From positions 1,356,082 through 1,420,081 of the forward strand of contig NZ_JDTH01000002.1 in NCBI RefSeq assembly GCF_000710615.1: 64,000 bases of DNA, given 5' to 3'. The notes below the pieces were generated by a model. It searched no databases. It had not been told where the DNA came from and was given only the letters and a program-made list of their open reading frames with translations. The position numbers and the translations under genes are program-made. The stretch comes from Haladaptatus cibarius D43. GTDB lineage: Archaea > Halobacteriota > Halobacteria > Halobacteriales > Haladaptataceae. This document shows, piece by piece, positions 1 through 64,000 of the stretch (positions are counted from its first letter, which is position 1; every line of letters starts with the position of its first letter).

Positions 1-10
1 GGAGGACAGG

Positions 11-1039
11 GTGCGTATAACGAATATAGTCCATCAGAAACGCTGGAATATCATGCCTCCGACGACTGACGACTCGTCTGACAGTGAGCAGAAAGCGGAA
101 TCGAAGACGAGTCGAGGGCATTCGACTCCGGAGTCATCGACGGCGGAACAACCGCTTCGAGTCGGGGTTCTCCTTCCCGGCGAGACGGTTCCCGCGTGGA
201 TGAAACGCGCCATCGAGCGCATGGTCGCGGAGACGAACGTCGAGATTACGCATCTCGTTATCAACGACGACGCAGGGCCCGACGACCTCAGTGATTACCG
301 TGCGGGGTCGTTTCCCGGCGGCGTTCTGGAGTACATTTCGTGTAGCGTCGAACGACTGCGGAAACATCTCCTATGGTCGTTGACCGGTGTTGCTCGGCAG
401 TTCGCGGAAACACCCGACTACCAAGAGCCGAAAGCAATCGATTCTATCGCGGGGTTTTCGGGTGCAAAACGGTTGTACTGCCAACCCCTTCCGGCGTCCG
501 GATTCGGCAATCTCCTCCCCGACGATGTGGCCGAGGAAGTCGGCGAAAACACGGATGCCGTCATCCGATTCGGGTTCGGCGTGCTGAAAGGCGAATTTTT
601 GGAGATGCCGACCCACGGCGTGTTGAGTTTTCATCGCGGGGACTTGGAGACCTACCGCGGGCAGCCGGGCGGGTTGTGGGAGTTTTTGAACGACGAACCG
701 ACGGCGGGCATCACGCTCCAGCGAATCAGCGAGACGTTGGACGGCGGGGAAATCATCGCCGAACGGACGGTCGATATTTCCGACGCTCGAACGTGGCGCG
801 AGATAGAGCGTCGGCAAATCGCCGTCTGTGAACAACAGCTCGCGGTCGGTGTCCGCCGACTGCGAGATTCGACGTTCGAACCGACTACCCCGGATTCGCT
901 CGGCACTCTGTACACCATGCCGACGGGCGTGGATGTCGTTCGCTACGTCTGTAAAACTGCAATCGGAACCCTCTGCAGGGATAGACAGACCGGAACGAGG
1001 GAAAGCAGTCAGACGCAGCGCGAACGCGACGTTACGTGA
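11..1039 (+). CDS. Formyltransferase-family protein
   Basis: The protein resembles the N-terminal catalytic domain of 10-formyl-tetrahydrofolate-dependent formyltransferases. The core stretch runs from LSFHRGDLETYRGQPGG to ETLDGGEIIAERTVDI (about residues 205-260), matching the family pattern of catalytic His and Asp. The usual Asn of the Asn-His-Asp triad is a Ser here (LSFHRG). Archaea do not start proteins with formyl-Met, so the substrate is more likely a sugar or another amine; this is inference. The start is uncertain. A GTG at 11 sits 5 bases after GGAGG, the frame stays open to the window edge, and an ATG at 53 precedes a low-complexity acidic segment that may be the true N-terminus. 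It stands alone, convergent with the archaellin gene. Confidence 0.75.
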   Translation: MRITNIVHQKRWNIMPPTTDDSSDSEQKAESKTSRGHSTPESSTAEQPLRVGVLLPGETVPAWMKRAIERMVAETNVEITHLVINDDAGPDDLSDYRAGSFPGGVLEYISCSVERLRKHLLWSLTGVARQFAETPDYQEPKAIDSIAGFSGAKRLYCQPLPASGFGNLLPDDVAEEVGENTDAVIRFGFGVLKGEFLEMPTHGVLSFHRGDLETYRGQPGGLWEFLNDEPTAGITLQRISETLDGGEIIAERTVDISDARTWREIERRQIAVCEQQLAVGVRRLRDSTFEPTTPDSLGTLYTMPTGVDVVRYVCKTAIGTLCRDRQTGTRESSQTQRERDVT

Positions 1040-1086
1040 AGATTCGAAACGACCGCAAAAGATGAAAGCGATTGGTGTGTCAGCCG

Positions 1087-1710
1087 TCAGACTGTAACTG
1101 CCTTCTGCTGTGAGAGCGACTGCGGGACGGAGACTTGATACGTCGTGGTTGAACCGTACTGCGTCGTAATCGTCACTTCTGCCGTGTCACCCTCTCCCAG
1201 ACCCAATCCATCGTCGCTGAGGTGGTAGGCTGGAATCGTCAATCTAAGACGGTCGTCCTGCGAATTGAGAACCGGACGGGAGCGGTCAGTGTCCTTGATG
1301 GGACTGATAGCGAACTCGTCGTTCTCCGGTGCGACGATGACGGTGTTGCCATCTATCGAGGAGTTGTTACCGACGAGCGTCGTCGCGCTGTCCGGCCCTA
1401 TCCACTGGACGGTAGCCGTGGAGAGATTGATGTCGTCAGACCCCGACCCACGCATGACAGTAAAGTTGACGAAATCGACGTGCTTGTCGTCCGTGACGTT
1501 ACCGTAGGTGCTGACGACCTGCACGCGATTCGAAACCTGCGCACTACTTTCTTCACCTGTCTGTTCGGACTTCGACTGAAGGAATCCCGCTGTGTTGATG
1601 AGAACCCCCGCCGCAATCGCGGCGACCAACACCATCGCAATGAACACGATGAGTGTCCCAATACCGACTTGACCTCTGTTGTTGAGGCGCGTTTCGAGTG
1701 TGTCTTTCAT
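1087..1710 (-). CDS. Archaellin (archaeal flagellin, FlaB/ArlB family)
   Basis: A structural subunit of the archaellum filament, secreted outside the cell. The N-terminus has a class III (prepilin-type) signal, [20 protein letters not shown]: a short basic leader, a predicted cut after RG, then a long hydrophobic helix that packs in the filament core. The conserved archaellin continuation [19 protein letters not shown] follows directly. At 207 residues it has the usual size of haloarchaeal archaellins, and the C-terminal domain is Asn/Thr/Ser-rich with possible N-glycosylation sequons. I start at the ATG at 1710 rather than the frame's first ATG at 1755, because 1710 gives a normal-length leader. 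No other archaellum genes are nearby, so it is an isolated copy. Confidence 0.9.
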
Positions 1711-1907
1711 TATTTCTCGTGGCCCGGAAACCCGGACACTCATGAGCATGTCCAAAGCAGTCGGTTAACTCTTCCTGTATCCTACCAGATTTATTTTATT
1801 TCCATTCGCTAGCTAAAACGATGCATTAAGGCAATTAGACCCTATAAACCGCAATAACATAGAGAATAGATAAAATATATTATGGTTAGATCAGGAAGTT
1901 CAGGCCG

Positions 1908-3737
1908 CTATTTCTCGGCAGGTCGTGACTCCTCTGCAACCTCGTACAGCGGATTCGGAACCGTGCCGTGCTCGGAGGCGTGTGGCCGCCCATCCGCATC
2001 CTCATAGCCGTAGTCCAGCAGGCGGTTTCGGTTCAGACAGAGTTTGGTGAACTCGGGGCGGAGCAGGTCGAACAGTTCGAATCTGTCTTCGAGTTCGGGG
2101 AACTCGGACTGGTAATCGAGAATCGCGTTTCGAACCTGCGACCAGAATTTCCCTTCCGAGTAGTCCGCATGGGTCGCCAGCGAATCCGATACGTACCGGA
2201 AGACGCAGACGAACAGTCCGGAGAAGATGAACTGACAGAGGCCTTCCGGCGGTTCGGAGCGAAGCACTGCGGAAAGGTCGTCCGGTAGGGATTCGAGTTC
2301 CGGAAGCGGTTGGTCGCTGACGTTCACGTCGTCCACGAAATCCTTCACCGCGAGGCGGTGCGGTCGGCCATCTTTCAACACGAGGATGGTGTTCTGGCCG
2401 TGCGGGGAGAACACCGTTCCGTAGCGATAGAGGTAGTGGAGAAGCGGCGGCAGGACGGTCGAGAACAGTTCGTCCAGCCATTCTTCCATCGTCAGCCCCG
2501 ACTCTTCCACGAGCGATTCGAGGAGCGGTTTCCCGTCTTCTTCGTGCATTAGCGCCGAGAGGGTGATTGCCTGTTCGTCGTCTTCGAGGAAGGTGTAGAT
2601 GCTCTCGCGCCAGACGCAGCCGAGCAATTCGTCGTACTGGTAGGCAGAACCGTCCAGTTGCGAGAAATCCGGATGGTCGTAGTTTAGTCCCGCGATTTCG
2701 CCGGGGAGAATCAGGTCACATTCGTCGCGCAAGAATGTATCGTCCTCGTAAATTCCCTTGATGTACTCCGTAACCATCGGCGCGGCCTCGGTTCGCTCAC
2801 CCGGCAGACCGCGGTAGACGAGCGTGTTGAGAATTCGGAGCGGGAGTTTGACGTGGTGGCGCTCCTCCTCGTCCACGTTGACGAAGGTTCGAATCGACTG
2901 CTGTGGCAGGTACTCGTCCGGGCCGTCGCCGAGGGGAACGATGTTCCCCGTGGCGATTTCGTCCGCGAACAGTTGGACGATGCTGTTCTCCCACTGCCAC
3001 TCGTGAATCGGAAGATAGTAGTAGTTCTTGGGGTCGTAACCCTTCGATTCGAGTTTGGTGTCGAATTTCTCCCGAAATTCGCCGAGTTCGCCCTCCACCA
3101 GCGATTCGTGGTCGAGTCCGGACACCGCCTCGAAGGTCGATCTGTCGCGTGACACCGCGACCCACGAGAGCGTCACTGGCTGTTTCTGTTCGGGTGCGTA
3201 ATCGAGGTAGTCGTCGTAGCCGAATCCGAGCCGACCCTTGTTGTAGGTAATCCACGGATGGCCCCTCATCTCACCTTCCAGTTCGGCGTAATCGAGGTCT
3301 GTCGGGTCGATTCCCTCGTCATCCTTGGCTTCGATGTGCGCGTCCGCGAGCATCGTGTTTCGATACTCCCGAATCAGGTGCCCCGTCGTCATGTCGGAGA
3401 CGCCGATGGTGTCCTGTGCGTCAAGCAGGAACTGAACCGGGTCGGTCGCCGGTTCCCAGTCGCCAGTCCCCCGTCGTTCGAGCGACTGGGGTTCGACGTG
3501 CATCCAGTCGAACTTTCGCTCTTTTGCTTCGAATCGGTATTCGACACCCTCGGTCAGTCCAAGATGGTAGGCCCCATCTGCGGTTTCCTCGGGGTCAATG
3601 AGTTCCTCGTAGCTGAACTCCGCCAGCATCTTCGCCAGCAGATTTCTGCCGACAGTCTGCCAGACCTCCGTCGAGAGGGCGTCTTGTAGTTGTTCGTGGT
3701 CGATTCGTCCATCCGTTTCCGTCGTGAGTTCTTGCAT
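1908..3737 (-). CDS. rhbF: NIS siderophore synthetase, IucA/IucC family (RhbF-like)
   Basis: A 609-residue ATP-dependent, NRPS-independent siderophore (NIS) synthetase. It joins citrate, or a citrate monoamide, to an N-hydroxy-N-acetyl diamine. Family motifs are present: GHPWITYNKGRLGF (about 159-172), LPIHEWQWEN (about 242-251) in the nucleotide/citrate site, and SPHGQNTILVL (about 444-454) in the C-terminal lobe. It is the last gene of a six-gene leftward operon and starts 2 bases after the monooxygenase stop. The gene order equals rhizobacterial rhbABCDEF, so it most likely adds the second hydroxamate arm (type C activity). Expression should follow the iron-box promoter near 10.6 kb. The enzyme order, RhbC first and RhbF second, is inferred from homology. 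Confidence 0.9.
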   Translation of the reverse strand: MQELTTETDGRIDHEQLQDALSTEVWQTVGRNLLAKMLAEFSYEELIDPEETADGAYHLGLTEGVEYRFEAKERKFDWMHVEPQSLERRGTGDWEPATDPVQFLLDAQDTIGVSDMTTGHLIREYRNTMLADAHIEAKDDEGIDPTDLDYAELEGEMRGHPWITYNKGRLGFGYDDYLDYAPEQKQPVTLSWVAVSRDRSTFEAVSGLDHESLVEGELGEFREKFDTKLESKGYDPKNYYYLPIHEWQWENSIVQLFADEIATGNIVPLGDGPDEYLPQQSIRTFVNVDEEERHHVKLPLRILNTLVYRGLPGERTEAAPMVTEYIKGIYEDDTFLRDECDLILPGEIAGLNYDHPDFSQLDGSAYQYDELLGCVWRESIYTFLEDDEQAITLSALMHEEDGKPLLESLVEESGLTMEEWLDELFSTVLPPLLHYLYRYGTVFSPHGQNTILVLKDGRPHRLAVKDFVDDVNVSDQPLPELESLPDDLSAVLRSEPPEGLCQFIFSGLFVCVFRYVSDSLATHADYSEGKFWSQVRNAILDYQSEFPELEDRFELFDLLRPEFTKLCLNRNRLLDYGYEDADGRPHASEHGTVPNPLYEVAEESRPAEK

Positions 3738-3739
3738 CG

Positions 3740-5158
3740 TTAATCCTCCTGCAATGGTGTCCGCTCGCTCCGCAGTCGTTCGCTGTTCGGTGCTTTTGAG
3801 ACGAATTGCTCGACCGAGAAATCCTGAAAGACGGTGTCTTCATCCACGGGATACACCTCCTCTCCAGCGATCGATTCGATGATGTGTGCGTTTCGATAAC
3901 AACCGAGTCCGAGGTCGGGCGTGCCGACGCCGTGGGCGTGCATTCCGGCGTTCTGGACGAACATCCTGCTCTCCGCGTCGAATCCGACTTCGAAGTTGGA
4001 TTCAACGCGGACTCGCCCCTTCGCGTCTCGGGCGATTCGCTCCTCGACTCCGGCGAGGAACGAGGGCGTCGGGCGGTGGTACCCCGTGCCTAAAATCACG
4101 ACGTCGCTCTCGTGAGCGAATCGTTCGCCAACCTGCCACTGCTCGCAGATCAGGCGATAGCTATCGCCGACCTGCTCGATGTCCTGTACGTCCGTCATAG
4201 CGAGCATGCCGACGTTCGGGTCGTCGCCGCCGACAGACCGCTCGTAGAGCAGGTCGTAGATTTCCTCGCTGGTGTTCTCGTCGATGCCTTTGTACAACAA
4301 GCCCTGTTCCGGCAGGAGGTCGTCTTTCGTCTTCTGTTCTAACTCGTGGAAGTACTGGGTGTACTCCGGCGTGAAATGCTGGAGTCCCAGTTTCGAGTAC
4401 TCCATCGGGAAGAACCCGTCAGACCGAGTGAGCCAATCGAGACGGAACTCCGCCTCCGGTTGATGGCGAAGCAAATCGAGGAATATCTCTGCGGCGCTCT
4501 GGCCCGACCCGACGACCGTAATCGAATCGGCGTCCAAACAGCGTTCTCGCCGATTTAGATACGAGGCCGAGTGGAACACGTCTTCGTCGGAATGACCGCG
4601 AAGCGGTTCCGGAACGAACGGAACGCTCCCGACACCGACGACGATGTCCTTCGCGCGGTATTCGATTGGCTCACCCATTTCGCCCGTCTCGCCCGCGTTT
4701 CCGTTTTCGGGACTGCGTGCGATGACGCGGAATTCGTCCGCCGATTCGTCGTAGGTCACGTTGGTCACGCGCCGACTGAACCGAGTGTTGTCCAACTCCT
4801 CGGCAGTCCAACGACAGTATTCGTCGTACTCCCGGCGCGGCACCTGAAACGTCTCGTAGAAGTAAAATTCGTAGAGACGGTCGTGCTGACGCAGGTAGTT
4901 CAGATAGCTGTAGTCGCTCGTCGGGTCGGCGAGCGTCACGAGGTCGGCCATAAAGGGCACTTCGAGCGTCGCGTCCTCGATGAGCATCCCGCCGTGCCAT
5001 TCGAACTCGGGTTTCTGTTCCAAGAACACCGAATTCAAATCGGTGGGAGAAAGCAAGGCAGAGAGGCCGAGATTGAACGGGCCGAGTCCGATTCCGAGAA
5101 CGTCGTACACGTCTTCACCTTGCCCTTCGCTCGTCTCCGTCTCATTCGTCCCCGTCAT
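3740..5158 (-). CDS. rhbE: Lysine/ornithine-type N-monooxygenase for siderophore synthesis (RhbE/IucD-like)
   Basis: A flavin-dependent amine N-hydroxylase that uses NADPH and O2. The FAD Rossmann motif GIGLGPFNLGL lies at about residues 22-32 and the NADPH motif VVGSGQSAAEIF at about 215-226. The 472-residue length suits the IucD/RhbE/SidA family. Because the operon also carries diaminobutyrate aminotransferase and decarboxylase genes, the expected substrate is 1,3-diaminopropane rather than lysine. The start codon overlaps the acetyltransferase stop by one base (TGATG on the minus strand), implying coupled translation. Hydroxylation is expected to come before acetylation, giving the bidentate hydroxamate. 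Confidence 0.92.
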   Translation of the reverse strand: MTGTNETETSEGQGEDVYDVLGIGLGPFNLGLSALLSPTDLNSVFLEQKPEFEWHGGMLIEDATLEVPFMADLVTLADPTSDYSYLNYLRQHDRLYEFYFYETFQVPRREYDEYCRWTAEELDNTRFSRRVTNVTYDESADEFRVIARSPENGNAGETGEMGEPIEYRAKDIVVGVGSVPFVPEPLRGHSDEDVFHSASYLNRRERCLDADSITVVGSGQSAAEIFLDLLRHQPEAEFRLDWLTRSDGFFPMEYSKLGLQHFTPEYTQYFHELEQKTKDDLLPEQGLLYKGIDENTSEEIYDLLYERSVGGDDPNVGMLAMTDVQDIEQVGDSYRLICEQWQVGERFAHESDVVILGTGYHRPTPSFLAGVEERIARDAKGRVRVESNFEVGFDAESRMFVQNAGMHAHGVGTPDLGLGCYRNAHIIESIAGEEVYPVDEDTVFQDFSVEQFVSKAPNSERLRSERTPLQED

Positions 5159-5748
5159 CAGCCCAGCACCTCCCGCTCGAATCGCTCGCGCTCACAAATC
5201 ATCAAGAGGGCGTCCTTTTCCTCCAGTTCGATTTCGCGCTGTGGCTCGAAGCCGCATTTCTCGAAGACGTGAATAACTTTCTCGTTACGGACATCGGGTT
5301 CGGTCACCACGCGGTCGGTTTCGTCGTGGCGAAACTGGAAGGCGGTCATCGCCCGAAGCAGCGGCTCTGCGTAACCATGGCCCAAAAATTCGGGCACGCC
5401 GATGAGCAGGTGAATCCCTTGATCTGTCGGCTTCGCGTCGTAGTGGTCTGCGAGGTCGTCGTCCACCGCCCAGTAAGACTCCCAGTAGCTCATCGGGACG
5501 TGGTCGAGATGGCCGATGTAGGGCGTCATGTGGTCGTCGTCGAGCTTTTCCGCGAGTTTTTCGCGGAACTCGGGAAGCGGGTCGTTCCACTGCCAGTAGG
5601 GTAGGACGTGGGGTTCGTTCAGCCAGCGATGGAGGCGACCGAGGTCGCGCTCCATCGCCACGTTGCGGAACGAAACCGTCTTCTCGATGGTCGAATCGTG
5701 CGTCTGGAAGTCGTACTCCGACGCCACGATTCCGGCGAGGCCGGTCAT
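5158..5748 (-). CDS. rhbD: Hydroxamate acetyltransferase, GNAT fold (RhbD/IucB-like)
   Basis: A 196-residue GNAT acyltransferase of the siderophore type, expected to acetylate the N-hydroxylated diamine from acetyl-CoA. Family hallmarks are HRWLNEPHVLPYWQW (about 40-54), typical of IucB/RhbD N-termini, and GIHLLIGVPEFLGHGYAEPL, which carries the acetyl-CoA pyrophosphate-loop region. It overlaps the upstream synthetase gene by 4 bases and the downstream monooxygenase by 1, so it is firmly inside the operon. The acyl group is taken as acetyl by homology; a longer acyl chain cannot be excluded. Confidence 0.88.
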   Translation of the reverse strand: MTGLAGIVASEYDFQTHDSTIEKTVSFRNVAMERDLGRLHRWLNEPHVLPYWQWNDPLPEFREKLAEKLDDDHMTPYIGHLDHVPMSYWESYWAVDDDLADHYDAKPTDQGIHLLIGVPEFLGHGYAEPLLRAMTAFQFRHDETDRVVTEPDVRNEKVIHVFEKCGFEPQREIELEEKDALLMICERERFEREVLG

Positions 5749-7559
5749 TCGTTTTCATCCTCCGTGGCCGTCACGATGGGGTTCGGAACCTCGGTATAGA
5801 CCGACTGGTTTTCGAGCGTTCCGGTCAGTTCGTCCATGCCGCGGAACCGCGTCAGTAGGTTCGCCTTGCAGGCCAACCGTTCCTGTGTGAGCAGACTCGA
5901 CAGCAAGGACGATTCCTCGTGGTCGTGTTCGGTCAGGGATTCGAGTTCCTCGCGCAGAATCGACAGCAGGCGAGACTCGTCCACGAGTTCCGCCGTGCCA
6001 AAGGCGTTGATCACGCCGAGCACGTTGTTCAGGACGACGTAGTAGCGGATTCGTTCGTCCGCCAACTCGTCCGAGACCAGCGTGTCGGCGCGTTCCGCGA
6101 CGCCCGGAAGCAGGGCATCGACTTCGTCGTGGCCCGACTCGGTGAAGTAGTAGCCCTGATTGTCTCGGTAGTGGAATCGGCCTGGATAGCCGTCACGGAG
6201 CGTCAGAACGCTGTTTTGCTGATGGGCCTCCAAACCGATTCCGTAGTTCAGGTAGAGCCACAGCACCGGCCTGAGCGAGATGGCGAGATACTGGCGGAAC
6301 CAGTCTTCGCTCACGTCGGCCGTGGGTCTTCCTTCCCTGTCAGCGATTTCCGAGACGACGTTTGCGAGGCGCGAATCGCCACCAAACATGTGGTCTTGAC
6401 AGAGGCCGACGATTGGCGAGGCACCCTTCGCGTCCTCGCCGCGGAATGGATTTTCGCGCAGGACGACCTCGAATCCGGATTCGGGTGCCGACTTCGTTCC
6501 GACATCGACGGTGAGATACGCCGGGTCGCGCACCACGCCGAAATTCGGGAACCGGGTTTCGAGTTCCGACCCGAGTTCGGTGTCCATCAGTTCGGTGATT
6601 GCCACGCCGCGTTCCAGTTCCGGGCGTTTGTTCGTCCGCTCCGAGTTGGTGATGTTCACCGCGAGCGATCCTTTCACCATGAACGCCGACTCCGGATTGT
6701 AGAGGGTTCGAACCGACGACGTGGGGTAGTACGGCTCGCCGTGCGCGCCGAGGTACTGAAGCCTGCCATCCGCCAGCAGGGATTCGACGTGCGGTTGGGA
6801 GAGCAGGTGGTTCGCCTGCCACGGATGTACCGGGATCAGCACGTCGTCGCTTTCCACGTGTTTCTCGCGGAAGGATTCCGAAACCTCGGAATCGTCCCGC
6901 AGTTCGCCTTTGACCCATTCGTCGGCACGCCGGTCGCGCGCGGAATCCTGTGCCACGATTTGGGGGTCGGCCCGGAAGTAGTGGAGCGAAAATTCTCCCC
7001 GCAGTTCCGGGGCATAGGTGGGGGCGTTTCGTTCCGCGATACCTTCTCGGCTTTTCGGCGTCGGGTGGAGCAGGTGGCCGAAAATCAACGACTGCTCGGC
7101 GTCTTTAAATTCGAAGTCGGTGCCGTACAGTCGGTCGCGGTCGTGCGCGCGAGCGCGGACGAACCGCTCGATTCGGGCCTTGCTCGACAGCACGCGGAAG
7201 AGCAGTTCGTCGCCGACGTGGTCGCCTCCTCGTGCGAGCGAGAGTTCCTTGACGACGAGACTCGACAGGGTCGCGTAGTCGAGGTCACGCCAGCCCTCAC
7301 TCGCTTTGAACCGAATCGGGAGGTCGAACAGATGTCTCCCGGTTGGAGAACGATACGACAGCGGCGCTCGAACGCCGATTCCCAGAATCGGGAGTTCGAA
7401 CTGAATCGTCTCATCGGCCGCTGCGGAGTCGTCGGGAACCACGTCGTACGCGCCGGTTTCCCGGAGATAGCAGTTGAGGAATGCGTGAATCGTCGCAGAT
7501 TCGGCGGCATCCGCCGATTCGATGCTCGAGTCCAGTTGGGCAGTCTCCGGTGCCGTCAT
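5745..7559 (-). CDS. rhbC: NIS siderophore synthetase, IucA/IucC family (RhbC-like)
   Basis: The second NIS synthetase of the cluster, 604 residues. Recognisable motifs are GHLLHPTPKSREGI (N-terminal lobe), IPVHPWQANHLL (ATP/citrate region) and AHQQNSVLTLRDGYPGR (C-terminal lobe). By position it matches RhbC, which makes the first citrate amide. It overlaps both neighbours by 4 bases (ATGA-type junctions). Two divergent IucA/IucC paralogs in one operon indicate a two-armed citrate siderophore such as schizokinen. A long antisense frame on the plus strand is a codon-bias artefact. Confidence 0.9.
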   Translation of the reverse strand: MTAPETAQLDSSIESADAAESATIHAFLNCYLRETGAYDVVPDDSAAADETIQFELPILGIGVRAPLSYRSPTGRHLFDLPIRFKASEGWRDLDYATLSSLVVKELSLARGGDHVGDELLFRVLSSKARIERFVRARAHDRDRLYGTDFEFKDAEQSLIFGHLLHPTPKSREGIAERNAPTYAPELRGEFSLHYFRADPQIVAQDSARDRRADEWVKGELRDDSEVSESFREKHVESDDVLIPVHPWQANHLLSQPHVESLLADGRLQYLGAHGEPYYPTSSVRTLYNPESAFMVKGSLAVNITNSERTNKRPELERGVAITELMDTELGSELETRFPNFGVVRDPAYLTVDVGTKSAPESGFEVVLRENPFRGEDAKGASPIVGLCQDHMFGGDSRLANVVSEIADREGRPTADVSEDWFRQYLAISLRPVLWLYLNYGIGLEAHQQNSVLTLRDGYPGRFHYRDNQGYYFTESGHDEVDALLPGVAERADTLVSDELADERIRYYVVLNNVLGVINAFGTAELVDESRLLSILREELESLTEHDHEESSLLSSLLTQERLACKANLLTRFRGMDELTGTLENQSVYTEVPNPIVTATEDENE

Positions 7560-9133
7560 CGTTCCACCTCCGGGAAAACAGCGCGAAGGGAACTGCCGCG
7601 TCGTTCGATTGCGTCGAGGATGTCCGCGACATCGGCCAGCGTGGTTTGCGGATTAAGCAGGGTGAACTTCAGCGCGGTAACGCCGTCCACTTCGGTTCGG
7701 GCGACCACGGCATCACCCTCTCGCAGCAGTGATTCGCGTATCGCCTCGTTCAGCCAACTCAATCGCTCGTCGTCCATGTCGCTATCAGGACGATAGCGGA
7801 ACACGACCGCGTTGATGGTCGGTTCGGCGACCAGTTCGAACGACGAATCGGAAACGAGCAGTTCCGCAACCTCCTCCGCGAGGGCAATCGTCTCATCGAC
7901 CAGCGTCCCGAATCCGTCCCGACCGAGCGCGCGGAAGGAAACGAACGGCTTCAGCGCGTCGAATCGTCGCGTCGTCTGCACTGATTTGGCGACGAGGTTC
8001 GGCACGGAGGCGTCCTCCGGATTAAGGTACGAGGCGTTTCGCGCGATGTGTTCGTACTGCGACCCGTCGCGTAGGAGGAACGCGCCACAGCTAATCGGCT
8101 GGTAGAACAACTTGTGGAAATCCACCGACAGGGAATCCGCTCGGTCGATACCCGAAAGCAGTTCCCGATGGCGGTCTGACAGCGCCAGCGCGCCGCCGTA
8201 GGCCGCATCGACGTGGAACCACAGGTCGTGTTCCTCCGCGCGCTCCGCGAGTTCGGAGAGTGGGTCGATGCTTCCGAAGTCGGTGGTTCCCGCCGTGCCG
8301 ACGAGCGCGAACGGGAGCAGTTCGCGCTCGTCCAGTTCGGCCAAGGTGCGGTCGAGCGCGTCGGGACACATCTCCCGGTCGTCGTTCGATTCGACGGTGA
8401 CGACCGCGTTTTCCCCAAGTCCGAGGTGGGCGGCCGCCTGTTCCGCGGTGAAGTGCGCTTCCTCGGAGCAGAGGATTCGCATAGCTTTCGCGCGGTGGGG
8501 CAGTCCCGACCGCTGTACGTTGGTGCCGAATCGTTCTTTGGCGAACCGTTCGCGGGCCAGTAGCAGGCCCATGAAGTTCGACTGCGTCCCGCCGGAGGTG
8601 AACACGCCGTCGCCGGAATCGCCGTAGCCGAACAGGTCACAGAGTGCTTCTACCATCCGCGTTTCGAGGTGTGTCGCCGCCGGACTCTGGTCCCACGAGT
8701 CCATGGACTGGTTCGTCGCGGACAGCATCGCCTCCGCGGCGAGTCCGGAAATCATCGGCGGGCAGTGCAGGTGCGCGAGACACTGCGGGTTCGAAACGCC
8801 GACCGAATTTCGGAGAACGGATTCGGCCGATTCGAGGGCCGACTCCAACCCCTCGCCAGAGTCCGGAATCATCTCCACCTCGGCGATCTCCTCGCGGAGC
8901 GATTCCGGACTGGCACCAGAGTACGGGTCTGCGTTTTCCACGAACGCATCGAGAACCGCGTTCGTCGTCTGCTCCATCGTCGTTCGATACGCCTCTGCGC
9001 CCTTCTCGCCGCCCAAAAACAGGGATTCTTCGGGCGTCGCGGCGTCCGCAGAATCCTCTCCGTCCGCGAAATCGGCTGATTCCGCGGACGGTTTCGCCGA
9101 AGACGCGAGACGCTCTTCGGGTGATTTGTTCAT
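7556..9133 (-). CDS. rhbB: L-2,4-diaminobutyrate decarboxylase, PLP-dependent (RhbB-like)
   Basis: A group II PLP decarboxylase that turns L-2,4-diaminobutyrate into 1,3-diaminopropane, the diamine core of schizokinen. The PLP lysine lies in SVDFHKLFYQPISCGAFLL, and HVDAAYGGALAL carries the Asp that pairs with the pyridine nitrogen. Upstream, TSGGTQSNFMGLL is the phosphate-binding loop. I start at the ATG at 9133 (525 residues), which overlaps the preceding aminotransferase stop as ATGA; the frame's upstream extension is Arg-rich and reads through the neighbour. The N-terminal 50 residues are Ala/Glu-rich, a common haloarchaeal extension. Confidence 0.92.
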   Translation of the reverse strand: MNKSPEERLASSAKPSAESADFADGEDSADAATPEESLFLGGEKGAEAYRTTMEQTTNAVLDAFVENADPYSGASPESLREEIAEVEMIPDSGEGLESALESAESVLRNSVGVSNPQCLAHLHCPPMISGLAAEAMLSATNQSMDSWDQSPAATHLETRMVEALCDLFGYGDSGDGVFTSGGTQSNFMGLLLARERFAKERFGTNVQRSGLPHRAKAMRILCSEEAHFTAEQAAAHLGLGENAVVTVESNDDREMCPDALDRTLAELDERELLPFALVGTAGTTDFGSIDPLSELAERAEEHDLWFHVDAAYGGALALSDRHRELLSGIDRADSLSVDFHKLFYQPISCGAFLLRDGSQYEHIARNASYLNPEDASVPNLVAKSVQTTRRFDALKPFVSFRALGRDGFGTLVDETIALAEEVAELLVSDSSFELVAEPTINAVVFRYRPDSDMDDERLSWLNEAIRESLLREGDAVVARTEVDGVTALKFTLLNPQTTLADVADILDAIERRGSSLRAVFPEVER

Positions 9134-10491
9134 TTGGCGGTCACCTCCCGGCGAACCGCGGTGCCGACCGCGTCGTAAAATCGCTCGGCGATGGCGTCCA
9201 CGTCGTCCTTCGTGACGATGAGCGGCGGCAGGAATCGAACCGTACTGCTGTCGCGGCCGCCCAGTTCCACGATGAGGCCGCGGTCGAAACATTCGTCACG
9301 GATTTCGGAGGCGAGGTCGGAATGTGTCGGATAATGTCCGAGGTCGTCCGTCTCTGCGGCGATATCGACGATTTCTGCGCCGAGCATCAAACCCCGCCCG
9401 CGAACGTCGCCGACGCAGTCGAACGTTGCTTGAGTGTCTTCGAGGTGACTCCTGAGTCTGTCGCCCATTTTCTCGGCGTGGGAGTCGAGGTCGTTTTCGA
9501 GGACGTGCTCGATGGTCGCCTGTCCCGCCGCCATCGCCAGTTGGTCGCCGCGGAAGGTTCCAGCGTGGGCACCCGGTTCCCACACGTCTAACTCCTCTTT
9601 GTAGACGACGACCGAAAGCGGGAGGCCGCCGCCGACCGCTTTCGAGAGCGTTATCACGTCGGGTACGATGTCGGCGTGCTCGAAGGCGTACAGTTCGCCC
9701 GTGCGGCCGAGTCCGGTCTGGATTTCGTCCACGACGAGCGGGATGTCGCGTTCTTGGGTCATCCGCCGGATTTCCCGCGTCCAGTCGTCGGGGGCGGGAA
9801 TCGCGCCGCCCTCGCCCTGCACGAGTTCGAGCACCATTCCTGCCGGGGAGACGACGCCGCTTTCCGGATCCGAAAGGACGTGTTCAACGTATCGACTCGC
9901 GGTTTCGTGGCCGGATTCGCCGCCGATACCGAACGGACAGCGATACTCCGAGGGATACGGGAGATGATGCACGTCGGGCATCGTTCCCGGAACGGATTCT
10001 TTCGGGTCGGTGTTGCCCATCAGTCCGAGTGCGCCGTGGGTCATCCCGTGATAGCCGCCCTGAAACGCGAGTACGGAGCGATTTCCGGTGGCTGTTTTGA
10101 CGAGTTTCAGCGCCGCTTCGATGGCGTCGGTTCCGGCGGGGCTACAGAACTGTACCCGCGCTGACTCCGAAAACTCGTCGGGAAGGCTGTCGAACAGCGT
10201 GTCCACGAACCGCTCTTTCGTCGGCGTCGTGATGTCGAGCGTGTGCAGTGGTCGCTCTGCGTCCAGCACGTCCTCGATGGTCTGCACCACGACGGGGTGG
10301 TTGTGGCCGAGCGCGAGCGTTCCTGCCCCCGCCAGACAGTCGTAGTAGACGTTTCCATCCGCGTCCTCGACTTCGACGCCGTTCGCTCGCTCGATGGCAA
10401 TCGGAAGGTGACGGGGGTACGTTCGCGCGTTCGATTCCCGGCGCGCTTGCTGGGACAGCAAGCGCGCATTTTCGCTTTCGCTCCCGGTCAT
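9130..10491 (-). CDS. rhbA: Diaminobutyrate--2-oxoglutarate aminotransferase (RhbA-like)
   Basis: A class III PLP aminotransferase of 453 residues. It makes L-2,4-diaminobutyrate from aspartate semialdehyde and glutamate. Motifs are CSPAGTDAIEAALKL, the FQGGYHGMTHGALG glycine loop, VVDEIQTGLGRTG with the PLP Asp, and ITLSKAVGGGLPLS with the Schiff-base Lys. It is the first gene of the siderophore operon, about 80-130 bases downstream of two iron boxes. The ATG at 10491 is preferred over the frame's first codon at 10590, because the extra residues would begin inside the operator region. An EctB-like role in ectoine synthesis is less likely, since no ectA or ectC is nearby. Confidence 0.92.
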   Translation of the reverse strand: MTGSESENARLLSQQARRESNARTYPRHLPIAIERANGVEVEDADGNVYYDCLAGAGTLALGHNHPVVVQTIEDVLDAERPLHTLDITTPTKERFVDTLFDSLPDEFSESARVQFCSPAGTDAIEAALKLVKTATGNRSVLAFQGGYHGMTHGALGLMGNTDPKESVPGTMPDVHHLPYPSEYRCPFGIGGESGHETASRYVEHVLSDPESGVVSPAGMVLELVQGEGGAIPAPDDWTREIRRMTQERDIPLVVDEIQTGLGRTGELYAFEHADIVPDVITLSKAVGGGLPLSVVVYKEELDVWEPGAHAGTFRGDQLAMAAGQATIEHVLENDLDSHAEKMGDRLRSHLEDTQATFDCVGDVRGRGLMLGAEIVDIAAETDDLGHYPTHSDLASEIRDECFDRGLIVELGGRDSSTVRFLPPLIVTKDDVDAIAERFYDAVGTAVRREVTAK

Positions 10492-10569
10492 CGAATCCCT
10501 CCGGCCGAATCGAGCAGGAGAGATGACGCTATTCGTCCATTTCGTGGCGTACATCGACGCATTACAGAT

Positions 10570-10585
10570 TTTAGGCTCGCCTAAA
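10570..10585. promoter_or_regulatory. Iron box 1 (DtxR/IdeR/SirR-type operator)
   Basis: The sequence TTTAGGCTCGCCTAAA is a perfect inverted repeat (TTAGGC, 2-base centre, GCCTAA). It resembles operators bound by DtxR-family iron repressors, and haloarchaea carry such repressors (Idr/SirR). It lies between the siderophore operon start at 10491 and its candidate TATA elements. Binding under iron sufficiency should block transcription. The repressor itself is not in this window. Confidence 0.8.
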
Positions 10586-10605
10586 CCCATGTAAAACCTG
10601 CGATT
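10586..10605 (-). promoter_or_regulatory. Candidate TATA element between the two iron boxes
   Basis: Read leftward, the 20 bases between the operators contain TTTTACAT (plus-strand 10589-10596), a haloarchaeal-type TATA element. That would place transcription start near 10566 and give a leader of about 75 bases before rhbA. An alternative TATA-like TTTATG (plus-strand 10650-10655) would start transcription near 10626, just ahead of both operators. Either layout lets a bound repressor block the promoter. Mapping the 5' end would decide. Confidence 0.45.
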
Positions 10606-10621
10606 TTTAGGCCAGCCTAAA
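10606..10621. promoter_or_regulatory. Iron box 2 (DtxR/IdeR/SirR-type operator)
   Basis: The sequence TTTAGGCCAGCCTAAA is a second perfect TTAGGC / GCCTAA inverted repeat. Its centre is 36 bases from that of box 1, and it lies on the upstream side of the operon. Two operators with identical arms and different centres suggest cooperative binding of repressor dimers. No other copy of this palindrome was noticed in the window, which supports a dedicated role for the siderophore operon. Confidence 0.8.
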
Positions 10622-10803
10622 GGGACATATTTCTAGATATTCTAGTGGGCATAAATAATCGTTAGACGGAACAAGCTGAAAGTATCGAACCGTGCGACCC
10701 CAACCAGAAGAGAGCTATTCAACAAAGCGTTCGGTCAGCTGTTACTGTCTTGCTACGGTTGGGAAACTCGGGTCATCGAGCGTGGTCAAAAGGGAGGTGA
10801 GGG

Positions 10804-11172
10804 CTAGTCAAAAAGACCGTCTATCTTCGAATGTCCCCAGTAACGAACGGTGCCACACCGGTTTTCGTACGCGATGAGGCCAATATCTTCCAACAGCGGG
10901 AGGTGGACGTGGTGGAGTTGGATGGACATTGATTCACGGTTAGGTTCGATTTCCGCCTCCGACGCGTTCGCTTCCAGTTCCACAAGCGTGTCAACGAGTT
11001 CATCCAGCGTCGTAACGTTGGAACCGTTCGAGAGGACGCGGCAGATAGTTTCCCGCCGTTGATTCTGCAGAACCCGTGCGATAGTTTCGGACGACAATTT
11101 CGGCTCGTATGCTTCTTCGGGGTGATTCCGCACAGTTTCAATATTGTCGAGTCGTTTCTCGGAATCGCTCAT
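10804..11172 (-). CDS. Small winged-helix regulator (DUF7344-like)
   Basis: A 122-residue protein resembling small haloarchaeal winged-helix proteins now filed as DUF7344 (assignment from memory). SSETIARVLQNQRRETICRV looks like the first helices, and IQLHHVHLPLLEDIGLIAYE matches the typical 'HxHLPxLxxxGLI' wing segment. The end is GTVRYWG. Such proteins often sit next to Bat-type regulators, as here, where the Bat-like gene lies about 80 bases away on the same strand. The ATG at 11172 is preferred over 11187 because it removes a non-conserved MFLRV extension. The DNA target is unknown. Confidence 0.8.
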   Translation of the reverse strand: MSDSEKRLDNIETVRNHPEEAYEPKLSSETIARVLQNQRRETICRVLSNGSNVTTLDELVDTLVELEANASEAEIEPNRESMSIQLHHVHLPLLEDIGLIAYENRCGTVRYWGHSKIDGLFD

Positions 11173-11253
11173 TACCCGAAGAAACAAGTCTCGGGCTACG
11201 AGTCCTCTGCCTCACTATTGAGGTATCATCGTCAAGGCCGAATGCGGGACGGG

Positions 11254-13761
11254 TCAGTCTACCTCATCGTGGTTGCTGAACAGGAGAGTGAACACCTTCT
11301 GCTGTGCAGTCTGCAAGTGTTGATGAAACGTCGGCGAAGAAATGTCGAGCGTTTCGGCAAGTTCCGTACCTGTACTTGCCCGGGGATAGTCGAAGTATCC
11401 TGCAAGATATGCAGACAGTAGTATCTCAAACTGTCGTGCAGTCAACATCGTCTCTAACTCGTCATGGAGGTCAGGTTCTGGGTGGAGTGGGTGCTCCCGA
11501 TTTCGTTTCGCGAGAAGTGCGGCGCTCGGATGCACAGCCTGAACCGCTTCGACGAACGGACGAATTTCGGTGTTCGCTGGAACTTCAGCGATAAGCGTTC
11601 CCTCGCCCCGAGTAATTGATCCACTGCGGACGTACGCACCGCGTTCGATGAGGGCTTGCGCGGTGGTTTTCGTTCCCCGAATCTTCATTTCGAACGTGGT
11701 ATCGATGTCTCCGCTCTGTATCTGCCGAACATATTCGATGCTGGGCGACGCTTTTGCTCGCTCGATAACGTCTTTCGGTGCCACTCCAGAACTCGTCACG
11801 TAGAATATGTAGGTATCGTTCGATGCTGGTACCACACCATTGAGCGTGAAGGAACATTCAAGCTCCGCAGATGTGGTGACAAAAAAGGAATCAGTTCCGG
11901 AGAGTGAGAATTCGAGTTCAAGGATACGGTCGCTGTAGAGAAGCTGTTTGCTTTCTGCGGCGTTTATCGCGTGACCGATCATCTCGCCCAGTTCGGCGAA
12001 TACGGCCTGTTCACGCTCCCCGATGACCGTTGGTCGAGCCGCGTACACGACCAAAACACCATACATAGTTTCCCCGTGTCCAAACGGAATATAGGCGGCA
12101 GAACGATAGTTTCGTTCCCACGCCGCCGTTTTTATCGATGCCGGAAACGCCGGGTCAGTCTGAACGTCTTCGATGACTTGAACAGTGCCGGTTCGTATCG
12201 CTGTCGCTGCGGCACCGGATTCTGTTTCGGTGCTTTCTTTGGCGACGGTTTCGAGATACGTTTCGTCGATTCCGGCCGCGGTTTGGACGGAGAGTCCCTG
12301 TTCCGCCGCGGACAAGGTTCCGACGAGCGCCCCGTGGTAGACGTTCGACGCTGCGAATCTCTCACACACCGTCTGCTCGATCTCCTCGCGGGTCGGGGAT
12401 GCAACCAAGGCTTGATTGATGTCTCTGACGATGGCATTGATTCGGTTTAAGGTCGTCAACTCGTCACGCTGGCGAGCAATCGCGCGTTCGCGCTCTGCTC
12501 TCGTCAAAGCGGCCTCGGTGTTTGCGGCCAGCACTCGTACCAAGTCGAAATCGATTTGGTCGAAATCACGAACCGACTCCGACGACGTAATGAACACACC
12601 GTATTCACCGATCGGGACGATGATACTGCTTCGAATCGGCGTATCTCGGGCCGCCCCTTCCTCTGTCGCTTGCACGTCGGGGATGACGGACGGTTCGCCC
12701 GCCTCGAAAGCATCCCAGACGAACGGGTCTTCGGGCGTGAACGTCGGAACCGACCCTCCGAGTGCGCTGGCGACCTTGTCTGTCGTTGCGACGGGTTCGA
12801 GTGATTCGCCATCCGCCGATTCGAAATGAATTCCGCTAATCGGGAAATCGAGAACCTCGGCCGCAGTCGTCACCGCGTGAGTGCAAATCATCTGAGATGA
12901 TGCAGTCTCGGACATTCGCTGTGTCGTCTCGTGTAACGCATTGAGCGCATCTTCACGGTGCTTCCTCTCACTGATGTCGCGAAAGATACCTTGAATGACC
13001 GGTCGGCCGCGTAACTCAGTCGTCTTTGAGTTTATTGTGACAGGAATCCGGTTTCCGTTCGCGGTCATCACCGTCAGCTCCTGATTCTCTCTGAACAGAC
13101 CACCACGTTTCTGATGTCCCTGGAATAGCTGCTCGTAACGCTCGGCTTCCTCGGATGGGTGTAACTCCGTCTGATGCATTCCTTCAATCTCGTCTACCGG
13201 TCGTTCAAGCAATTCAGCCGCCGCTTGGTTAGTCTCCTGTATTACACCAGTTTTCGCATCGGCTACAAAAATGGCGTCCGGCGCGGTTTCGACGAGCGTT
13301 CGATACTTTTCGGTTGCCGCTTCGAGTTCGTTTTGTCGTTGTTGCTGTTCGGAAACGTCCCGGAGTCTCACCGTGAACAAGCATTGTCCGCGATAGGTGT
13401 GTTCACGAAGACAAAGGGAGAGTAAAAGTTCGTCACCACTTCGGTGTCGTCCGACTCGCTCGATGTTCGTGCATTTGTTCGTCGATTCTAGGTCGTCCGT
13501 ATACTGGTAGAAGTCGGAGACTTCGGAATCTCGTTCCGGAAAAAGCATATGTATCGAGTTCCCGAGAAGGTCGTCTACACTGTATCCGAAGAGAGACGCC
13601 ACTGCTTCGTTCGCAAAGACGATGGTCGCGTCCTCGGCTATCGTGATTAACCCGTCGAGCGAATCCTTGACAATACTTTTGAAAAAAGCGGCTTCTTCGG
13701 CCGATTCCATGCTTCTGAGTGAACTGGTAGTCGCATCGTCCGGCGGAGAAGGTTCGGACAT
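11254..13761 (-). CDS. PAS/GAF/Bat-type transcriptional regulator with HTH_10
   Basis: An 835-residue soluble multi-sensor regulator of the bacterio-opsin-activator (Bat) family. Rough domain order: PAS at 25-140 (LDGLITIAEDATIVFANEAV), a second PAS at 150-265 (APDAIFVADAKTGVIQETN), GAF at 280-425, GAF at 455-605, a Bat-type linker domain at 615-770, and a C-terminal HTH_10 at 780-830 (LTARQFEILLSAYLAGYFDY). The second helix region SSPTFHQHLQTAQQKVFTLL is typical of HTH_10. The ATG at 13761 is chosen over 13788 to drop a hydrophobic upstream extension. The PAS and GAF domains suggest redox, light or small-molecule sensing; the targets are unknown. Confidence 0.9.
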   Translation of the reverse strand: MSEPSPPDDATTSSLRSMESAEEAAFFKSIVKDSLDGLITIAEDATIVFANEAVASLFGYSVDDLLGNSIHMLFPERDSEVSDFYQYTDDLESTNKCTNIERVGRHRSGDELLLSLCLREHTYRGQCLFTVRLRDVSEQQQRQNELEAATEKYRTLVETAPDAIFVADAKTGVIQETNQAAAELLERPVDEIEGMHQTELHPSEEAERYEQLFQGHQKRGGLFRENQELTVMTANGNRIPVTINSKTTELRGRPVIQGIFRDISERKHREDALNALHETTQRMSETASSQMICTHAVTTAAEVLDFPISGIHFESADGESLEPVATTDKVASALGGSVPTFTPEDPFVWDAFEAGEPSVIPDVQATEEGAARDTPIRSSIIVPIGEYGVFITSSESVRDFDQIDFDLVRVLAANTEAALTRAERERAIARQRDELTTLNRINAIVRDINQALVASPTREEIEQTVCERFAASNVYHGALVGTLSAAEQGLSVQTAAGIDETYLETVAKESTETESGAAATAIRTGTVQVIEDVQTDPAFPASIKTAAWERNYRSAAYIPFGHGETMYGVLVVYAARPTVIGEREQAVFAELGEMIGHAINAAESKQLLYSDRILELEFSLSGTDSFFVTTSAELECSFTLNGVVPASNDTYIFYVTSSGVAPKDVIERAKASPSIEYVRQIQSGDIDTTFEMKIRGTKTTAQALIERGAYVRSGSITRGEGTLIAEVPANTEIRPFVEAVQAVHPSAALLAKRNREHPLHPEPDLHDELETMLTARQFEILLSAYLAGYFDYPRASTGTELAETLDISSPTFHQHLQTAQQKVFTLLFSNHDEVD

Positions 13762-13857
13762 GGTTGTGAGATACAGGAGAAGAATCAAAAATAGACTTTC
13801 GCTAATGCAGATTGGTATGTGTTACTTCTGTGAATGTTTGGAGCATGTGGGGTAGCG

Positions 13858-15093
13858 TCAGTCGGACGATACCCGCCCCAGGACGGTTTCAGCGAGCGTC
13901 GGCACGAACGTTCCAACGTCCGTAACCATCCCGATAGCCTGTGCGCTCCCACGGTCGAGCAGTTGGGTGACCGTCGCGGGATTGATGTCCACGCAGACGA
14001 CGCGCGTAGTGGACGGCAGGCAGTTGCCCACCGCGACCGAATGGAGAAGCGTCGAGAGCATCAACACGAGGTCAGCCTCGTGGGCCTGTTCCCGGATGGC
14101 GTTCTGTGCTTTCACCGCGTCCGTGATGGTGTCCGGCAGTGGGCCATCGTCACGAATCGACCCCGCGAGGACGTATGGCACGTCGTTTTCCACGCATTCG
14201 TACATCACACCCTCTTCGATGAGTCCCTCTTCGACCGCTTCCGCGATACCGCCCGCCCGGATTACCTCGCTGATGGTGTAGATGTGGTGTTTGTGTCCCT
14301 TTCGCGGGTGTTCCAGCGTCTCGATGTTCATCCCCAGCGAAGTGCCGTACCGACCGCGTTCGATGTCGTGAACCGCGAACCCGTTGCCCGCGCTGAGCAT
14401 GTCGATGTAGCCCTCGCGGATGAGGCGCGCGAGGTCGTCGCCCGCGCCGGAGTGGATGAGCGCCGGGCCGACCACGGCGAGCACTTTTCCACCTTCTTCT
14501 TTCGTCTCCACGATGGTTTCCCCGATTTCGCGGATGAGCGATTCGGAGGGCCGTTCGCTCGACACGCCACCCTGCATGAATCCGAACGGGCCGCCACCAC
14601 CGCGGGGTCGTTCCGGCGGGTCAACGCGCACGCCGGATTCGTCCGTCACGACGAGGTCACCTTCCTCGATTGCGTTGAGCACCTTCGTCGTGGCCCGTGA
14701 CTCGTCGGGGTCGATGACGATTGCACAGTCCATCTCGATGTTCTCGACCGGAATCCACTCCCCGTCGTACCGAACCTGCGTCGGATGGTTCGTCGTTGAG
14801 TAAAAGCCGTGCGGGACGACTTGATTTTCCGGGGCCGGTTTCAGTTCTGCGTCGGAGGGATTCGGCACGTGCGCGCCGTTCTGGTGCAGTTCGTGCAGAA
14901 TCGCGCGAACCGTCTCCTCGTCCTCCGCCGAGACGGACATCCTTGCGTAGGACTCCTCGTCTTTGTGCTTGCCGACGCGAAACTCCTCGACTTCGAACTC
15001 CCCGTCCAAATCCATCACCACGCCGAAACATTGCTGCATCATGCCGGAGTCGATGATGTGGCCTTCCAACTCCACCGTGCGAGAGCGAACCAT
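13858..15093 (-). CDS. LOR/SDH-type protein, archaeal ornithine cyclodeaminase family (TIGR00300)
   Basis: A 411-residue protein of the TIGR00300 family, related to the LOR/SDH bifunctional-enzyme conserved region. A methanogen member is reported to be an NAD-dependent ornithine cyclodeaminase making proline. The N-terminal domain begins VELEGHIIDSGMMQQCFGVV, and the C-terminal half has a Rossmann-like core (GKVLAVVGPALIHSGAGDDL and VVCVDINPATVTQLLDRG). A glycine-rich PRGGGGPFGFMQGG linker separates them. Function in proline or arginine metabolism is inferred from the family. It is a single gene, divergent from the phosphoesterase gene at 15218. Confidence 0.8.
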   Translation of the reverse strand: MVRSRTVELEGHIIDSGMMQQCFGVVMDLDGEFEVEEFRVGKHKDEESYARMSVSAEDEETVRAILHELHQNGAHVPNPSDAELKPAPENQVVPHGFYSTTNHPTQVRYDGEWIPVENIEMDCAIVIDPDESRATTKVLNAIEEGDLVVTDESGVRVDPPERPRGGGGPFGFMQGGVSSERPSESLIREIGETIVETKEEGGKVLAVVGPALIHSGAGDDLARLIREGYIDMLSAGNGFAVHDIERGRYGTSLGMNIETLEHPRKGHKHHIYTISEVIRAGGIAEAVEEGLIEEGVMYECVENDVPYVLAGSIRDDGPLPDTITDAVKAQNAIREQAHEADLVLMLSTLLHSVAVGNCLPSTTRVVCVDINPATVTQLLDRGSAQAIGMVTDVGTFVPTLAETVLGRVSSD

Positions 15094-15217
15094 ATTCGAG
15101 TGGATGTGGGTAATCGGTATCAGCGTTGTGTCGATAAAGTCCCGCTTAACACGGGGTTTTTGTTGCTCTTCCCAAACAATTAATATTCGGGTCGGAATAC
15201 TGTAAAATGATAGTTCA

Positions 15218-16651
15218 ATGGAACGTGCAACAGTTCTTTTCGGTACTCACTTCAACGGCCGACTCGGAAACGAAGAGACGGGCGAAACCCCGAAACGCTA
15301 CTTCGGACTCGTAGATCGGTTGCGTGATACTGTTACTCGGCCGATATTTGTCGGGAGCGGTGACGACATTGCTCCATCGGTTCCCTCGACGATTTTTCGC
15401 GGGAAACAGGCAGTAGATATCCTCAATGCTGGCGAACTCGATTGCAACATTTACGGAAATCACGACTTCGACTTCGGTTCCGAAACGCTCGTCGAGCGCG
15501 TCGCCGAAAGCACGTTTCCGTGGGTCGCGGCGAACGTCATCGACACTCAAACGGACGACGTGCTGGGGCGAGAAGACGGCGCACGGCGGTACGTTTCGTT
15601 CCCAGCTGGAGAGTACACACTCGGTATCACCGGCATCGCGGACGGGGACACTGCCGACACCTCTTCTCCCGGTGAGCAAACGGAGATACTGCCCCCTGCA
15701 GAAGCGGTCAAAACTATCGTTCCCGAGATGCGCGAACGTGGGATCGACATCGTCGTTGTGCTCTCACAGTTGATGAACGACGAACCGGAGCGATTCGCCA
15801 GCCAGATAGACGATGTCGATCTGCTCGTTGGGTTCAATCACACCGTCTCGCCACCTCGGACGGTCGATAATACGGTAGTCGCTTGTGTGGGTGACCTCTA
15901 CGAATCCGTGAGCGAACTCGAACTTCGTATCGACGAAGACGGTCTCGTCGGATACGAGTACGACCTTCACGCTGTTGCCGACGCGGAACCGGAACTGGAC
16001 AGCACAGTCGGTGAAATCGCACAATCCTATAAAGAGCGACTGAGCGCTCGACTCGAAACGACGGTCGGAGAGACCACGGCAGAACTCGACACTCGATTCG
16101 AAACGATTCGGCGGGGCGAGTCCGGCGTGTGCAACCTCATTGTTGACATCATGCGCGAGACAGCAAACACCGACATCGCCCTGCTCCCGGCCGGTGGCAT
16201 CCGAACAGATACGGTTCACCCATCCGGAAACATTACCAAAGGACAAATCGTCGAGATGCTTCCGTTTTTGAATACGAGGGTCGAAATCGAAGTGAGCGGA
16301 GAACAACTCCGTTCCGCGCTGGAAAACGGGGTCAGTATGGTCGAGGATACCGATGGACGGTTTCCGCAGGTGAGTGGAATGGCGTACAGTTACACCACAA
16401 CAAAAGCGCCGTTCGACCGGATTCAGACCGTGATTGTGGATGGAAAACGGATAGAAAACGACCAGACGTACTCTGTTGCGACCAGCGATTTCACCGCGGA
16501 TGGCGGAAACGGCTACGAGACGTTCGCAGAGGCGACTTACTGTTCGACGGTGGAAGAGCCGCCGCTGTTGTCCGAACTTGTAATCGATAGCATTCGAGAA
16601 CGGGAAACTGTCGAACCGACGACGGACGGTCGAATTACGAGGGAAGAGTAA
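15218..16651 (+). CDS. 5'-nucleotidase/UshA-like metallophosphoesterase with altered metal motif
   Basis: A 477-residue protein with the two-domain UshA layout. The N-terminal calcineurin-like domain includes GNHDFDFGSE, and the C-terminal nucleotide-binding domain includes LLPAGGIRTD and VATSDFTADGGNGYE. The first metal motif, normally DxH(G), reads GTHFNGRL, so the Asp and one His seem to be missing. The usual GHTH region reads VGFNHTV. There is no signal peptide, unlike periplasmic UshA. It may therefore bind or hydrolyse substrate with altered metals, or be a non-catalytic homolog. TTAATA about 35 bases upstream is a likely TATA element. It heads a loose cluster with an aminotransferase, nucleotidyltransferase, exporter and protease. 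Confidence 0.8.
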   Translation: MERATVLFGTHFNGRLGNEETGETPKRYFGLVDRLRDTVTRPIFVGSGDDIAPSVPSTIFRGKQAVDILNAGELDCNIYGNHDFDFGSETLVERVAESTFPWVAANVIDTQTDDVLGREDGARRYVSFPAGEYTLGITGIADGDTADTSSPGEQTEILPPAEAVKTIVPEMRERGIDIVVVLSQLMNDEPERFASQIDDVDLLVGFNHTVSPPRTVDNTVVACVGDLYESVSELELRIDEDGLVGYEYDLHAVADAEPELDSTVGEIAQSYKERLSARLETTVGETTAELDTRFETIRRGESGVCNLIVDIMRETANTDIALLPAGGIRTDTVHPSGNITKGQIVEMLPFLNTRVEIEVSGEQLRSALENGVSMVEDTDGRFPQVSGMAYSYTTTKAPFDRIQTVIVDGKRIENDQTYSVATSDFTADGGNGYETFAEATYCSTVEEPPLLSELVIDSIRERETVEPTTDGRITREE

Positions 16652-16678
16652 GCGCTTTCGGGCGAGATATTGGAGGCG

Positions 16679-17938
16679 TTACGCAGTTTCTGCGAGGTTC
16701 TGTAACGTCTGTTCTAAGACGTCTATCGCCTCGTCTATCTCATCTTCGGTCACGACGACCGGTGGTTTGATGACGATAGAGTTCCCTCCGAAATCGCCCG
16801 ACAGCCGGAACAAGATTCCCTGTTCACGGCACGAGTCGAACACACGTTGGGCGAGTTCGCTGTCGGGTTCCCCATTGGGGAAGACGATGTCGAGTCCCGC
16901 AATGAGACCGAAACTCCGGACGTCGCTGACACAGTCGAAACGTTTCAGTTTCTGAAGCCGGTCGCGGAGATATCGGCTCTTCTTTCGAATACTATCGCTG
17001 TAACCCGGTTCGGTGAGTATTTCGAGCACTTCGAGTGCAGTCGCACACGAAACCGGGTGTGCACCGTAGGTGAACTCGTGTTCGCCGTACTCTACTACGT
17101 CGTACTCTTCCTTACAGAGGACACCTCCGAGAGGGAATCCCGCCGACAGCCCTTTTGCCACAGTCATGATATCCGGTGTCACTCCGTAGTAATCCGCGGC
17201 GAACATATCCTCTAACCAGCCGAATCCCGTCTGCACCTCATCGAAGATAAGCGCGATGTCGTTGTCATCACAAATTTGTCGAATCTCTTCGAGATACTCC
17301 TGTGGAAACCCGATAACGCCCGCATTAACGTCGATGGGTGTCAACAACACGGCGGCAATATCGTCGTCGTTTTCGGCCAACTTCCGGAACGGGCGAGCAC
17401 TTGGTTCGTCCATCTCGTACGGCGGCTCAAAATGGACAAACGGCTCTTGGCCACCGATGAAATCCCGTCCGAAATATTTCCCGCTCGCTCGCATCGTCTC
17501 AAGCGTTTCACCAAAGAAACTTCCGTACGTTGTTGCTATTTTATATTTCCCGTGGCGCTTTCGTGCCATTTTGATGGCACATTCGTTGGCTAAACTACCA
17601 CCAGTCATCTTCAGATTCACTTTTTCGAGACCGGCCGGTGCTACGTCCACCAACTTCTTTGCGAGCATAAGCGTCGTCTCGTCGAGATAGCGTGAGGAGG
17701 TGTATTGGAGCGTTTGTATTTGCTCGACGGCCGCGGAGATGATCTGGGGATGGCTATGACCGAAGTTGAGATTAAGTGTTTGAGAAGCAAAATCAAGATA
17801 CTCGTTTCCGTCTACGTCAACGATAGATACTCCGTTTCCAGAGGCGAACGGTTGTTGATCCGGCTGAAAGTTCTGGCATAGTCGTTCCCGGCATTGGTCT
17901 AGCGACGGAGATTGCATCCGCGGATCATGACTGTTCAT
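16679..17938 (-). CDS. Class III PLP aminotransferase, substrate unknown
   Basis: A 419-residue fold-type I aminotransferase. The PLP lysine lies in TVAKGLSAGFPLGG, the PLP Asp in IFDEVQTGFG, and an active-site arginine candidate is near the C-terminus. The glycine loop is unusual. Where relatives have SGSEAN it reads TGGSLANE, and the usual YHG segment is replaced by TYGSFFGETLETMRASG. Ornithine, GABA or diamine aminotransferases are the nearest named families, but none fits clearly. The ATG at 17938 is preferred over 17953. It is convergent with the phosphoesterase and divergent from the nucleotidyltransferase, with an AT-rich gap between. Confidence 0.85.
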   Translation of the reverse strand: MNSHDPRMQSPSLDQCRERLCQNFQPDQQPFASGNGVSIVDVDGNEYLDFASQTLNLNFGHSHPQIISAAVEQIQTLQYTSSRYLDETTLMLAKKLVDVAPAGLEKVNLKMTGGSLANECAIKMARKRHGKYKIATTYGSFFGETLETMRASGKYFGRDFIGGQEPFVHFEPPYEMDEPSARPFRKLAENDDDIAAVLLTPIDVNAGVIGFPQEYLEEIRQICDDNDIALIFDEVQTGFGWLEDMFAADYYGVTPDIMTVAKGLSAGFPLGGVLCKEEYDVVEYGEHEFTYGAHPVSCATALEVLEILTEPGYSDSIRKKSRYLRDRLQKLKRFDCVSDVRSFGLIAGLDIVFPNGEPDSELAQRVFDSCREQGILFRLSGDFGGNSIVIKPPVVVTEDEIDEAIDVLEQTLQNLAETA

Positions 17939-18271
17939 AGCAATGCCACACACTCAATATACTAAATAATTACGGTTATTTTTATATTTATATTAGTACA
18001 CAAATCGATTATAGCATACTAAAGTGAGCATCATTTTACACAGCACCAGTTAGAATACGAGAAAATAATAATGGTAGATAATAAATCCAGTATCGTTCCA
18101 ACTCATTTTAAATATATTTATAATTTATGTATTTGAAAATATGTGCTATGAATCTACGTTCATCGCTATGTCTTTCATCGATCGCAGTTTAAATATGGTA
18201 CTTCCAAAACAAAAATGAATAGACGTTCTTACAGTGGAAAAGTATAAGCCGGGGCGCAATGATGTGCGAGC
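17939..18271. other. AT-rich divergent intergenic region
   Basis: This 333-base gap between the divergent aminotransferase and nucleotidyltransferase genes is far richer in A+T than the flanking genes. Several TATA-like runs lie close to both starts (for example TTATTTTTATATTTATA near 17973). I see no convincing reading frame and no clear operator palindrome. It most likely holds two divergent promoters and may mark transferred DNA. Confidence 0.6.
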
Positions 18272-18976
18272 ATGCAAGCAGTTGTACTCGCCGCTGGCAA
18301 AGGGACACGAATGCGTCCCCTGACCGACAATCGTCCCAAAGGGCTGGTAGCAGTCGATGGAAAGCCGATTCTGACCCACTGTTTCGACGTACTCATCGAT
18401 GCGGGAGCAACTGAACTCATCGTCGTTGCTGGCTACTGTGGCGAGAAAATCGTTGAACATTACGGAGACTCGTACGATGGTATGCCAGTGAAGTATGCGT
18501 GGCAAAACGAGCAACTGGGCCTCGCTCACGCGCTCTTGATGGCCGAGCCAGTCGTAAAAGGCGATTTCATGTTGATGGACGGGGACAACATTGTTGAAGG
18601 GGACAATCTCGATGAACTAGTCGAACAACAGCTCTCCGGAACAATTTCGGGCGGATTGCTCCTTGAAGAGGTGTCCCGAGAACAAGCGAAAGGAGAGGGA
18701 GTCTGTCGAGTTGACGATGGCACGGTTACCGAGATTATCGAGAAGCCGGACGACCCACCATCCACGCTCGTCGTGGCCGGATTCCACACCTTTGACGAAC
18801 GGATTTTTGACGCCTGCCGACTGGTACAACCGTCCGACCGAGGCGAGTACGAGATGAGCGACGGTATCGAGATGCTCATCAAAGGTCAACACAACATCGC
18901 CGCACTCTCTATCGATGGCTGGCGTATGAACATTAACTCGCCAGAAGATATCGAAAAAGCAGAACAGCGACTCTAA
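18272..18976 (+). CDS. Sugar-phosphate nucleotidyltransferase
   Basis: A 234-residue nucleotidyltransferase of the RmlA/GlmU N-terminal fold. The signature AAGKGTRMRPLTDNRPKGL (about residues 7-25) contains the nucleotide-binding GxGTR loop and the catalytic Lys of RPKGL. Metal ligands are likely in MDGDNIV (about 109-115). It lacks the C-terminal left-handed beta-helix of longer homologs, so it makes a nucleotide sugar or similar activated compound without acetyltransferase activity. The sugar and NTP cannot be read from sequence. Being beside an aminotransferase suggests an amino-sugar pathway, but that is inference. Confidence 0.88.
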   Translation: MQAVVLAAGKGTRMRPLTDNRPKGLVAVDGKPILTHCFDVLIDAGATELIVVAGYCGEKIVEHYGDSYDGMPVKYAWQNEQLGLAHALLMAEPVVKGDFMLMDGDNIVEGDNLDELVEQQLSGTISGGLLLEEVSREQAKGEGVCRVDDGTVTEIIEKPDDPPSTLVVAGFHTFDERIFDACRLVQPSDRGEYEMSDGIEMLIKGQHNIAALSIDGWRMNINSPEDIEKAEQRL

Positions 18977-18998
18977 TCAGCGCTTTTTTCAGTTAGTT

Positions 18999-20246
18999 TC
19001 AGTCTTCCGACGCGTGTGCGTGACCTTTACCCTCTATCTCGGTAATCGCTGGAAGCTGACGGAGGCTTGGACGCACGAGGAAAAATCCGACGACAGCTAA
19101 GAGTCCAAACGCCGCGACGACCATAGCGACGACGCTCCCCCAGACGCTCGCAATGGCACCACCAGCGAGTGCGCCAACGGGTCCTGCGGCCGCCGAGACA
19201 CCACTCGTCACGGACATCGCTCGTCCGATGAGTTCATCGGGTACAATGGTTTGGACTGTCGCGTGGACGAGAACGTTGAAAATTCCAACGGGAACCCACG
19301 CGAGCATGAACAGTCCGATCGTTCCATACTTCCACGGAGAGAAAATCGACCCAAGCCAGAAGACGAATCCAAAAAAGAAAACGAAGATACAGACGCGACC
19401 GAACTCTCGGTTTTCGAGTTTCGGTGCGACTAGCGACCCGAGAAGTGTTCCCGCGGCGAGTGCGCCGAGCATGGCACCGTACATCTCGGGGCCACCCTGC
19501 TGGTCGGAAAACGATGGCAGAACCGCTGTCGATATCTGAAGCGCGAAGTTTGCAATCGCCGCAGTGGTGATGATGCTGAACACGACCGAACCACGGACGT
19601 ATGCAAAGCCCTCGGAGAGGTCGCTCCAGTACTGAGAGATACTAGATTCGTCCGTGTCTTCGTTCTCGGCCTCCGTTGAGGGATAGTTCACAGATGCAAA
19701 GAGAAGAGCAGCAAAAACGAACGTAATCGAGTCGAGAACGTAGAGTGACACCGCCCCTACGACGGCAATGAGGATACCGCCGATTGCGTTAAACGCCGCG
19801 TCGACACCGTTGTAGGCGAACGAAAACGCCGAATTGGCCCGAACAATATTTCCGTCTTCGACGATACGCGGCAGTGCCGCGTTTTGTGCGGGATAGACAA
19901 ACTGATTGAGCATCGAAAGTATCGGAATCAGCACTAGGACTAATACAACGGTCAACTGTCCGGTGGCCGCCGCAAGTGGTATAATAAGCACGCAAACAGC
20001 CTGAATCATTTGAATCACGACGAGCGAACGCCGCAACGGCCAGCGGTCGACGAACGGGCCAGTGAGAAACTGTAACGCCCCCGGTAGCAGGGTAAGAAAT
20101 CCTGCGACGCCAGTGAGAAACGGGGAACCGCCCAACTCGTGAACGAGCCACAGTGCGGCAATGAGATAGAGACTGTCCCCCACGTTAGTTACTAATCGTC
20201 CTAAAAAGAGCCGAACAAAATTTTGATTTTTTCGTAAACTCGCCAT
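18999..20246 (-). CDS. MFS exporter, EntS-like (MFS_3)
   Basis: A 415-residue integral membrane protein with about 12 hydrophobic segments, starting FVRLFLGRLVTNVGDSLYLI as in the MFS_3 group that includes the enterobactin exporter EntS. The loop-2/3 motif FVDRWPLRRSLV is present. A charged cytoplasmic loop (about residues 195-215, rich in Glu/Asp) splits the two six-helix halves. The ATG at 20246 is chosen, since the upstream part of the frame is AT-rich and shows no conserved start. It could export a product of the local cluster or the siderophore made about 9 kb away; the sequence does not decide. Confidence 0.85.
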   Translation of the reverse strand: MASLRKNQNFVRLFLGRLVTNVGDSLYLIAALWLVHELGGSPFLTGVAGFLTLLPGALQFLTGPFVDRWPLRRSLVVIQMIQAVCVLIIPLAAATGQLTVVLVLVLIPILSMLNQFVYPAQNAALPRIVEDGNIVRANSAFSFAYNGVDAAFNAIGGILIAVVGAVSLYVLDSITFVFAALLFASVNYPSTEAENEDTDESSISQYWSDLSEGFAYVRGSVVFSIITTAAIANFALQISTAVLPSFSDQQGGPEMYGAMLGALAAGTLLGSLVAPKLENREFGRVCIFVFFFGFVFWLGSIFSPWKYGTIGLFMLAWVPVGIFNVLVHATVQTIVPDELIGRAMSVTSGVSAAAGPVGALAGGAIASVWGSVVAMVVAAFGLLAVVGFFLVRPSLRQLPAITEIEGKGHAHASED

Positions 20247-20282
20247 TCTTTGATAGTGCTTGTTTCGGATAGATATGATAAA

Positions 20283-20468
20283 ATGGTTCCGATACATATA
20301 ATAAAATATAAAGATAAATATGGTTTAAATCATAGAAACCATCGCCGTGAGCCGGTGAAACAGTTATACAAGATGGTTGCCGAGTCGTTGTCATTTCATA
20401 AAGAAAATTTCCTATCCTGTCTTAATTTAACTCCCAAAAGTAATAAGGCCTCTTCAAATGTTGTGTAA
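20283..20468 (+). CDS. Possible small basic protein upstream of the protease
   Basis: An open frame of 61 codons from an ATG at 20283, or 72 from a TTG at 20250. It ends with TAA three bases before the protease start, an operon-like spacing. The predicted protein is basic (Lys/His/Arg-rich) with the single Cys in ENFLSCLNLTPKS, unlike acidic haloarchaeal proteins. The DNA is AT-rich, where open frames of this length are uncommon by chance, but codon use gives no support. It also overlaps the promoter of the divergent MFS gene. I recognise no family, and it may be chance. Confidence 0.25.
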   Translation: MVPIHIIKYKDKYGLNHRNHRREPVKQLYKMVAESLSFHKENFLSCLNLTPKSNKASSNVV

Positions 20469-20471
20469 TTT

Positions 20472-22430
20472 ATGCGAATATATACCACTGTCAGCGGGGA
20501 GTTCGCGGATTTAGCAGAAGAAATCGCGGTAGAGCGCGGTGGACAAGTCATCAATGACCTCACATCACTCGCCGACGAACCAGTCGTTTGGGTAGACCAT
20601 CCATCGAACATCGACAGTTCCGGTCTTCTCCGACTGCAGAAGCGATCGCTGGATAAAGGGCCAGAAAATGGGCAGTTCAGCGTTATTACGGGATACACTC
20701 CAAAGATGGCACGACGGCTGTACGAGCGGGAAACGAATCACGAGTCGGGCGAACACGCAGTACTCGTCCAACACCCCCATACGTCGCTCACGGCCGAGCG
20801 TTTCGACACCGACGAGGACGCGACAGTACTCCTTGGAAACGATGCAACCGTCAAAAATCTCCGGGAGATACAACAGGATGGACTAACGTCCTTGGCCGTC
20901 CAAACTCACGGGTGGCCGATTCATTTGAATCTCGCTGACGGATTCGTCTGTGGGTATCCGACGACACAAAACGTTGCCGACTACGACGAACCACAACCGT
21001 ACTGCGTGCAGGACGGAGAGATAGACTGTCCATTCGATGAGGAGATCATCGCCGCGGAAGAGCTGACCCCGGAACACGTTTTTCTCGTCTCGTGTGCGTC
21101 GATGATTGACAATGGGTGGTCTGGACTCCCTGTTCACGTCGGAATGGGGCTACTAAACGGTGCAACCTCCCTCATCGGTTCGTACAGGCCCGGTGCGTCA
21201 CTCCCCCACGAGCCGATTCTCCACTACGTTCTGCTTCGAGCGGGCTACACGCTCTCCGAACGGTGCTATCTCCTGAATCAGCACTCACACGTAAACGATG
21301 TTATGGCGTATCCTTACGTCCCCTTCGGACATCCGGATGCGAGCGTTGCGGGCAGTGGGCCGAGCGAAACGGTCGAGGTGGATGCCGACGACGAGGGAGT
21401 TGTCCTCTCTGCCGATCCACAGGGCGCATTTCTCGTGGATACGTCAATACCACTCGACGTTTTCGACGAACCGATTGACCGTGCGTACGTTCGAAATCTC
21501 GACGACGACCCGCAGAAAGTACGGTATTACATGACTTTTCGGGAGGGCGACGAGCTACGAGTCGTCCTCTACTCCGGAGGGCGAATGCACTCCCCGTTCG
21601 AAGTTCGCGTTAGTCCGACACCAATAGACCAGCGCAAGCGGGAACGGTATCTCGATTCGTATCACAACGCCGAAGACAACCGGAACTTGGGAATACTCAG
21701 TTCGAAAGCCGAGCGCCAGACCGACAATCTTCGCCAACTCGTTCGCAACTTGCCGGAGAAAGTGTCGTCAGAAAAGTACGACCCCAACGTTTACCACGAG
21801 GTTCGAGAGCAGATTGACGAGATAGATGGGACTGCAAAGGCAATCGGCCACGAACTCACCTCGGTCGCAAACAAAGGGGAATACTTCCAGAACTACTACC
21901 GAACGCGAGCGATAGATGACGACGTGTTCGCGGCCGACGTGGATTGTTTTTCGTGCGGACGCGAGACGCTCATCAAACAGATTTCGGACGGCGACGAGAC
22001 GTACCGCGCGATGGGAGTCTGTTCCCATTGTGGACACGTTTACGACGTACCGACGGCGGACGGCGAACGGTGTCCACCACACCCAACGGTTTCGGGAGAC
22101 TTCACATGCACGGACGAGCAAGTGCGCGAACTCGAAGTTTCGTTCGAAAACCCAACCGAATACGAACTGGATGCCATGATAACTCTGTCACTTCGTCACG
22201 AAGGAAACACGACGGCGGACGACGAACACCTATTCGACCCACCCGCAGTCCAGGCGACCATTCCAATTGGTGAGTCGATTACGGCAAGTTTTTCGCTCGA
22301 CACCGCGAGGATAGCAGATAACCAACATTACCTGCTCGCTCGCGTGGTTGCGAACAATGCAGTGTACTCTGGAAATGCTGTTTTGCTAGTTGGGGAGAAA
22401 ACAGGGTTCCTACAGCCGTGGCACCGGTAA
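20472..22430 (+). CDS. Caspase-fold (C25/CHAT-like) protease with zinc ribbon
   Basis: A 652-residue protein I assign to clan CD peptidases from its core. LAVQTHGWPIHLNL holds the candidate catalytic His146, and EHVFLVSCASM holds Cys208. GLLNGATSLIGSYRPG follows, like the Gly-Ala strand after the catalytic Cys in gingipain and CHAT domains. Residues 300-380 look like a beta-rich region. Residues 380-470 are charged and helical, possibly coiled coil. A zinc ribbon follows (Cys492, Cys495, Cys517, Cys520), then a C-terminal beta-sandwich-like domain (about 545-650). No signal peptide or membrane helix is seen, so it is probably cytoplasmic. Target and trigger are unknown. Confidence 0.65.
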   Translation: MRIYTTVSGEFADLAEEIAVERGGQVINDLTSLADEPVVWVDHPSNIDSSGLLRLQKRSLDKGPENGQFSVITGYTPKMARRLYERETNHESGEHAVLVQHPHTSLTAERFDTDEDATVLLGNDATVKNLREIQQDGLTSLAVQTHGWPIHLNLADGFVCGYPTTQNVADYDEPQPYCVQDGEIDCPFDEEIIAAEELTPEHVFLVSCASMIDNGWSGLPVHVGMGLLNGATSLIGSYRPGASLPHEPILHYVLLRAGYTLSERCYLLNQHSHVNDVMAYPYVPFGHPDASVAGSGPSETVEVDADDEGVVLSADPQGAFLVDTSIPLDVFDEPIDRAYVRNLDDDPQKVRYYMTFREGDELRVVLYSGGRMHSPFEVRVSPTPIDQRKRERYLDSYHNAEDNRNLGILSSKAERQTDNLRQLVRNLPEKVSSEKYDPNVYHEVREQIDEIDGTAKAIGHELTSVANKGEYFQNYYRTRAIDDDVFAADVDCFSCGRETLIKQISDGDETYRAMGVCSHCGHVYDVPTADGERCPPHPTVSGDFTCTDEQVRELEVSFENPTEYELDAMITLSLRHEGNTTADDEHLFDPPAVQATIPIGESITASFSLDTARIADNQHYLLARVVANNAVYSGNAVLLVGEKTGFLQPWHR

Positions 22431-22800
22431 GATACGCAAACAGACCGAAGCTGGTGATAGAAATCCGGGCTCAAAGTAAATGTAATTAAATTCTATAGTA
22501 ATGTATTCAAGTATTTTGTGTGGTTTATACTATTTATTTTCCCAAATGATTTATCTGTTATTGGGTTGTATAGTGATACGCCAATGATGAGATTGGTTCC
22601 AACGGAGGTGATAGCATGTCGTCAGCTCTCCCACTCATACCGTCATCATCATCCACAAGCTGTCGGCGTTGATGATAGGTGACCAAACGGAACGAACCAG
22701 AGGATAGACATCTCAACAAACGTTTTCGTCTCGTGGTCGTTGTCGATAGTTCTGTGTGAAGATGCGGTAGCGGAGTCTGTATGAAAAAATAGGAATTCGT
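22431..22800. other. Intergenic region with a possible SD-led mini-ORF
   Basis: A 370-base gap between the protease and the convergent dehydrogenase. The first half is AT-rich and could hold the protease terminator. At 22604-22612 a strong Shine-Dalgarno-like GGAGGTGAT sits 3 bases before an ATG at 22616 that opens an 18-codon frame ending at 22672. The predicted peptide is Ser-rich and ends SCRR. No other gene is convincing here. Confidence 0.4.
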
Positions 22801-23967
22801 CTATGGTTCGAGCAGAACCTTCGTCACACCCTCTTCGCGGTTGTCGAACCGCTCGTACATCTCGGGTGCTTCGTCGAGTCCCACGCGGTGTGAGACGACA
22901 AAACTCGGGTCTGCACGCCCTTCGATTATCAGGTCACGAAGTTCGCGGTTGTACGATTTGACGTTGCACTGTCCAGTGCCGACTTTCAGTCCTTTCTCGA
23001 AGAACTTCCCGAAATCGATACCGAGGCGGCCCTGTGCAGCCATCTCGTCCGGCGCACCGGGGTCGGATGGCACGTATAGACCGGGCACGCCTAACTGTCC
23101 GGTCGGTCGAACGGTCTGAATCAGTTGGTTGAGCACTACGGCCGGATTCTCCCGCGCCGGGTCGTAGGCGTCGTCGCTCACGTCGGTTTCCGGGTCGATG
23201 GCTTGGTAGCCCACCGCGTCAACGCCCTTGTCCACGCCGCCGCCGTGGGCGTCCTTGATTTGTTCGACCGGGTCACTCTCCTCGAAGTTGATGGCCTTCG
23301 CGTCACAGTGCTGTTCCGCGAGTTCCAACCTGCTTGGCACCCTATCGACCACGTAGATTTCCGAGGCTCCCTTGATTTTCGCGCTGTAGGCGGCCATCAG
23401 GCCAACCGGTCCCGCGCCGAAGATTGCGACCGATTCGCCGGGTTGGAGGTTCGCCAGTTCAGTCCCGTGCCAACCCGTCGGGAAGATGTCCGCGAGCAAG
23501 GCAAACGAATCTTCGTGTTCGTCTCCTTCCGGCAGTTTCAGCGCGTTGAAATCCGCAAAGGGGACTCGAAGTCGCTCCGCTTGGCCACCTTTGTACGGCC
23601 CCATCGCAACGTATCCGTATGCGCCTCCGGCGAAACCGGGATTCACGTTGGTACAGAAGCCCGTATAGCCGTTTTCGCAGTTCTTACAGAAGCCACAGGC
23701 AACGTTGAACGGAAGGACGATTCTATCGCCCTCTTCGAGTGAATCCACGCCGTCACCGACTTCGTCCACAATTCCCATGTTCTCGTGGCCAAAGACGATT
23801 CCGGGGTCTGCGTCGGTTCGACCCTCGTACATGTGGAGGTCGGAGCCACAGATTGCTGAAGTTGTAATTTCGATGACCACGTCGTTCGGGTGTTCTATTG
23901 CGGGTTCATCGACCGATTCTACTGCTACGTCGTGCGGTCCTTGGTAAACGACCGCGTCCATTGACAT
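22801..23967 (-). CDS. Zinc-dependent formaldehyde-dehydrogenase-like alcohol dehydrogenase
   Basis: A medium-chain zinc dehydrogenase of 388 residues, most like glutathione-independent formaldehyde dehydrogenases. The catalytic zinc ligands lie in TSAICGSDLHMY and GHENMG, the structural-zinc cysteines in ACGFCKNCENGYTGFC, and the NAD Rossmann motif in AIFGAGPVGLMAA. The long insert around YVAMGPYKGGQAE is typical of the FdhA subgroup. I use the ATG at 23967; an ATG at 23961 is equally possible, and the frame's extension to 23985 looks spurious. Likely role: aldehyde detoxification with NAD. Other secondary alcohols cannot be excluded. Confidence 0.88.
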   Translation of the reverse strand: MSMDAVVYQGPHDVAVESVDEPAIEHPNDVVIEITTSAICGSDLHMYEGRTDADPGIVFGHENMGIVDEVGDGVDSLEEGDRIVLPFNVACGFCKNCENGYTGFCTNVNPGFAGGAYGYVAMGPYKGGQAERLRVPFADFNALKLPEGDEHEDSFALLADIFPTGWHGTELANLQPGESVAIFGAGPVGLMAAYSAKIKGASEIYVVDRVPSRLELAEQHCDAKAINFEESDPVEQIKDAHGGGVDKGVDAVGYQAIDPETDVSDDAYDPARENPAVVLNQLIQTVRPTGQLGVPGLYVPSDPGAPDEMAAQGRLGIDFGKFFEKGLKVGTGQCNVKSYNRELRDLIIEGRADPSFVVSHRVGLDEAPEMYERFDNREEGVTKVLLEP

Positions 23968-24094
23968 TCGTTCCCACCCCTGCAACTACACGGCTACAAC
24001 AGTGGTGACTATGACGTTTATCGTCGCCAAATGGTAGGTTCCCGAGAATGAGAGAACGGGTCGAAAGTGATATATAGACAATAGCTTTGTACTC

Positions 24095-24106
24095 GGAAGT
24101 ACTTCC
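24095..24106. promoter_or_regulatory. 12-bp palindrome upstream of the SnoaL gene
   Basis: GGAAGTACTTCC is a perfect 12-base palindrome ending 14 bases before the ATG at 24121. A TATA-like TATATAG lies about 20 bases further upstream, so the palindrome falls near the expected transcription start. It could be a repressor operator. It is short enough that chance cannot be excluded. Confidence 0.35.
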
Positions 24107-24120
24107 TCAACAGGGGAAAG

Positions 24121-24570
24121 ATGGGACAAACAGAGGACAACAAGGCTGTCGTTCGCAGATTCATCGAGGAGTTCGTCAACGAGGGTGACGAATCGGTCGC
24201 CGACGAACTACTTGCGCCGGAGTACGTCCGCTACGACCCGGATGCGCCGGGTGGCGTACAGGAGGCGGCCGAGTTCAAGGCGATGATTTCGATGCTCCAG
24301 CAGGCGTTTCCGGACGGCGAGGTACACGTAGAGGAGATGATTTCGGAAGGTGATTTGGTCGTTTTCCGCGCGAGAGAAAGCGGTACCCACGAAGGGGAGT
24401 TCATGGGCCACGAACCGACGGGAGAAACGTTCGAAATCACCGGCCTTGCGATGCATCGCGTCGAGGATGGCGTCATCAAAGAGACGTGGGCGAACTGGGA
24501 CATGCTCGGAATGCTCCAGCAACTCGGTATCGTCCCGATGCCGGACGAACTGACCGAAATGGGGGAGTAA
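24121..24570 (+). CDS. SnoaL-like / ester-cyclase family protein
   Basis: A 149-residue protein of the NTF2-like fold, SnoaL subgroup. The start DNKAVVRRFIEEFVNEGD, the middle LQQAFPDGEVHVEEMISEGD and GHEPTGETFEITGLAMHRVE are characteristic. The fold is used by polyketide cyclases but is also common in small stand-alone proteins of unknown substrate. GGGGAAAG just before the ATG may act as a ribosome site. No polyketide genes are nearby, so a cyclase role should not be assumed. Confidence 0.88.
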   Translation: MGQTEDNKAVVRRFIEEFVNEGDESVADELLAPEYVRYDPDAPGGVQEAAEFKAMISMLQQAFPDGEVHVEEMISEGDLVVFRARESGTHEGEFMGHEPTGETFEITGLAMHRVEDGVIKETWANWDMLGMLQQLGIVPMPDELTEMGE

Positions 24571-24630
24571 CTGGTTCGGCGCGGCAATCGAAACCAGCGT
24601 AGTGGACGAGGTCGGATGGCTTCGTCCTCC

Positions 24631-24903
24631 TCAGAAAAACCGACGGACTGACCAGTACAGTCCGGTAAGCATGTTTCGAATACCGGAAATCGGAGTAAAG
24701 CCCGCATCAGGGTCGTCTGCACGTTCGAACTCGGTGTCGAGTATCCCCCGAGAAACGCGATGTATCTCTCCAGTTGCGGCCCGTCTGCCGTCAGCGTCGG
24801 TAACTCGGAGAAGTGTTATTTCGTCAGTCGTTCCGACGACGCGGTAGACACCGGGAGTGCGGGTATCATTCGTTGGACGGTAATGTTCGAGAATTTCGGG
24901 CAT
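24631..24903 (-). CDS. Hypothetical small haloarchaeal protein
   Basis: A 90-residue protein starting MPEILEHYRPTNDTRTPGVY and ending LYWSVRRFF. The acidic, beta-rich middle (VGTTDEITLLRVTDADGRR) has typical haloarchaeal coding composition. The frame extends far upstream, but that part is Arg/Pro-rich and antisense to other sequence, so I start at the ATG at 24903. I do not recognise a family. It is convergent with the SnoaL gene and divergent from the beta-helix gene. Confidence 0.65.
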   Translation of the reverse strand: MPEILEHYRPTNDTRTPGVYRVVGTTDEITLLRVTDADGRRAATGEIHRVSRGILDTEFERADDPDAGFTPISGIRNMLTGLYWSVRRFF

Positions 24904-25094
24904 GAGGTTATCACTGTTGTTGCTGTCGCATATTTCGTGTCGAATCACAACTATTCGGTGTGGTATCATCCCTGACGAAGGCCAGTAACTTGAACACATG
25001 GGACGAAGCGTGAACGAATCAAACAGCGTCGAGTTGATAGCTGCAACCGTTTGGCCGCAAAACACTGTTTGCTCCCCGTCGTCACTCGGATGGA

Positions 25095-26795
25095 ATGGGA
25101 GAGATACCACGGCGAGGGCTACTGCGGGGAACCGCCGGACTCGCGCTGGCGTTCGCGGGGCGGGACGCGTTCCGAGGTGCCGAAGGAAACATGCAAACGG
25201 GCCGTCTCGCCGATGCCGTCGTCTCGACGGCGTCGGCACTCGAATCCACGTTTGCCGAGCTTTCAGGAGGCGAAACGGTCGTCATCACGGGCGAAAACGC
25301 CCCCTACCGGACAACGCGCTGGCTCGACATCGACGTGGACGGCGTCACCGTCATCGGCCCGGATATTTCGACGCTCATCAAACCCGAAAACGGGGCGAAC
25401 GTCGGCGGGTTTCGAATCGGCCACGACGACCACTGCGAGAACGTGACGATTCGCGGCGTGGGCTTCGACGGCAATCCCGAAAACCAGAATCGAAACGCAA
25501 AACGATGCCACGGAATCGTCGTGCAGGACGCAAAAAACGTCACCCTGTCCGGTAACTACCTGACGCGAACCCATCCGTACCACGAGCACAACACGGGTGG
25601 AAGCGGAATCAGCGTGGAAAGAGACGCCAGAAACGTCCGCGTTCTCGGCAACCGAATCCACGACATCGGCGACAGGGGGATTCAGGTCGGCGGCGCGCAA
25701 GTCGTCGTCTCGGGCAACGTCGTCACCGACGGCCTCGACCGGTCGGTTTCCTGTGACGTGTGGCGAGAGTACGACCATACTCAAGCGAGAAACATCGCCA
25801 TCGTGGGGAACGTACTGGGGGACAACAGCGAAGGGAGTCTGACCGGTATCGGCGGCAACGACCTGCAAGCCGGGGGGTACATCCTCATCTCGAACAACGT
25901 CGGGTTCGGCGCTCACAAATCCTTCTGCCACATCGGATTCGACGGCAGGGCGCGAAACGTTCGAATCGACGGCAACGTGAGCGTCAAGGAAGAAGAAACC
26001 CGAGCTGACGACTTCGCCGGAATCTCTCTGAACATCGAGCAAGCGAACGCCATCATGGTGGTCAACAACGACCTGTACGATTACGGCGGCGCAGGCGTCA
26101 GCGTCGAACGCGGAATCTCGGATTTCGTCGTCGCCGGAAACACCCTCCGAGACACCGGAAGCGACGGGATTCGCATCGTCGGCGCGAACGACGGCGTCGT
26201 CGCTCGAAACACCGTTTCCAACGCCGGACGGGCCGGAGTCTTGCTCGACGGTGCGGCGTTCGTCGGTGTCGAACACAACCACATCCGAGGAACGCAACGG
26301 TCGGGAATCGTCTCCCGGGGTGGAAATAGAACGCACCACGAGATAGCCGACAATCGCGTTCGAGGGTACGGAAAAGCGGATGGCTACTTCCAAGGAATTT
26401 TGCTCCGAACGCGGAAGAACGTGGTTTGCGACAACAGAATCCATCAGAACGGCGGCGGCCTCGCAATCGTAGAGGCGGATGGCGGCGGTGACAACTGCTA
26501 CAGCGGGAATTGGGCGAACGGAAACGCCTCGTGGAAAATCGAAAGCCCGACTTCGTTCGTCCGCAATCACGTTCCGGCGTTCGACGTGCATCGCGGATTC
26601 ACGGCGGACGAAGCAGGGAACGTCCGGATTCAGTTCGACAAATCCTACGCTCAACGGCCGAAACTGACCTTCGGCCGAATCGCTGGCGGCGTCGAATCAG
26701 TGTCCTACACCGAAACGAACGGCGCGTTCGACGGCGCCAGACTCGTGGTTCGGTCGGCGGGAGAACCAATCGACGTGTTCGTCGAAGCCGTCTAA
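25095..26795 (+). CDS. Tat-exported parallel beta-helix protein
   Basis: A 566-residue secreted protein. The N-terminus PRRGLLRGTAGLALAFAG is a Tat signal (twin Arg, hydrophobic core). From about residue 70 to 480 it consists of repeated turns such as NVTLSGNYLTRTH, NVRVLGNRIHDIGDRGIQVG and FVVAGNTLRDTGSDGIRIVG, the pattern of right-handed parallel beta-helix (PbH1) proteins. This fold occurs in pectate lyases, alginate epimerases and other polysaccharide-active enzymes. A C-terminal segment of about 60 residues resembles a small beta domain. Catalytic residues cannot be identified, so the substrate is unknown. It probably acts at the cell surface. Confidence 0.85.
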   Translation: MGEIPRRGLLRGTAGLALAFAGRDAFRGAEGNMQTGRLADAVVSTASALESTFAELSGGETVVITGENAPYRTTRWLDIDVDGVTVIGPDISTLIKPENGANVGGFRIGHDDHCENVTIRGVGFDGNPENQNRNAKRCHGIVVQDAKNVTLSGNYLTRTHPYHEHNTGGSGISVERDARNVRVLGNRIHDIGDRGIQVGGAQVVVSGNVVTDGLDRSVSCDVWREYDHTQARNIAIVGNVLGDNSEGSLTGIGGNDLQAGGYILISNNVGFGAHKSFCHIGFDGRARNVRIDGNVSVKEEETRADDFAGISLNIEQANAIMVVNNDLYDYGGAGVSVERGISDFVVAGNTLRDTGSDGIRIVGANDGVVARNTVSNAGRAGVLLDGAAFVGVEHNHIRGTQRSGIVSRGGNRTHHEIADNRVRGYGKADGYFQGILLRTRKNVVCDNRIHQNGGGLAIVEADGGGDNCYSGNWANGNASWKIESPTSFVRNHVPAFDVHRGFTADEAGNVRIQFDKSYAQRPKLTFGRIAGGVESVSYTETNGAFDGARLVVRSAGEPIDVFVEAV

Positions 26796-26859
26796 CTCGC
26801 CATCGAACTCGTTGGGGGAAATTCTTTTTAACTAACCAATCTAGGAGCTGTCGGGGGGA

Positions 26860-27633
26860 ATGAAAATGAGACAGACACGAAGGCGAGTGCTTCGACTCGT
26901 CGGCGCGAGTGGAGTGGCAGTTCTCGGCGGGGTTTCGAGCGCACAAGACACCACCACGACAGAAGGTGGAGACGGTGGCAACGGTGGAGATAGGGAGGCC
27001 GCCCGAGCGCGGATCGTCCACGCGATTCCGGGCGCGCCGAACGTGGACGTGTTCGTGGACGGAAACCGCGTGCTACAGGACGTCGCTTACACGGACGTGA
27101 GTGACTACCTCGAACTCCAACCCGGCCAGCACACCCTCGCAGTCGCGCCTACCGGCGAAGGACAAGGGAGTGCGATTATCGAACAGCAAGCGACCCTCGA
27201 ACCCAACAGGGATTACACGGTTGCGGCGGGAGGAACACCAGACAGTCCCGAGGCGTTCTTGTTCATGGACGTGAACGAAATTCCGGCGGGCAACCGAGTT
27301 AGCATTCGAGCGGTTCACCTCTCACCGGACGCGCCCGCCGTCGATATTGCAACGAACGGTGACCTGCTCGTCGAGGGACTCGAATACGGCACTGCCAGCG
27401 AGTACGTAGACCTTCCCGCCGGGTCGTACACCGTCGAAGTCCGCCCCGCCGGGGAAGACCAAGCAGTTACGACGGCCGACGTAACGCTCGAAGGGGGCAC
27501 CGTCATCTCCGCGTTCGCCATCGGGTTGGTGGAAACCGACAATCAAGCCCAATCGCTCGAACTCGTGACCGCGGTGGACTCGAACGGCGAAGAAACGACG
27601 ACCACGGAAACGACGACCCAGACGACAAGCTAA
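26860..27633 (+). CDS. Tat-exported DUF4397 protein
   Basis: A 257-residue secreted protein with Tat signal QTRRRVLRLVGASGVAVLGG and a likely cut after VSSA. It contains two DUF4397-like repeats. The first is around ARIVHAIPGAPNVDVFVDG and the second around SIRAVHLSPDAPAVDIATNG, each followed by a turn like YLELQPGQHTLAVAPTG. The C-terminal tail is almost all Thr and Glu (ETTTTETTTQTTS), a possible glycosylated stalk. The spacing to the preceding beta-helix gene (64 bases, same strand) allows co-expression. Function is unknown; a surface or adhesion role is possible. Confidence 0.85.
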   Translation: MKMRQTRRRVLRLVGASGVAVLGGVSSAQDTTTTEGGDGGNGGDREAARARIVHAIPGAPNVDVFVDGNRVLQDVAYTDVSDYLELQPGQHTLAVAPTGEGQGSAIIEQQATLEPNRDYTVAAGGTPDSPEAFLFMDVNEIPAGNRVSIRAVHLSPDAPAVDIATNGDLLVEGLEYGTASEYVDLPAGSYTVEVRPAGEDQAVTTADVTLEGGTVISAFAIGLVETDNQAQSLELVTAVDSNGEETTTTETTTQTTS

Positions 27634-27859
27634 GCGAACGACGAGCAAAACGAGCGACAAGCGAAACAATCGAACCGAGCGGAAAACAGGCGGAAGCGAG
27701 CGGCGCTGGTACCGCTCGCACCGACGGCCAGTTTTCGATTCCTTTTGTTGCAGTTCGGCGATTATATCACGTTCAGTTCGTCATTGTACCAGACTCAGTT
27801 CATCACGTTCATCGCCGTATTCGTGCCAATCCGAAAACACGAGCGTGAAACCGACATGA

Positions 27860-27865
27860 TTTAAG
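27860..27865 (+). promoter_or_regulatory. TATA box for a leaderless transcript
   Basis: TTTAAG is centred about 27 bases before the ATG at 27890. That is the spacing expected if transcription starts at the start codon, the common leaderless arrangement in haloarchaea. No Shine-Dalgarno sequence is present between them. Confidence 0.5.
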
Positions 27866-27889
27866 TACCGGGTCGATGTTGAATGTGTC

Positions 27890-28252
27890 ATGGTAAGCCA
27901 TGGGGAGTGTCAATCAGAGTCGTTGAAAAACGGGACAGATTCGCAACCTTCGACTGGTGGGGCGGCTCCACCGGTTCACCGATACGGATGCCGACTGAGT
28001 TGGCAACTCGGTGACCGCCTCCGACGACTCGACACCGTCACACTCGCCTCGGAACTGGCCGATTCGCGGTCGAAACGAACGCTTTCGGTGTACGACCCAG
28101 ACGGCGACACGTATCTCGTTCGGCTTCGAACTGCCGTCGGCCGGGAGAAGTACCGCGAGATTCCGAAAGCCGAGTTCGACCCGGTTCTCGATACGCTTTC
28201 CCGGGAAGGGCGCTGGAACTTCGTCGCGCAGACGCGACGAAGTTCGAAATAG
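27890..28252 (+). CDS. Hypothetical protein
   Basis: A 120-residue protein that I do not recognise. The first 30 residues are polar and probably disordered. The rest (GCRLSWQLGDRLRRLDTVTL onward) alternates strands and helices and is moderately basic. GREKYREIPKAEFDPVLDTL looks like a folded helical segment. The leaderless promoter spacing supports expression. No neighbour gives a functional clue. Confidence 0.6.
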   Translation: MVSHGECQSESLKNGTDSQPSTGGAAPPVHRYGCRLSWQLGDRLRRLDTVTLASELADSRSKRTLSVYDPDGDTYLVRLRTAVGREKYREIPKAEFDPVLDTLSREGRWNFVAQTRRSSK

Positions 28253-28298
28253 AAACACACGATTCGAAATAGGAACACGACCCGAAGTAGAAACACGA
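28243..28298 (+). repeat. Three imperfect 18-20 bp tandem repeats
   Basis: Three copies of a unit like TTCGAAATAGAAACACACGA run from inside the last codons of the hypothetical gene into the gap (starts near 28243, 28263 and 28281). The third is more diverged (CCGAAGTAGAAACACGAC). They change the protein end only slightly. Role unknown; probably replication slippage. Confidence 0.5.
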
Positions 28299-28513
28299 CC
28301 GGCACTGATACCGACTGGCGACTGCATCGCTGTGTGATCGGTCGCACTGTTAATCCGTCACACCGACAGCAAATGACTCGTGAGTTACCACTGCTTTCGA
28401 GTGTTGATATTCGGTACCGCGAACCCAACAAAATACAACTGAGCCGAAACTCGGGGAAATATCTAACTCTCCTGTGATAACGATTTTATTCATCCTCGCC
28501 GATGGTGTGAGTG

Positions 28514-30208
28514 ATGTCTGTTCACAATCTGCACGACTACGACGAAAAACGCGAAACGTTCGATTGGGACGAGATTTTCGCCGACGCGGACTGGGACGCA
28601 CCGGAGAACTTGAACATCGCACACGAAGTTTGTGACCGACATGCCGACGACCGGGGAAAGGTCGCGCTCTACTACGCCGGGACGAACGGCGAGCGCGAAA
28701 CGCTCACGTTCTGGGAACTCGCGGAACAGTCGAACCGGTTTGCGAACGTCCTCTCCGACCTCGTGGACTCCGGCGACCGCGTGTTCTCCTACATGCCGCG
28801 GATTCCGGAACATTACGTCGCACTCATTGGGACGCTCAAGGCTGGCGGCGTCTGGGGTGGCGTGAACGAACGATTTGGCCCGGACGGAATCGCGTACCGA
28901 CTGGACGACTGCGACGCGAAAGTCGTCATCACTACGCCGAAAAACCGTGGAACGATCGAAGATGCGCTGGCGGATGCACCCTCGGTCGAACACGTCATCG
29001 TCGTTAGCGACGACGTTGTCAAGAACGACTCGACAGCCAGCCAGACGAAGTCCGGCGACGGAACTGGCATCGAGCAGGGGGACGTTAGCTACCACGCCGC
29101 GATGGAGGAAGCGAGTCGGGAGTTCGAAACGGCGGAAACAGGCGGTGAGGACAACGCCCTGTTGTACTACACCAGCGGAACGACTGGACTGGCAAAAGGC
29201 GTCCTGCACAAACATCGCTGGGTCGCTGGCGTCGCCGCGACCCAGCGATTCGCGGTGGATTTGCAACCCGGCGATGTGTACTGGTCAACCGGTGACCTCG
29301 GGTGGCTAACTGGGCCAATCAACACCCTCGGAGCGTGGTTCTGGGGGACGAGCCTGTTCACCTACGAAGGCGAGTTCGACCCGGAAACGTGGGCCGATTT
29401 GCTCGCCGAATTTCCCATCTCCGTCCTGTTCAGCGTCCCGACGGCCTACCGGATGCTCCGCGAAAACGAAGCGGTGTTGAAGGGAAAAAATCTCGACCTG
29501 CGTCACGCGCTTTCCATCGGCGAACCGCTTTCGGCGGGCGTGGTGGAGTGGGGCGAAGACACCCTCGGTGTCACCATCCACGACACCTACGGCCAGACCG
29601 AGACGGGCAATATGATAATCAACAACTACCCAACGATGGAAATCCGGCCGGGAAGCATGGGCAAACCGCTGCCGGGCATCGAGGCCGCCGTGGTTGACCC
29701 GGAAACCGGCGAACAGTTAGAACCGGGCGAGACGGGCGAAATCGCCCAGCGAGGAGAGTATCCCTGCTTCTTTGCGGAATACTGGAACAAGCCCGAAAAG
29801 ACCGCGTCGTGCTTTGTCAATGATTGGTACCTCTCCGGCGATCTGGGCCATCTGGACGAGGACGGCTACTTCTGGTTCGAGGGGCGCGCCGACGACGTTA
29901 TCATCAGCGCTGGCTACCGAATCGGCCCGTTCGAGGTCGAAAGTTCGCTCGGCGAACACCCCGCCGTCGCCGAATCCGCCGTCGTGCCGAAATCCCACCG
30001 AGAGCGCGGCAATATCGTGAAGGCCTACGTCGTCCTGAGCGAGAGCGCGGAAGCGAGTTCCGACCTCGCCGAAGACATCAAAACCCACGTCAAAGAAGAG
30101 TTGTCCGCCCACGAATACCCCCGCGAGGTCGAGTTCGTGGACGAACTGCCGAAGACGGTGACCGGGAAGATTCGTCGAACCGAACTGCGCGACCAGACCG
30201 AGGACTGA
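28514..30208 (+). CDS. AMP-forming acyl-CoA synthetase
   Basis: A 564-residue member of the ANL superfamily that activates a carboxylic acid with ATP and CoA. Motifs in order: P-loop YYTSGTTGLAKGVLHKH, adenine/acid motif YGQTETG, hinge GRADDVIISAGYRIGP, and the C-terminal catalytic Lys in PKTVTGKIRRTEL. The overall look is that of the acetyl-CoA synthetase / medium-chain acyl-CoA ligase group. I start at the ATG at 28514; a GTG lies directly before it. Which acid is used is unclear. Short- or medium-chain fatty acids are likely. Confidence 0.92.
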   Translation: MSVHNLHDYDEKRETFDWDEIFADADWDAPENLNIAHEVCDRHADDRGKVALYYAGTNGERETLTFWELAEQSNRFANVLSDLVDSGDRVFSYMPRIPEHYVALIGTLKAGGVWGGVNERFGPDGIAYRLDDCDAKVVITTPKNRGTIEDALADAPSVEHVIVVSDDVVKNDSTASQTKSGDGTGIEQGDVSYHAAMEEASREFETAETGGEDNALLYYTSGTTGLAKGVLHKHRWVAGVAATQRFAVDLQPGDVYWSTGDLGWLTGPINTLGAWFWGTSLFTYEGEFDPETWADLLAEFPISVLFSVPTAYRMLRENEAVLKGKNLDLRHALSIGEPLSAGVVEWGEDTLGVTIHDTYGQTETGNMIINNYPTMEIRPGSMGKPLPGIEAAVVDPETGEQLEPGETGEIAQRGEYPCFFAEYWNKPEKTASCFVNDWYLSGDLGHLDEDGYFWFEGRADDVIISAGYRIGPFEVESSLGEHPAVAESAVVPKSHRERGNIVKAYVVLSESAEASSDLAEDIKTHVKEELSAHEYPREVEFVDELPKTVTGKIRRTELRDQTED

Positions 30209-30221
30209 GAATCAACACCGA

Positions 30222-30887
30222 TTACCAAATCTTTGGAACGAGTCGGTACGGCGTTTCCGTGGCGTAGTTGCGATAGTCGTCGCCGAGTTCCTCCCGGAGG
30301 GCACGCTCTTCGACGGAAATTCGGTATCCGTAGCCCACGAGTCCGGGCAGCAGGATGATGAGGAAGCTCAGCCAGTTACCCACCGCGATACCAAGACCGA
30401 CCAGCGACAGCAGTCCGCCCGTATAGGAAGGATGGCGTACCCACCGATACGGCCCGACATCGACCACATCGTCCGTGGAATCGACCGTCACGGTAATCGA
30501 GAAATATCGCCCGAGCGTCCACACGGCGTAGCGCCGAATCGCAACCCCGAGCAGGATGGTGACGATTCCGAGCCAGAACACGAGGTATGGATACGGCACG
30601 CGAGCAGTTGGAACGAGTTCCATCGCGAGGCTTGCGAACGTGACTCCGACAGCGGTTGCACCCGCAATAGCGCGTTTCGAACCGCGGTCTTGGGTGCCGT
30701 CCGATTCCGGATTGTATCGACGCCCGATGAGGTAGTCGGAAGCGACCCAGACAGCGACGGTGGCGAAAAAGACGGACAGATAGGGCTGTTGGAAGGCGAC
30801 GGGAGAGGGCACGCCGTCGCCTACTCTCTTAAAACTGATATTTCTTCTGGAAGTTCGTGTCGTGGCCGAGTAACTCGACAACCGCAA
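30222..30887 (-). CDS. Isoprenylcysteine carboxyl methyltransferase-like membrane protein
   Basis: A 221-residue protein with about five hydrophobic segments and the ICMT/PEMT-like C-terminal signature: VGPYRWVRHPSYTGGLLSLVG followed by the conserved Glu in ISVEERALREELGDDYRNY. The motif binds S-adenosylmethionine at the membrane face. The start is uncertain: the ATG at 30887 adds a polar N-terminus, and a GTG inside could serve instead. Haloarchaeal members may methylate lipids or quinone-like compounds; the substrate is unknown. It is convergent with the acyl-CoA synthetase. Confidence 0.8.
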   Translation of the reverse strand: MRLSSYSATTRTSRRNISFKRVGDGVPSPVAFQQPYLSVFFATVAVWVASDYLIGRRYNPESDGTQDRGSKRAIAGATAVGVTFASLAMELVPTARVPYPYLVFWLGIVTILLGVAIRRYAVWTLGRYFSITVTVDSTDDVVDVGPYRWVRHPSYTGGLLSLVGLGIAVGNWLSFLIILLPGLVGYGYRISVEERALREELGDDYRNYATETPYRLVPKIW

Positions 30888-30935
30888 CTCGCCATACCGA
30901 CGAATCGACCGGAAAATCGAACCGACAACTCAGAC

Positions 30936-31361
30936 TCAGAACGTTTCGTCACGAACTTCGACGCCGACCTGTTCGCGTGCCATATCGAAATTGCTCGTGG
31001 ACGCGACCGTCCCGAGCGCCGCCTCGTACTGATTCACGGAAAGGACGAACTCGTCGGGCATAACGTCCGGATTGTCGGCAGGTGGGCCGTAGTCCGGCAT
31101 GGGAAGCAGTGTCCCATCGCCGAGGTCGAGGAGGTCGATTTGGTCGAACGGGGCGTCGTCGTGAAACAGGCGGTATTTCGCCCGTCGGAGGGTGTCACCC
31201 GAAGACCTGTCGTTCCACGGGGCGGATGCGGGCGACCACTCGCCGATTCGCTCCACCGTGATGCCGCGGGTCGGATAGGTGAACGAATCCGGTGCACCGT
31301 CCGTCTGCCAGTCGCTCGGGTTCGAGTCGAGCACCGCCTGCTTGAGGTCGGTGTTACTCAT
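30936..31361 (-). CDS. Hypothetical acidic protein
   Basis: A 141-residue acidic protein starting MSNTDLKQAVLDSNPSDW, with GITVERIGEWSPASAPWNDR and LLDLGDGTLLPMPDYGPPAD as recognisable haloarchaeal-style segments. There is no signal peptide or metal motif. The ATG at 31361 is preferred over 31379. I recognise no family. It lies alone between the methyltransferase and a divergent hypothetical gene. Confidence 0.65.
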   Translation of the reverse strand: MSNTDLKQAVLDSNPSDWQTDGAPDSFTYPTRGITVERIGEWSPASAPWNDRSSGDTLRRAKYRLFHDDAPFDQIDLLDLGDGTLLPMPDYGPPADNPDVMPDEFVLSVNQYEAALGTVASTSNFDMAREQVGVEVRDETF

Positions 31362-31524
31362 ACCAGTTCGTTCCGTCACCGATAGGAAATAACTATTTGC
31401 CGTCGAATTATGTATTTACTTTCAATGCTTTCAGATGCAAGGTTTACCCTGTGGTTCTCGGCCCGTTTCTGTCGCCGGTAGTTTGATGGCCGAATCGGTC
31501 GTTGGTTAGTTCTCATTTCCGACC

Positions 31525-31926
31525 ATGCCACCGAACCGACGCCCCATCTACATCGGCACCGACACCGAAGACGCGGTTTGTGAGCGACACGGCGCGATGA
31601 AGGAGAAAACGCCGGTCGTCACCTTCGACGAACACATTCACGCGCTCAAGGAACCGGTGTCGGTTCGCAGTTGTCCCGATTGCTGTCTCGAACTCATGCG
31701 CGAAAGCGGTGGCCCGACCGCGAGCGAGGAAGACGCCTTCGAAGCCTGCTGGCGGCAGTTAGTCGATGAGGGCTGGCGCAACGGGTTGGAGCGACTGTTC
31801 ACCGACCTCGGACGCGGCGCGGTCGATGACGGAACGATTTACCTCCACGAAACGGTCGATTCCGCCGCAGTACCAGCGTATCTGCGCGACGCCGACGATT
31901 GGAACGTTCGATTGCGGGAAAATTGA
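31525..31926 (+). CDS. Hypothetical protein with possible zinc site
   Basis: A 133-residue acidic protein. CERHGAMKEK and SCPDCCLELMRE may together form a small zinc-binding site of the form CxxH...CxxC, followed by a helical half ending DDWNVRLREN. The family is unknown to me. The start is ATG with no obvious ribosome site. No operon partner is seen. Confidence 0.65.
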   Translation: MPPNRRPIYIGTDTEDAVCERHGAMKEKTPVVTFDEHIHALKEPVSVRSCPDCCLELMRESGGPTASEEDAFEACWRQLVDEGWRNGLERLFTDLGRGAVDDGTIYLHETVDSAAVPAYLRDADDWNVRLREN

Positions 31927-32144
31927 CGCCACAGTGTCGCTTCGACGTTCCAGTTGGATTTTCAAAACACGATGATACTGTCTCAATCTTGTATACTTTC
32001 CAACATTCTAAAGCATATCGCCGTCCATACCGACTAGACAAGGTGTGACAGGATGCGTCGTTCCGACGACTGACGATTGTAGACAGAGCACGTCTAAGCG
32101 CCACAGCAGCAAAGCACACTACATTACGCAGGAAGTCGATTCCC

Positions 32145-33287
32145 ATGCCGAACACGCTACGGTTCCTCTCCGCGGTCATCCAGCAACTCCCGGTTCCTGA
32201 CGCGCAGGTACTGCTATCGACGTTTCTGCTCGTGGTTCTCGTCTTCGTCACGTGGATTCTCTGGAAAGTCGCGCCGCGGTTGAAGCGTCGGATGAATCCC
32301 CGTCTGGTAGACGTTCTCTTGCTCACCACGAGCGGACTCGCCGCGGTTTTCATCGGACAGTACACCCTCGCGCTCTGGACGGACGACGCCGCACCCGCCC
32401 CGCAAGTCGATGTGTTCTCACAGCTCACCTCGGCGGGCGTTCGACTGGCGATTACCTTCGGCGTCCTCGCGGCGGCCTACGTCGGCGCGGGAATGTTCGT
32501 CCGCGTCATCGACCGATTCATCACGCAAAGCGGGCAGATAACCGGCCATCAAGGGGAGGTCATCGCCCGAGTCGGGGAGGTTTGTGTCTACCTTCTCGCC
32601 GGACTTCTCTTGTTAGGCGTGTGGCGGGTCGATGTTCGCGCCTTCCTCATCGGGGCCGGATTCCTCGGCATCATCATCGGCTTGGCGGCGAACGAAACCC
32701 TGAGTTCGCTGATTGCCGGATTCACGCTCATGTTCTCGCGCCCGTTCGAAATCGGCGACTGGATACGGATTCCAATCGAGGGAAACGAGGACGACGAAGG
32801 AATCGTCACGGACATCACGCTGTTTACCACCCGAATCGAGACGTTCTCGGGAGAGTACGTCATCATCCCGAACGACGTGGTCGGCTCTTCTACCATCACG
32901 AACTACGGGCGAAAGGGCCGACTTCGACTCGAAGTCGAAGTCGGCATCGACTACTCGACAGACCCCTACCGGGCGATTGAAATCGCCGAGCGAACGATGA
33001 CGGACGTTACGGCCATCTTGGAAGTTCCACGGCCTCGCGCGATTTTGACGGGGTTCGGCGACTCCGCCATCCTTCTCGAACTCCGATTCTGGATAGACCG
33101 ACCGAGCAGTCGTCGGAAGTGGCGCGCAATCACCGCGGTCGTCGCCGACGTGAAAACCGCCTACGACCGGGACGGAATCGAGATTCCCTTCCCACAGCGG
33201 GCGCTTTCCACGCGCAAAGAGACCGGTTTTCGCGTCGTAGACGGCCGAGAACGACGGGAGACAGAACAAGAACGACGAATCGAGTGA
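32145..33287 (+). CDS. MscS-family mechanosensitive channel
   Basis: A 380-residue small-conductance mechanosensitive channel. There are four or so N-terminal hydrophobic segments, and the pore helix is LGIIIGLAANETLSSLIAGF (about residues 170-190). The beta domain follows (RPFEIGDWIRIPIEGNEDDE), then the cytosolic vestibule with YVIIPNDVVGSSTITNYGRK, the family signature. The last 20 residues are Arg/Glu-rich. It protects cells from bursting when external salt drops. It stands alone on the plus strand. Confidence 0.92.
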   Translation: MPNTLRFLSAVIQQLPVPDAQVLLSTFLLVVLVFVTWILWKVAPRLKRRMNPRLVDVLLLTTSGLAAVFIGQYTLALWTDDAAPAPQVDVFSQLTSAGVRLAITFGVLAAAYVGAGMFVRVIDRFITQSGQITGHQGEVIARVGEVCVYLLAGLLLLGVWRVDVRAFLIGAGFLGIIIGLAANETLSSLIAGFTLMFSRPFEIGDWIRIPIEGNEDDEGIVTDITLFTTRIETFSGEYVIIPNDVVGSSTITNYGRKGRLRLEVEVGIDYSTDPYRAIEIAERTMTDVTAILEVPRPRAILTGFGDSAILLELRFWIDRPSSRRKWRAITAVVADVKTAYDRDGIEIPFPQRALSTRKETGFRVVDGRERRETEQERRIE

Positions 33288-33342
33288 GGGGCGTCAACGA
33301 ATATAATTATGAAAATAGCATTTTTGGGTGTTTATGATCGAT

Positions 33343-34055
33343 CTAATATTTGCATCTTTCTATGGAATATATCCCTGTGATATGAGATATGCCAAAGAGT
33401 ATAGATGCTATACTAAGAAAAATCCCAAAAAAAGTACCGCCGAGTTTTATAACGGCTACAATACTAATCATTGACGAAGAAAGTTTATGATATTCTCCTT
33501 TATATGAGATGATTAATCCATTGACTTGTACAGAGTGTGGAGTCTCATATGATTCCCTGACAATCGCTTTTCGTACGATTTGTCGCTCTGTTTCTTTTGG
33601 AACTAACTCGGAACCGCCCTTATTATCAAAGTCGTGAATTTGCAGAGAAAGCGCCGCCAGACGACGTTCACCACTGATCTTTGTCGTAGATAAACGATAA
33701 TCGTTGTATGTTTCATTTATCTGTATCTCGTATAATCCCACATCACGAATGACAAATCTTGGGAACGATTCTTTTTGCTTTTTGTCAAGCTATTCGACGA
33801 ATTAGGATCGGAAATCGCTTGCGCAACTATTTTCTGATTTTGATTTGAAAGAGAACTGACCTCTACTATGGATTTTTTTCGCTCAGCCGTTGTAACCATT
33901 GTAGTTTCCGAAATGGAAGCGCTATCCGGAGAAATATTTTCGGCATGGTATTCAAGCACTGCTGGTCGTTTATCGATTAAAAGTCCGCTCGTTGCCACAC
34001 CACCCACGATCAAAATGACTCCAATAAAAATTCGGAAGCCGAAATTATTCACCAT
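33343..34055 (-). pseudogene. Frameshifted DUF-type membrane protein gene
   Basis: Two overlapping minus-strand frames together make one sensible protein. The 5' part (from 34055) has an N-terminal membrane helix (FRIFIGVILIVGGVATSGLL) and a polar domain. The 3' part reads KESFPRFVIRDVGLYEIQIN through two C-terminal membrane segments (GGTFFGIFLSIASILFGISH). Reading can pass from one to the other near 33781-33800, beside an A-rich run, if one base is added or removed. The gene is much more AT-rich than its neighbours, suggesting transfer. It could be a true pseudogene or a sequencing error. Function unknown. Confidence 0.6.
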
Positions 34056-34144
34056 GTTTTCCTATCCATAGATGAAAGATATTTATAAGATACGCGGTTC
34101 GACAAATGTGTATTTGGTAAGACCGAGAAAATACAATTTTAGCT

Positions 34145-34297
34145 TTGTATGCGTTTCTCGACGGCGAAACGGAAACCGTCGTGCTACAGACCGACGAACG
34201 CGTCGCGGAGCGAGTGGTCGGCCACGACAGCGATAGTGTGCGATTCGAACTTTCGGGTCGAACCTACGAAGCCACAATCGAGCGCGAGGGGAACTAG
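34145..34297 (+). CDS. Possible 50-residue protein with TTG start
   Basis: The frame from TTG at 34145 encodes an acidic 50-residue protein (LYAFLDGETETVVLQTDE at the start, SGRTYEATIEREGN at the end) with clear haloarchaeal coding character. It forms a plausible small beta-barrel. No ATG or GTG is in frame before an upstream stop at 34118, so it either uses TTG or is the remnant of a longer gene. It is convergent with the zinc-ribbon gene. Confidence 0.4.
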   Translation: MYAFLDGETETVVLQTDERVAERVVGHDSDSVRFELSGRTYEATIEREGN

Positions 34298-34312
34298 GCG
34301 CTCGAACGGCCA

Positions 34313-34621
34313 TCACATTTTTTCCAGACAGTTGCCGCAGTAGTCGGCGTAGCTGGGATTTTCCGCGTCGCAGGTTCGACACCGAAGCGAGGCTTCGGGG
34401 CGATTTACGGTCGTAGGGTCACGACTGGCTTTCGAAGAACCGGGCAGGCTGGGACGAAGCAAGGAGTTCGGCACCGAACCGAACTCGCCGTTCACGGTGC
34501 GATTGACAAGGTCGTCGTCACGGAGGGTCATCAACCCTCGCCACAATCCGAGGAACAACAACGTCGGCGCAACGGTGAGCACTCCGGCGACGAGTACTCG
34601 AAAGAGCGTCTCGGATTTCAT
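34313..34621 (-). CDS. Membrane protein with C-terminal zinc ribbon
   Basis: A 102-residue protein with one N-terminal membrane helix (FRVLVAGVLTVAPTLLFLGL), a polar linker, and a C-terminal zinc ribbon with cysteines in CRTCDAENPSYADYCGNC. This is a common haloarchaeal arrangement of unknown function. The ribbon probably faces the cytoplasm. A second protein of similar design is encoded just downstream of it on the map (35070). Confidence 0.75.
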   Translation of the reverse strand: MKSETLFRVLVAGVLTVAPTLLFLGLWRGLMTLRDDDLVNRTVNGEFGSVPNSLLRPSLPGSSKASRDPTTVNRPEASLRCRTCDAENPSYADYCGNCLEKM

Positions 34622-34722
34622 GGTATGTCATAGCAACCCAACCATCTTAATAATTGAAGCGGACAGTCGTAGCAGCCACACGTCGTTTTCGTTACCGATA
34701 CGACATCACAGAAACCGTCCCG

Positions 34723-35070
34723 CTATTCGTCCGGATTCGTCACCGGATTCCGCGTCTCACAGTACGGACAGCGGTTTCGGAATCGTTCCAAATTCGTCCC
34801 GCAGTATCGACACACGTACCCTCCCTCGGGCGGTTCCGTGGTCGTTGCTGACGAAGACCCATTTCTGGAGAACATACCCGCTCGATACGCGAGAACGCCG
34901 CCGATGACGAGGACGCCGACGCCGATACCGACGAGAATCGCGCTGTCGATGCCGGTTCCGCCGAGCGGCCCGCCCCGGTCGCCGAAGAACAGTCGTCGTC
35001 CGAGCGAGAAGATCAGCAATAGTACGAAAATGCGGAAAATCCGCCCGCCGCCGAACTTCATCCCTCGCAT
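34723..35070 (-). CDS. Membrane protein with C-terminal zinc ribbon
   Basis: A 115-residue protein with two hydrophobic segments (FRIFVLLLIFSLGRRLFFG and AILVGIGVGVLVIGGVLAYR) and a zinc ribbon near the C-terminus (CRYCGTNLERFRNRCPYC). Several start codons are possible (35097, 35094, 35070, 35061); 35070 is chosen as a middle option after an AG-rich stretch. Function unknown. It resembles the neighbouring gene at 34313-34621 in plan but not in detailed sequence. Confidence 0.75.
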   Translation of the reverse strand: MRGMKFGGGRIFRIFVLLLIFSLGRRLFFGDRGGPLGGTGIDSAILVGIGVGVLVIGGVLAYRAGMFSRNGSSSATTTEPPEGGYVCRYCGTNLERFRNRCPYCETRNPVTNPDE

Positions 35071-35148
35071 CGTTCCGTCTCTCCGTTCATACATCATCTC
35101 AGGAACGAATCGGTATAAGCACTCGGTGCGCCGACGTCCGCCGAAAAC

Positions 35149-35436
35149 TCACTCGTCACCGAACAGCACAGGTTCGCTGTCGGTGGTTTGTTCGTCAAGG
35201 ATGAGCGGAACCGGTGGCCCCCAGAGATACCGATGCTGACCGCCGCAGTGCGAACAGTCGTAGGTTGCGATTCCCTCGCCGTCGTCCACGTTCGAGTCCC
35301 ACTCATCCGGGTCGGTTTCCTCGGTCGCCAGCAGTTCCATCGTCTCTGGACACCGAATCTCGATGTTGTGGTCGCTCTTTCTCTGCGAGTTCTTTTTCGC
35401 GTTACTTCGGCTGAAGGGGTTGAGTCGGTTGAGCAT
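35149..35436 (-). CDS. Hypothetical zinc-finger-like protein
   Basis: A 95-residue protein with a basic N-terminus (NRLNPFSRSNAKKNSQRK), a possible zinc site made of Cys in IEIRCPETMELL and DCSHCGGQHRYLWG, and an acidic tail. The CPET...CSHCG arrangement suggests a minimal zinc ribbon. Unknown family. It lies between two membrane zinc-ribbon genes and the TackOD1 gene, all on the minus strand. Confidence 0.65.
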   Translation of the reverse strand: MLNRLNPFSRSNAKKNSQRKSDHNIEIRCPETMELLATEETDPDEWDSNVDDGEGIATYDCSHCGGQHRYLWGPPVPLILDEQTTDSEPVLFGDE

Positions 35437-35549
35437 GGTTACCGTACGTTCGCGTACACAGCAATGCAGGTATGTGCCGACCGAACACTAATCCGTCGGT
35501 GCAGGTCGAGATATGTCACACGAAACGTGACTTCGAAACACAGAGAATA

Positions 35550-36539
35550 TTATCCGTGCTGCGGTTTGAAAATATTGGCGATTCGCCCGACGAATGAGTT
35601 CCGCGCTTCCGTCTCCTCCACGATTTCGTACTCGCGCCGGAGCGTATCGTTTTTCGTCAGTCGGAGGACTGACACCCCCTTCTCGGCAACCATCTCGGAG
35701 ACGTCGTTGCCGACGATTTCCCCCGACGTGGTGACGAGCGTCGCGCGTGCGTTCGCGTCGGCCGCGACGGATTGCAGTTCTCGAACGTCCGCTTCGTCCG
35801 GTCGTTCGTGAATTGCGCCGACGACGCGGTCGTCGAGCAGGTCGTCGTGCGCGAAGACGTGAACCGGAACCGACTCCCCCGACCGGTTTTCGACCGTCGT
35901 GTCGATTTCCGTTTCGAGCGTTCTCGTTTCCAAAATCTCGACCAGTAGTTGCCGCGCGGTCAACTGCTTTTCCACCCAGTTCGTACCCTCATCGCTGATA
36001 TAGTAGCGATACAGAATTCGCTCGATGGTTTGGAGTGGTTGGGAAACGAGGAGGCATTCACGACAACGGAGTCGATGCGCGGGTCTTTCGAACGCGGTTT
36101 CGCAGTCCTCGCAGATGTGAACCGCTTCGGAATCGAGTTGGGAAAGCGATTCCAGCGTCGTCTCACAGTCGGGGCAGGCCACCCCGTCCTCGCCGACGAA
36201 CTGCCCGCGCAGTCCGTCGTAGCCACAGTCGGAGTGGATGTATCGTTCGGTTCGAATCGTCTGCGGCGATTCGCACGTCGGACACGCCGTGGTGTACTGC
36301 ATCCCCTTCGCCTCACAGCGCGGGCAGATGTACTGTTTTTCCTGAAACTCACGGTACAGGAGGTCGCGTTCCGCCAGCGTTTCCAACACGTCGAACGTCT
36401 CCCCGTCTCGGTCGTCCAACTGCTGTGTCGCGTCGGGATAGGTGACTTCCCCCGTATCCACGTCCAGCGTCGGTCGAACCTCGTCCAGCGAACCCTCCCA
36501 AAGAGCGGTCAACAGCCGTACCGTTCCCGGCGAAGCCAT
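35550..36539 (-). CDS. TackOD1-domain metal-binding protein
   Basis: A 329-residue protein I match to the TackOD1 (thaumarchaeal output domain 1) family, from memory. It has four to five zinc-knuckle pairs: CPRCEAKGMQYTTACPTC, HSDCGYDG, CPDCETTLESLS, CEDCETAFE and CRECLLVS. An alpha/beta C-terminal domain (VPVHVFAHDDLLDDRVVGAI) resembles a receiver-like output module. The domain was described as an output of signalling proteins; partner and signal are unknown here. No membrane segment is seen. It begins just before the repeat-rich intergenic region. Confidence 0.75.
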   Translation of the reverse strand: MASPGTVRLLTALWEGSLDEVRPTLDVDTGEVTYPDATQQLDDRDGETFDVLETLAERDLLYREFQEKQYICPRCEAKGMQYTTACPTCESPQTIRTERYIHSDCGYDGLRGQFVGEDGVACPDCETTLESLSQLDSEAVHICEDCETAFERPAHRLRCRECLLVSQPLQTIERILYRYYISDEGTNWVEKQLTARQLLVEILETRTLETEIDTTVENRSGESVPVHVFAHDDLLDDRVVGAIHERPDEADVRELQSVAADANARATLVTTSGEIVGNDVSEMVAEKGVSVLRLTKNDTLRREYEIVEETEARNSFVGRIANIFKPQHG

Positions 36540-37297
36540 GCTCTCACACGATGGGAAGCGGGTATTTAGTAATGATTCGGCTACTCGTTAGGACGTTTCA
36601 ATCGTGGGTCGTATTTTGTGGTCGGTCGCGTAAACGGTCTTTCGTGGGGTTTTGTCGGGGTTTCGGTTCGGGCAGACCGCGCTGTCGATTCGTAGGTCGT
36701 GGTTACGGACGTTGTGGGGTAGTTCAGGAATCGGCTGAATTACTTCGTAGAGTCTCGATGCTGGTTCGCATTTCTTCGTGGGTTGGTTACGAAACACAAC
36801 TTCTCCGTTTTCAGGAGATAACAAATCCCGACTCCAAACACTACAACCGCGCCACGCCCTCCCCAACCAACTCCCTCGTTCACATTCGTTCACTCAGTCG
36901 CCCCTCGCGCGGGCAAACCTCCGAACGGAGGTTCGCCTCCGCGCGCCACCGCACAAATTCGGATTGTACGAATTTTCACATACTCTCCGGCGCGTGCATT
37001 GGGAGGCCTGCGGATTATCCGCAGGCCTCTTGATTACCGCGCGAGGGACGACCAAAACGAGCGAAAGCGAGTGCGGGAGTCGGTTGGGGAGGGCGTGGCG
37101 CGGTTGCGGTGGCGGTTTCAGTGGAGTCGGTAATTGCTAACAACGACAAGCGAAAAACAAAGTCCGAAACGACAGAGTTCGAACCGAGAAAACCATGCTC
37201 TTGCGATGCGGTTGCAACATGTCTTCACTACATGTTCTCACCCAAACGATGTATCCGATTCCGTAGTTTCTTGCCCCTGCTTACCAAACGACCCGAC
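36540..37297. other. 758-base intergenic region with structured repeat
   Basis: No convincing protein gene lies between the TackOD1 gene and the thiolase; the open frames here have composition unlike local genes. The left part (36600-36740) is G/T-rich. The right part contains the large inverted repeat listed separately, with two nested hairpins. The last 150 bases are AT-richer and should hold the thiolase promoter. Confidence 0.6.
36844..37106. repeat. Long inverted repeat with nested hairpins
   Basis: The outer arms match perfectly over 25 bases (36844-36868 against 37082-37106) and imperfectly over about 70. Inside lie an 18-base hairpin (36916-36933, 8-base arms with centre AA) and a 27-base hairpin (37003-37029, 13-base arms around a single T). 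The arms differ mainly by scattered substitutions, as expected of two old copies of one element in opposite orientation. There is no transposase. It could be a MITE-like element or a structured RNA. Confidence 0.65.
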
Positions 37298-38467
37298 ATG
37301 TCACGAGCTGTCGTCGTCGGGGCAGGGATGACGGACTTCGGCCCCCACGACCAACCGATAGAGGAACTGTTCGCGGACGCCGCCTTCGCGTCTATCGACG
37401 ACGCTTCTGTCTCGTTGGACGAAATCGACGCCTTCTACTTCGGCAACGCGCTGGGTGGCCAAGCCGAATCCGACACACACCTCGCACCGAAACTGGCGAC
37501 CCACATCGGCCTGCAAGGCATCCCCTGCCAGCGATTCGAGGACGCCTGTGCGACCTCCTCGAACGCGTTCAAACACGCCGTTCAAGCCGTCGAATCTGGA
37601 ATCCACGACGTTGCACTGGTCGGCGGTGCGGAACGATGTACGCCCGAAACCGGCCTCGGAACCGGCGAGATGACGAAAATCTTTGCCAGCGCGGCCCACC
37701 GACAGTACGAGCAACCCGCCGGACTGACTTTCCCCGGCGTGTTCGCACTGCTCACGAAACGCCACATGCACGAGTACGGGACGACCGAGGCGCAACTCGC
37801 CGAAGTCGCCGTGAAAAATCATCACCACGGGCAGTTCAATCCCCACGCGCATTTCGGCAAGGATACGACCGTCGAGGCGGTTCTCGACAGCCCAATCGTC
37901 GCAGACCCGTTCCACCTCATGGACTGCTGTCCGTTTTCGGACGGCGCGTCCGCGGTGGTCGTCGTCTCCTCCGACCTCGCGGCAAACTTCGCGGGCGAAC
38001 CGGTTGACGTGACCGGCGTCGGCCACCGCACCGACGCGATTCCGCTGGCGGACAAGACATCGCTTTCCGCGACGCAGTCCGCCCGCGACGCCGCGCGGGA
38101 GGCATACGAGCAAGCCGGAATCCGAGCAGAGAACGTCGATTTCGCTGAAGTCCACGATTGTTTCACGGGTGCGGAGGTGCTGGCCATCGAGGCGCTGGGG
38201 CTGTTCGAAGACGGGAGAGGCGGAGCGGCAACCGGCGAGGGCCGAACCTACATCGACGGGGAACTCCCAGTGAATCCCAGTGGCGGCCTGAAATCTAAGG
38301 GACACCCAATCGGTGCGACCGGAACCGCCCAAATCGTGGAGTTGACGAAACAACTCCGCGGAACCGCCGGTGAGCGGCAAGTCGAGGATGCGAAAACGGG
38401 AATCGCGCACAACCTCGGCGGCGACGCCGGAACCACCGTCGTCACCGTCATGGAGGAACGAGTATGA
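37298..38467 (+). CDS. Thiolase-family acetyl-CoA C-acyltransferase
   Basis: A 389-residue thiolase of the SCP2/archaeal type. The nucleophile Cys lies in RFEDACATSSNAFKHAV, the His in AEVHDCFTG, and the C-terminal active-site loop in LKSKGHPIGATGTAQIV. I start at the ATG at 37298; the frame extends upstream into non-coding sequence. The next gene, a DUF35 zinc-ribbon/OB protein, overlaps by 4 bases. This is the usual archaeal pair in which DUF35 helps channel acyl-CoA between thiolase and HMG-CoA synthase. The exact role (mevalonate entry or fatty-acid cleavage) is not settled. Confidence 0.92.
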   Translation: MSRAVVVGAGMTDFGPHDQPIEELFADAAFASIDDASVSLDEIDAFYFGNALGGQAESDTHLAPKLATHIGLQGIPCQRFEDACATSSNAFKHAVQAVESGIHDVALVGGAERCTPETGLGTGEMTKIFASAAHRQYEQPAGLTFPGVFALLTKRHMHEYGTTEAQLAEVAVKNHHHGQFNPHAHFGKDTTVEAVLDSPIVADPFHLMDCCPFSDGASAVVVVSSDLAANFAGEPVDVTGVGHRTDAIPLADKTSLSATQSARDAAREAYEQAGIRAENVDFAEVHDCFTGAEVLAIEALGLFEDGRGGAATGEGRTYIDGELPVNPSGGLKSKGHPIGATGTAQIVELTKQLRGTAGERQVEDAKTGIAHNLGGDAGTTVVTVMEERV

Positions 38468-38859
38468 CGAGCGAACATTCGGACGACAACAGAAACACGG
38501 AAGTCGGCCTGACCTACGCGGAGTGGCGAGAACAGCTCGAATCGGGGAACCTCGTCGGCCTCGAATGTTCCTCGTGTGGCCACGTCACCGCGACCCCAAA
38601 GCGGGCGTGTGGCGAGTGCGGCGGCCGGAATCTCGAACTCCACGACCTTCCGGAAACGGGTGCAGTTCACAGCGAAACGACGATTACGGTTCCGCCGGTG
38701 GGTGTCGAAGGCCCCTATCAGGTCGCAATCGTGGATTTGGGCGATGCACACCTTCTCGGACGGATCGAGGGGAGCGTCGAAATCGAGGACGAGGTGGCGT
38801 TCACCACGACAATCGAAATCGAAGGGATGCCCGCCCCGGTGTTCTCACCGCTCGATTGA
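38464..38859 (+). CDS. DUF35 zinc-ribbon/OB-fold protein, thiolase partner
   Basis: A 131-residue protein with an N-terminal helix, a rubredoxin-like zinc ribbon (LECSSCGHVTATPKRACGEC) and an OB-fold half (VEGPYQVAIVDLGDAHLLGR). In archaea this family bridges thiolase and HMG-CoA synthase complexes. The start overlaps the thiolase stop (ATGA), so translation is coupled. The full length is typical of the family. Confidence 0.9.
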   Translation: MTSEHSDDNRNTEVGLTYAEWREQLESGNLVGLECSSCGHVTATPKRACGECGGRNLELHDLPETGAVHSETTITVPPVGVEGPYQVAIVDLGDAHLLGRIEGSVEIEDEVAFTTTIEIEGMPAPVFSPLD

Positions 38860-38937
38860 GTAGTTTCACCGCTAACAAATAACTAGTTGTTCGAACTATC
38901 CGCAACAATTTTACGGCAGTAATCTGCGATTATACCA

Positions 38938-40368
38938 ATGTCTGCTGAACGACTATCGACTGGCATCCGTGGCCTCGACACCGTTTTCAACGGTGGACTC
39001 ACCGCAGAACGGTCGTACGTCCTTCGTGGCGACGCTGGTGCGGGAAAGACGCTCGTTGGACTTCGTTTTCTCGAAGCGGGCCTCGAACAGGGCGAAACGT
39101 CCTTGTTCGTTCACTGCTCGCAAAATCCCGACGAACTCCAAGAAAAGGCCGATTCGGTCGGAATCGACACCGATGACATCTCGTTTCTGGACGTGCGTGC
39201 CGAGACGAAACCCGCCGACGAGCCGCGTGAAACGTTCGTCGCGGACGTTTCCGATGCCGACCTCGTCGGTCGTATCGCCGAGCGCATCTCCGCACTCGAC
39301 CCCGACCGCGTCGTCGTTGACCCGGTGACGAGGCTTCGTCACCTCTTTTCGGATTCTGCGCGGTATCGGGAGGAACTCGTCGGTCTGGCGCGACATCTCA
39401 AAGAGCGCGGCGCGACGGTCGTGTTTACGTGCCGTACCGACCGATACGGAGAAGTGCTGTCGTTCGTTGACGATGGACGACTCGAACTCCGTCGAGACGA
39501 GCGCGCTCGAACGCTCACCGTTCCGAAAGCTCCGAAAAGCGCCCGAGAGGGAGTACACGGACTGCAGATTTCCGACGACGGCATCGCGGTCTTTCCCGCA
39601 CTCGACCCCGAAGTGCACGAACGCGACTTCCAACCTGAAAGTCTCTCGTCGGGTATTCCGCAGGTAGACCAACTGCTCGACGGCGGTATCGAGCGCGGAA
39701 CCACGACAGTAATCAGCGGGGCGACCGGCGTCGGAAAAACCACGTTCGCAACGCAGTTCATGAAAGAGGCCGCGGGTCGCGGTGAACGCTCGGTCATCTA
39801 CATGTTCGAAGAGAGCACAGAAACGTTCCGCGAGCGGAGCGAAGCCATCAACGTGCCAGTGAAACGAATGGTCGATTCCGATTCGCTCCAACTGGAGGAG
39901 ATAGAACCCGTAAAGCGCTCGTCGGTCGAATTTGCGAACATGGTTCGGCGCGAAGTCGAAACCCACGAGACGGACATCGTGATGATAGACGGTATCGAGG
40001 GCTACAATGTCTCGCTCCGCGACGACCGACTGAATCTCGTCGAGACGATGCAGGCACTCTGTCGGTATCTCAAAAACATGGGTGTGACGGTCATTCTCAT
40101 CACCGAGCACGATTCGATGACCGGACAGGTCAAAGCGACCGGCGAGGGAATCAGCTATCTCGCGGACAACATCATCCTCTTACAGCATCTCGAACTGGGA
40201 GGCGAACTACGAAAGGCAATCGGCGTCCTGAAAAAGCGAACCAGCGATTACGAACGCTTCCTTCGGGAGTTCAGTATCACGAAGAACGGAATCAAGGTCG
40301 GAGAGCCGATGGATAACCTGCAAGGAATACTCACCGGAATGCCTCGAATCGACGACGACTCCGGATAA
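38938..40368 (+). CDS. Tandem KaiC-domain ATPase
   Basis: A 476-residue soluble protein with two RecA/KaiC domains. P-loops are GDAGAGKT at 31-38 and GATGVGKTT at 261-269. The second domain has the catalytic Glu pair (MFEESTETF, 291-292). In the first that place reads HCSQNPDEL, so domain 1 probably binds ATP without normal hydrolysis. Haloarchaea have many such proteins, often linked to signalling. A TTTTAC box centred about 25 bases before the ATG suggests a leaderless transcript. No kaiB, kinase or receiver gene is adjacent. Confidence 0.88.
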   Translation: MSAERLSTGIRGLDTVFNGGLTAERSYVLRGDAGAGKTLVGLRFLEAGLEQGETSLFVHCSQNPDELQEKADSVGIDTDDISFLDVRAETKPADEPRETFVADVSDADLVGRIAERISALDPDRVVVDPVTRLRHLFSDSARYREELVGLARHLKERGATVVFTCRTDRYGEVLSFVDDGRLELRRDERARTLTVPKAPKSAREGVHGLQISDDGIAVFPALDPEVHERDFQPESLSSGIPQVDQLLDGGIERGTTTVISGATGVGKTTFATQFMKEAAGRGERSVIYMFEESTETFRERSEAINVPVKRMVDSDSLQLEEIEPVKRSSVEFANMVRREVETHETDIVMIDGIEGYNVSLRDDRLNLVETMQALCRYLKNMGVTVILITEHDSMTGQVKATGEGISYLADNIILLQHLELGGELRKAIGVLKKRTSDYERFLREFSITKNGIKVGEPMDNLQGILTGMPRIDDDSG

Positions 40369-40484
40369 ATCGAACAGGGCGTAGACGCATCGAGCACTAC
40401 GAAATGTAAAATAATGGGGTGGAACTTCGACCTACAACCGACATTGTTATATGTTACCAGTGTCAGTTTGCATCCAACGGGAGC

Positions 40485-40685
40485 ATGGGAATAACACTCA
40501 CACTCGCATCATTCTGGGAAACGATTCGTTGGCTTGGAACGACAGTCCCGTTTTTCGCGCTACTCCCGACGTTCATCGGAATGCTCGTCGTCATGAAGAT
40601 GTTCATGGCCGACCTTTCGTTCGAACTGCCGGTTCCAACGCCCCACGACGGCGAATACCAGTTTGACCCGGACGATTTCGAATAA
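40485..40685 (+). CDS. Small membrane protein
   Basis: A 66-residue protein beginning MGITLTLASFWETIRWLG with one clear membrane helix (LPTFIGMLVVMKMFM region) and an acidic C-terminus ending DPDDFE. The ATG at 40485 follows GGGAGC and gives better coding character than the frame's earlier start at 40419. Unknown family. It may be the anchor of a small complex. Confidence 0.55.
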   Translation: MGITLTLASFWETIRWLGTTVPFFALLPTFIGMLVVMKMFMADLSFELPVPTPHDGEYQFDPDDFE

Positions 40686-40788
40686 CCTCGGCTTGCACTG
40701 TCGGGCACAACCGGTTTTACACTCCCATCCGAAACCCAATCTGAAACGACCGGACGAACATCCCGAAACCCCAGCGGCAACTGACGCA

Positions 40789-40968
40789 ATGACAAACTCA
40801 GCACTCGACGAACGGACTGGCGACGACGACCGCGAAATCGTCTTCGCAATCGACGAAACGCCTGACGACCGATGTCCCGACCGGGCGATTATCGCGGACA
40901 TTACTCAGGACGACGTGTGGCTTGCAGTAGACCTGCCGGACGCACTGGCGCTTGCAAACTGGCGGTAG
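40789..40968 (+). CDS. Small acidic protein (DUF7556-like)
   Basis: A 59-residue acidic protein. FAIDETPDDRCPDRAIIAD followed by TQDDVWLAVDLPDAL looks like the small haloarchaeal DUF7556 family (assignment from memory). I start at the ATG at 40789; the longer frame runs into upstream sequence with poor coding character. Function unknown. It lies on the same strand as the small membrane protein, 103 bases downstream. Confidence 0.65.
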   Translation: MTNSALDERTGDDDREIVFAIDETPDDRCPDRAIIADITQDDVWLAVDLPDALALANWR

Positions 40969-41068
40969 TCGGGAACCGAACGGTCTACAACCCACTGTAC
41001 CGGGTTGTATCACATTTTTGTGAGGTCGCACCACAACGGTTAGGACGAATAGCGTGGTATCTCTTTTC

Positions 41069-42019
41069 ATGGGTGGGGAACGAATAGCGACGCCAAACCG
41101 CGTGCAGGTACTCTTTTTGCTGACCGCGGTACTGCTCGGATTGGGATACGTCGCGATGAAGGTCGGACTGTCGTACATTCCGCCACTGCTGTTCGCGGCG
41201 TTTCGAATCGACATCGCGGCGATTCTGCTGTTGGCTTACGTGATGCTTCGGACGGACGATTGGCGACCACGCACCCGACAGGACGTACTTGGGATACTGG
41301 CGGGCGGCGTGTTCTTCACGTTCGGTAGCTTGGCGTTCCTCTTCATCGGATTGCAGGGGACGACCAGCGGCGTGGCGGCAATCATCTACAGTTTAGACCC
41401 AGTGCTGACGATTGCGCTCGCGGCGTTCCTCCTCGCGGACGAACGACTTTCCCGATTCGGTCTGGTCGGCGTCCTCGTCGCACTAGTCGGCGTCGGCATC
41501 GTCGTCCAACCGAATCCCAGTCGCTTCGTCTCCGGAAACCTGCTCGGAGAGGAGTACATCCTCCTCGGCGTCGTGAGCCTCGCCATCGGCGGAATCCTCA
41601 TTCGCTGGTCGAACCACGAACTCGGAGAGTTGGCAGTGGCCGCGTGGTCGATGGCCGTCGCCGCACCTGCGATGCACATCGTGAGTATCGGAACCGGCAA
41701 ATCGATCGCATCGGTCGAACCGACGTTGACCGCCCTCGTCGCCCTCCTGTACGTCGGCGTGTTCATGACTGCGGTCGGATACAGCGCATACTTCACGCTC
41801 ATCGAAGACATCGGCGCGGTTCGCGCCAGTTTCGTCCAGTATCTCATCCCGGTCGTCGCGTCGGTCGCCGGGTGGCTCGTGCTGAGCGAACGACTGCCGC
41901 CCGAGGCGCTTTTCGGCTATTTGGTTATTTTCGTCGGCTTCCTCCTGTTGAATTTCGAAGCTGTGAAAACGGCCGTCGGACGCGTTCGACAGACGACCGA
42001 ATCGGCAGAAACGCAATGA
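41069..42019 (+). CDS. EamA/DMT-family transporter
   Basis: A 316-residue protein with ten membrane helices in two EamA repeats. The first begins VLFLLTAVLLGLGYVAMKVG and the second ILLGVVSLAIGGILIRWSNH. Drug/metabolite-transporter proteins of this kind export amino acids, metabolites or purines; the substrate cannot be read from sequence. I use the ATG at 41069; a GTG at 41054 is an alternative. It is a single gene. Confidence 0.9.
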   Translation: MGGERIATPNRVQVLFLLTAVLLGLGYVAMKVGLSYIPPLLFAAFRIDIAAILLLAYVMLRTDDWRPRTRQDVLGILAGGVFFTFGSLAFLFIGLQGTTSGVAAIIYSLDPVLTIALAAFLLADERLSRFGLVGVLVALVGVGIVVQPNPSRFVSGNLLGEEYILLGVVSLAIGGILIRWSNHELGELAVAAWSMAVAAPAMHIVSIGTGKSIASVEPTLTALVALLYVGVFMTAVGYSAYFTLIEDIGAVRASFVQYLIPVVASVAGWLVLSERLPPEALFGYLVIFVGFLLLNFEAVKTAVGRVRQTTESAETQ

Positions 42020-42213
42020 CGAACGCGTAGACGGCGCGTAGGTTCGAAATCCATGCATCACTACATCAACGTTCGTGTGACCTAATTTGCCACGTCGAAT
42101 GGTACAACCCTTACAAAGGTACACATATCACGAAATGCGACTGTACAACTGGGAAAAGACAAATCTGTTAGCTTGAAATAACTTTAACACCCTCCTGTGA
42201 GTGGCGGGAAACG

Positions 42214-42450
42214 ATGTCTGGAATCAGAAAATCTCCTGAGATTCCCCAATCGGTTCCCAAACTAGAAGCCGAACTCATCCGCGACGCGTATGAGACAGCA
42301 CAGCGCGGTCGTCGCGGCCGCGACGACCGCGCTGGGGACGGCACAGCTATCGATCTCTCGGATGCAGAGCAGCAGGATTTCCGCCGACGAATGCTCGACA
42401 TCGGCGTCTCGGAGGAGACGCTTTCCGAACTCGGTTTCGACGCCGAATAA
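42214..42450 (+). CDS. Hypothetical small protein
   Basis: A 78-residue protein starting MSGIRKSPEIPQSVPKLEAE with a basic, Arg-rich centre (QRGRRGRDDRAGDG) and an acidic helical end (DFRRRMLDIGVSEETLSELG). CTCCTGTGAGTGGCGGG precedes it with no clear ribosome site. The ordered C-terminal helix pair supports a real gene. Unknown family; it sits before the M42 peptidase on the same strand with a 112-base gap. Confidence 0.55.
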   Translation: MSGIRKSPEIPQSVPKLEAELIRDAYETAQRGRRGRDDRAGDGTAIDLSDAEQQDFRRRMLDIGVSEETLSELGFDAE

Positions 42451-42562
42451 CGCTCTCCCTCTTTCGTACCCGATTTTTCTCGATTCGGCAGCGATTGCAT
42501 TCGACAGCGACTATTTTGCATCGACCCGAACGATTAACCCCCCGTTCATCCGGGATTCACGC

Positions 42563-43639
42563 ATGGACGTTTCGTTCGAAGACCTCGAAGCATTGGTCGA
42601 GACGCCCGGTGCGCCCGGAAACGAGTACGCCGTCGCCGACAGATTCGCCGAACTAATCGAACCCCACGTAGACGACGTTTCGTTCGACGCGATGGGCAAC
42701 GTCACCGCGACGAGCGACGGGAGCGAGGACACCGACTTCGAAATCATGCTCGCGGCCCACACCGACGAACTGGGCTTTCTCGTAGACCGGGTAGACGAAG
42801 ACGGCTTTCTCACGTTCCGAATGCTGGGCGGGCACTACAAAGGAAATCTGTCCGGCCAGCGCGTTCGCGTCGGCCCCGACGGTGTTCCCGGCGTCATCGG
42901 CCCGCGCTGTCGCCACTACATGAACAGCGAAGAAAAAGAATCGCTCCCGGAAAAGCTCCGCATCGACATCGGCGCGACTACGCCCGAAGACGTGGCCGAA
43001 CTCGGCGTCGAACCCGGCGACTACGCGGTGTGGGACTGCGGCGTCACCCGACTCGGAAACGACCGAATCGCGGGCCGGGCGCTGGACGACCGAATCGCGC
43101 TTGCAATTTTGCTCGCCCTCGCCCGCGAGGAGGACGTGGACGCGACGGTTCACTACGTCGCCACCGTACAGGAGGAAGTCGGCCTCCGCGGTGCGCGCGC
43201 GGCGGGATACACCCTCGACCCGGATGTCGGCATCGCGCTCGAAATCTTCCCGGTGGACGACTACCCCGCCGGGAGAGTAGACGGCGCGAAATCGACGCTA
43301 GACGGCGGCCCAGTGGTGGAGTTCGGCGACGGCACGTCGAAGTACCTCTTCGGTGGCGTCATCGTCGACCGCCAAACCAGAACGTGGTTACAGGAGGCCG
43401 CGAAGGAGGCAGGCGTCGAAATCCAACACGACTTGATGTTGACCGGTTCGACCGACGCGACCGAACTCCAGCAGGTTCGCGGCGGCCGCCACGCCGGAGC
43501 AATCGCGGTTCCCTGCCGGTACTCCCATTCGCCGGTCGAAACGCTCTCAATGGCGGACGCGGCGGAAACTGCCGAGGTTCTGTTATCTGCACTGAACCGC
43601 GAGTTTCCGAGTCGAGACGAGATTCGCAGGCCGCGCTGA
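42563..43639 (+). CDS. M42-family glutamyl/deblocking aminopeptidase
   Basis: A 358-residue dinuclear-metal aminopeptidase of the M42 family (FrvX/TET-like). Metal and catalytic residues can be placed in AAHTDELGF (His, Asp), GRALDDRIA (Asp), VQEEVGLRG (Glu-Glu), EIFPVDDYP (Asp) and CRYSHSPVETL (His). Such enzymes form large hollow complexes that trim peptides in the cytoplasm. I start at the ATG at 42563, because the upstream frame is antisense-like. It lies next to other peptide-handling genes but not in their operon. Confidence 0.92.
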   Translation: MDVSFEDLEALVETPGAPGNEYAVADRFAELIEPHVDDVSFDAMGNVTATSDGSEDTDFEIMLAAHTDELGFLVDRVDEDGFLTFRMLGGHYKGNLSGQRVRVGPDGVPGVIGPRCRHYMNSEEKESLPEKLRIDIGATTPEDVAELGVEPGDYAVWDCGVTRLGNDRIAGRALDDRIALAILLALAREEDVDATVHYVATVQEEVGLRGARAAGYTLDPDVGIALEIFPVDDYPAGRVDGAKSTLDGGPVVEFGDGTSKYLFGGVIVDRQTRTWLQEAAKEAGVEIQHDLMLTGSTDATELQQVRGGRHAGAIAVPCRYSHSPVETLSMADAAETAEVLLSALNREFPSRDEIRRPR

Positions 43640-43733
43640 ACTGGATTGAACTGGGATTAGAGTGAATTGAAATGTACCAGCAACCGAGGTGGGTTCCCGT
43701 AACGTTCACATCCCTGCTCGCCAACCACCGAAC

Positions 43734-43973
43734 ATGCGTCTCCGAGGGCCACAGCGCGGGTGGGAGAAGATTACGCTTGGCGTCTCGCTGCTGTTCGCAG
43801 TCGTCGTTTTCGTCGCACTCTCGCTTTCGGGGCAACCGTTTCGCGGCGCGGCGGGCGGCGTGCTCGTCATCGTCGCGGGCATCTGGGAGTGGCGACGAAA
43901 AGTGAAAGACCAGATTCGCGCCGAGCAATTGGAATCCGAGGCCGAAGAAAGCCAGCGAAAACGCCGCGGGTAG
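43734..43973 (+). CDS. Small membrane protein
   Basis: A 79-residue protein with a basic start (RLRGPQRGWEKITLGV), two close hydrophobic segments (LGVSLLFAVVVFVALSLSG and AAGGVLVIVAGIWEW), and a charged Lys/Glu-rich tail. The ATG at 43734 is used rather than the upstream one at 43689. I recognise no family. Confidence 0.55.
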   Translation: MRLRGPQRGWEKITLGVSLLFAVVVFVALSLSGQPFRGAAGGVLVIVAGIWEWRRKVKDQIRAEQLESEAEESQRKRRG

Positions 43974-44014
43974 TCGGTCGAAAGCCGTTGTTCGTTCGAA
44001 TTCCCACACCCGGA

Positions 44015-44561
44015 TTAGTCGCGCTCCATCGCCCGTTCCAGTTGCGCTATCAGTTCCTCGTTCGAATCCTTCGAATCGGTCGTCGCTCCATCGGATTCAT
44101 CCTCTGCGCTCGATTCCGTCGATTCGTCTTCCCGTTCGGATTTGCGTAGGCGAGAACGAAGTTCGTCCAACAGCAGTCGAAATCCGTACTCGACAAAACG
44201 TGACCAGACTGCCAACGAGACGCCCGACGAACGCGCCTACCCGCGCTCCGAAACGTCCGGAGCGGTCGTTTTTCGGAGTCAAGTTTCGCACGCTTCGGAG
44301 CCGAGAGCCGGACTCCTCGGCGTTCGAGCCTCCGGTTTTTGACACGCCGAGTTCTACCGCATCCAGGCCGAGCGTCAATCCGTCGATGTCAGCCTCGACG
44401 CCGGAAAGGTCGAGCGACAGGCCGCCGAGACGAAAATGATAGCCGTCCTCCGGAGTGTGGTCTGTGTCTCCGCTCCCGGTGGTTTCGGTACCATCGTCTG
44501 TTCCTGTTTCGCCGTTTTTTCCGCCATCTGGAATCACGCGAGCGTCGTTGTTACCGAACAT
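44015..44561 (-). pseudogene. Frameshifted haloarchaeal protein gene
   Basis: The gene starts at the ATG at 44561 with an acidic N-terminus, then LGGLSLDLSGVEADIDGLTL and GARVGAFVGRLV. The next frame continues AVWSRFVEYGFRLLLDELRS and ends in a Glu/Asp-rich tail (EELIAQLERAMERD). The two join cleanly if one base is removed in the CTCGTTGGC (minus strand) near 44211-44217, giving about 181 residues. Each half alone is incomplete, so the frameshift is either a real mutation or a sequencing error. Function unknown; the amphipathic helix suggests peripheral membrane attachment. Confidence 0.6.
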
Positions 44562-44668
44562 ACTGCATCAGTCGGGAGCTTCTCCGACCCTATTCGGCAC
44601 GACAGCGATACTACTGTAGCCTTCGGCCGAGTTCGGTTTCGGGGCCGCAAAAAAAACGATGTGGACGT

Positions 44669-46018
44669 TCAGTCGGCGTCTACGGAGGAAGTCGCGTGGT
44701 CGGCACTCTCTTCGCCGGGCGCACCGTCCATCTGCGCGTAGGGGTCGTAGCCCTGTTCGCTCTCGTAGAGGTGACAGGCGACTTCCCGCTCTCCCTCGAT
44801 GTCTGTTCGTTCGTGAAGCGGCGGCAGTGCATTAGCACAGACGCTCTCCTCTTCGAACCGACCGGTAAGTAGGTCGTCAGCCTCATTGAATTCTTCCGAG
44901 GCAACCAGCGAAATTCCCTCGTCCACGATATTGCCCGCTTCGCCGTTGAGGGAGGTATCGGCGAAGAATTCTTCTCGAATATTCGACTCGTCGCGGCTTT
45001 CGATGTCGCGCAACTGAACTGACCGCATGAAGGTTCTGACGGCAGCCCATTCGTCGGTGGAAAGGTCGTACTCCGACGGCTGGATAAGTTTCGGACACCG
45101 CTTCCGGAACCGACAGCCGGTCGGCACGTTAATCGCGTCACCGACTTCGCCTTCCAGTTCGACTCGTTCCCGACCCGCCGTCGGGTCGGGAACCGGCACC
45201 GCGTCGATGAGCGCTCTCGTGTAGGGGTGTTTCGGATTCGTGATTATCTCCTCCGTCGGCCCCTGTTCTACGATTTTTCCCATGTACATGATGGCGAGTC
45301 GGTCGCACATGTGGCGCAGGAGCGACAGGTCGTGGCTGATGTAGACGACCGAAAGGCCGAACTCGTCGGTCATGCGCTCCAGTAGGGAGAGGACGCCCGC
45401 CCGAAGGCTCACGTCCAGCATCGACACTGGTTCGTCCGCGACGATGAAATCCGGGTCGATGACCAACGCCCGAGCGATAGCGAGGCGTTGGCGCTGACCA
45501 CCCGACAGTTCGTGCGGATAGCGGTCGAAGTAGGCCTCCGCTGGTTCGAGTTCGGCGAACTCCAACGCCCGCTGAACTCGTGACCGCTGGTTCGGAACGT
45601 CGTGGATACGAAGCGGTTCGACCACGGTGTCGTACACCGTCATCCGCGGGTTCAGGCTCTCGAACGGGTCTTGGAAAATCATCTGGGCGTTCTGCCGGAA
45701 GTTCGACAGGCCGGAACCGCTCTTGTCCGCGATGTCCTCGCCGTCGTAGTAGATGCTTCCGCCCGTCGGGTCGTACAGTTTCGTCAGGCACATTCCGGTG
45801 GTCGTTTTACCACACCCGGATTCGCCCGCGATGCCGAACGTCTCGCCCTCGCGCAGGTCGAAGTCGATACCGTCGATGGCGTGCACCGCGTCCGGTTCCT
45901 CGCCGCGAACGGATTTCATGAAACTGCTCACGAGGCCGGTTCCGACCGGGAAATGTTTTTCCAACCCTTCGACGCGGACGAGCGTGTCGTCGTCCGCGGA
46001 GGGATTCGCGTCAGTCAT
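44669..46018 (-). CDS. Peptide ABC transporter ATPase (DppF/OppF-like)
   Basis: A 449-residue ATPase of an Opp/Dpp importer. Walker A GESGCGKTTTGM, signature LSGGQRQRLAIARAL and Walker B FIVADEPVSMLD are all present. The C-terminal cysteine motif that relatives use for an Fe-S cluster or zinc (CRFRKRCPKL ... REVACHLYE) is split by an extra acidic stretch of about 90 residues, longer than in typical bacterial OppF. It overlaps the second ATPase gene by 8 bases and is the last gene of the five-gene operon read leftward from 50759. Confidence 0.92.
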   Translation of the reverse strand: MTDANPSADDDTLVRVEGLEKHFPVGTGLVSSFMKSVRGEEPDAVHAIDGIDFDLREGETFGIAGESGCGKTTTGMCLTKLYDPTGGSIYYDGEDIADKSGSGLSNFRQNAQMIFQDPFESLNPRMTVYDTVVEPLRIHDVPNQRSRVQRALEFAELEPAEAYFDRYPHELSGGQRQRLAIARALVIDPDFIVADEPVSMLDVSLRAGVLSLLERMTDEFGLSVVYISHDLSLLRHMCDRLAIMYMGKIVEQGPTEEIITNPKHPYTRALIDAVPVPDPTAGRERVELEGEVGDAINVPTGCRFRKRCPKLIQPSEYDLSTDEWAAVRTFMRSVQLRDIESRDESNIREEFFADTSLNGEAGNIVDEGISLVASEEFNEADDLLTGRFEEESVCANALPPLHERTDIEGEREVACHLYESEQGYDPYAQMDGAPGEESADHATSSVDAD

Positions 46019-47045
46019 CGCTCACCTCCATGGACGCCTCGTTTTCCCACGTCTTCGCTCGACTCGCAACGGGGCGCAACTGCGTGTCGATTTTGTCTGC
46101 GTGATGGCAGTACGACCGCAGTTCGCCGTGGGTCACTTCGGGTGGGTCTTCTCTGGTACATTTCTCGGTCGCCAGCGGACAGCGTTCCGCGAACCGGCAA
46201 CCGCTCGGCGGGTTGCTCAAATCCGGCGGATGGCCACCGATGCTCACGAGGTCTTGACTCGATTGGCGGATATCCGGAAACGCGCTTTTCAGCCCGAGCG
46301 TGTAGGGGTGGTACGGTTCGCCGAAGATGAACTCGGACGGGCCTTCCTCCGCGACTTCGCCCGCATACATGACGACGACACGGTCGCAGGTTTCCGCGAC
46401 GACGGCCACATCGTGCGTGATGACCATCATCGCGGTGGCGCTCTCGCGCTGAATCCCGTTGATTCGTTTGAGAATCTGATCTTGCATGATGACGTCAAGC
46501 GCCGTCGTCGGCTCGTCCGCGAGGATGAGCGACGGTTCCAGCACGAGCGACATAGCAATCATAGCGCGCTGGCGCATCCCGCCGGAGAACTGGTGAGGAT
46601 AGTCCGTCTGGCGGTCGCGGTCGAGTCCGACGAGGTCGAAGGCCTCGTCGATTCGTTCTTGGGCTTCGGTGCGGCCCATCTTCGGGTAGTGGGCGTCGAT
46701 GGCCTCGATAATCTGTTCGCGGATGGTGTAGACGGGGTCGAGCGCGTTCATCGCGGACTGTGCGATGAGCGAAATTTCGTCCCAGCGGAGTTCGCGGCGG
46801 CGCTTTTCGGGCATCTCGGTCAAGTCTTCGCCCTTGAACCGGATGCTCCCGCCGTTGATGTAGCCGTTTTTCGGCAGGATGCCGATGAGTGCTTTTGCGA
46901 GTGTGCTCTTGCCACAGCCGGATTCGCCGACGATACCGATGGTTTCCCCCGCTTCGATTTCGAAGCTGACGCCGTCGACCGCTTTCACGGGGCCGTCTTC
47001 GCTGTCGTAGTACACTTCGAGGTCTTCGACTTCAAGGAGGGCCAT
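46011..47045 (-). CDS. Peptide ABC transporter ATPase (DppD/OppD-like)
   Basis: A 344-residue ATPase with Walker A GESGCGKSTLAKAL, signature FSGGMRQRAMIAMSL, Walker B LILADEPTTALD and the OppD-type C-terminal cysteines (PPSGCRFAERCPLATEKC). It pairs with DppF to power the importer and sits 57 bases downstream of the permease gene. The length is typical. Confidence 0.93.
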   Translation of the reverse strand: MALLEVEDLEVYYDSEDGPVKAVDGVSFEIEAGETIGIVGESGCGKSTLAKALIGILPKNGYINGGSIRFKGEDLTEMPEKRRRELRWDEISLIAQSAMNALDPVYTIREQIIEAIDAHYPKMGRTEAQERIDEAFDLVGLDRDRQTDYPHQFSGGMRQRAMIAMSLVLEPSLILADEPTTALDVIMQDQILKRINGIQRESATAMMVITHDVAVVAETCDRVVVMYAGEVAEEGPSEFIFGEPYHPYTLGLKSAFPDIRQSSQDLVSIGGHPPDLSNPPSGCRFAERCPLATEKCTREDPPEVTHGELRSYCHHADKIDTQLRPVASRAKTWENEASMEVSDD

Positions 47046-47102
47046 TTCAGTGGCCCTCCTCGATTGTGCGGCTGCGATTCGGTTGGAGTTGGATACGTAG
47101 AT

Positions 47103-48089
47103 TCATCCTTCGACCTGTAGTTCTGGATTGACGATTTCTTCGTAGCCGCGGCCGATGAGGAAGCCGCTGATGACCACGAGTGCGATACAGACTCCCGGCG
47201 GCACGAACCACCACCACGCGCCTTCAGTCATGGCACTGTAGACGCGCGCACTCTGGAGCATCACACCCCACGAGACGCTTTCGGGGTCACCGAGTCCGAG
47301 GAACGACACCCCTGCCTCGGTGAGGATTGCCCACGCGATGGCGAACGCGCCGTACAGGAACGCCATCGGAAGGACGTTCGGCGCGATGTGGCGCGAGATG
47401 ATTCGCCAGTTGCTCGCGCCGGACACCTTCGCCGCCTTGACGAACGAGCGTTCGCGGAGCGAAAGCACGAGCGCGCGGATGACACGCGCCGAGGTTCGCC
47501 ACTGAAGGAGGACGAACGCGAGGATGATGTTCTCCAGTCCGGGGCCGAGAACCGTCACGAGGACGATGACCGTGGGCAGGAGCGGAAGTCCGTAGACGAA
47601 GTCCACGAGGCGCATCAGCACGTCGTCCACGTAGCCGCCGTAATATCCGGCGGTTAGGCCGACGAGCGTGCCGAGTCCGACCGTCATGAACGCGGCGACC
47701 AGTCCGACAATCAGCGCCGGACGCGCGCCGTAGACGAGTTGGCTGAAGATGTCGTACCCCTGTGCGGTCGTCCCGAGAATGAATCCGCCTTCGCCGCCGA
47801 GGAACGACGGTTTCATCCATTTGGCGATGAGCGCGCCGCTGGTGAACACCCGCTCTGTCGGCGGATACTGCGCAATCAACGGCGCGATGACGGCGATGAC
47901 GCCGAAGAAGGTCAGCGTCATCATGGCGAGAACGACCATCGGGTCTTGTATCAGCATCCGGAACTGTTCCGAAAGCGTCTCCGTCCAGAGTCGGACGTTT
48001 CGCTGCCACGTGCTGAATCCTTCGTCTTCGTCCGGTTCTATGTCTTCGAATATCGACCGTTCGTGTTCTTGATTCATTGATTCAGTCAT
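47103..48089 (-). CDS. Peptide ABC transporter permease (DppC/OppC-like)
   Basis: A 328-residue inner-membrane permease with a long polar N-terminus, then about six membrane helices. The ABC-contact loop is SLRERSFVKAAKVSGASNWR (EAA-like motif). The C-terminus is VVISGFLIGRGYEEIVNPEL. It partners the DppB permease upstream, whose stop it overlaps by 8 bases. Confidence 0.92.
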   Translation of the reverse strand: MTESMNQEHERSIFEDIEPDEDEGFSTWQRNVRLWTETLSEQFRMLIQDPMVVLAMMTLTFFGVIAVIAPLIAQYPPTERVFTSGALIAKWMKPSFLGGEGGFILGTTAQGYDIFSQLVYGARPALIVGLVAAFMTVGLGTLVGLTAGYYGGYVDDVLMRLVDFVYGLPLLPTVIVLVTVLGPGLENIILAFVLLQWRTSARVIRALVLSLRERSFVKAAKVSGASNWRIISRHIAPNVLPMAFLYGAFAIAWAILTEAGVSFLGLGDPESVSWGVMLQSARVYSAMTEGAWWWFVPPGVCIALVVISGFLIGRGYEEIVNPELQVEG

Positions 48090-49059
48090 ACGTCACCCGT
48101 GGATCGAGGACGCCGTACAGCAGGTCGGCGACGAAGTTCATCACGATAACCGACAGCGCGAGGACGAGGAACGTCCCCTGTGCGACTGGGAAGTCACGCC
48201 GGAGGACGGCCCGAATCATCTCGCGGCCGATTCCCGGCCAGCCGAACACTGTTTCGATGAGAACGCTTCCGCCAACCGCGTAGCCGACTGCGATGGCCGC
48301 CGCGGTCAGCACGGGAAGCAGGGCGTTTCTGGCGGCGTGTTTGAACATTATCGTTCGCTCGGTCAGTCCCTTCGCCCGGCAGAGGTCGATGAAGTCCTCC
48401 GAGAGCGTTTCGAGCATGCTGTTGCGCATGATGAGTAGGGGATAACCCATGTAGTAGAACGCGAGCACGGCGACCGGCGCGACGAGGTGTTTCAGGAAGT
48501 CAAGCGAGAACACCATGTCCCAGAAGGTCGTCGGCCCGGAGCCGAGGCTCGTCATCCCGCTCATCGGAATCAGGTTGTACTGTGCGCCGAAGATCCAGAG
48601 GACGAGGATGCCCATCCAGAAACTCGGGATACTGCGTCCGACGAGCGCCGTCACGACGGCGGTTTTCTCGAACCTGCTTCCGCGGTACCATCCGGTGAGC
48701 ACGCCGAGCGAAATCCCGATGATGTACGCGACGACGAACGCGGTCAGCATCAGGACGAGCGTGTTCGGGAGGTACGTGGCGAGCACGTCTACCACGCGCT
48801 CGTTCGTTTTGAACGAGCGCCCGAGGTCGAGCGTGACCAGATTTTCGATGTATCGAACGTACTGCACCCACAACGGGTCGTTCAAGCCGTAGCTGTCGAT
48901 GAGTCGCTGTCGGACTTCCGGCGTCATCCCCGGCGAGATGATGTAGGAAGTCGGATTGCCCGGCATGAGTCGGAACAGCATGAACAGCGCGGTTGCGACC
49001 GCCCACAGCGTTATCCCCAATTGGAGGGTGCGTCTGACGAAGAAATCTAATTTTCCCAT
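48082..49059 (-). CDS. Peptide ABC transporter permease (DppB/OppB-like)
   Basis: A 325-residue permease. It starts LDFFVRRTLQLGITLWAVAT, matching the OppB N-terminal helix, and has about six membrane segments. The EAA-like loop is SEDFIDLCRAKGLTERTIMF. It follows the binding-protein gene by 29 bases and overlaps DppC by 8, so it is in the same operon. Confidence 0.92.
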   Translation of the reverse strand: MGKLDFFVRRTLQLGITLWAVATALFMLFRLMPGNPTSYIISPGMTPEVRQRLIDSYGLNDPLWVQYVRYIENLVTLDLGRSFKTNERVVDVLATYLPNTLVLMLTAFVVAYIIGISLGVLTGWYRGSRFEKTAVVTALVGRSIPSFWMGILVLWIFGAQYNLIPMSGMTSLGSGPTTFWDMVFSLDFLKHLVAPVAVLAFYYMGYPLLIMRNSMLETLSEDFIDLCRAKGLTERTIMFKHAARNALLPVLTAAAIAVGYAVGGSVLIETVFGWPGIGREMIRAVLRRDFPVAQGTFLVLALSVIVMNFVADLLYGVLDPRVTYD

Positions 49060-49088
49060 TGAATTTACTGAAATATGTTATGTTCGCG

Positions 49089-50759
49089 TTACTCTGATGA
49101 CCCCTTCGCCTGAACCCGTCCGTTTTCGATGCTGTATCCGGCGTCTTCGAGCACCTGCTGTCCGGCGGCGATGCCGTCCTGTTCTTGGTATTTTGGCACG
49201 TCCGGGTTGCTGAACTTTCCGAAGGATTCGCCGATGAGGTTCCAGCCCTCCTCCGCGAAGCCGTACATAATCTGCTGATTGATGGCTTGCTTCGGCAGCG
49301 CGTGAACTGCGGCCTGTCGGACAGCTTTGTCGTCCAACCCTTCCTTACGGGTGTTCTGGCTGAAATGCCACCAGCCGTCGCCGGGCGCGGATTTCACGCC
49401 GATGTTGCCCGCGTCTTGGTTGTCGTTGAGTTGTTTGCCGATGCGGGTGTACGGCAGGTAGTTTAGCTCTCCTTGCTTCAACAGCGACCAGACCGTCGAG
49501 CTTTCCGGAATGATGCGCCAGATTCTGCGGTCGAATTTGACGGGTCGCCAGTGGTCTTCGTACTTCGTGAGGCTCAGTTCGCTCCCCTTCTCCCAGTAGT
49601 CGAACTGGAGTGGGCCGCTGCCGACCGGTTCGTTGACCGACGCTTGTGCCGGGTTGCTTCGGCTCTCCCACTTGTGCTGGGGAACGATTGGAATCTGGTT
49701 GGAGAACACTTTGTGAACCGGGCCAACAGGGTCGGAAAACTTCACCGTAATCCACTGTCCATCGACAGACACGGAATCGTACATCTCCCACTGGGTCGAG
49801 TAGAGCGGGATTTCGTTTTCTTTGATGTACTCAAGCGTGAACTTCACGTCCTCCGGCGTCAGGTCTTCGCCGTCGTGCCACTTGTGGCCCTCACGAAGCT
49901 TGTACCGAACAGTCGTGTCGTCGGGGCGTTCCCAGTCCGTCGCCAGACTGAGTTCTGGGTCGGGTTCCAGTTCGGAGTTGATGCGCACGAGTTTGTCGTA
50001 CAGCATCTCGAACTGGTGGAAGAGTTTCGTCTCGTTGTTGTAGCCGAGGACGCTCAACGTTCCGAGCGTCTCGGCCCACGAGCCGCGAAGTTCGTTCGCG
50101 CTGTTGTTCACCTCGACGTTGGTCATCGGCTCCATGTGGTAGTAGCCGACGAGGTGGTCAGTCCACCCACTGACCTGTTGGTTGTTGAACGCCACGATGT
50201 TCGGCATCTGAACGATTGGGTGCATCGGAACGTCCTCGTTGATGGTCGCCTGAATCTCGTGGAGCATGTCGATTCGCTTCTGCTCGTCGGCTTCCTGCAA
50301 CTGCTTCATCAGCGTCGGGTCGAGATCCTTGTTAGTGTAGCCGGTGAAATTACCGCCGCCCTTGCCCGTGTTCGATGAGTGGAACTGTTCCGCCATTCTG
50401 CGTCCGGGGTCGATACCCAGGCCGCGCGACCACGTCGCAAAGGAGTAGTTGAACTCGTCGGTGATTTTGGTGTACAGGGTACCCCATTCGAACACTTGAA
50501 CCTTCGTGTTGAGTCCGAGGTTGTTGAGTTGGTCACCGATGAGGTTTATCGCGTCGTGGCGAGCAGGGTTATAGTTCGCAGGGTTGTTCAAGTACGAATA
50601 CTGCGGGAGTTCGTTTCCACTGCCCGAACCGCCACCGTTGCCATTACCGTCTCCGTCGGAACCACTACAACCAGCAAGAGCAGTCATACCACCAACTCCA
50701 GCGATAGTTGAGTATTTTAGAAAGTCACGTCGCCCGACATCCTTGTTATCGTTTACCAT
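49089..50759 (-). CDS. Peptide-binding lipoprotein, family 5 (DppA/OppA-like)
   Basis: A 556-residue solute-binding protein that would sit on the outer face of the membrane. The N-terminus GRRDFLKYSTIAGVGGMTAL carries a Tat twin-Arg motif, and LAGCSGS is a lipobox whose Cys would carry the lipid. A Gly/Ser/Asp-rich linker follows. The core shows family 5 features such as LREGHKWHDGEDLTPEDVKF. Ligands are probably short peptides. It is the first gene of the importer operon; an AT-rich upstream region from 50761 holds its promoter. Confidence 0.92.
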   Translation of the reverse strand: MVNDNKDVGRRDFLKYSTIAGVGGMTALAGCSGSDGDGNGNGGGSGSGNELPQYSYLNNPANYNPARHDAINLIGDQLNNLGLNTKVQVFEWGTLYTKITDEFNYSFATWSRGLGIDPGRRMAEQFHSSNTGKGGGNFTGYTNKDLDPTLMKQLQEADEQKRIDMLHEIQATINEDVPMHPIVQMPNIVAFNNQQVSGWTDHLVGYYHMEPMTNVEVNNSANELRGSWAETLGTLSVLGYNNETKLFHQFEMLYDKLVRINSELEPDPELSLATDWERPDDTTVRYKLREGHKWHDGEDLTPEDVKFTLEYIKENEIPLYSTQWEMYDSVSVDGQWITVKFSDPVGPVHKVFSNQIPIVPQHKWESRSNPAQASVNEPVGSGPLQFDYWEKGSELSLTKYEDHWRPVKFDRRIWRIIPESSTVWSLLKQGELNYLPYTRIGKQLNDNQDAGNIGVKSAPGDGWWHFSQNTRKEGLDDKAVRQAAVHALPKQAINQQIMYGFAEEGWNLIGESFGKFSNPDVPKYQEQDGIAAGQQVLEDAGYSIENGRVQAKGSSE

Positions 50760-50909
50760 TTGCCATTAGTTACCAATGGAGGTCTACTATATAAGCAAAA
50801 TTGAACAGATTTTATAGAAACGTACTGTAACATAGATTGTTAGTATAGAAAGCGTTAACAGTAGATCTGTTCTCGGTTTAGGATTGCGCCAAGTTCAGTT
50901 ATAATTCTG

Positions 50910-52466
50910 TCATTCTTTCCGAACACATGCCGTGAACCGAATTGCGGGGGCGGTAACCGCGTAGGGAAGCATCGAACGATGCTTAGAACAGGTGCCGGTC
51001 ACTGTCTCGCGTTCGACCCCCATGTCGGAAATAGAGCGAACGTCCGCGAGGGAAGCGACCACCGTTCCATCGGTTTTCAAGCCCTCTCTCTCCCCGTCTG
51101 CTATCGCGTTTCCGATTCGAATCGGAAACGCGATACGCTGGTCTGTTGCCTCGTTTTCGAACTCCTGTGGCGTTGCGTCCGCGATGTTCTTCGCGTACAG
51201 GACGCTCGGCGGCATGGAACTCGCGCGTTTCGTTCTGGTCGCCTCGTTTTCGATTCGCGGCGGTTCGACCGATTGGACGAACAGGTCGGCACCATCCAAA
51301 AGGGACGACTCACTCGCGTCACCCGCGGCAACGTCGAGATGGCGGCTGTGAATCCGGGGCGGGCGTTCGTACCCGATGCTGGGAACGACCGACCCCGCCG
51401 GAGTCGCTTCTTCCTCGATAGCGGACACCATGTCGTGAAGTTGGTTTCTCACGATTCCGTCCGAAACCAGCGTGACCGGCGACGTAGGGCGACCCTCCCC
51501 GTCGTAGGCCAGTCCCGACCACGACCCAGCGCAAACCGCATCCTCGATTGTGAGGTTGTCCGGGCCAATTCGGTCGCCGACCGAAAACGGACTCGACCCG
51601 AAGTAGACACAGTCGATTTCGAGATAGTGCGAGAGGTGGTGGAACAGTTCGGCGGATGCTCGCGGCCCGAACACGATTTCGGTGTCGTCGCCGAACTCCG
51701 CGGCCGATTCGATTGCAATCGAATCGGCCGCGGTCGAACTATCGTCGTCCATCGAATCGGCCGCCCCCGAGTCGCTGTTCTCCGCGCGCGACCCCCACTC
51801 GACAACCTCCCGAACGTCGGTCGCAAATTCCTCGAATCGGCCGGAAAGCGAATCCAAAAACGACGCTCCCGCGGTGCTTCCGAAATGACGCTGGTGTTTC
51901 GGCGCGTCGGTCGGGTCGAAAAAGACGGTTACTGACGCCCGTTCGAGGGTCGTCCGAACCGTCGTGTCCGTCGTCGTCAACACGACTCCGTGGATGCGGT
52001 TGTCGCGGTAGGACGCAGTTGCGCGGTCGAGTGCCAGTTCACCGACCGACTCGGAAAACGCAGTTTTCACCCGTTCGAGTTTTTCCTCGGCGTCGAAATC
52101 GGAGAGCGACCCGCCGACGGCCCATCCCGGATGCACCGCCTGATGAATCGTCCCGCGGTCGTAGCTTGCGGGAAGTCGTTGGTCGAGAACCGTCGCCGAC
52201 CGAATCGACCGCTCGATGAGATTGTTCAAATGGTCTTCTTCGAAGGCGGTCGTGAATCGGTAGTCTGCGCTCCCCTCCGCGAACAGTCGCCACCAGACGC
52301 CGACTTGTGAGAGGTCGGTCGCCGACCGGATTTTTTCCGGCGTCACCGACCCGTCGGTGGTTTCCCTGCCGACACACCCGACCTCCGCGTAGGCAACGTC
52401 CTCCTCGGAGTCGAGTCGTGACAACACCCACTCGGCGGTTTCGATTCCCTGCGTCAGTTGTTCCAT
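50910..52466 (-). CDS. TldE/PmbA-like modulator protein
   Basis: A 518-residue protein of the TldD/PmbA (TldE) family. I see no HExxxH-type zinc motif, so it resembles the non-catalytic TldE/PmbA partner that joins TldD in a protease heterodimer. The C-terminal half has the family pattern (TIEDAVCAGSWSGLAYDGEG, then SDGIVRNQLHDMVSA). An acidic Ala/Ser/Asp-rich insert at about residues 200-230, encoded around a 36-base palindrome, is unusual. No tldD gene is in the window. The ATG at 52466 is chosen; the longer frame is antisense to the neighbour's upstream DNA. Confidence 0.75.
   Translation of the reverse strand: MEQLTQGIETAEWVLSRLDSEEDVAYAEVGCVGRETTDGSVTPEKIRSATDLSQVGVWWRLFAEGSADYRFTTAFEEDHLNNLIERSIRSATVLDQRLPASYDRGTIHQAVHPGWAVGGSLSDFDAEEKLERVKTAFSESVGELALDRATASYRDNRIHGVVLTTTDTTVRTTLERASVTVFFDPTDAPKHQRHFGSTAGASFLDSLSGRFEEFATDVREVVEWGSRAENSDSGAADSMDDDSSTAADSIAIESAAEFGDDTEIVFGPRASAELFHHLSHYLEIDCVYFGSSPFSVGDRIGPDNLTIEDAVCAGSWSGLAYDGEGRPTSPVTLVSDGIVRNQLHDMVSAIEEEATPAGSVVPSIGYERPPRIHSRHLDVAAGDASESSLLDGADLFVQSVEPPRIENEATRTKRASSMPPSVLYAKNIADATPQEFENEATDQRIAFPIRIGNAIADGEREGLKTDGTVVASLADVRSISDMGVERETVTGTCSKHRSMLPYAVTAPAIRFTACVRKE
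51698..51733. repeat. 36-bp perfect palindrome inside the TldE-like gene
   Basis: The 36 bases centred between 51715 and 51716 are a perfect inverted repeat built from GGCCGATTCGATTG and its complement. It lies in the part encoding the acidic Ala-Asp-Ser insert and includes repeated GAATCGGCCG units that recur at about 51752. It probably arose by duplication and inversion within the insert; a DNA hairpin could stall replication or transcription. Confidence 0.65.
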
Positions 52467-52573
52467 GGTGTTCGTTCGTTGTGGAGTGGTAAAATTTGTT
52501 CCACATTTGCGCGGATTTCTCCCATCCAAACCTACATTGCACCCGCCTCCATCTGTATTTCCCACCACGTACA

Positions 52574-53965
52574 ATGAACACAGTACCCACGACAATCGTT
52601 GGCGATGCCTACACGAGTTCCCACCACTGGAACCTCCTTTGTGACCTCGTCGATTTGGACAACCGGATGGCCGGACAGCAGGGCGAAAAAGAAGGCGCAA
52701 AGTTGGTCAAAGACGTGTTCGAGGAACACGGCCTCCGCGACGCCTCGATAACCGAGTTCGAAATCCCGGGTTGGTGGCGCGGGTCGAGTTCGCTCACCGT
52801 CAAACACGACCGAACCCACGAGTTCGATGCCCAGCACGAAACGGTTTCCCTGCCGGGAACGCCGAGCGGCGACGTAAGCGCCGAACTGGTCGATGTCGGC
52901 GACGGCCTCCCCGAGGATTTCGAAGAACACGACGTGGAGGGCAAACTCGTGATGGCGTCTAGTCTCACGCCGGACGAGTACGGGCGCTGGATTCACCGCG
53001 CGGAGAAGTACGGGGCGGCCGTTCGCGGCGGTGCGGTCGGATTCCTCTTCCGGAACCATCTGGACGGCAACCTCCCGCCGACGGGGAGCATCGGCAACGA
53101 AAACGGCCCGGGCGATATTCCCGCGGTCGGCGTCTCGAAGGAAGTCGGCCACCGACTCGTTCGATACTGCGAAGATGGTGAAACGACCGCCCAACTGACC
53201 GTGGACTGTCGGAACGAACCGACGAACTCCCGAAACATCGAAGCGGTAATCGGCCCGGATACGGACGAAGAAGTGCTCGTCACCGCCCACGTTGATGCCC
53301 ACGACGTAGGCGAGGGCGCGAACGACAACGGCGTCGGCACCGTCCTCGTCGCGGAAATCGGACGACTGCTCGCAGGGATGGAAGAGGAACTGGAAACGAA
53401 GGTTCGCTGTCTCGTCTTCGGCGCGGAAGAGGTCGGCCTGTTCGGCGCGTACCACTGGGCCGAAGCCCGCGACACGGATTCGGTGAAATGCATCTTCAAC
53501 ATGGACGGCGCGGGCTACTCCAGAACCGCGGACGTACACACCCACGGATTCGAAGCCATCGGCGAAGCGTTCGAAGAAGTGCGAGATGAACTCGGCGTCC
53601 CGGTCGAAATCAACACCGGCATCCGCCCGCACAGCGACCACTGGCCGTTCGTTCAGAAGGGTGTCGCAGGCGCACAAGCGCGCTCGATTGCGAAGGACAG
53701 CGGGCGCGGTTGGGGCCACACCCACGGCGACACGCTCGACAAACTCGACCGCCGCGACCTCCGCGACCTCGCCGTCGTCTTCACCGCCGGAGTCGTCAAA
53801 CTCGCGGAAACAGACCGCGAAATCGAGCCGAAATCGGTCGCCGAAATCCGCGAGGCGACCGTCGAACAGGGATTCGAGGAGGGAATGCGCAACTCCGGCA
53901 GTTGGCCGTTCGATGATGGCAAAATCGACGCATCTGCAAACGCAACCGCGGAGGGCGACCGATGA
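52574..53965 (+). CDS. M28-family metallopeptidase
   Basis: A 463-residue zinc peptidase of family M28. The metal and catalytic residues fit VTAHVDAHDVGEGANDNGVG (His, Asp), FGAEEVGLFG (Glu pair), NMDGAGY (Asp) and WGHTHGDTLDKL (His). Residues 80-190 form a PA-like lid (VGFLFRNHLDGNLPP). There is no signal peptide, so it is probably a cytoplasmic aminopeptidase. The downstream creatininase-like gene overlaps by 4 bases (ATGA), a coupled pair. Confidence 0.9.
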   Translation: MNTVPTTIVGDAYTSSHHWNLLCDLVDLDNRMAGQQGEKEGAKLVKDVFEEHGLRDASITEFEIPGWWRGSSSLTVKHDRTHEFDAQHETVSLPGTPSGDVSAELVDVGDGLPEDFEEHDVEGKLVMASSLTPDEYGRWIHRAEKYGAAVRGGAVGFLFRNHLDGNLPPTGSIGNENGPGDIPAVGVSKEVGHRLVRYCEDGETTAQLTVDCRNEPTNSRNIEAVIGPDTDEEVLVTAHVDAHDVGEGANDNGVGTVLVAEIGRLLAGMEEELETKVRCLVFGAEEVGLFGAYHWAEARDTDSVKCIFNMDGAGYSRTADVHTHGFEAIGEAFEEVRDELGVPVEINTGIRPHSDHWPFVQKGVAGAQARSIAKDSGRGWGHTHGDTLDKLDRRDLRDLAVVFTAGVVKLAETDREIEPKSVAEIREATVEQGFEEGMRNSGSWPFDDGKIDASANATAEGDR

Positions 53966-54717
53966 CGGTTCGACTCGATTACGATTCGTTCGACCTCGGC
54001 GGGATGACGTGGGAGGACGCGGAGGAGGCGATTCCGAACGCCGACTTCCTCGTCCTGCCGACCGGGAGCGTCGAACAGCACTCCATCCACCTGCCCGTCA
54101 CGGTCGATACGCTTCGTGCCGAAACCCTCTCGCGCGAACTCGTGGAGGCCGCGCCGGAACGCGACCTGTCGATGGTTCGACTGCCGACTCTTCCCTACGG
54201 CTACTCCGAACACCACATGAACTACGCCGGGACGATTACCCTCTCCGGCGAGACGTACATGCGCGTCGTCGAGGAAATCGCGCAGTCGATGTCGGAACAC
54301 GGCGCGAAGCGACTCGTCCTGCTCAACTGCCACGGCGGGAATCGCTCCCCGCTGAAACTCGCTGGCGACCGTATCCAGCGCGACCACGGCGTGAAGGTGT
54401 TTTTCGTCCACTGGACGGATTTCGCCCGCGACAGGCTGAAAGATCGGTTCGGCGAGGAGTGGGGCCACGCGGGCGACCACGAAACCAGCGTCATCGAACT
54501 GTTCTATCCCGACCTCGTGAAAGCCGACAAAAAGGAACCACAGACCCGAAAAACCCGATTCGAGGCCCGACAGTACACCTACTTCGACGACATCACAGAA
54601 CAGGGTGGACTTGGCGACCCGACGGAGTCGGACGCCGAGTTCTTGGAGCAAATCGTGGCGGAGACGACCGAAAAAATCCTCTCGGCGCTGGAATCGGATA
54701 TGGAACAGGAAGAGTAA
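53962..54717 (+). CDS. Creatininase-family amidohydrolase
   Basis: A 251-residue protein of the creatininase / FAPy-deformylase-like family, which hydrolyses cyclic or linear amide bonds with two metals. Conserved segments are LPTGSVEQHSIHLPVTVD (Glu, His, Asp ligands), LLNCHGGNRSPLKL and EEWGHAGDHETSVIELF (His and Glu). It is translationally coupled to the M28 peptidase, so the pair may act on one substrate, perhaps a cyclic or modified peptide product. The specific substrate is unknown. Confidence 0.88.
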   Translation: MTVRLDYDSFDLGGMTWEDAEEAIPNADFLVLPTGSVEQHSIHLPVTVDTLRAETLSRELVEAAPERDLSMVRLPTLPYGYSEHHMNYAGTITLSGETYMRVVEEIAQSMSEHGAKRLVLLNCHGGNRSPLKLAGDRIQRDHGVKVFFVHWTDFARDRLKDRFGEEWGHAGDHETSVIELFYPDLVKADKKEPQTRKTRFEARQYTYFDDITEQGGLGDPTESDAEFLEQIVAETTEKILSALESDMEQEE

Positions 54718-54727
54718 TTCCCGACGA

Positions 54728-55393
54728 CTACTCCATACTCCAGCGAACGACCTGCTCCGCTCCGGAGTCGGTGTAGGATAGCTGTACCGACGTGCCGAAC
54801 GACGAAACGACTTCTTCCGGAACTTCGAACGCAACCGTGGTGGTAGCCGACCCGCCGGAGTCCACGGACGACGAAACGAACTGCTGCCAGTTTTCGGTGG
54901 CGGGTTCGGCCACGTCGTACTGCTCGTCGTTCGCCTGTACTGACACCGTCGCGCCCTCGGGCAACGATTGGGACGCCTGTGCCGTGTTTTGCGTTTCGAA
55001 CGTCACGAGCAAGAACGTGTTTCCGTCGCTGGATTCCGCGGTCGTTCCGCCGTGGTCGTAGGTATCGGACGCGTCGGCCTCCGTGACGGCAACGTCGAGT
55101 CCGTCGGAGACGGACGCGGATTCACCGAACGCGACGGTTCGCGTCTCGCCGGTCGTCGTGGACGAGTCCGACGTGGTCGTCTCATCCGTCGTCCCGTCTG
55201 CCGTGGTTTCGCTCGTCGTCGCGTCTCCCGTCGTGGTACCTTCTGCCTCGGTCGTCCCGGTCATCTCACCCGAGGGTGGTGTCGTGGTCGATTGCTCCGT
55301 TCCGGTCGTGGTCGAACCAGTGTCGTCCCCGTCGGAGGAACACCCCGCGAGAAGAACCGCGCTTGTCGTAGCGATAAACGTGCGACGCTTCAT
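54728..55393 (-). CDS. DUF4352-like lipoprotein
   Basis: A 221-residue lipoprotein. It begins MKRRTFIATTSAVLLAGCSS, a Tat signal with lipobox LAGC. Residues 25-85 are almost all Thr, Ser, Glu and Asp, a likely O-glycosylated stalk. The rest is a beta-sandwich with NTFLLVTFETQNTAQASQSL, typical of DUF4352-like domains. It is exposed on the outer membrane face. The ATG at 55393 is used. It is convergent with the creatininase gene. Confidence 0.8.
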   Translation of the reverse strand: MKRRTFIATTSAVLLAGCSSDGDDTGSTTTGTEQSTTTPPSGEMTGTTEAEGTTTGDATTSETTADGTTDETTTSDSSTTTGETRTVAFGESASVSDGLDVAVTEADASDTYDHGGTTAESSDGNTFLLVTFETQNTAQASQSLPEGATVSVQANDEQYDVAEPATENWQQFVSSSVDSGGSATTTVAFEVPEEVVSSFGTSVQLSYTDSGAEQVVRWSME

Positions 55394-55508
55394 GTCGCTT
55401 CGGCGGTTTCCGTCCAAAGTATAATTCACTATTGGCCGCAGAAATAGCATCAATTACCGATGTGTTTCTAAGAATAAATATAACTATTTGGAGCAGTCCT
55501 AAATTCAA

Positions 55509-56663
55509 TCAGACGACAGATATGACAACGTCGTCCGTCGCCACCGAACCCTCGTCGTCGGTCACGCGAAGCATGACTCGGAACTCCCCGCACTCGGTCG
55601 GGGAGAGTTCGGCGGACTGTCCATTGGTTTCGAACGCGCCATCGTCGTCGGTGTCCCACGCGTATTCCACGATGTCGCCGTCGCCGTCCTCAGATGCGGA
55701 GGCGTCGAACGTCACTGTCTCACCTCGCTCTACTGAATTTCCACCGGCGTCGCTCTGAATCCGCGCGACTGGTGGTTCGTTCTGGTCGTCGCTGCCATCG
55801 TCGCCTTCGTCACCGTTTCCGCCGTCCTCGTCGTCTCCACCGTCTTCACCATCCTCGTCGCCGTCGTTTCCATCTCCACCCGCAGTCAACAGTTCCTCTT
55901 CCACGAGTTGCTGGACGAGTTTGGCGTGCCACTGCACTCGTTTGCCGATTTCCGTGTCCTTGGAGGTAACTTCCACGAGGAACGCGTCGGCACCCGCGTC
56001 GCGCGCGGCCTTGTGGCTGAGCAGTCCGGTCGGTTCGCTCGAAGGTGAGGAGAACGCGCCGACCGAAAACGTGTAGTTGTCGCGCGAAACGTAGTTTCGG
56101 TTCAGGTATTGAGCGGCCGCTCTGGCGTCGTCGGACGCCGATTCGTCCCACGAGGTGAAGATGACTTGCCCGACGCCGCCGACCAAGTCACCGTCGTAGA
56201 TGCCGATGGATTCGTGCAGGTCGATGACCACGTCCGGGTCGTACTCCTCGACGACGCCCCAAATGGCGCGAGCGAGTTCCGTCTCGGGTTCCGACCCCGA
56301 CGGGAACTGTCGGTTGAGGTCGCTCTCGCCGCTCGCGGTGCGCGCGTCCGCTGCAACCGCTTCCGCGTTGGCTCTCGGAATCGTCACCAACGTTCCGCGT
56401 TCGATGTTCCACTGGGCGATTTTCTCAGCGGCCAGATAGCCCGCTTCTTCGTTGCCGTGCATCCCACCGACGACCAGTGCGGTCGGCCCGGATTCGCTCG
56501 CGGTCGTTACGTGCACCTCGGTTGCGTCGGCGGTGCCGCTCATGAGCGTGAACGAATCGCGCGCGAGGTCGTCTCCGTTTTGGCCGTGCGTCTGTGCCAC
56601 ACCGAGTCCGAGGAGTCCTGTGCATCCGGCAGCAGTCAGAAACGTGCGTCGTGTCGTGGTCAT
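55509..56663 (-). CDS. Tat-exported M14-like peptidase/deacylase with PKD domain
   Basis: A 384-residue exported protein. The N-terminus TTTRRTFLTAAGCTGLLGLG is a Tat signal. The catalytic domain (about 35-260) has M14/succinylglutamate-desuccinylase features: VVGGMHGNEEAG with a His and Glu zinc pair, DLNRQFPSGSEPE, and IDLHESIGIYD carrying the second His. An acidic Gly/Asp linker (about 265-300) leads to a C-terminal PKD domain (GETVTFDASASEDGDGDIVE). It may trim surface peptides or N-acyl groups. The start ATG is at 56663. Confidence 0.85.
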   Translation of the reverse strand: MTTTRRTFLTAAGCTGLLGLGVAQTHGQNGDDLARDSFTLMSGTADATEVHVTTASESGPTALVVGGMHGNEEAGYLAAEKIAQWNIERGTLVTIPRANAEAVAADARTASGESDLNRQFPSGSEPETELARAIWGVVEEYDPDVVIDLHESIGIYDGDLVGGVGQVIFTSWDESASDDARAAAQYLNRNYVSRDNYTFSVGAFSSPSSEPTGLLSHKAARDAGADAFLVEVTSKDTEIGKRVQWHAKLVQQLVEEELLTAGGDGNDGDEDGEDGGDDEDGGNGDEGDDGSDDQNEPPVARIQSDAGGNSVERGETVTFDASASEDGDGDIVEYAWDTDDDGAFETNGQSAELSPTECGEFRVMLRVTDDEGSVATDDVVISVV

Positions 56664-57059
56664 GTATGCTCACCCCGGATGTAGAAAGCCTAGGTTATCT
56701 TTTTTGGGGTTTGTTCAAAATTATGTGGAAAAGATATACAATTAGCAAATAATAATCCGAATACAGTAACTATTCATTCATACTCTACAAATATTCATAA
56801 TGAATTATACTGTTGGTATTTTTCTGTTTCGACCGTATTTTCACTCATTTGCCACCGGAATTCGTTCGAGAAACTGCGGATAGCTGATTCGGTTTCTCAC
56901 GGCACAAAGTAGGCCGAGAATGCGGAACCGAGGACAGTCCCGCCACCCCACCACAGAAGCATATTTCCGCTTCCGACGGCGTTTTCGACGAGTGCGCCGA
57001 GCAGCGACCCATCGAGGCAAATCCAATCGTCGCGGCGTCTCGTCCGTCGATTCTCATCG
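56664..57059. other. Intergenic region, AT-rich with a possible gene remnant
   Basis: The left part (56700-56850) is AT-rich and probably holds the M14 gene promoter. On the minus strand, a frame ending at the stop 56897-56899 reads DGSLLGALVENAVGSGNMLL and WWGGGTVLGSAFSAYFVP, which looks like coding sequence with a membrane helix but has no in-frame ATG. It may be a remnant or a frameshifted small gene. Nothing else is convincing. Confidence 0.4.
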
Positions 57060-58106
57060 TCACCGGCCGAATCTGTCTTTCGGCACCGCGGGGTTCGTCC
57101 GGATTTCGAACCGTGCGCCGCCGGTTTCGCTCCCCGCTACCGCAATCGACCATCCATGTGAATCGATGAGGCTCTCGACGATGGCCAGTCCGAATCCGGT
57201 TCCGTTCTTCTGCGTCGTGTGGCCCATCTCGAACACCTTGTCGCGTATTTCCGCCGGAATCCCGCTTCCGTCGTCCTCGACGAACAATCCGTTTTTCGTT
57301 GCACCGACGGTGATGGTTTCCGCCTCGCCGTGTTCGATTGCGTTTCGGAACAGGTTCTCGAAGACGTGTGCCAGCAAATCCGGATAGCCGTCGAGGATGC
57401 GGTCGTCGGTTCGCGCGAGTTTCACTGCCTCGGTTTCGACGTTCGACCACGCGCTTTCGGTCAGGTTGCTCAGTCGAACCGGTTCTTTGTCCCGTCCCTC
57501 AGTGCCGTACTGCATCAGGGTGAGCGCGCCGTCGATGATGGCCTCCATCCGCAAAAGCGAAGAAAGGATGTCATCGAGATAGTCGTCGTCGGTGTCCATC
57601 GCCAGCATCTTCGCCGACCCCTGTGCCACGGCGAGCGGATTGCGAAGGTCGTGGGAGAGAAGTTTAGCGAATTCCTGTAGTTCCTCGGTTCGCTGGTTTG
57701 ATTTCAGTTCCGCAACCTTTCTCTGTGTAATGTTCTCATGTGCGACGACGAGGTAGTCGTTACCGCGCGACTCGAATCGACTCGCGTGCATCAGAAACCA
57801 GCGTTTCGATTCGGGCGAATGGCACGGATATTCGAACGAAAACGATTCTCGCTCTCCGTCGAGGATTTCTCGAAGCCCCGCAATCGCGGTTCGAGCATAC
57901 TCGTCGTTTGCTTCCGCACAGATGTCGATGTAGTTGTCTCCGACCGTGTCGGCAGGCGGTCGAATATCGTTGGCCCGGCCGAACTCCTGCCACGCCCGGT
58001 TCGAAGCGAGTATCGTCGCATCCGAATCGAGGATGGCGACGTTGAGCGTGAGGGAGTCGAGTGCCGGGCCGAGAAGGTTCCCCGGAATCTGCATCTGTTT
58101 TTTCAT
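57060..58106 (-). CDS. PAS-domain sensor histidine kinase
   Basis: A 348-residue soluble kinase. A PAS domain (about 12-130, LDSLTLNVAILDSDATILAS) precedes a HisKA dimerisation domain with the H-box LLSHDLRNPLAVAQGSA, then a HATPase domain: N-box ENLFRNAIEHGEAE, G1 VEDDGSGIP, G2 GTGFGLAIVES. There is no membrane segment, so the PAS domain senses an internal signal. No cognate receiver is adjacent. I start at the ATG at 58106; a GTG precedes it. Confidence 0.9.
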   Translation of the reverse strand: MKKQMQIPGNLLGPALDSLTLNVAILDSDATILASNRAWQEFGRANDIRPPADTVGDNYIDICAEANDEYARTAIAGLREILDGERESFSFEYPCHSPESKRWFLMHASRFESRGNDYLVVAHENITQRKVAELKSNQRTEELQEFAKLLSHDLRNPLAVAQGSAKMLAMDTDDDYLDDILSSLLRMEAIIDGALTLMQYGTEGRDKEPVRLSNLTESAWSNVETEAVKLARTDDRILDGYPDLLAHVFENLFRNAIEHGEAETITVGATKNGLFVEDDGSGIPAEIRDKVFEMGHTTQKNGTGFGLAIVESLIDSHGWSIAVAGSETGGARFEIRTNPAVPKDRFGR

Positions 58107-58158
58107 CACTCGATTGAAGTACCTATAGTTTTGCCCTTCAGAAGAAAGCAGTCACAAC

Positions 58159-58728
58159 TTAGGTGCCTAACTGGTCGTTCAATCCCCACTCCTCAGCGCG
58201 ACGTTGGGCCTCCTCGCGCGCCTGTTCTCGAATCGCGTCGATTTTCTCGTCATTTTCGAGGAACGCTTCCACCGCGCTGGGCGGGTCGTCTGTCTCTCCA
58301 TCCGAAGTGAGACGGTTTCGTTCCGTCGGTGCTTGCTCTCGCGTCCGGTCGGCTAACTCCGGGTCGCCTGCCAACCGCTTGGCGGGCATTCCCGGCGGAA
58401 TTTCCCAGTCGTACTCGTTCCGTTCTCCGCCTTCGACTGAAGCGAGTTCGTCACCGGACAGTCGAAATAGGTCGATGCTGTACGGCCCGGGCATGGCGAG
58501 GTCAGCGAGTGCAACCGAACCGCCACGATTCGTTCCCGTGTGATACACGAGATTCGGAATACCGGCCTCGAAAGTGATGATACCGTGACCCTCGGCGTCC
58601 AACAGGAGCGAATCCTGCGGTTCGAAGACGGCGTATCCGGTCAGTTCGCGCTCCAGCACGGTTTCGAGCATCGTCGCCGGATGGCTGACGACGCGGGAGC
58701 GAACGAGTTCGCCGCGCGGGAGGTTCAT
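58159..58728 (-). CDS. Haloarchaeal protein coupled to MinD-like ATPase
   Basis: A 189-residue acidic protein I do not assign to a named family. The first half (ELTGYAVFEPQDSLLLDAEG then HGIITFEAGIPNLVYHTGTN) looks like a small beta domain. A disordered middle follows, then a helical, charged end (DAIREQAREEAQRRAEEWG) that may be coiled coil. The start overlaps the MinD-like gene's stop by 4 bases, so the two are translated together and likely act in one system. Function unknown. Confidence 0.75.
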   Translation of the reverse strand: MNLPRGELVRSRVVSHPATMLETVLERELTGYAVFEPQDSLLLDAEGHGIITFEAGIPNLVYHTGTNRGGSVALADLAMPGPYSIDLFRLSGDELASVEGGERNEYDWEIPPGMPAKRLAGDPELADRTREQAPTERNRLTSDGETDDPPSAVEAFLENDEKIDAIREQAREEAQRRAEEWGLNDQLGT

Positions 58729-59498
58729 GGCGAGTCGGGGATGACGGCGCTCCGGAAGCGTTCCGCAACGCCCGCGGAATCACCCGAACGAACGTCGAGG
58801 GTGCTGGCCGCGTTCTTGTACGCCTGTGCCGCCGGACTGTCGGGTGCGTGTGCCAGCAGTGGTTTTCCCGCTTGTCGCGCCGCGCGCGCGGCGTCGTCGT
58901 TGGGAACTGTGGCGAGCGTCGGCCCGCCGAAATAACGTTCGCTCTTGTCGGCAATTGCGGCCACGTTCTCGTCGTCGTGGACTTTGTTGAACAGTACGCC
59001 CGCGGTTCCGGTGCCGTAGGAGCGAGCGTACTCTTGAACCTTCAGACCGTCGCTCAGCGACGGAATCGTCGGTTGGAGGACGACGACGATTCGGTCAGCG
59101 AGGACAATGGGGAGAATCGCGTTTTTACTGCCGAGAGCCGCAGGTGAGTCGAGCAGAAGAACGTCGGTTTCGGCGGCGAGTGTGGCCACCACGTCCTGTA
59201 ATCGGTCGGGGTCGGCGCGTTCGAACGCGGACAAACTGGTACCACAGGGAACGACGCGCATCCCGAACCGTTCGTAGACGGCGTCCTCGACGGGTGCGTC
59301 GGCGTCCTCGATGAGAAGGTCGTGAAGCGTCGTCTCCACGTCGGTTAGCCCCGCGTGAAACAACATATTCGCCATTCCCGTGTCGGCGTCCACGACCGTC
59401 ACGTCGTACTCTTCCGACAAGGCCATTCCGAGCGAGAGCGTGCTCGTGGTCTTCCCAGTTCCTCCTTTGCCGCTCGCAACCGCAAACGCCTCGACCAT
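58725..59498 (-). CDS. MinD/ParA-family ATPase
   Basis: A 257-residue P-loop ATPase with the deviant Walker A KGGTGKTTSTLSL near residues 10-22, switch I VVDADTGMANML, and the Walker B region VLLLDSPAALGSKNA. The C-terminus (NNPDD-like VPNDDAARAARQAGKPLLAH) is typical of MinD-like proteins. There is no clear amphipathic membrane-targeting helix at the end. Haloarchaea encode several MinD homologs, some placing archaella or chemosensory arrays. The downstream partner gene may be its cargo or adaptor. Confidence 0.88.
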   Translation of the reverse strand: MVEAFAVASGKGGTGKTTSTLSLGMALSEEYDVTVVDADTGMANMLFHAGLTDVETTLHDLLIEDADAPVEDAVYERFGMRVVPCGTSLSAFERADPDRLQDVVATLAAETDVLLLDSPAALGSKNAILPIVLADRIVVVLQPTIPSLSDGLKVQEYARSYGTGTAGVLFNKVHDDENVAAIADKSERYFGGPTLATVPNDDAARAARQAGKPLLAHAPDSPAAQAYKNAASTLDVRSGDSAGVAERFRSAVIPDSP

Positions 59499-59951
59499 TG
59501 CTCCATACTCGGTTCGTCATCCGTTAAAAAATCATCCACTTCGTCGGCAGGGAAATCGGTGGTTTGGATGTGTGGAGGGCCGATAGTGTATCAACCGAAT
59601 CTGAAACGCGCAGATGACACACCGAGCGTCAGCGGGAAAATTCGGGGGAGGGAGGGGTTGTCGGTACTGGTATCGGTAGCGATACGGTAGGGATGCACGA
59701 GGAAGCGACCGACGGCGACGCGAGTGGGGTGTCGCAGAGTGCATCGAGATGCTCCTACACTGGTTGAGTGGCGGTGACCAGTTGTGGAGTGGTGCGTTGG
59801 AATCGGTCGTTTGTCCGTTTCTCGTCCATCCAACTTCTTCTACTACCCCCACTGTCTAAAAATTTACTCTCTAGTTGAGCGTATGTTAAATTGATTTGTC
59901 TCCAGACGAACTTCGATACAGTTTTGAAACAAGTATGTAGTAGCATACCAT
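59499..59951. other. Intergenic region, no clear gene
   Basis: This 453-base region separates the MinD-like gene from the divergent winged-helix gene. The left two-thirds are GC-rich with many short chance frames, none with coding character. The last 90 bases are AT-rich and contain TATA-like stretches (for example near 59866 and 59888) suited to the winged-helix gene at 59952. No operator or repeat stands out. Confidence 0.5.
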
Positions 59952-60302
59952 ATGAGCCCTCCAGAAGTCGACCTTGCCACGCCGCCCCTCGCGCAGGTGT
60001 TCGTCTATCCTGCACGCGTGAAGTTCCTCGCGGTGCTCGCGGACAACCCCGACGAGAGCTTTAGCGCGACCGAACTGGCGGAACACGCCGGAACCGCCGC
60101 CAGCACGTGGACGAGCCACCGGGACGACCTCCTCGAACTTGAATTGGTGGACGAAATCGACACAGACGGGGCGTATCCCGAATATTCGCTCGCTCCGACG
60201 GCCCACGCACAACTTCTCCGCCAACTGTCCGAGGACATCGACGCCGTCCTCTACGAACTCAACGACCCACTTTCTGACGCAATCGGCGGTTTCGCCCAGT
60301 GA
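59952..60302 (+). CDS. Winged-helix transcriptional regulator
   Basis: A 116-residue ArsR-like winged-helix protein. ARVKFLAVLADNPDESFSAT and LAEHAGTAASTWTSHRDDL form the first helices and the recognition helix. The wing is VDEIDTDGAYPEYSLAPTAH, and a short dimer helix closes the protein. It has no metal-binding Cys pair. It lies 109 bases upstream of the small-peptide gene on the same strand and is the natural candidate regulator of the peptide/CHAT module. Confidence 0.85.
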   Translation: MSPPEVDLATPPLAQVFVYPARVKFLAVLADNPDESFSATELAEHAGTAASTWTSHRDDLLELELVDEIDTDGAYPEYSLAPTAHAQLLRQLSEDIDAVLYELNDPLSDAIGGFAQ

Positions 60303-60377
60303 GACGCCCGAATACGAATTGATGCTATTTTTTAAATACTTACTATTATTAATTTTGACTCCGTATTATTAAAAAAA

Positions 60378-60383
60378 TTATAA
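60378..60383 (+). promoter_or_regulatory. TATA candidate of the small-peptide gene
   Basis: TTATAA lies about 31 bases before the ATG at 60412, giving a transcript start around 60405-60410 and a near-leaderless message. The surrounding 80 bases are very AT-rich. A second TATA-like TTTAAATA lies at 60331-60338, so two starts are possible. Confidence 0.4.
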
Positions 60384-60411
60384 GAAAGAAGGGCCACATG
60401 TCTTAGTTGCA

Positions 60412-60543
60412 ATGGCGACAAAAAACTCGATTGGGGAATTCGTTGCACAGCATCCACGACTACTCGGCGTCCTGTTCGCACTTAGCACGTTGTTGGTTCA
60501 AGCAGGGAGTGTGATTGCAGATGGTGCAAATAGCGGCCCGTAG
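60412..60543 (+). CDS. 43-residue membrane or signal-like peptide (DUF7503-like)
   Basis: A 43-residue protein starting MATKNSIGEFVAQHPRLLGV, then a hydrophobic helix (LLGVLFALSTLLVQAGSVIA) and a short polar tail DGANSGP. It resembles small haloarchaeal proteins annotated DUF7503 (from memory). The layout, a polar start, hydrophobic core and possible cut after VIA, is also that of a signal peptide that would release a heptapeptide, but a plain membrane peptide is equally possible. Its stop codon abuts the stop of the CHAT gene on the other strand, with no base between them. It is too short for ordinary gene finders. Confidence 0.75.
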   Translation: MATKNSIGEFVAQHPRLLGVLFALSTLLVQAGSVIADGANSGP

Positions 60544-62631
60544 CTAGTTAATATCAGATATTTGTAATTCGTCGCTCCAGTAAAGCTGATTTTCAACTTC
60601 AACCGGTCTAACTTCGTACGAAATCCAAGATTTAAGTTCTTCTATAGATAGATTTACTGTTGTTAGGGGTGCCGAGGCGATATACCGTTCTTGCGACCAA
60701 TCGGGATGAAAATTAACATGAGTTCCAAACCCGTGTATATCAGTCGGGTATGTATTGACCACAACCTCGAACCGGTCGTTTTTAACTCGCTTGATTTTGA
60801 GATGATGTGGTAGTCCGCTCTCACACTGGACTAACGACAACCCACCATCTCCGAGCACAGTATACTGATAGCCGTACACTGATTGCTTTCGTGCAATCGA
60901 CAGCGCGGCGCGAAGAGGAAAACCACAGTTTAGGAGTCGAGCCAGTATTTTGCCCAGTTTCGTCGCCGACGGATTGCCGATGGGGGAAAGCGTGGCGACG
61001 CCGCCGCGACTTCCCTTTTTGATGAGTTCGTACCCCTGCTGGTAGGACTCACAGGCGTTCAGGAGGAATGCGGTGGCGTTGACCTCCGTGAGGGTATGCG
61101 CGTCGAGCGACCCGTCGGCGCAGAGAAACCCGCGGTCGTCGATGTGGCCGATGTAGTGGACGAAATCGGACTGCCGAGCGAGCAGTTCCCGGAGTTCGTC
61201 CTGCGTGAGGTCGTAGTGGGCGGTCACGTCGAAATCGAGGAACTCCCGAACGCCGTACAGTTCCTTCACCACGTCCTCGTCCAGCATTTTGTCGTCGTTA
61301 CAGACGACGTGAATGTCGATGGTGTCCGAGGTCGGAACGCGGTCAACTCGTCGCTCAAGCGCGGACAAATCGAGTTTGTTGACCTTGAGAGGGAATCCCG
61401 GCCCGGCCCACGCCTGTTCGATGACGTTCGGCATCGAATCAACCTGAAACACGTCCCGGTCGTCCACCGCGTCCCAGCCCTTCGTCCCGCGAGCCAGCAC
61501 GCCGGATGGCGGCGCGCGGAAGAACTCGCTCTGAGCGTCCGACATGGGTTTGACCGAGTTGGGATTCGGGCTGTCGGGAAGCCGAACGAGCGCGAGGTTG
61601 TCCGCGAGGTACGGGAGATATTCCGCGTTTTCGACCGTCGGTGTGAGGTCAACGCCGAGTCGCCAGTTTGGGATGTACGGTTCGAGCGTTTCGAACGGAA
61701 CCGATAGATACGCGGCGAGACGCGCCGTCAACGGCGCGTCGTACAGTGCAGAAAAGTCGAGGTCAACGAGCGGTTCGACTTGCTCGCGTTCGTGCAAGTC
61801 AACTTGATAGTATCCCTCGGTTCGAGTAAGACAGTCGAGGAAAAACGTCTGGCGAAGGACGCGGTTGACCGCGTTTTCGTAGCTGTCGCCAGCGGTAAGT
61901 TCGTGCTCGAACTCGTCCGCGACCAATCGCGGACGAGTTCCTGTCTCCGGAACGACCTCCCCGCCGAGATAATACGCGAGCGAGGCCAGCGGGAAGACGT
62001 GTTCCCTGTCTGGGGGGACGACAAGTGAAACACCCGTATCGGGTCGAACCAGCCCATCCGGCGCGTCGAATTGTTCCGCGCGCTTGATAAGTGGCGGATG
62101 TCCCCGCAGGGTCGGAAACGAGCGCTCCGGACTCGTCGTTTTCAGCGCCGACCCGGAGAGAGAAAGCGCGCGCATCACGTCCTCTACGTCGTCGGTAACG
62201 GTTATCGTCCCCGCCGGTCGGTCGTGGTAGGAGCGTGCACCCACACGCACGGACGTTTCGGCTCCGAAGTCGAGGACGACCGCACCGTCGCGCTGTTTGA
62301 GACGGAATCCGCTTTCGACGCCGAGGTACAGCTTCATCGGGGCCGTACTCAGTTCGATGAGATAGGTTCCGGGTTCGACGCTCCGGTTGTTGCCGTCGGA
62401 GGTTTCGGCCACCATCTCCCCGTCCTGCGTTCGAATGGTGACGGGAAGCAGTTTCGGTACGCAGAGCGTCACGGTTTTGACGGCAACCGCGGCATCGACC
62501 GGAAAGTAGAACCGTTTGGTCGAAACTGCCGTCGGCTGAACGGAACCGGAGGTGTAGAGTGCGAAGCGAACGTTCTCGATAGGGTCGTAAACGTCGAGTC
62601 CGTCGCGCTCGGGATGCCGCCGAAACTCCAT
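60544..62631 (-). CDS. CHAT-domain protease (caspase-like)
   Basis: A 695-residue protein with a C-terminal CHAT domain at about 430-595. The catalytic dyad is His496 (SDFVHYIGHIDDRGFL) and Cys527 (TAFLLNACESYQQG), followed by KGSRGGVATLSPIGNPSA, the Gly-Ala strand of the fold. Residues 1-130 look beta-rich and could bind ligand; 130-430 have no family I recognise. A beta-rich tail follows the protease domain. No signal peptide or membrane helix is seen. It starts 20 bases after the DUF7504-like gene, probably in one transcript. CHAT proteases elsewhere act in immune or signalling roles; the target here is unknown. Confidence 0.8.
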   Translation of the reverse strand: MEFRRHPERDGLDVYDPIENVRFALYTSGSVQPTAVSTKRFYFPVDAAVAVKTVTLCVPKLLPVTIRTQDGEMVAETSDGNNRSVEPGTYLIELSTAPMKLYLGVESGFRLKQRDGAVVLDFGAETSVRVGARSYHDRPAGTITVTDDVEDVMRALSLSGSALKTTSPERSFPTLRGHPPLIKRAEQFDAPDGLVRPDTGVSLVVPPDREHVFPLASLAYYLGGEVVPETGTRPRLVADEFEHELTAGDSYENAVNRVLRQTFFLDCLTRTEGYYQVDLHEREQVEPLVDLDFSALYDAPLTARLAAYLSVPFETLEPYIPNWRLGVDLTPTVENAEYLPYLADNLALVRLPDSPNPNSVKPMSDAQSEFFRAPPSGVLARGTKGWDAVDDRDVFQVDSMPNVIEQAWAGPGFPLKVNKLDLSALERRVDRVPTSDTIDIHVVCNDDKMLDEDVVKELYGVREFLDFDVTAHYDLTQDELRELLARQSDFVHYIGHIDDRGFLCADGSLDAHTLTEVNATAFLLNACESYQQGYELIKKGSRGGVATLSPIGNPSATKLGKILARLLNCGFPLRAALSIARKQSVYGYQYTVLGDGGLSLVQCESGLPHHLKIKRVKNDRFEVVVNTYPTDIHGFGTHVNFHPDWSQERYIASAPLTTVNLSIEELKSWISYEVRPVEVENQLYWSDELQISDIN

Positions 62632-62651
62632 AGCGAAGGTATGTGAGTCAG

Positions 62652-63335
62652 CTATGATAGTTCTACCCAGTGGGTCGTCTCACCGAGGTCGGGAACGTGC
62701 CATCGCTGCTCTGCCAAACCGGGCCGCTTGCGCAGTTCGATACGCGCGTCGAACAGCGGAGACAGTTCTTCTACGAGCGGGTCGTCGTCTGCCACTCGAA
62801 GATGATAGTGCGCCATGCCGTGGACACCGCGGACGATTGCGGTGAGTCCGCGAAGGAACTGGGAAAGGGAGACGATGTCGTCCCCACCGGACAGCACTTC
62901 GACGGAATCGATTCCGAGGCGAAGTTCCGCGGGCGAAAAGCCATCGTTTTGGTCGTCGTACTGACTGATTACGGAAATTAGCTCGGAACGAAGCGTTTCC
63001 CGTGAAACGTTCTGTACGGAGTCGGTTTTTTCGTCGCTCTTCGTGGCGCGATATTCAGTTCGTCGGTCGATGACGCGGGTGTCCGGGGAGTTCGGTTCGA
63101 CCGGAAGGTGCGAGTCTGCACCGAGTGCGGTGGGGTTCGTAAGCGCGAGCACGCGCGTTCGTCGCCCCTGTCCGAAGAGCGTCCGACTGAATGCGGCGCT
63201 CGTCTCTTTCGGCACGTCGCCGGTAACGAGGAGATTGCTGCCACTCGTTTTCAGCCCCGCAAGCCACTCAGTGAACTGCACGTCCTGCGTCGAACCCTCG
63301 CCCGACCCGCTTCGAAATTCGAGACGAGAACTCAT
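62652..63335 (-). CDS. DUF7504-like degenerate KaiC/RecA-fold protein
   Basis: A 227-residue protein resembling haloarchaeal DUF7504 (from memory), a family related to KaiC-like ATPases. The expected P-loop region reads NLLVTGDVPKETSAAF, without the GKT/S of a Walker A, so ATP hydrolysis is unlikely. ELRLGIDSVEVLSGGDDIVS resembles the later RecA-fold strand that carries Walker B. I start at the ATG at 63335 rather than 63359. It is the upstream gene of the pair with the CHAT protease and may be its regulator or adaptor. Confidence 0.72.
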   Translation of the reverse strand: MSSRLEFRSGSGEGSTQDVQFTEWLAGLKTSGSNLLVTGDVPKETSAAFSRTLFGQGRRTRVLALTNPTALGADSHLPVEPNSPDTRVIDRRTEYRATKSDEKTDSVQNVSRETLRSELISVISQYDDQNDGFSPAELRLGIDSVEVLSGGDDIVSLSQFLRGLTAIVRGVHGMAHYHLRVADDDPLVEELSPLFDARIELRKRPGLAEQRWHVPDLGETTHWVELS

Positions 63336-63495
63336 TAGTGAGACGAATGTTCCACGCAAAAATAAGGGTTCGGGATAATGGCTGACGAACCGCGAATCGA
63401 TATCCGTCGAGCACCTGACCGACTGTTGTCGTGGGTAGCGTTGTGACGATAAATCGCGCGAAGAAGCGATGGCTTACCACAATACGATAGGTGGC

Positions 63496-64000
63496 TTACC
63501 ACGTGATGACGTTGCTCTCCAAATCGCGCGGGAAGTAGGTCAGCATTTCCGTGCCGTTCTCCGTGACCGCAACCGTGTCGGAGTGACGGTAGCCGTAGGT
63601 GTCGGTGTACAGTCCCGGTTCGATGGTGTAAACGTGGCCGGGTTCCATTTCGGCGTCATCCTCGTCTACGTGGTCATCCCATCCGCGGTCGATGTACGGC
63701 GGTTCGTGGCCGCCCATTCCGATGTTGTGGCCGACGTGATGCTGTGCAAGGTCGGTGACGCCCTGCTCCTCGAAGTAGTCCCACACCTGTTGGTCAACGT
63801 AAGACAAGGGAACACCCGGCCCAAGGGCGTCGATAGCGATGGTTTGAGATTCGAGCATCAACTCGAAGTAATGTTCCTGTTCGTCTGTCGGCGAACCGAC
63901 GAACATCGTTCGCTCCAGTTCGGAGTGATAGCCATCGACGTTCGCGGCGGCACCCGTGACCAGAACGTCTCCCTCCTCGATTCGGCGGTTCGCGGTGTGG
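63496..64000 (-). CDS. M24-family Xaa-Pro peptidase (partial, cut by window end)
   Basis: The C-terminal part of an M24 (PepQ/creatinase-like) metallopeptidase; the 5' end lies beyond 64000. Metal-ligand segments can be read: DGYHSELERTMFVG, HHVGHNIGMGGHEPPY, TIEPGLYTDTYG and HSDTVAVTENG. In the first, the second Asp of the usual D-x10-D pair is Glu. This may be a subfamily trait or alter metal binding. The enzyme probably cleaves Xaa-Pro or related amide bonds in the cytoplasm. A 160-base gap separates it from the DUF7504-like gene. Confidence 0.85.
   Translation of the reverse strand, partial: HTANRRIEEGDVLVTGAAANVDGYHSELERTMFVGSPTDEQEHYFELMLESQTIAIDALGPGVPLSYVDQQVWDYFEEQGVTDLAQHHVGHNIGMGGHEPPYIDRGWDDHVDEDDAEMEPGHVYTIEPGLYTDTYGYRHSDTVAVTENGTEMLTYFPRDLESNVITW

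Follow-up and report, generated by a model that had tools for sequence, protein, structure and literature searches.

The locus studied here raises the question of whether a 652-amino-acid protein of the haloarchaeon Haladaptatus cibarius D43 is a protease of the caspase type and, if so, with which residues it would act and in what process. Its gene is found at positions 20472..22430 (+ strand) of the window, the whole 64,000-nucleotide stretch of DNA that was analyzed. A sequence-only reading had described the product as a caspase-fold protease with a His146/Cys208 dyad, a four-cysteine zinc ribbon and a C-terminal beta domain. The open reading frame (652 amino acids, ATG start), His146, Cys208 and the four zinc ribbon cysteines (492, 495, 517 and 520) had all been located correctly. 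The gene is real, with nine full-length relatives, and it is rare. The dN/dS ratio between the two Natrinema copies, the one pair compared, is 0.15, and the protein is therefore under constraint in Natrinema. It is probably cytosolic.

The opinion that the protein could not be placed in a known family also held, since it matched no Pfam or NCBIfam model at the cut-off. Over the family, the best Pfam E-value was 0.0027, to a zinc ribbon (nine members scanned), and the best NCBIfam E-value was 0.0049, in one of the ten members scanned. The isolated cores of all ten members produced a chance-level Pfam match alone, and no Pfam match to Peptidase_C25, CHAT or Peptidase_C14 was detected at E <= 10 in the ten cores or in the full proteins of nine members. 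PF00656 (Peptidase C14 / p20) had no matches in the H. cibarius genome and none among the family members scanned. Sequence searches of solved structures with the family returned nothing convincing, and no paper on such a family was found in the literature, chiefly open-access, on haloarchaeal caspase-like, CHAT or C25 proteins.

Ten full-length homologs, including the window protein, were identified in haloarchaea, and the gene is rare, patchy in distribution and sometimes duplicated. One relative is a paralog in the same genome, at a distance of 32 kb, and the two copies of Halorussus litoreus are separated by 1.4 kb and a single methyltransferase-like gene. Full-length relatives were found by protein search in 4 of 28 genomes of the taxonomic family, and profile searches found full-length members in 5 of 391 genomes of the class and in 7 of 392 of the order, the last adding L041, from another taxonomic family. 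Matches in the plasmid search were limited to Haladaptatus caseinilyticus (G001), congeneric with the window genome in the taxonomy used, and Halorussus salilacus (G022). A first scan of genome contigs detected no homolog of the protein, and a second one returned three matches, already known, in Natrinema gari, N. altunense and H. litoreus; no homolog was confirmed in viral contigs (pattern scans) or in phage records. The H. salilacus plasmid also contains pieces of further copies, L010 (150 residues) and L027 (with stops), which were kept out of the alignments. On the same plasmid, at L033:9803-10291, a piece of the caspase-like gene is next to a frame resembling an annotated IS6 transposase, with a DDE domain match below the cut-off. 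Weak partial matches (L003, L005, L013, L021-L023, L038 and L039; E about 1e-6 to 1e-3) were excluded from the family, and L035, L036 and L037 duplicate L012, L011 and L008, respectively. The conservation alignments consisted of ten rows; the first model, the profile searches and the Pfam member scan were based on nine rows, without L041.

The proposed clan CD (caspase) fold was assessed by structure prediction. The full-length AF2 model of the window protein, built from nine sequences, left residues 87-243 unresolved, and the fold-search matches listed for it were mostly Ig/Fn3-like. An AF2 model of the first 292 residues of the ortholog L007, built from a 10-sequence alignment, reached a pTM of 0.68 and a mean pLDDT of 63. 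The top VIA-align match of this core was gingipain R (RgpB, 4ief_B; Z 14.3 over 244 of 292 residues, rmsd 4.0), and gingipains R and K together gave Z values of 14.3-13.5 over 241-244 residues, the best gingipain K scoring 13.7. TPR-CHAT/Csx29 and separase chains ranked after the gingipains (Z 10.1-8.4). Rows 1-31 consisted of chains of these three groups, with 7x8a_D so assigned by chain range only, and, apart from 7x8a_D, the first differently titled row was row 32, the anti-sigma factor DdvA (Z 8.6), which also occupied row 34 (Z 8.5). Foldseek with the same core found nothing at E <= 0.001; CHAT and separase were on top at E 0.017-0.03, and this ranking is thus not significant alone. These results support the clan CD fold on the core of the ortholog rather than on the window protein itself. 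Read from that model, the fold is likely for the 652-amino-acid family, and a predicted gingipain/CHAT/separase-like core was assigned to residues 1-290 (20472..21341, + strand). The pLDDT of the active-site region was below 50 in both models (in L007, residues 138-187 and 200-222), so the models provide no distances or geometry for the His151-Cys208 pair or the metal site discussed below.

The catalytic dyad proposed before did not withstand the comparison of homologs. While Cys208 (21093..21095, + strand), the presumed nucleophile, is invariant in all ten proteins, His146 (20907..20909, + strand) is found in two, the window protein and L008; the residues at this position are D, H, G, N, A, H, N, N, N and K. 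Gly147, after the usual histidine position, is kept in nine of the ten proteins. According to PMC4357240, a glycine adjoining the catalytic histidine is structurally conserved across all clan CD families. Therefore, the site, which was placed by motif in a loop modelled without confidence, seems to be correctly located and the histidine lost. An ordinary His146/Cys208 dyad is unlikely, and because His146 is not conserved, the protease identity of the protein is putative only.

Conservation in the ten homologs points to other residues. Invariant positions number 43 of 652 overall versus 7 of the 11 cysteines (160, 178, 186, 208 and three in the zinc ribbon). Among the 25 histidines, His151 (20922..20924, + strand) and His251 (21222..21224, + strand) alone are invariant, and the invariant acidic residues amount to one Glu and no Asp. 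The best conserved portion comprises residues 121-295, with a mean identity of 0.44 versus 0.22-0.33 elsewhere. As judged by eye, residues 147-186 form an apparent insert between the usual histidine position and the strand with the cysteine. The insert includes the stretch with Cys160, Cys178 and Cys186 (20949..21029, + strand), each present in 10 of 10 proteins. The spacing and invariance of these three cysteines and His151 suggest that they probably bind metal.

The core is followed by a predicted beta sandwich (residues 296-381; 21357..21614, + strand) with seven strands and a block pLDDT of 79-88 from residue 301, and by a helical region (residues 387-476; 21630..21899, + strand), which is the least conserved part of the protein (mean pairwise identity, 0.22). 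The zinc ribbon, C492-C495...C517-C520 (21945..22031, + strand), has three cysteines conserved in all ten proteins and C520 in nine, L041 having a histidine in its place. The zinc-ribbon Pfam matches of the window protein were below the cut-off. The C-terminal beta domain was modelled with good confidence and resembles Ig-like domains, several of which matched residues 537-645 (22080..22406, + strand) with Z about 11 in VIA-align. The CARDB entries 3idu and 2kl6 (Pyrococcus PF1109) occupied ranks 21 and 30 in the Foldseek search with the whole model, in which the model range is not given. Hence, the four-cysteine ribbon and the beta domain of the earlier description were both confirmed, the latter as a predicted Ig/CARDB-like domain.

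The divergent neighbor of the gene encodes an MFS_3/EntS-like exporter (18999..20246, - strand, with a possible start at 20297; PF05977, E 4e-29; PF07690, E 9e-25). An MFS gene above the Pfam cut-off was found at 5 kb or less from six of eight independent loci (67 bp to 4.5 kb), where genome-wide counts would predict 0.70 (P about 1e-5), in a post hoc test for which both the exporter class and the 5-kb limit were chosen with the loci already in view. L006 and L008, which are one locus, contributed once to this count, as did L011 and L012, from two Natrinema, and the per-genome MFS match counts include genes split into two matches. The six MFS proteins do not belong to a single subfamily. In H. 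litoreus (G017) the sole genome match to the window MFS is in the caspase-like locus, and so is the best match in H. salilacus, while in H. caseinilyticus the closest homolog of the window MFS is outside the caspase-like locus. The two loci with no MFS within 5 kb have other exporters, an ABC-2 exporter at 1.1 kb in Natrinema and an annotated MATE exporter at 2.4 kb on the H. salilacus plasmid.

The biosynthetic neighbors vary from locus to locus. In Natrinema, the caspase-like gene is the last of a five-gene same-strand run, together with genes for an AsnRS-like protein, an ABC ATPase with a DrrA-like tail, an ABC-2 permease and an S66 carboxypeptidase. This run, at L031:9284-15343 and L032:9119-15177, looks like a cryptic metabolite operon. 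NeuB, NeuC, DegT and amidase genes are partners at two loci, and adenylate-kinase-like, SelD-related (NF038049, below the cut-off) and cytidylyltransferase-like genes form a cassette shared by two loci in two genera (L028:6724-9450 and L015:8268-12205). Exporters in common next to varied enzymes suggest an accessory step tied to exported small molecules, and a role in export-linked metabolism is plausible. In the window, the EntS-like MFS could instead serve a siderophore-type cluster located 8.5 kb away on the same strand (1908-10491, - strand), which encodes two IucA/IucC synthetases, a Lys/Orn monooxygenase, a PLP decarboxylase and a class III aminotransferase.

A comparison of 1171 small frames, with the L042 genes unmasked, identified no precursor-like frame shared near the eight loci. 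The sole pair clear of larger genes on both sides, from L015 and L028, is short, has 32 % identity over 47 residues and was attributed to chance. Beside the H. litoreus exporter there is a 51-amino-acid acidic frame with a GGGC motif (L029:18538-18693, - strand), and no convincing copy of it was found in the other loci compared.

A small basic protein had been proposed to precede the 652-amino-acid gene. The 61-codon frame does exist (20283..20468, + strand), ends 3 bases before the gene and would encode a basic product (11 K+R, 4 D+E), but its status as a real protein was not upheld. Its GC content by codon position is 0.39/0.27/0.34 versus 0.65/0.40/0.61 for the 652-amino-acid gene, and a search for counterparts in the 500 bases upstream of the nine relatives gave one match alone, at chance level (E 4.2). 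The frame is located in an AT-rich gap between divergent genes, which is also occupied by a 69-codon antisense frame. In a first-order Markov simulation of this single gap, the uncorrected probability of a + strand frame of at least 60 codons was 0.006; the length is therefore somewhat unusual for one gap, of which the 64 kb hold many. With its non-coding base pattern, its basic product, the lack of real upstream counterparts and the antisense frame in the same gap, the frame is very probably spurious, and it was rejected as a precursor or partner.

The window had also been said to contain a second caspase-like protease, possibly a theme of the genome. A 695-amino-acid CHAT-like protein with the motifs FVHYIGH...FLLNAC is indeed encoded at 60544-62631 (- strand), and the genome contains eight matches to it. 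The part of this claim that failed is the connection, as this is a family separate from that of the 652-amino-acid protein as far as BLASTP and hhalign tell. BLASTP detected nothing between the two, and hhalign aligned 18 columns with a probability of 1 %, setting Cys208 on Cys527 of the CHAT-like family in an alignment that is not significant. The 695-amino-acid protein has no Pfam family. It shares with the 652-amino-acid family its haloarchaeal origin, clan CD-like motifs (recognized by eye) and a further conserved cysteine, Cys504, near the presumed catalytic His496. In contrast, it keeps His496, Cys504 and Cys527 in all eight relatives compared (one locus from each of eight genomes, out of many matches), and it is widespread, being present in 69 of the 79 class genomes sampled. 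A gene carrying DUF7504 (62652-63335, - strand) adjoins it.

We tentatively favor, as the leading explanation, a Cys208-dependent enzyme of the gingipain/CHAT type with a metal-binding insert, which would act on an exported metabolite or peptide and would found a new haloarchaeal family. Cys208 would be the nucleophile and its partner would be one of the invariant histidines, His151 or His251, rather than His146. The insert with His151, Cys160, Cys178 and Cys186 may coordinate a metal next to the active site, probably zinc, and would either position His151 or act in place of the lost histidine. The zinc ribbon and the Ig/CARDB-like tail could be docking parts for a substrate or partner. The most likely reaction of such an enzyme would be the cleavage or transfer of an amide bond, with a small molecule or a peptide as substrate, and the neighboring MFS, ABC or MATE pump would export the processed molecule, the step being one of maturation or self-protection in lineage-specific metabolite clusters.

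The alternative that survives best, possible if doubtful, is that the protein is a pseudoprotease, a clan CD scaffold in which metal binding by His151 and the four core cysteines has a structural purpose alone and which acts as a regulator or chaperone for the neighboring exporter or pathway. Loss of the canonical histidine in eight of ten homologs, the near absence of invariant acidic residues, two sets of cysteines of metal type and accessory domains of docking type are all consistent with it. Pseudo-orthocaspases likewise have a caspase fold with a departed catalytic dyad, but according to PMC6426788 their His and Cys are substituted by Tyr and Ser, and they are reported as absent from Archaea, whereas the family described here is archaeal, falls outside the p20 profile and keeps an invariant cysteine at what the motif indicates is the nucleophile position of the fold. 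A different possibility, which we consider unlikely, is that a metal center (His151/Cys160/Cys178/Cys186) next to Cys208 stands in for the catalytic histidine, so that the protein would be a cysteine enzyme assisted by metal, tailoring or disarming the metabolites that the pumps export.

Improbable by comparison is a defense or cell-death effector protease, like the CHAT proteases known from CRISPR type III-E. In the fold comparison CHAT (Csx29) chains come second as a structural group, the distribution is patchy with a plasmid location in two genomes, and helicase, nuclease and type I restriction genes are found 4-16 kb away at one locus, but no PADLOC model scored better than E 0.009 in any of the ten members (JAB, in one of them). 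The family scans of the neighboring genes covered a part of these, and defense genes may be present among the others. The ordinary clan CD peptidase with the dyad of the sequence-only reading has very little chance of being correct, as the His146-Gly147 and Cys208 order expected for it, with the histidine shared by L008, is set against D, G, N, A, N, N, N and K in the other eight homologs. Equally remote is an over-reading of the fold from a shallow ten-sequence model of some other alpha/beta fold, in favor of which are the mean pLDDT, the low confidence of the active-site half and the lack of C25, CHAT or C14 matches in any member, and against which are the Z of 14.3 and the 31 concordant top rows, 7x8a_D by chain range.

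The Cys208-dependent enzyme that we favor would differ from the known systems in several respects. With gingipains R and K (C25) it shares the predicted core fold and a predicted beta sandwich after the core (residues 296-381), a possible counterpart of the Ig-like domain directly after the C25 catalytic domain; unlike them, the family has no Pfam C25 match in ten of ten cores, has lost the canonical histidine in 8 of 10 members, and has three extra invariant cysteines, a zinc ribbon and an Ig/CARDB-like tail. CHAT proteases (Csx29) and separases have in common with it the clan CD fold and a cysteine close to where a predicted beta strand ends, but it is set apart from them by the missing canonical histidine in eight of ten members and by the absence of a sequence match in solved structures or Pfam; no CRISPR or TPR part was noticed. 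A highly conserved His/Cys dyad is what clan CD enzymes depend on (PMC4357240), and PMC6426788 reports the dyad in all 93 archaeal p20 proteins surveyed. The 652-amino-acid family would therefore be an archaeal exception, outside the p20 profile.

Caspase-like activity was measured in Haloferax volcanii even though Archaea were said to lack clear caspase homologs (PMC3615174), and proteases still unidentified are invoked in a recent study on archaeal lanthipeptides (PMC12144867). A family retaining fold and cysteine while moving or replacing the histidine, with three further invariant cysteines beside it, would show the rebuilding of an active site, and its recurrent exporter neighbors are a handle on unknown haloarchaeal metabolites.

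Follow-up and report, generated by a model that had tools for sequence, protein, structure and literature searches.

The CHAT protease Csx29 recognises its substrate Csx30 via the C-terminal part (PMC10028731), and HetF, a CHAT protein of heterocyst-forming cyanobacteria, is regulatory rather than defensive (PMC8406250). Caspase-like activity was reported over a decade ago for Haloferax volcanii and other archaea; in H. volcanii Bidle and colleagues described a caspase-specific activity that is linked to salt stress and has no assigned gene (PMC3615174). Our literature search found neither a paper that names DUF7503 or DUF7504, for which no function is described, nor one on a haloarchaeal CHAT domain, and further papers may exist.

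Here we describe a locus of Haladaptatus cibarius D43 within a window of 64,000 nucleotides (the whole stretch of DNA that was analysed, contig NZ_JDTH01000002.1). A first-pass annotation had proposed that four adjacent genes in this window form one set, namely a wHTH regulator, a small peptide, a CHAT protease and a KaiC-like protein. An ORF check of the window found all four where that annotation had placed them (Table 1). The true unit is the pair of CHAT protease and DUF7503 peptide rather than the four-gene set, and the two are almost certainly a working pair that was previously undescribed.

Table 1. Features of the locus, with positions counted from the first nucleotide of the window.
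Feature	Position	Strand	Basis or remark
wHTH regulator, ArsR-like, small, 116 aa	59952..60302	+	ORF; weak HTH matches only
Predicted BRE/TATA-like promoter of the peptide gene, taaaaaaattataa	60370..60383	+	~30 nt before ATG
DUF7503 peptide, 43 aa	60412..60543	+	PF24335 E=3e-16, family alignment, conservation profile, codon test
GP codons of the peptide	60535-60540	+	
CHAT cysteine protease (predicted; caspase-like, clan CD), 695 aa	60544..62631	-	dyad and fold
Codon of predicted catalytic His496 of CHAT	61144..61146	-	invariant in alignment
Codon of predicted catalytic Cys527 of CHAT	61051..61053	-	motif LNAC; NGC in some relatives
N-terminal non-CHAT region of the CHAT protein, aa 1-326	61654..62631	-	AlphaFold
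DUF7504, KaiC-like without Walker A	62652..63335	-	PF24336 E=1e-46; 20 nt before CHAT

The locus in Haladaptatus cibarius D43

The stop codons of the peptide gene (60541-60543) and of the CHAT gene (60544-60546) directly abut. The promoter of the peptide gene was called by comparison with known haloarchaeal promoters, and a similar AT-rich element was found upstream of many peptide genes; from its position the peptide transcript is probably leaderless. DUF7504 is the probable first gene of the CHAT operon. The genome is near that of Haladaptatus litoreus, and the closest relative of the window CHAT was 92% identical. Six CHAT genes and five peptides were found in the genome of the window, every peptide standing tail to tail with a CHAT (5/6 CHATs).

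The CHAT protein and its fold

Against PF12770 (CHAT) the protein scored 17.7 bits, below the Pfam cut-off of 24, a value that concerns detection and not biology. Because the score was under this cut-off, the CHAT assignment was tested by structure. In the AlphaFold model (mean pLDDT 71) residues ~326-603 form a clan CD fold (separase/CHAT/caspase). Structure matches of this domain to separase, gingipain, SAVED-CHAT and Craspase had Z values of 13-15 over ~160-225 residues, and caspase-3/7 matched with a Z of about 9. As modelled, the domain has the caspase-hemoglobinase fold that serves as the criterion for clan CD. The first-pass annotation had claimed a full His/Cys dyad (496/527) and had named its loss in most homologs as grounds for abandoning the proposal. 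Both His496 and Cys527 were invariant in a 22-sequence alignment of relatives, and the dyad was kept in every paired CHAT that aligns over the site; this conservation speaks against the ground named. We concluded that the protein is a diverged CHAT/clan CD branch, assigned by dyad and fold, and on the same two features it is a predicted cysteine protease. A PDB sequence search with the CHAT profile gave no useful match.

The first 138 residues of the protein are beta-rich, and the N-terminal region was modelled with a mean pLDDT of 92.8. The best VIA match of the N-terminal domain (Z 8.0) was to a mutarotase-like/YidC-P1-like supersandwich, a value that common arrangements also reach. Viral sequences gave no match to this domain below E 0.001, and viral contigs contained no CHAT relative. 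A second subfamily, CHAT2, carries the motifs GHC and NACGS; its genes sit between two neighbours which we take to be glyA and a tbsP-looking gene.

Pairing of CHAT and peptide across Halobacteria

Profile searches across the class Halobacteria found CHAT in 223/242 genomes and DUF7503 in 204/242. All 19 CHAT-negative genomes were also without the peptide (Fisher p 5e-18, a descriptive value only, the genomes being related). The genome sample is made up of related and unevenly sampled genomes, and few CHAT candidates were scored per genome, so that paralog counts are a minimum. In a set of 218 CHAT homologs the peptide faced a CHAT1 with intact dyad in 172/193 cases, a figure that is enriched for pairs, the loci having been fetched partly via the peptide and partly via CHAT. 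A sample that was collected from CHAT first, with flanks, had a convergent peptide in 70/80 loci. The stop-to-stop distance of the 172 pairs had a median of 2 nt; 38 of the pairs overlapped and 115 were within 10 nt. Beside control genes no comparable ORF was found within 50 nt (0/352). The adjacency of peptide and CHAT is above chance, as it recurs throughout the class and the controls were negative. Conserved co-occurrence across haloarchaea was the point on which the proposal had been staked, and for CHAT and the peptide it proved near-perfect.

CHAT relatives from outside the class (L324-L327) were without peptide. Within the set, a recognisable peptide was lacking beside 21 CHAT1 genes with intact dyad and beside the majority of CHAT2 genes, and the protease therefore has other roles or partners.

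The proposal of the four genes as one unit was not supported, the CHAT/peptide pair being the recurrent part. The wHTH gene, whose product matched no Pfam family above cut-off, was present in 5/80 loci, all of them Haladaptatus, and was ruled out as a component of the system. DUF7504 was ubiquitous (242/242 genomes, usually several copies), yet it lay directly upstream of CHAT in 40/80 loci. The window protein matched PF24336 with 159.6 bits (cut-off 27). Its description as a KaiC-fold protein without Walker A agreed with our results: the P-loop was absent from the alignment, and the DUF7504 profile matched essentially only KaiC, and this weakly. A HalX response regulator was located behind the peptide in 11/80 loci. 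The presence of the KaiC-like DUF7504 and of HalX regulators suggests that a signal controls the pair.

The DUF7503 peptide and selection on its Gly-Pro end

The window peptide scored 59 bits against PF24335, where the cut-off is 27. It comprises a short n-region with HPR, a hydrophobic core, an A-rich segment, a variable tail and a terminal Gly-Pro. When 145 distinct GP-type peptides were aligned from the C-terminus, the G-P end was preceded by about six variable, nearly uncharged residues; an A of the A-rich stretch stood at -10 in 117/145, and a (H/N)P(R/K) segment was located N-terminal to the hydrophobic core. Positive residues were found before the core and hardly any after it. This charge layout resembles that of a signal peptide and predicts that the tail lies outside the cell.

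The GP end was present in 150/172 paired peptides found by HMM, and it also occurs where the two genes are free of overlap (115 pairs). The remaining 22/172 (for example with the tail GNGGTIS) were concentrated in few CHAT clades, and many of them accompany CHATs whose active site reads NGC rather than NAC. The association between tail type and NAC/NGC was dropped as evidence, both traits following the tree (8 and 10 changes). GP was also kept in 39/49 pairs in which the genes are 11-600 nt apart, and it is therefore no by-product of overlapping stop codons.

In a codon test of 77 close pairs the GP codons showed 91 synonymous and 0 non-synonymous changes; as the test took GP-ending peptides only, the zero is partly built in, and the independent measure of GP conservation is the count among the HMM-detected peptides. 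The core codons showed 525 synonymous and 380 non-synonymous changes, a ratio that speaks for translation of the gene and for purifying selection. The tail codons showed 114 synonymous and 239 non-synonymous changes, and the tail thus appears to be fast-evolving, under diversifying or relaxed selection.

Natural variants of the pair

GP-less tails, dyad-less paralogs and a repeat form from Haloplanus constitute natural mutants of the pair. Beside the dyad-less CHAT paralogs (L316-L323, L330) no peptide was found anywhere in the 7-9 kb fetched; these paralogs are few and related, many of them from one genus (g7), and represent few independent losses.

CHAT2 genes were mostly negative with the peptide HMM. 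A direct search found hydrophobic GP-ending ORFs at -4 to +15 nt from the CHAT2 genes L337, L338, L342 and L343, and further hydrophobic ORFs ending in GP beside the CHAT genes L107 and L123. Such an ORF was present at -16 to +15 nt in 8/43 HMM-negative CHATs and in 0/352 controls within 50 nt; when the distance was widened to 400 nt, the controls gave a single match, and this was a DUF7503 peptide. Position and terminal GP seem to outlast recognisable similarity of the peptide. Two of the eight ORFs (L157, L345) look weak and may be due to chance.

In Haloplanus the gene at the peptide position encodes a soluble protein without hydrophobic segment. Its repeat unit has 13 residues, for example TADGNSGGISGPY, and occurs 2, 4, 5, 7, 10 or 13 times; the ADGNxGGISGP-like units follow each other without spacers and the protein ends in SGP. 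The ordinary peptide tails GNHGAISGP and GNGGGVAGP match this unit, and the region upstream of the Haloplanus gene, which contains the element CTCGAAAAATTATA, is similar to the upstream region of a regular peptide gene (L129). Judged from the sequences, the common denominator of the peptide forms is the tail rather than the hydrophobic segment. The GP tail would then be a dedicated ligand of CHAT, and probably its substrate. The first-pass annotation had suggested that the peptide could act on the protease as a trigger or be its substrate, and the GP end, the absence of the peptide beside dyad-less CHATs and the Haloplanus repeats have strengthened this suggestion.

Discussion

We favour a reading in which CHAT and DUF7503 form a dedicated pair and CHAT recognises the GP tail, most likely as a substrate that is cut near the tail, and we give this reading about an even chance. 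It starts from the observations that CHAT and peptide are constantly paired and lie tail to tail, that the dyad is conserved, that GP is under strict selection, that dyad-less paralogs lack a peptide and that Haloplanus has tail repeats. The recognition of Csx30 by Csx29 through the C-terminal part (PMC10028731) is a precedent for it. The GP tail would enter the CHAT domain on the side of its active site, and activation of the protease would lead to a cut of the peptide near the tail. By its hydrophobic segment the peptide would normally be placed in the membrane or sent through it, and DUF7504, in some genera together with the HalX response regulator, would relay the controlling signal. The mechanism goes beyond these observations in assuming that the two bind directly and that the peptide is cleaved, and in positing a cut site, a switching signal and a downstream effect.

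A cytosolic protease could reach the tail, which is predicted to be external, only if contact precedes insertion, and this counts against the favoured reading. Either the contact between CHAT and tail would come before insertion, or insertion would hide the tail. The GP-less peptides (22/172), the 21 peptide-less intact CHAT1 genes and the majority of CHAT2 were also counted against it. In a more far-reaching version the pair would act in nearly all haloarchaea as a caspase-like switch: the signal-peptide-like peptide would be a bait that is normally inserted or exported, and under stress, on failure of the membrane or of export, its GP tail would remain in the cell and engage CHAT. The pair would then be the gene behind the stress-linked Haloferax activity; we consider this version a bold guess with little chance of being right.

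The peptide may instead be a dedicated antitoxin-like inhibitor, with the GP tail plugging the active site and silencing a harmful protease. Its strict dependence on CHAT, its absence beside dead CHATs and the strong-looking promoter that its gene has of its own would fit this role. Repeat-bearing protease inhibitors gain inhibitory capacity from repeats, and the Haloplanus tail repeats without spacers could add capacity likewise. However, the genes are convergent, whereas most toxin-antitoxin pairs form an operon; an intact CHAT gene is tolerated even where no peptide is recognisable, and an inhibitor has no need for a membrane or signal segment. We regard inhibition as rather unlikely.

A secreted signal, in which a Sec signal peptide frees a GP tail of 7-10 residues and CHAT matures the tail or responds to it, is in our view unlikely. 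All 145 GP peptides have the n-region, the h-region and an AxA-like c-region, although the AxA criterion is permissive in a peptide so rich in Ala, and the Haloplanus form, which resembles a multi-copy pheromone precursor in its repeats, lacks both the AxA-like layout and the hydrophobic export segment. The uncharged, fast-evolving tail would suit a signal, but no receptor or transporter consistently adjoins the pair, and a plain signal peptide would not require the degree of conservation seen in the HPRMxG segment.

With one hydrophobic segment and a constant short motif, the peptide could also serve as a membrane anchor or platform that clusters CHAT for proximity activation, the repeat protein of Haloplanus being a soluble scaffold. 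The multivalent Haloplanus form and a filament-forming CHAT relative (8tl0) among the top fold matches would agree with clustering, but the tail is predicted outside, and we find an anchor or scaffold slightly more doubtful than a secreted signal. A link at the DNA or RNA level only, in which overlapping convergent transcripts regulate each other and the peptide sequence is secondary, is very improbable: the stop codons do abut or overlap in most loci, but GP is conserved in 39/49 of the more distant pairs, its codons show only synonymous changes, and Haloplanus preserves the protein tail and not the length.

Comparison with known systems

The CHAT/peptide pair could explain the orphan haloarchaeal caspase-like activity. 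The control genome of H. volcanii contains DUF7503, and four further Haloferax species have both CHAT and the peptide. The H. volcanii activity is known from biochemistry only, and the window CHAT is a candidate enzyme for it. With the pair present in most haloarchaeal genomes and the peptide family in the model organism H. volcanii, both the question of the gene and the role of the peptide are testable.

Craspase (Csx29/Csx30, type III-E CRISPR) resembles the pair in combining a CHAT-fold protease with a dedicated neighbouring partner. Unlike the pair, however, it has Cas7-11, an RNA trigger and TPR, and Csx30 is an anti-sigma factor of 565 residues whereas the haloarchaeal partner is a hydrophobic peptide of 40 residues. 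No Craspase components were found among the tested neighbours in the window, and no such conserved neighbour cluster in 79 loci. SAVED-CHAT, a protease activated as a filament, ranked among the top structural matches of the window CHAT domain, but in the window protein no SAVED domain was recognised and the N-terminal region is different and beta-rich. HetF has TPR and transmembrane regions and other partners, unlike the window CHAT, and we know of no DUF7503-like gene for it. Neither CHAT nor DUF7504 matched a PADLOC model at E 0.01. A type II toxin-antitoxin system was rejected on the criterion of a co-directional operon, the genes being convergent in the paired loci. The CHAT/peptide pair thus matches neither Craspase nor a PADLOC-listed defence system nor an operonic toxin-antitoxin pair, and the partner dedicated to its CHAT protease is unusually small.

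Neighbours of the CHAT gene

At seven Haloplanus loci (L015, L016, L019, L020, L022, L153 and L166) the membrane peptide is replaced by a soluble tandem-repeat protein, encoded at the identical position and carrying a 13-residue tail unit repeated 2 to 13 times. A HalX-type response regulator gene was found upstream of the peptide gene and co-directional with it in Haloferax, Halobellus and Haloplanus (L150, L151, L156, L160, L132, L135, L136 and L166). In the window, a three-gene group adjoins the winged-helix gene, and no connection of these three genes to CHAT was seen.

Coordinates of the gene groups
Feature	Position	Arrangement
PAS histidine kinase, unknown 189-aa protein, MinD-like ATPase	window 57060-59498	three genes, co-directional
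Tandem peptide genes, L011	G012:C1:486534-486796	single CHAT, then tandem pair of near-identical peptide genes

Copy number and state of the CHAT gene

In Haladaptatus and another genus (L109, L111, L331), CHAT genes stand in tandem, two or three to an array, and these arrays lack the peptide. In Haladaptatus halobius (L133) the CHAT gene is split over several frames and is apparently a pseudogene. The His/Cys dyad was decayed in the length-conserved paralogs L316-L323 and L330, many from one genus, which are probably pseudo-proteases.

Distant CHAT relatives from a family outside the class but of the same phylum (L324-L327) mostly retained the dyad, and the peptide was not found with them. 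A recognisable peptide was also usually absent beside the second CHAT subfamily (L332-L348; motif GHC ... NACGS), whose neighbourhood is conserved, with flanking genes that we take to be glyA-like and tbsP-like.
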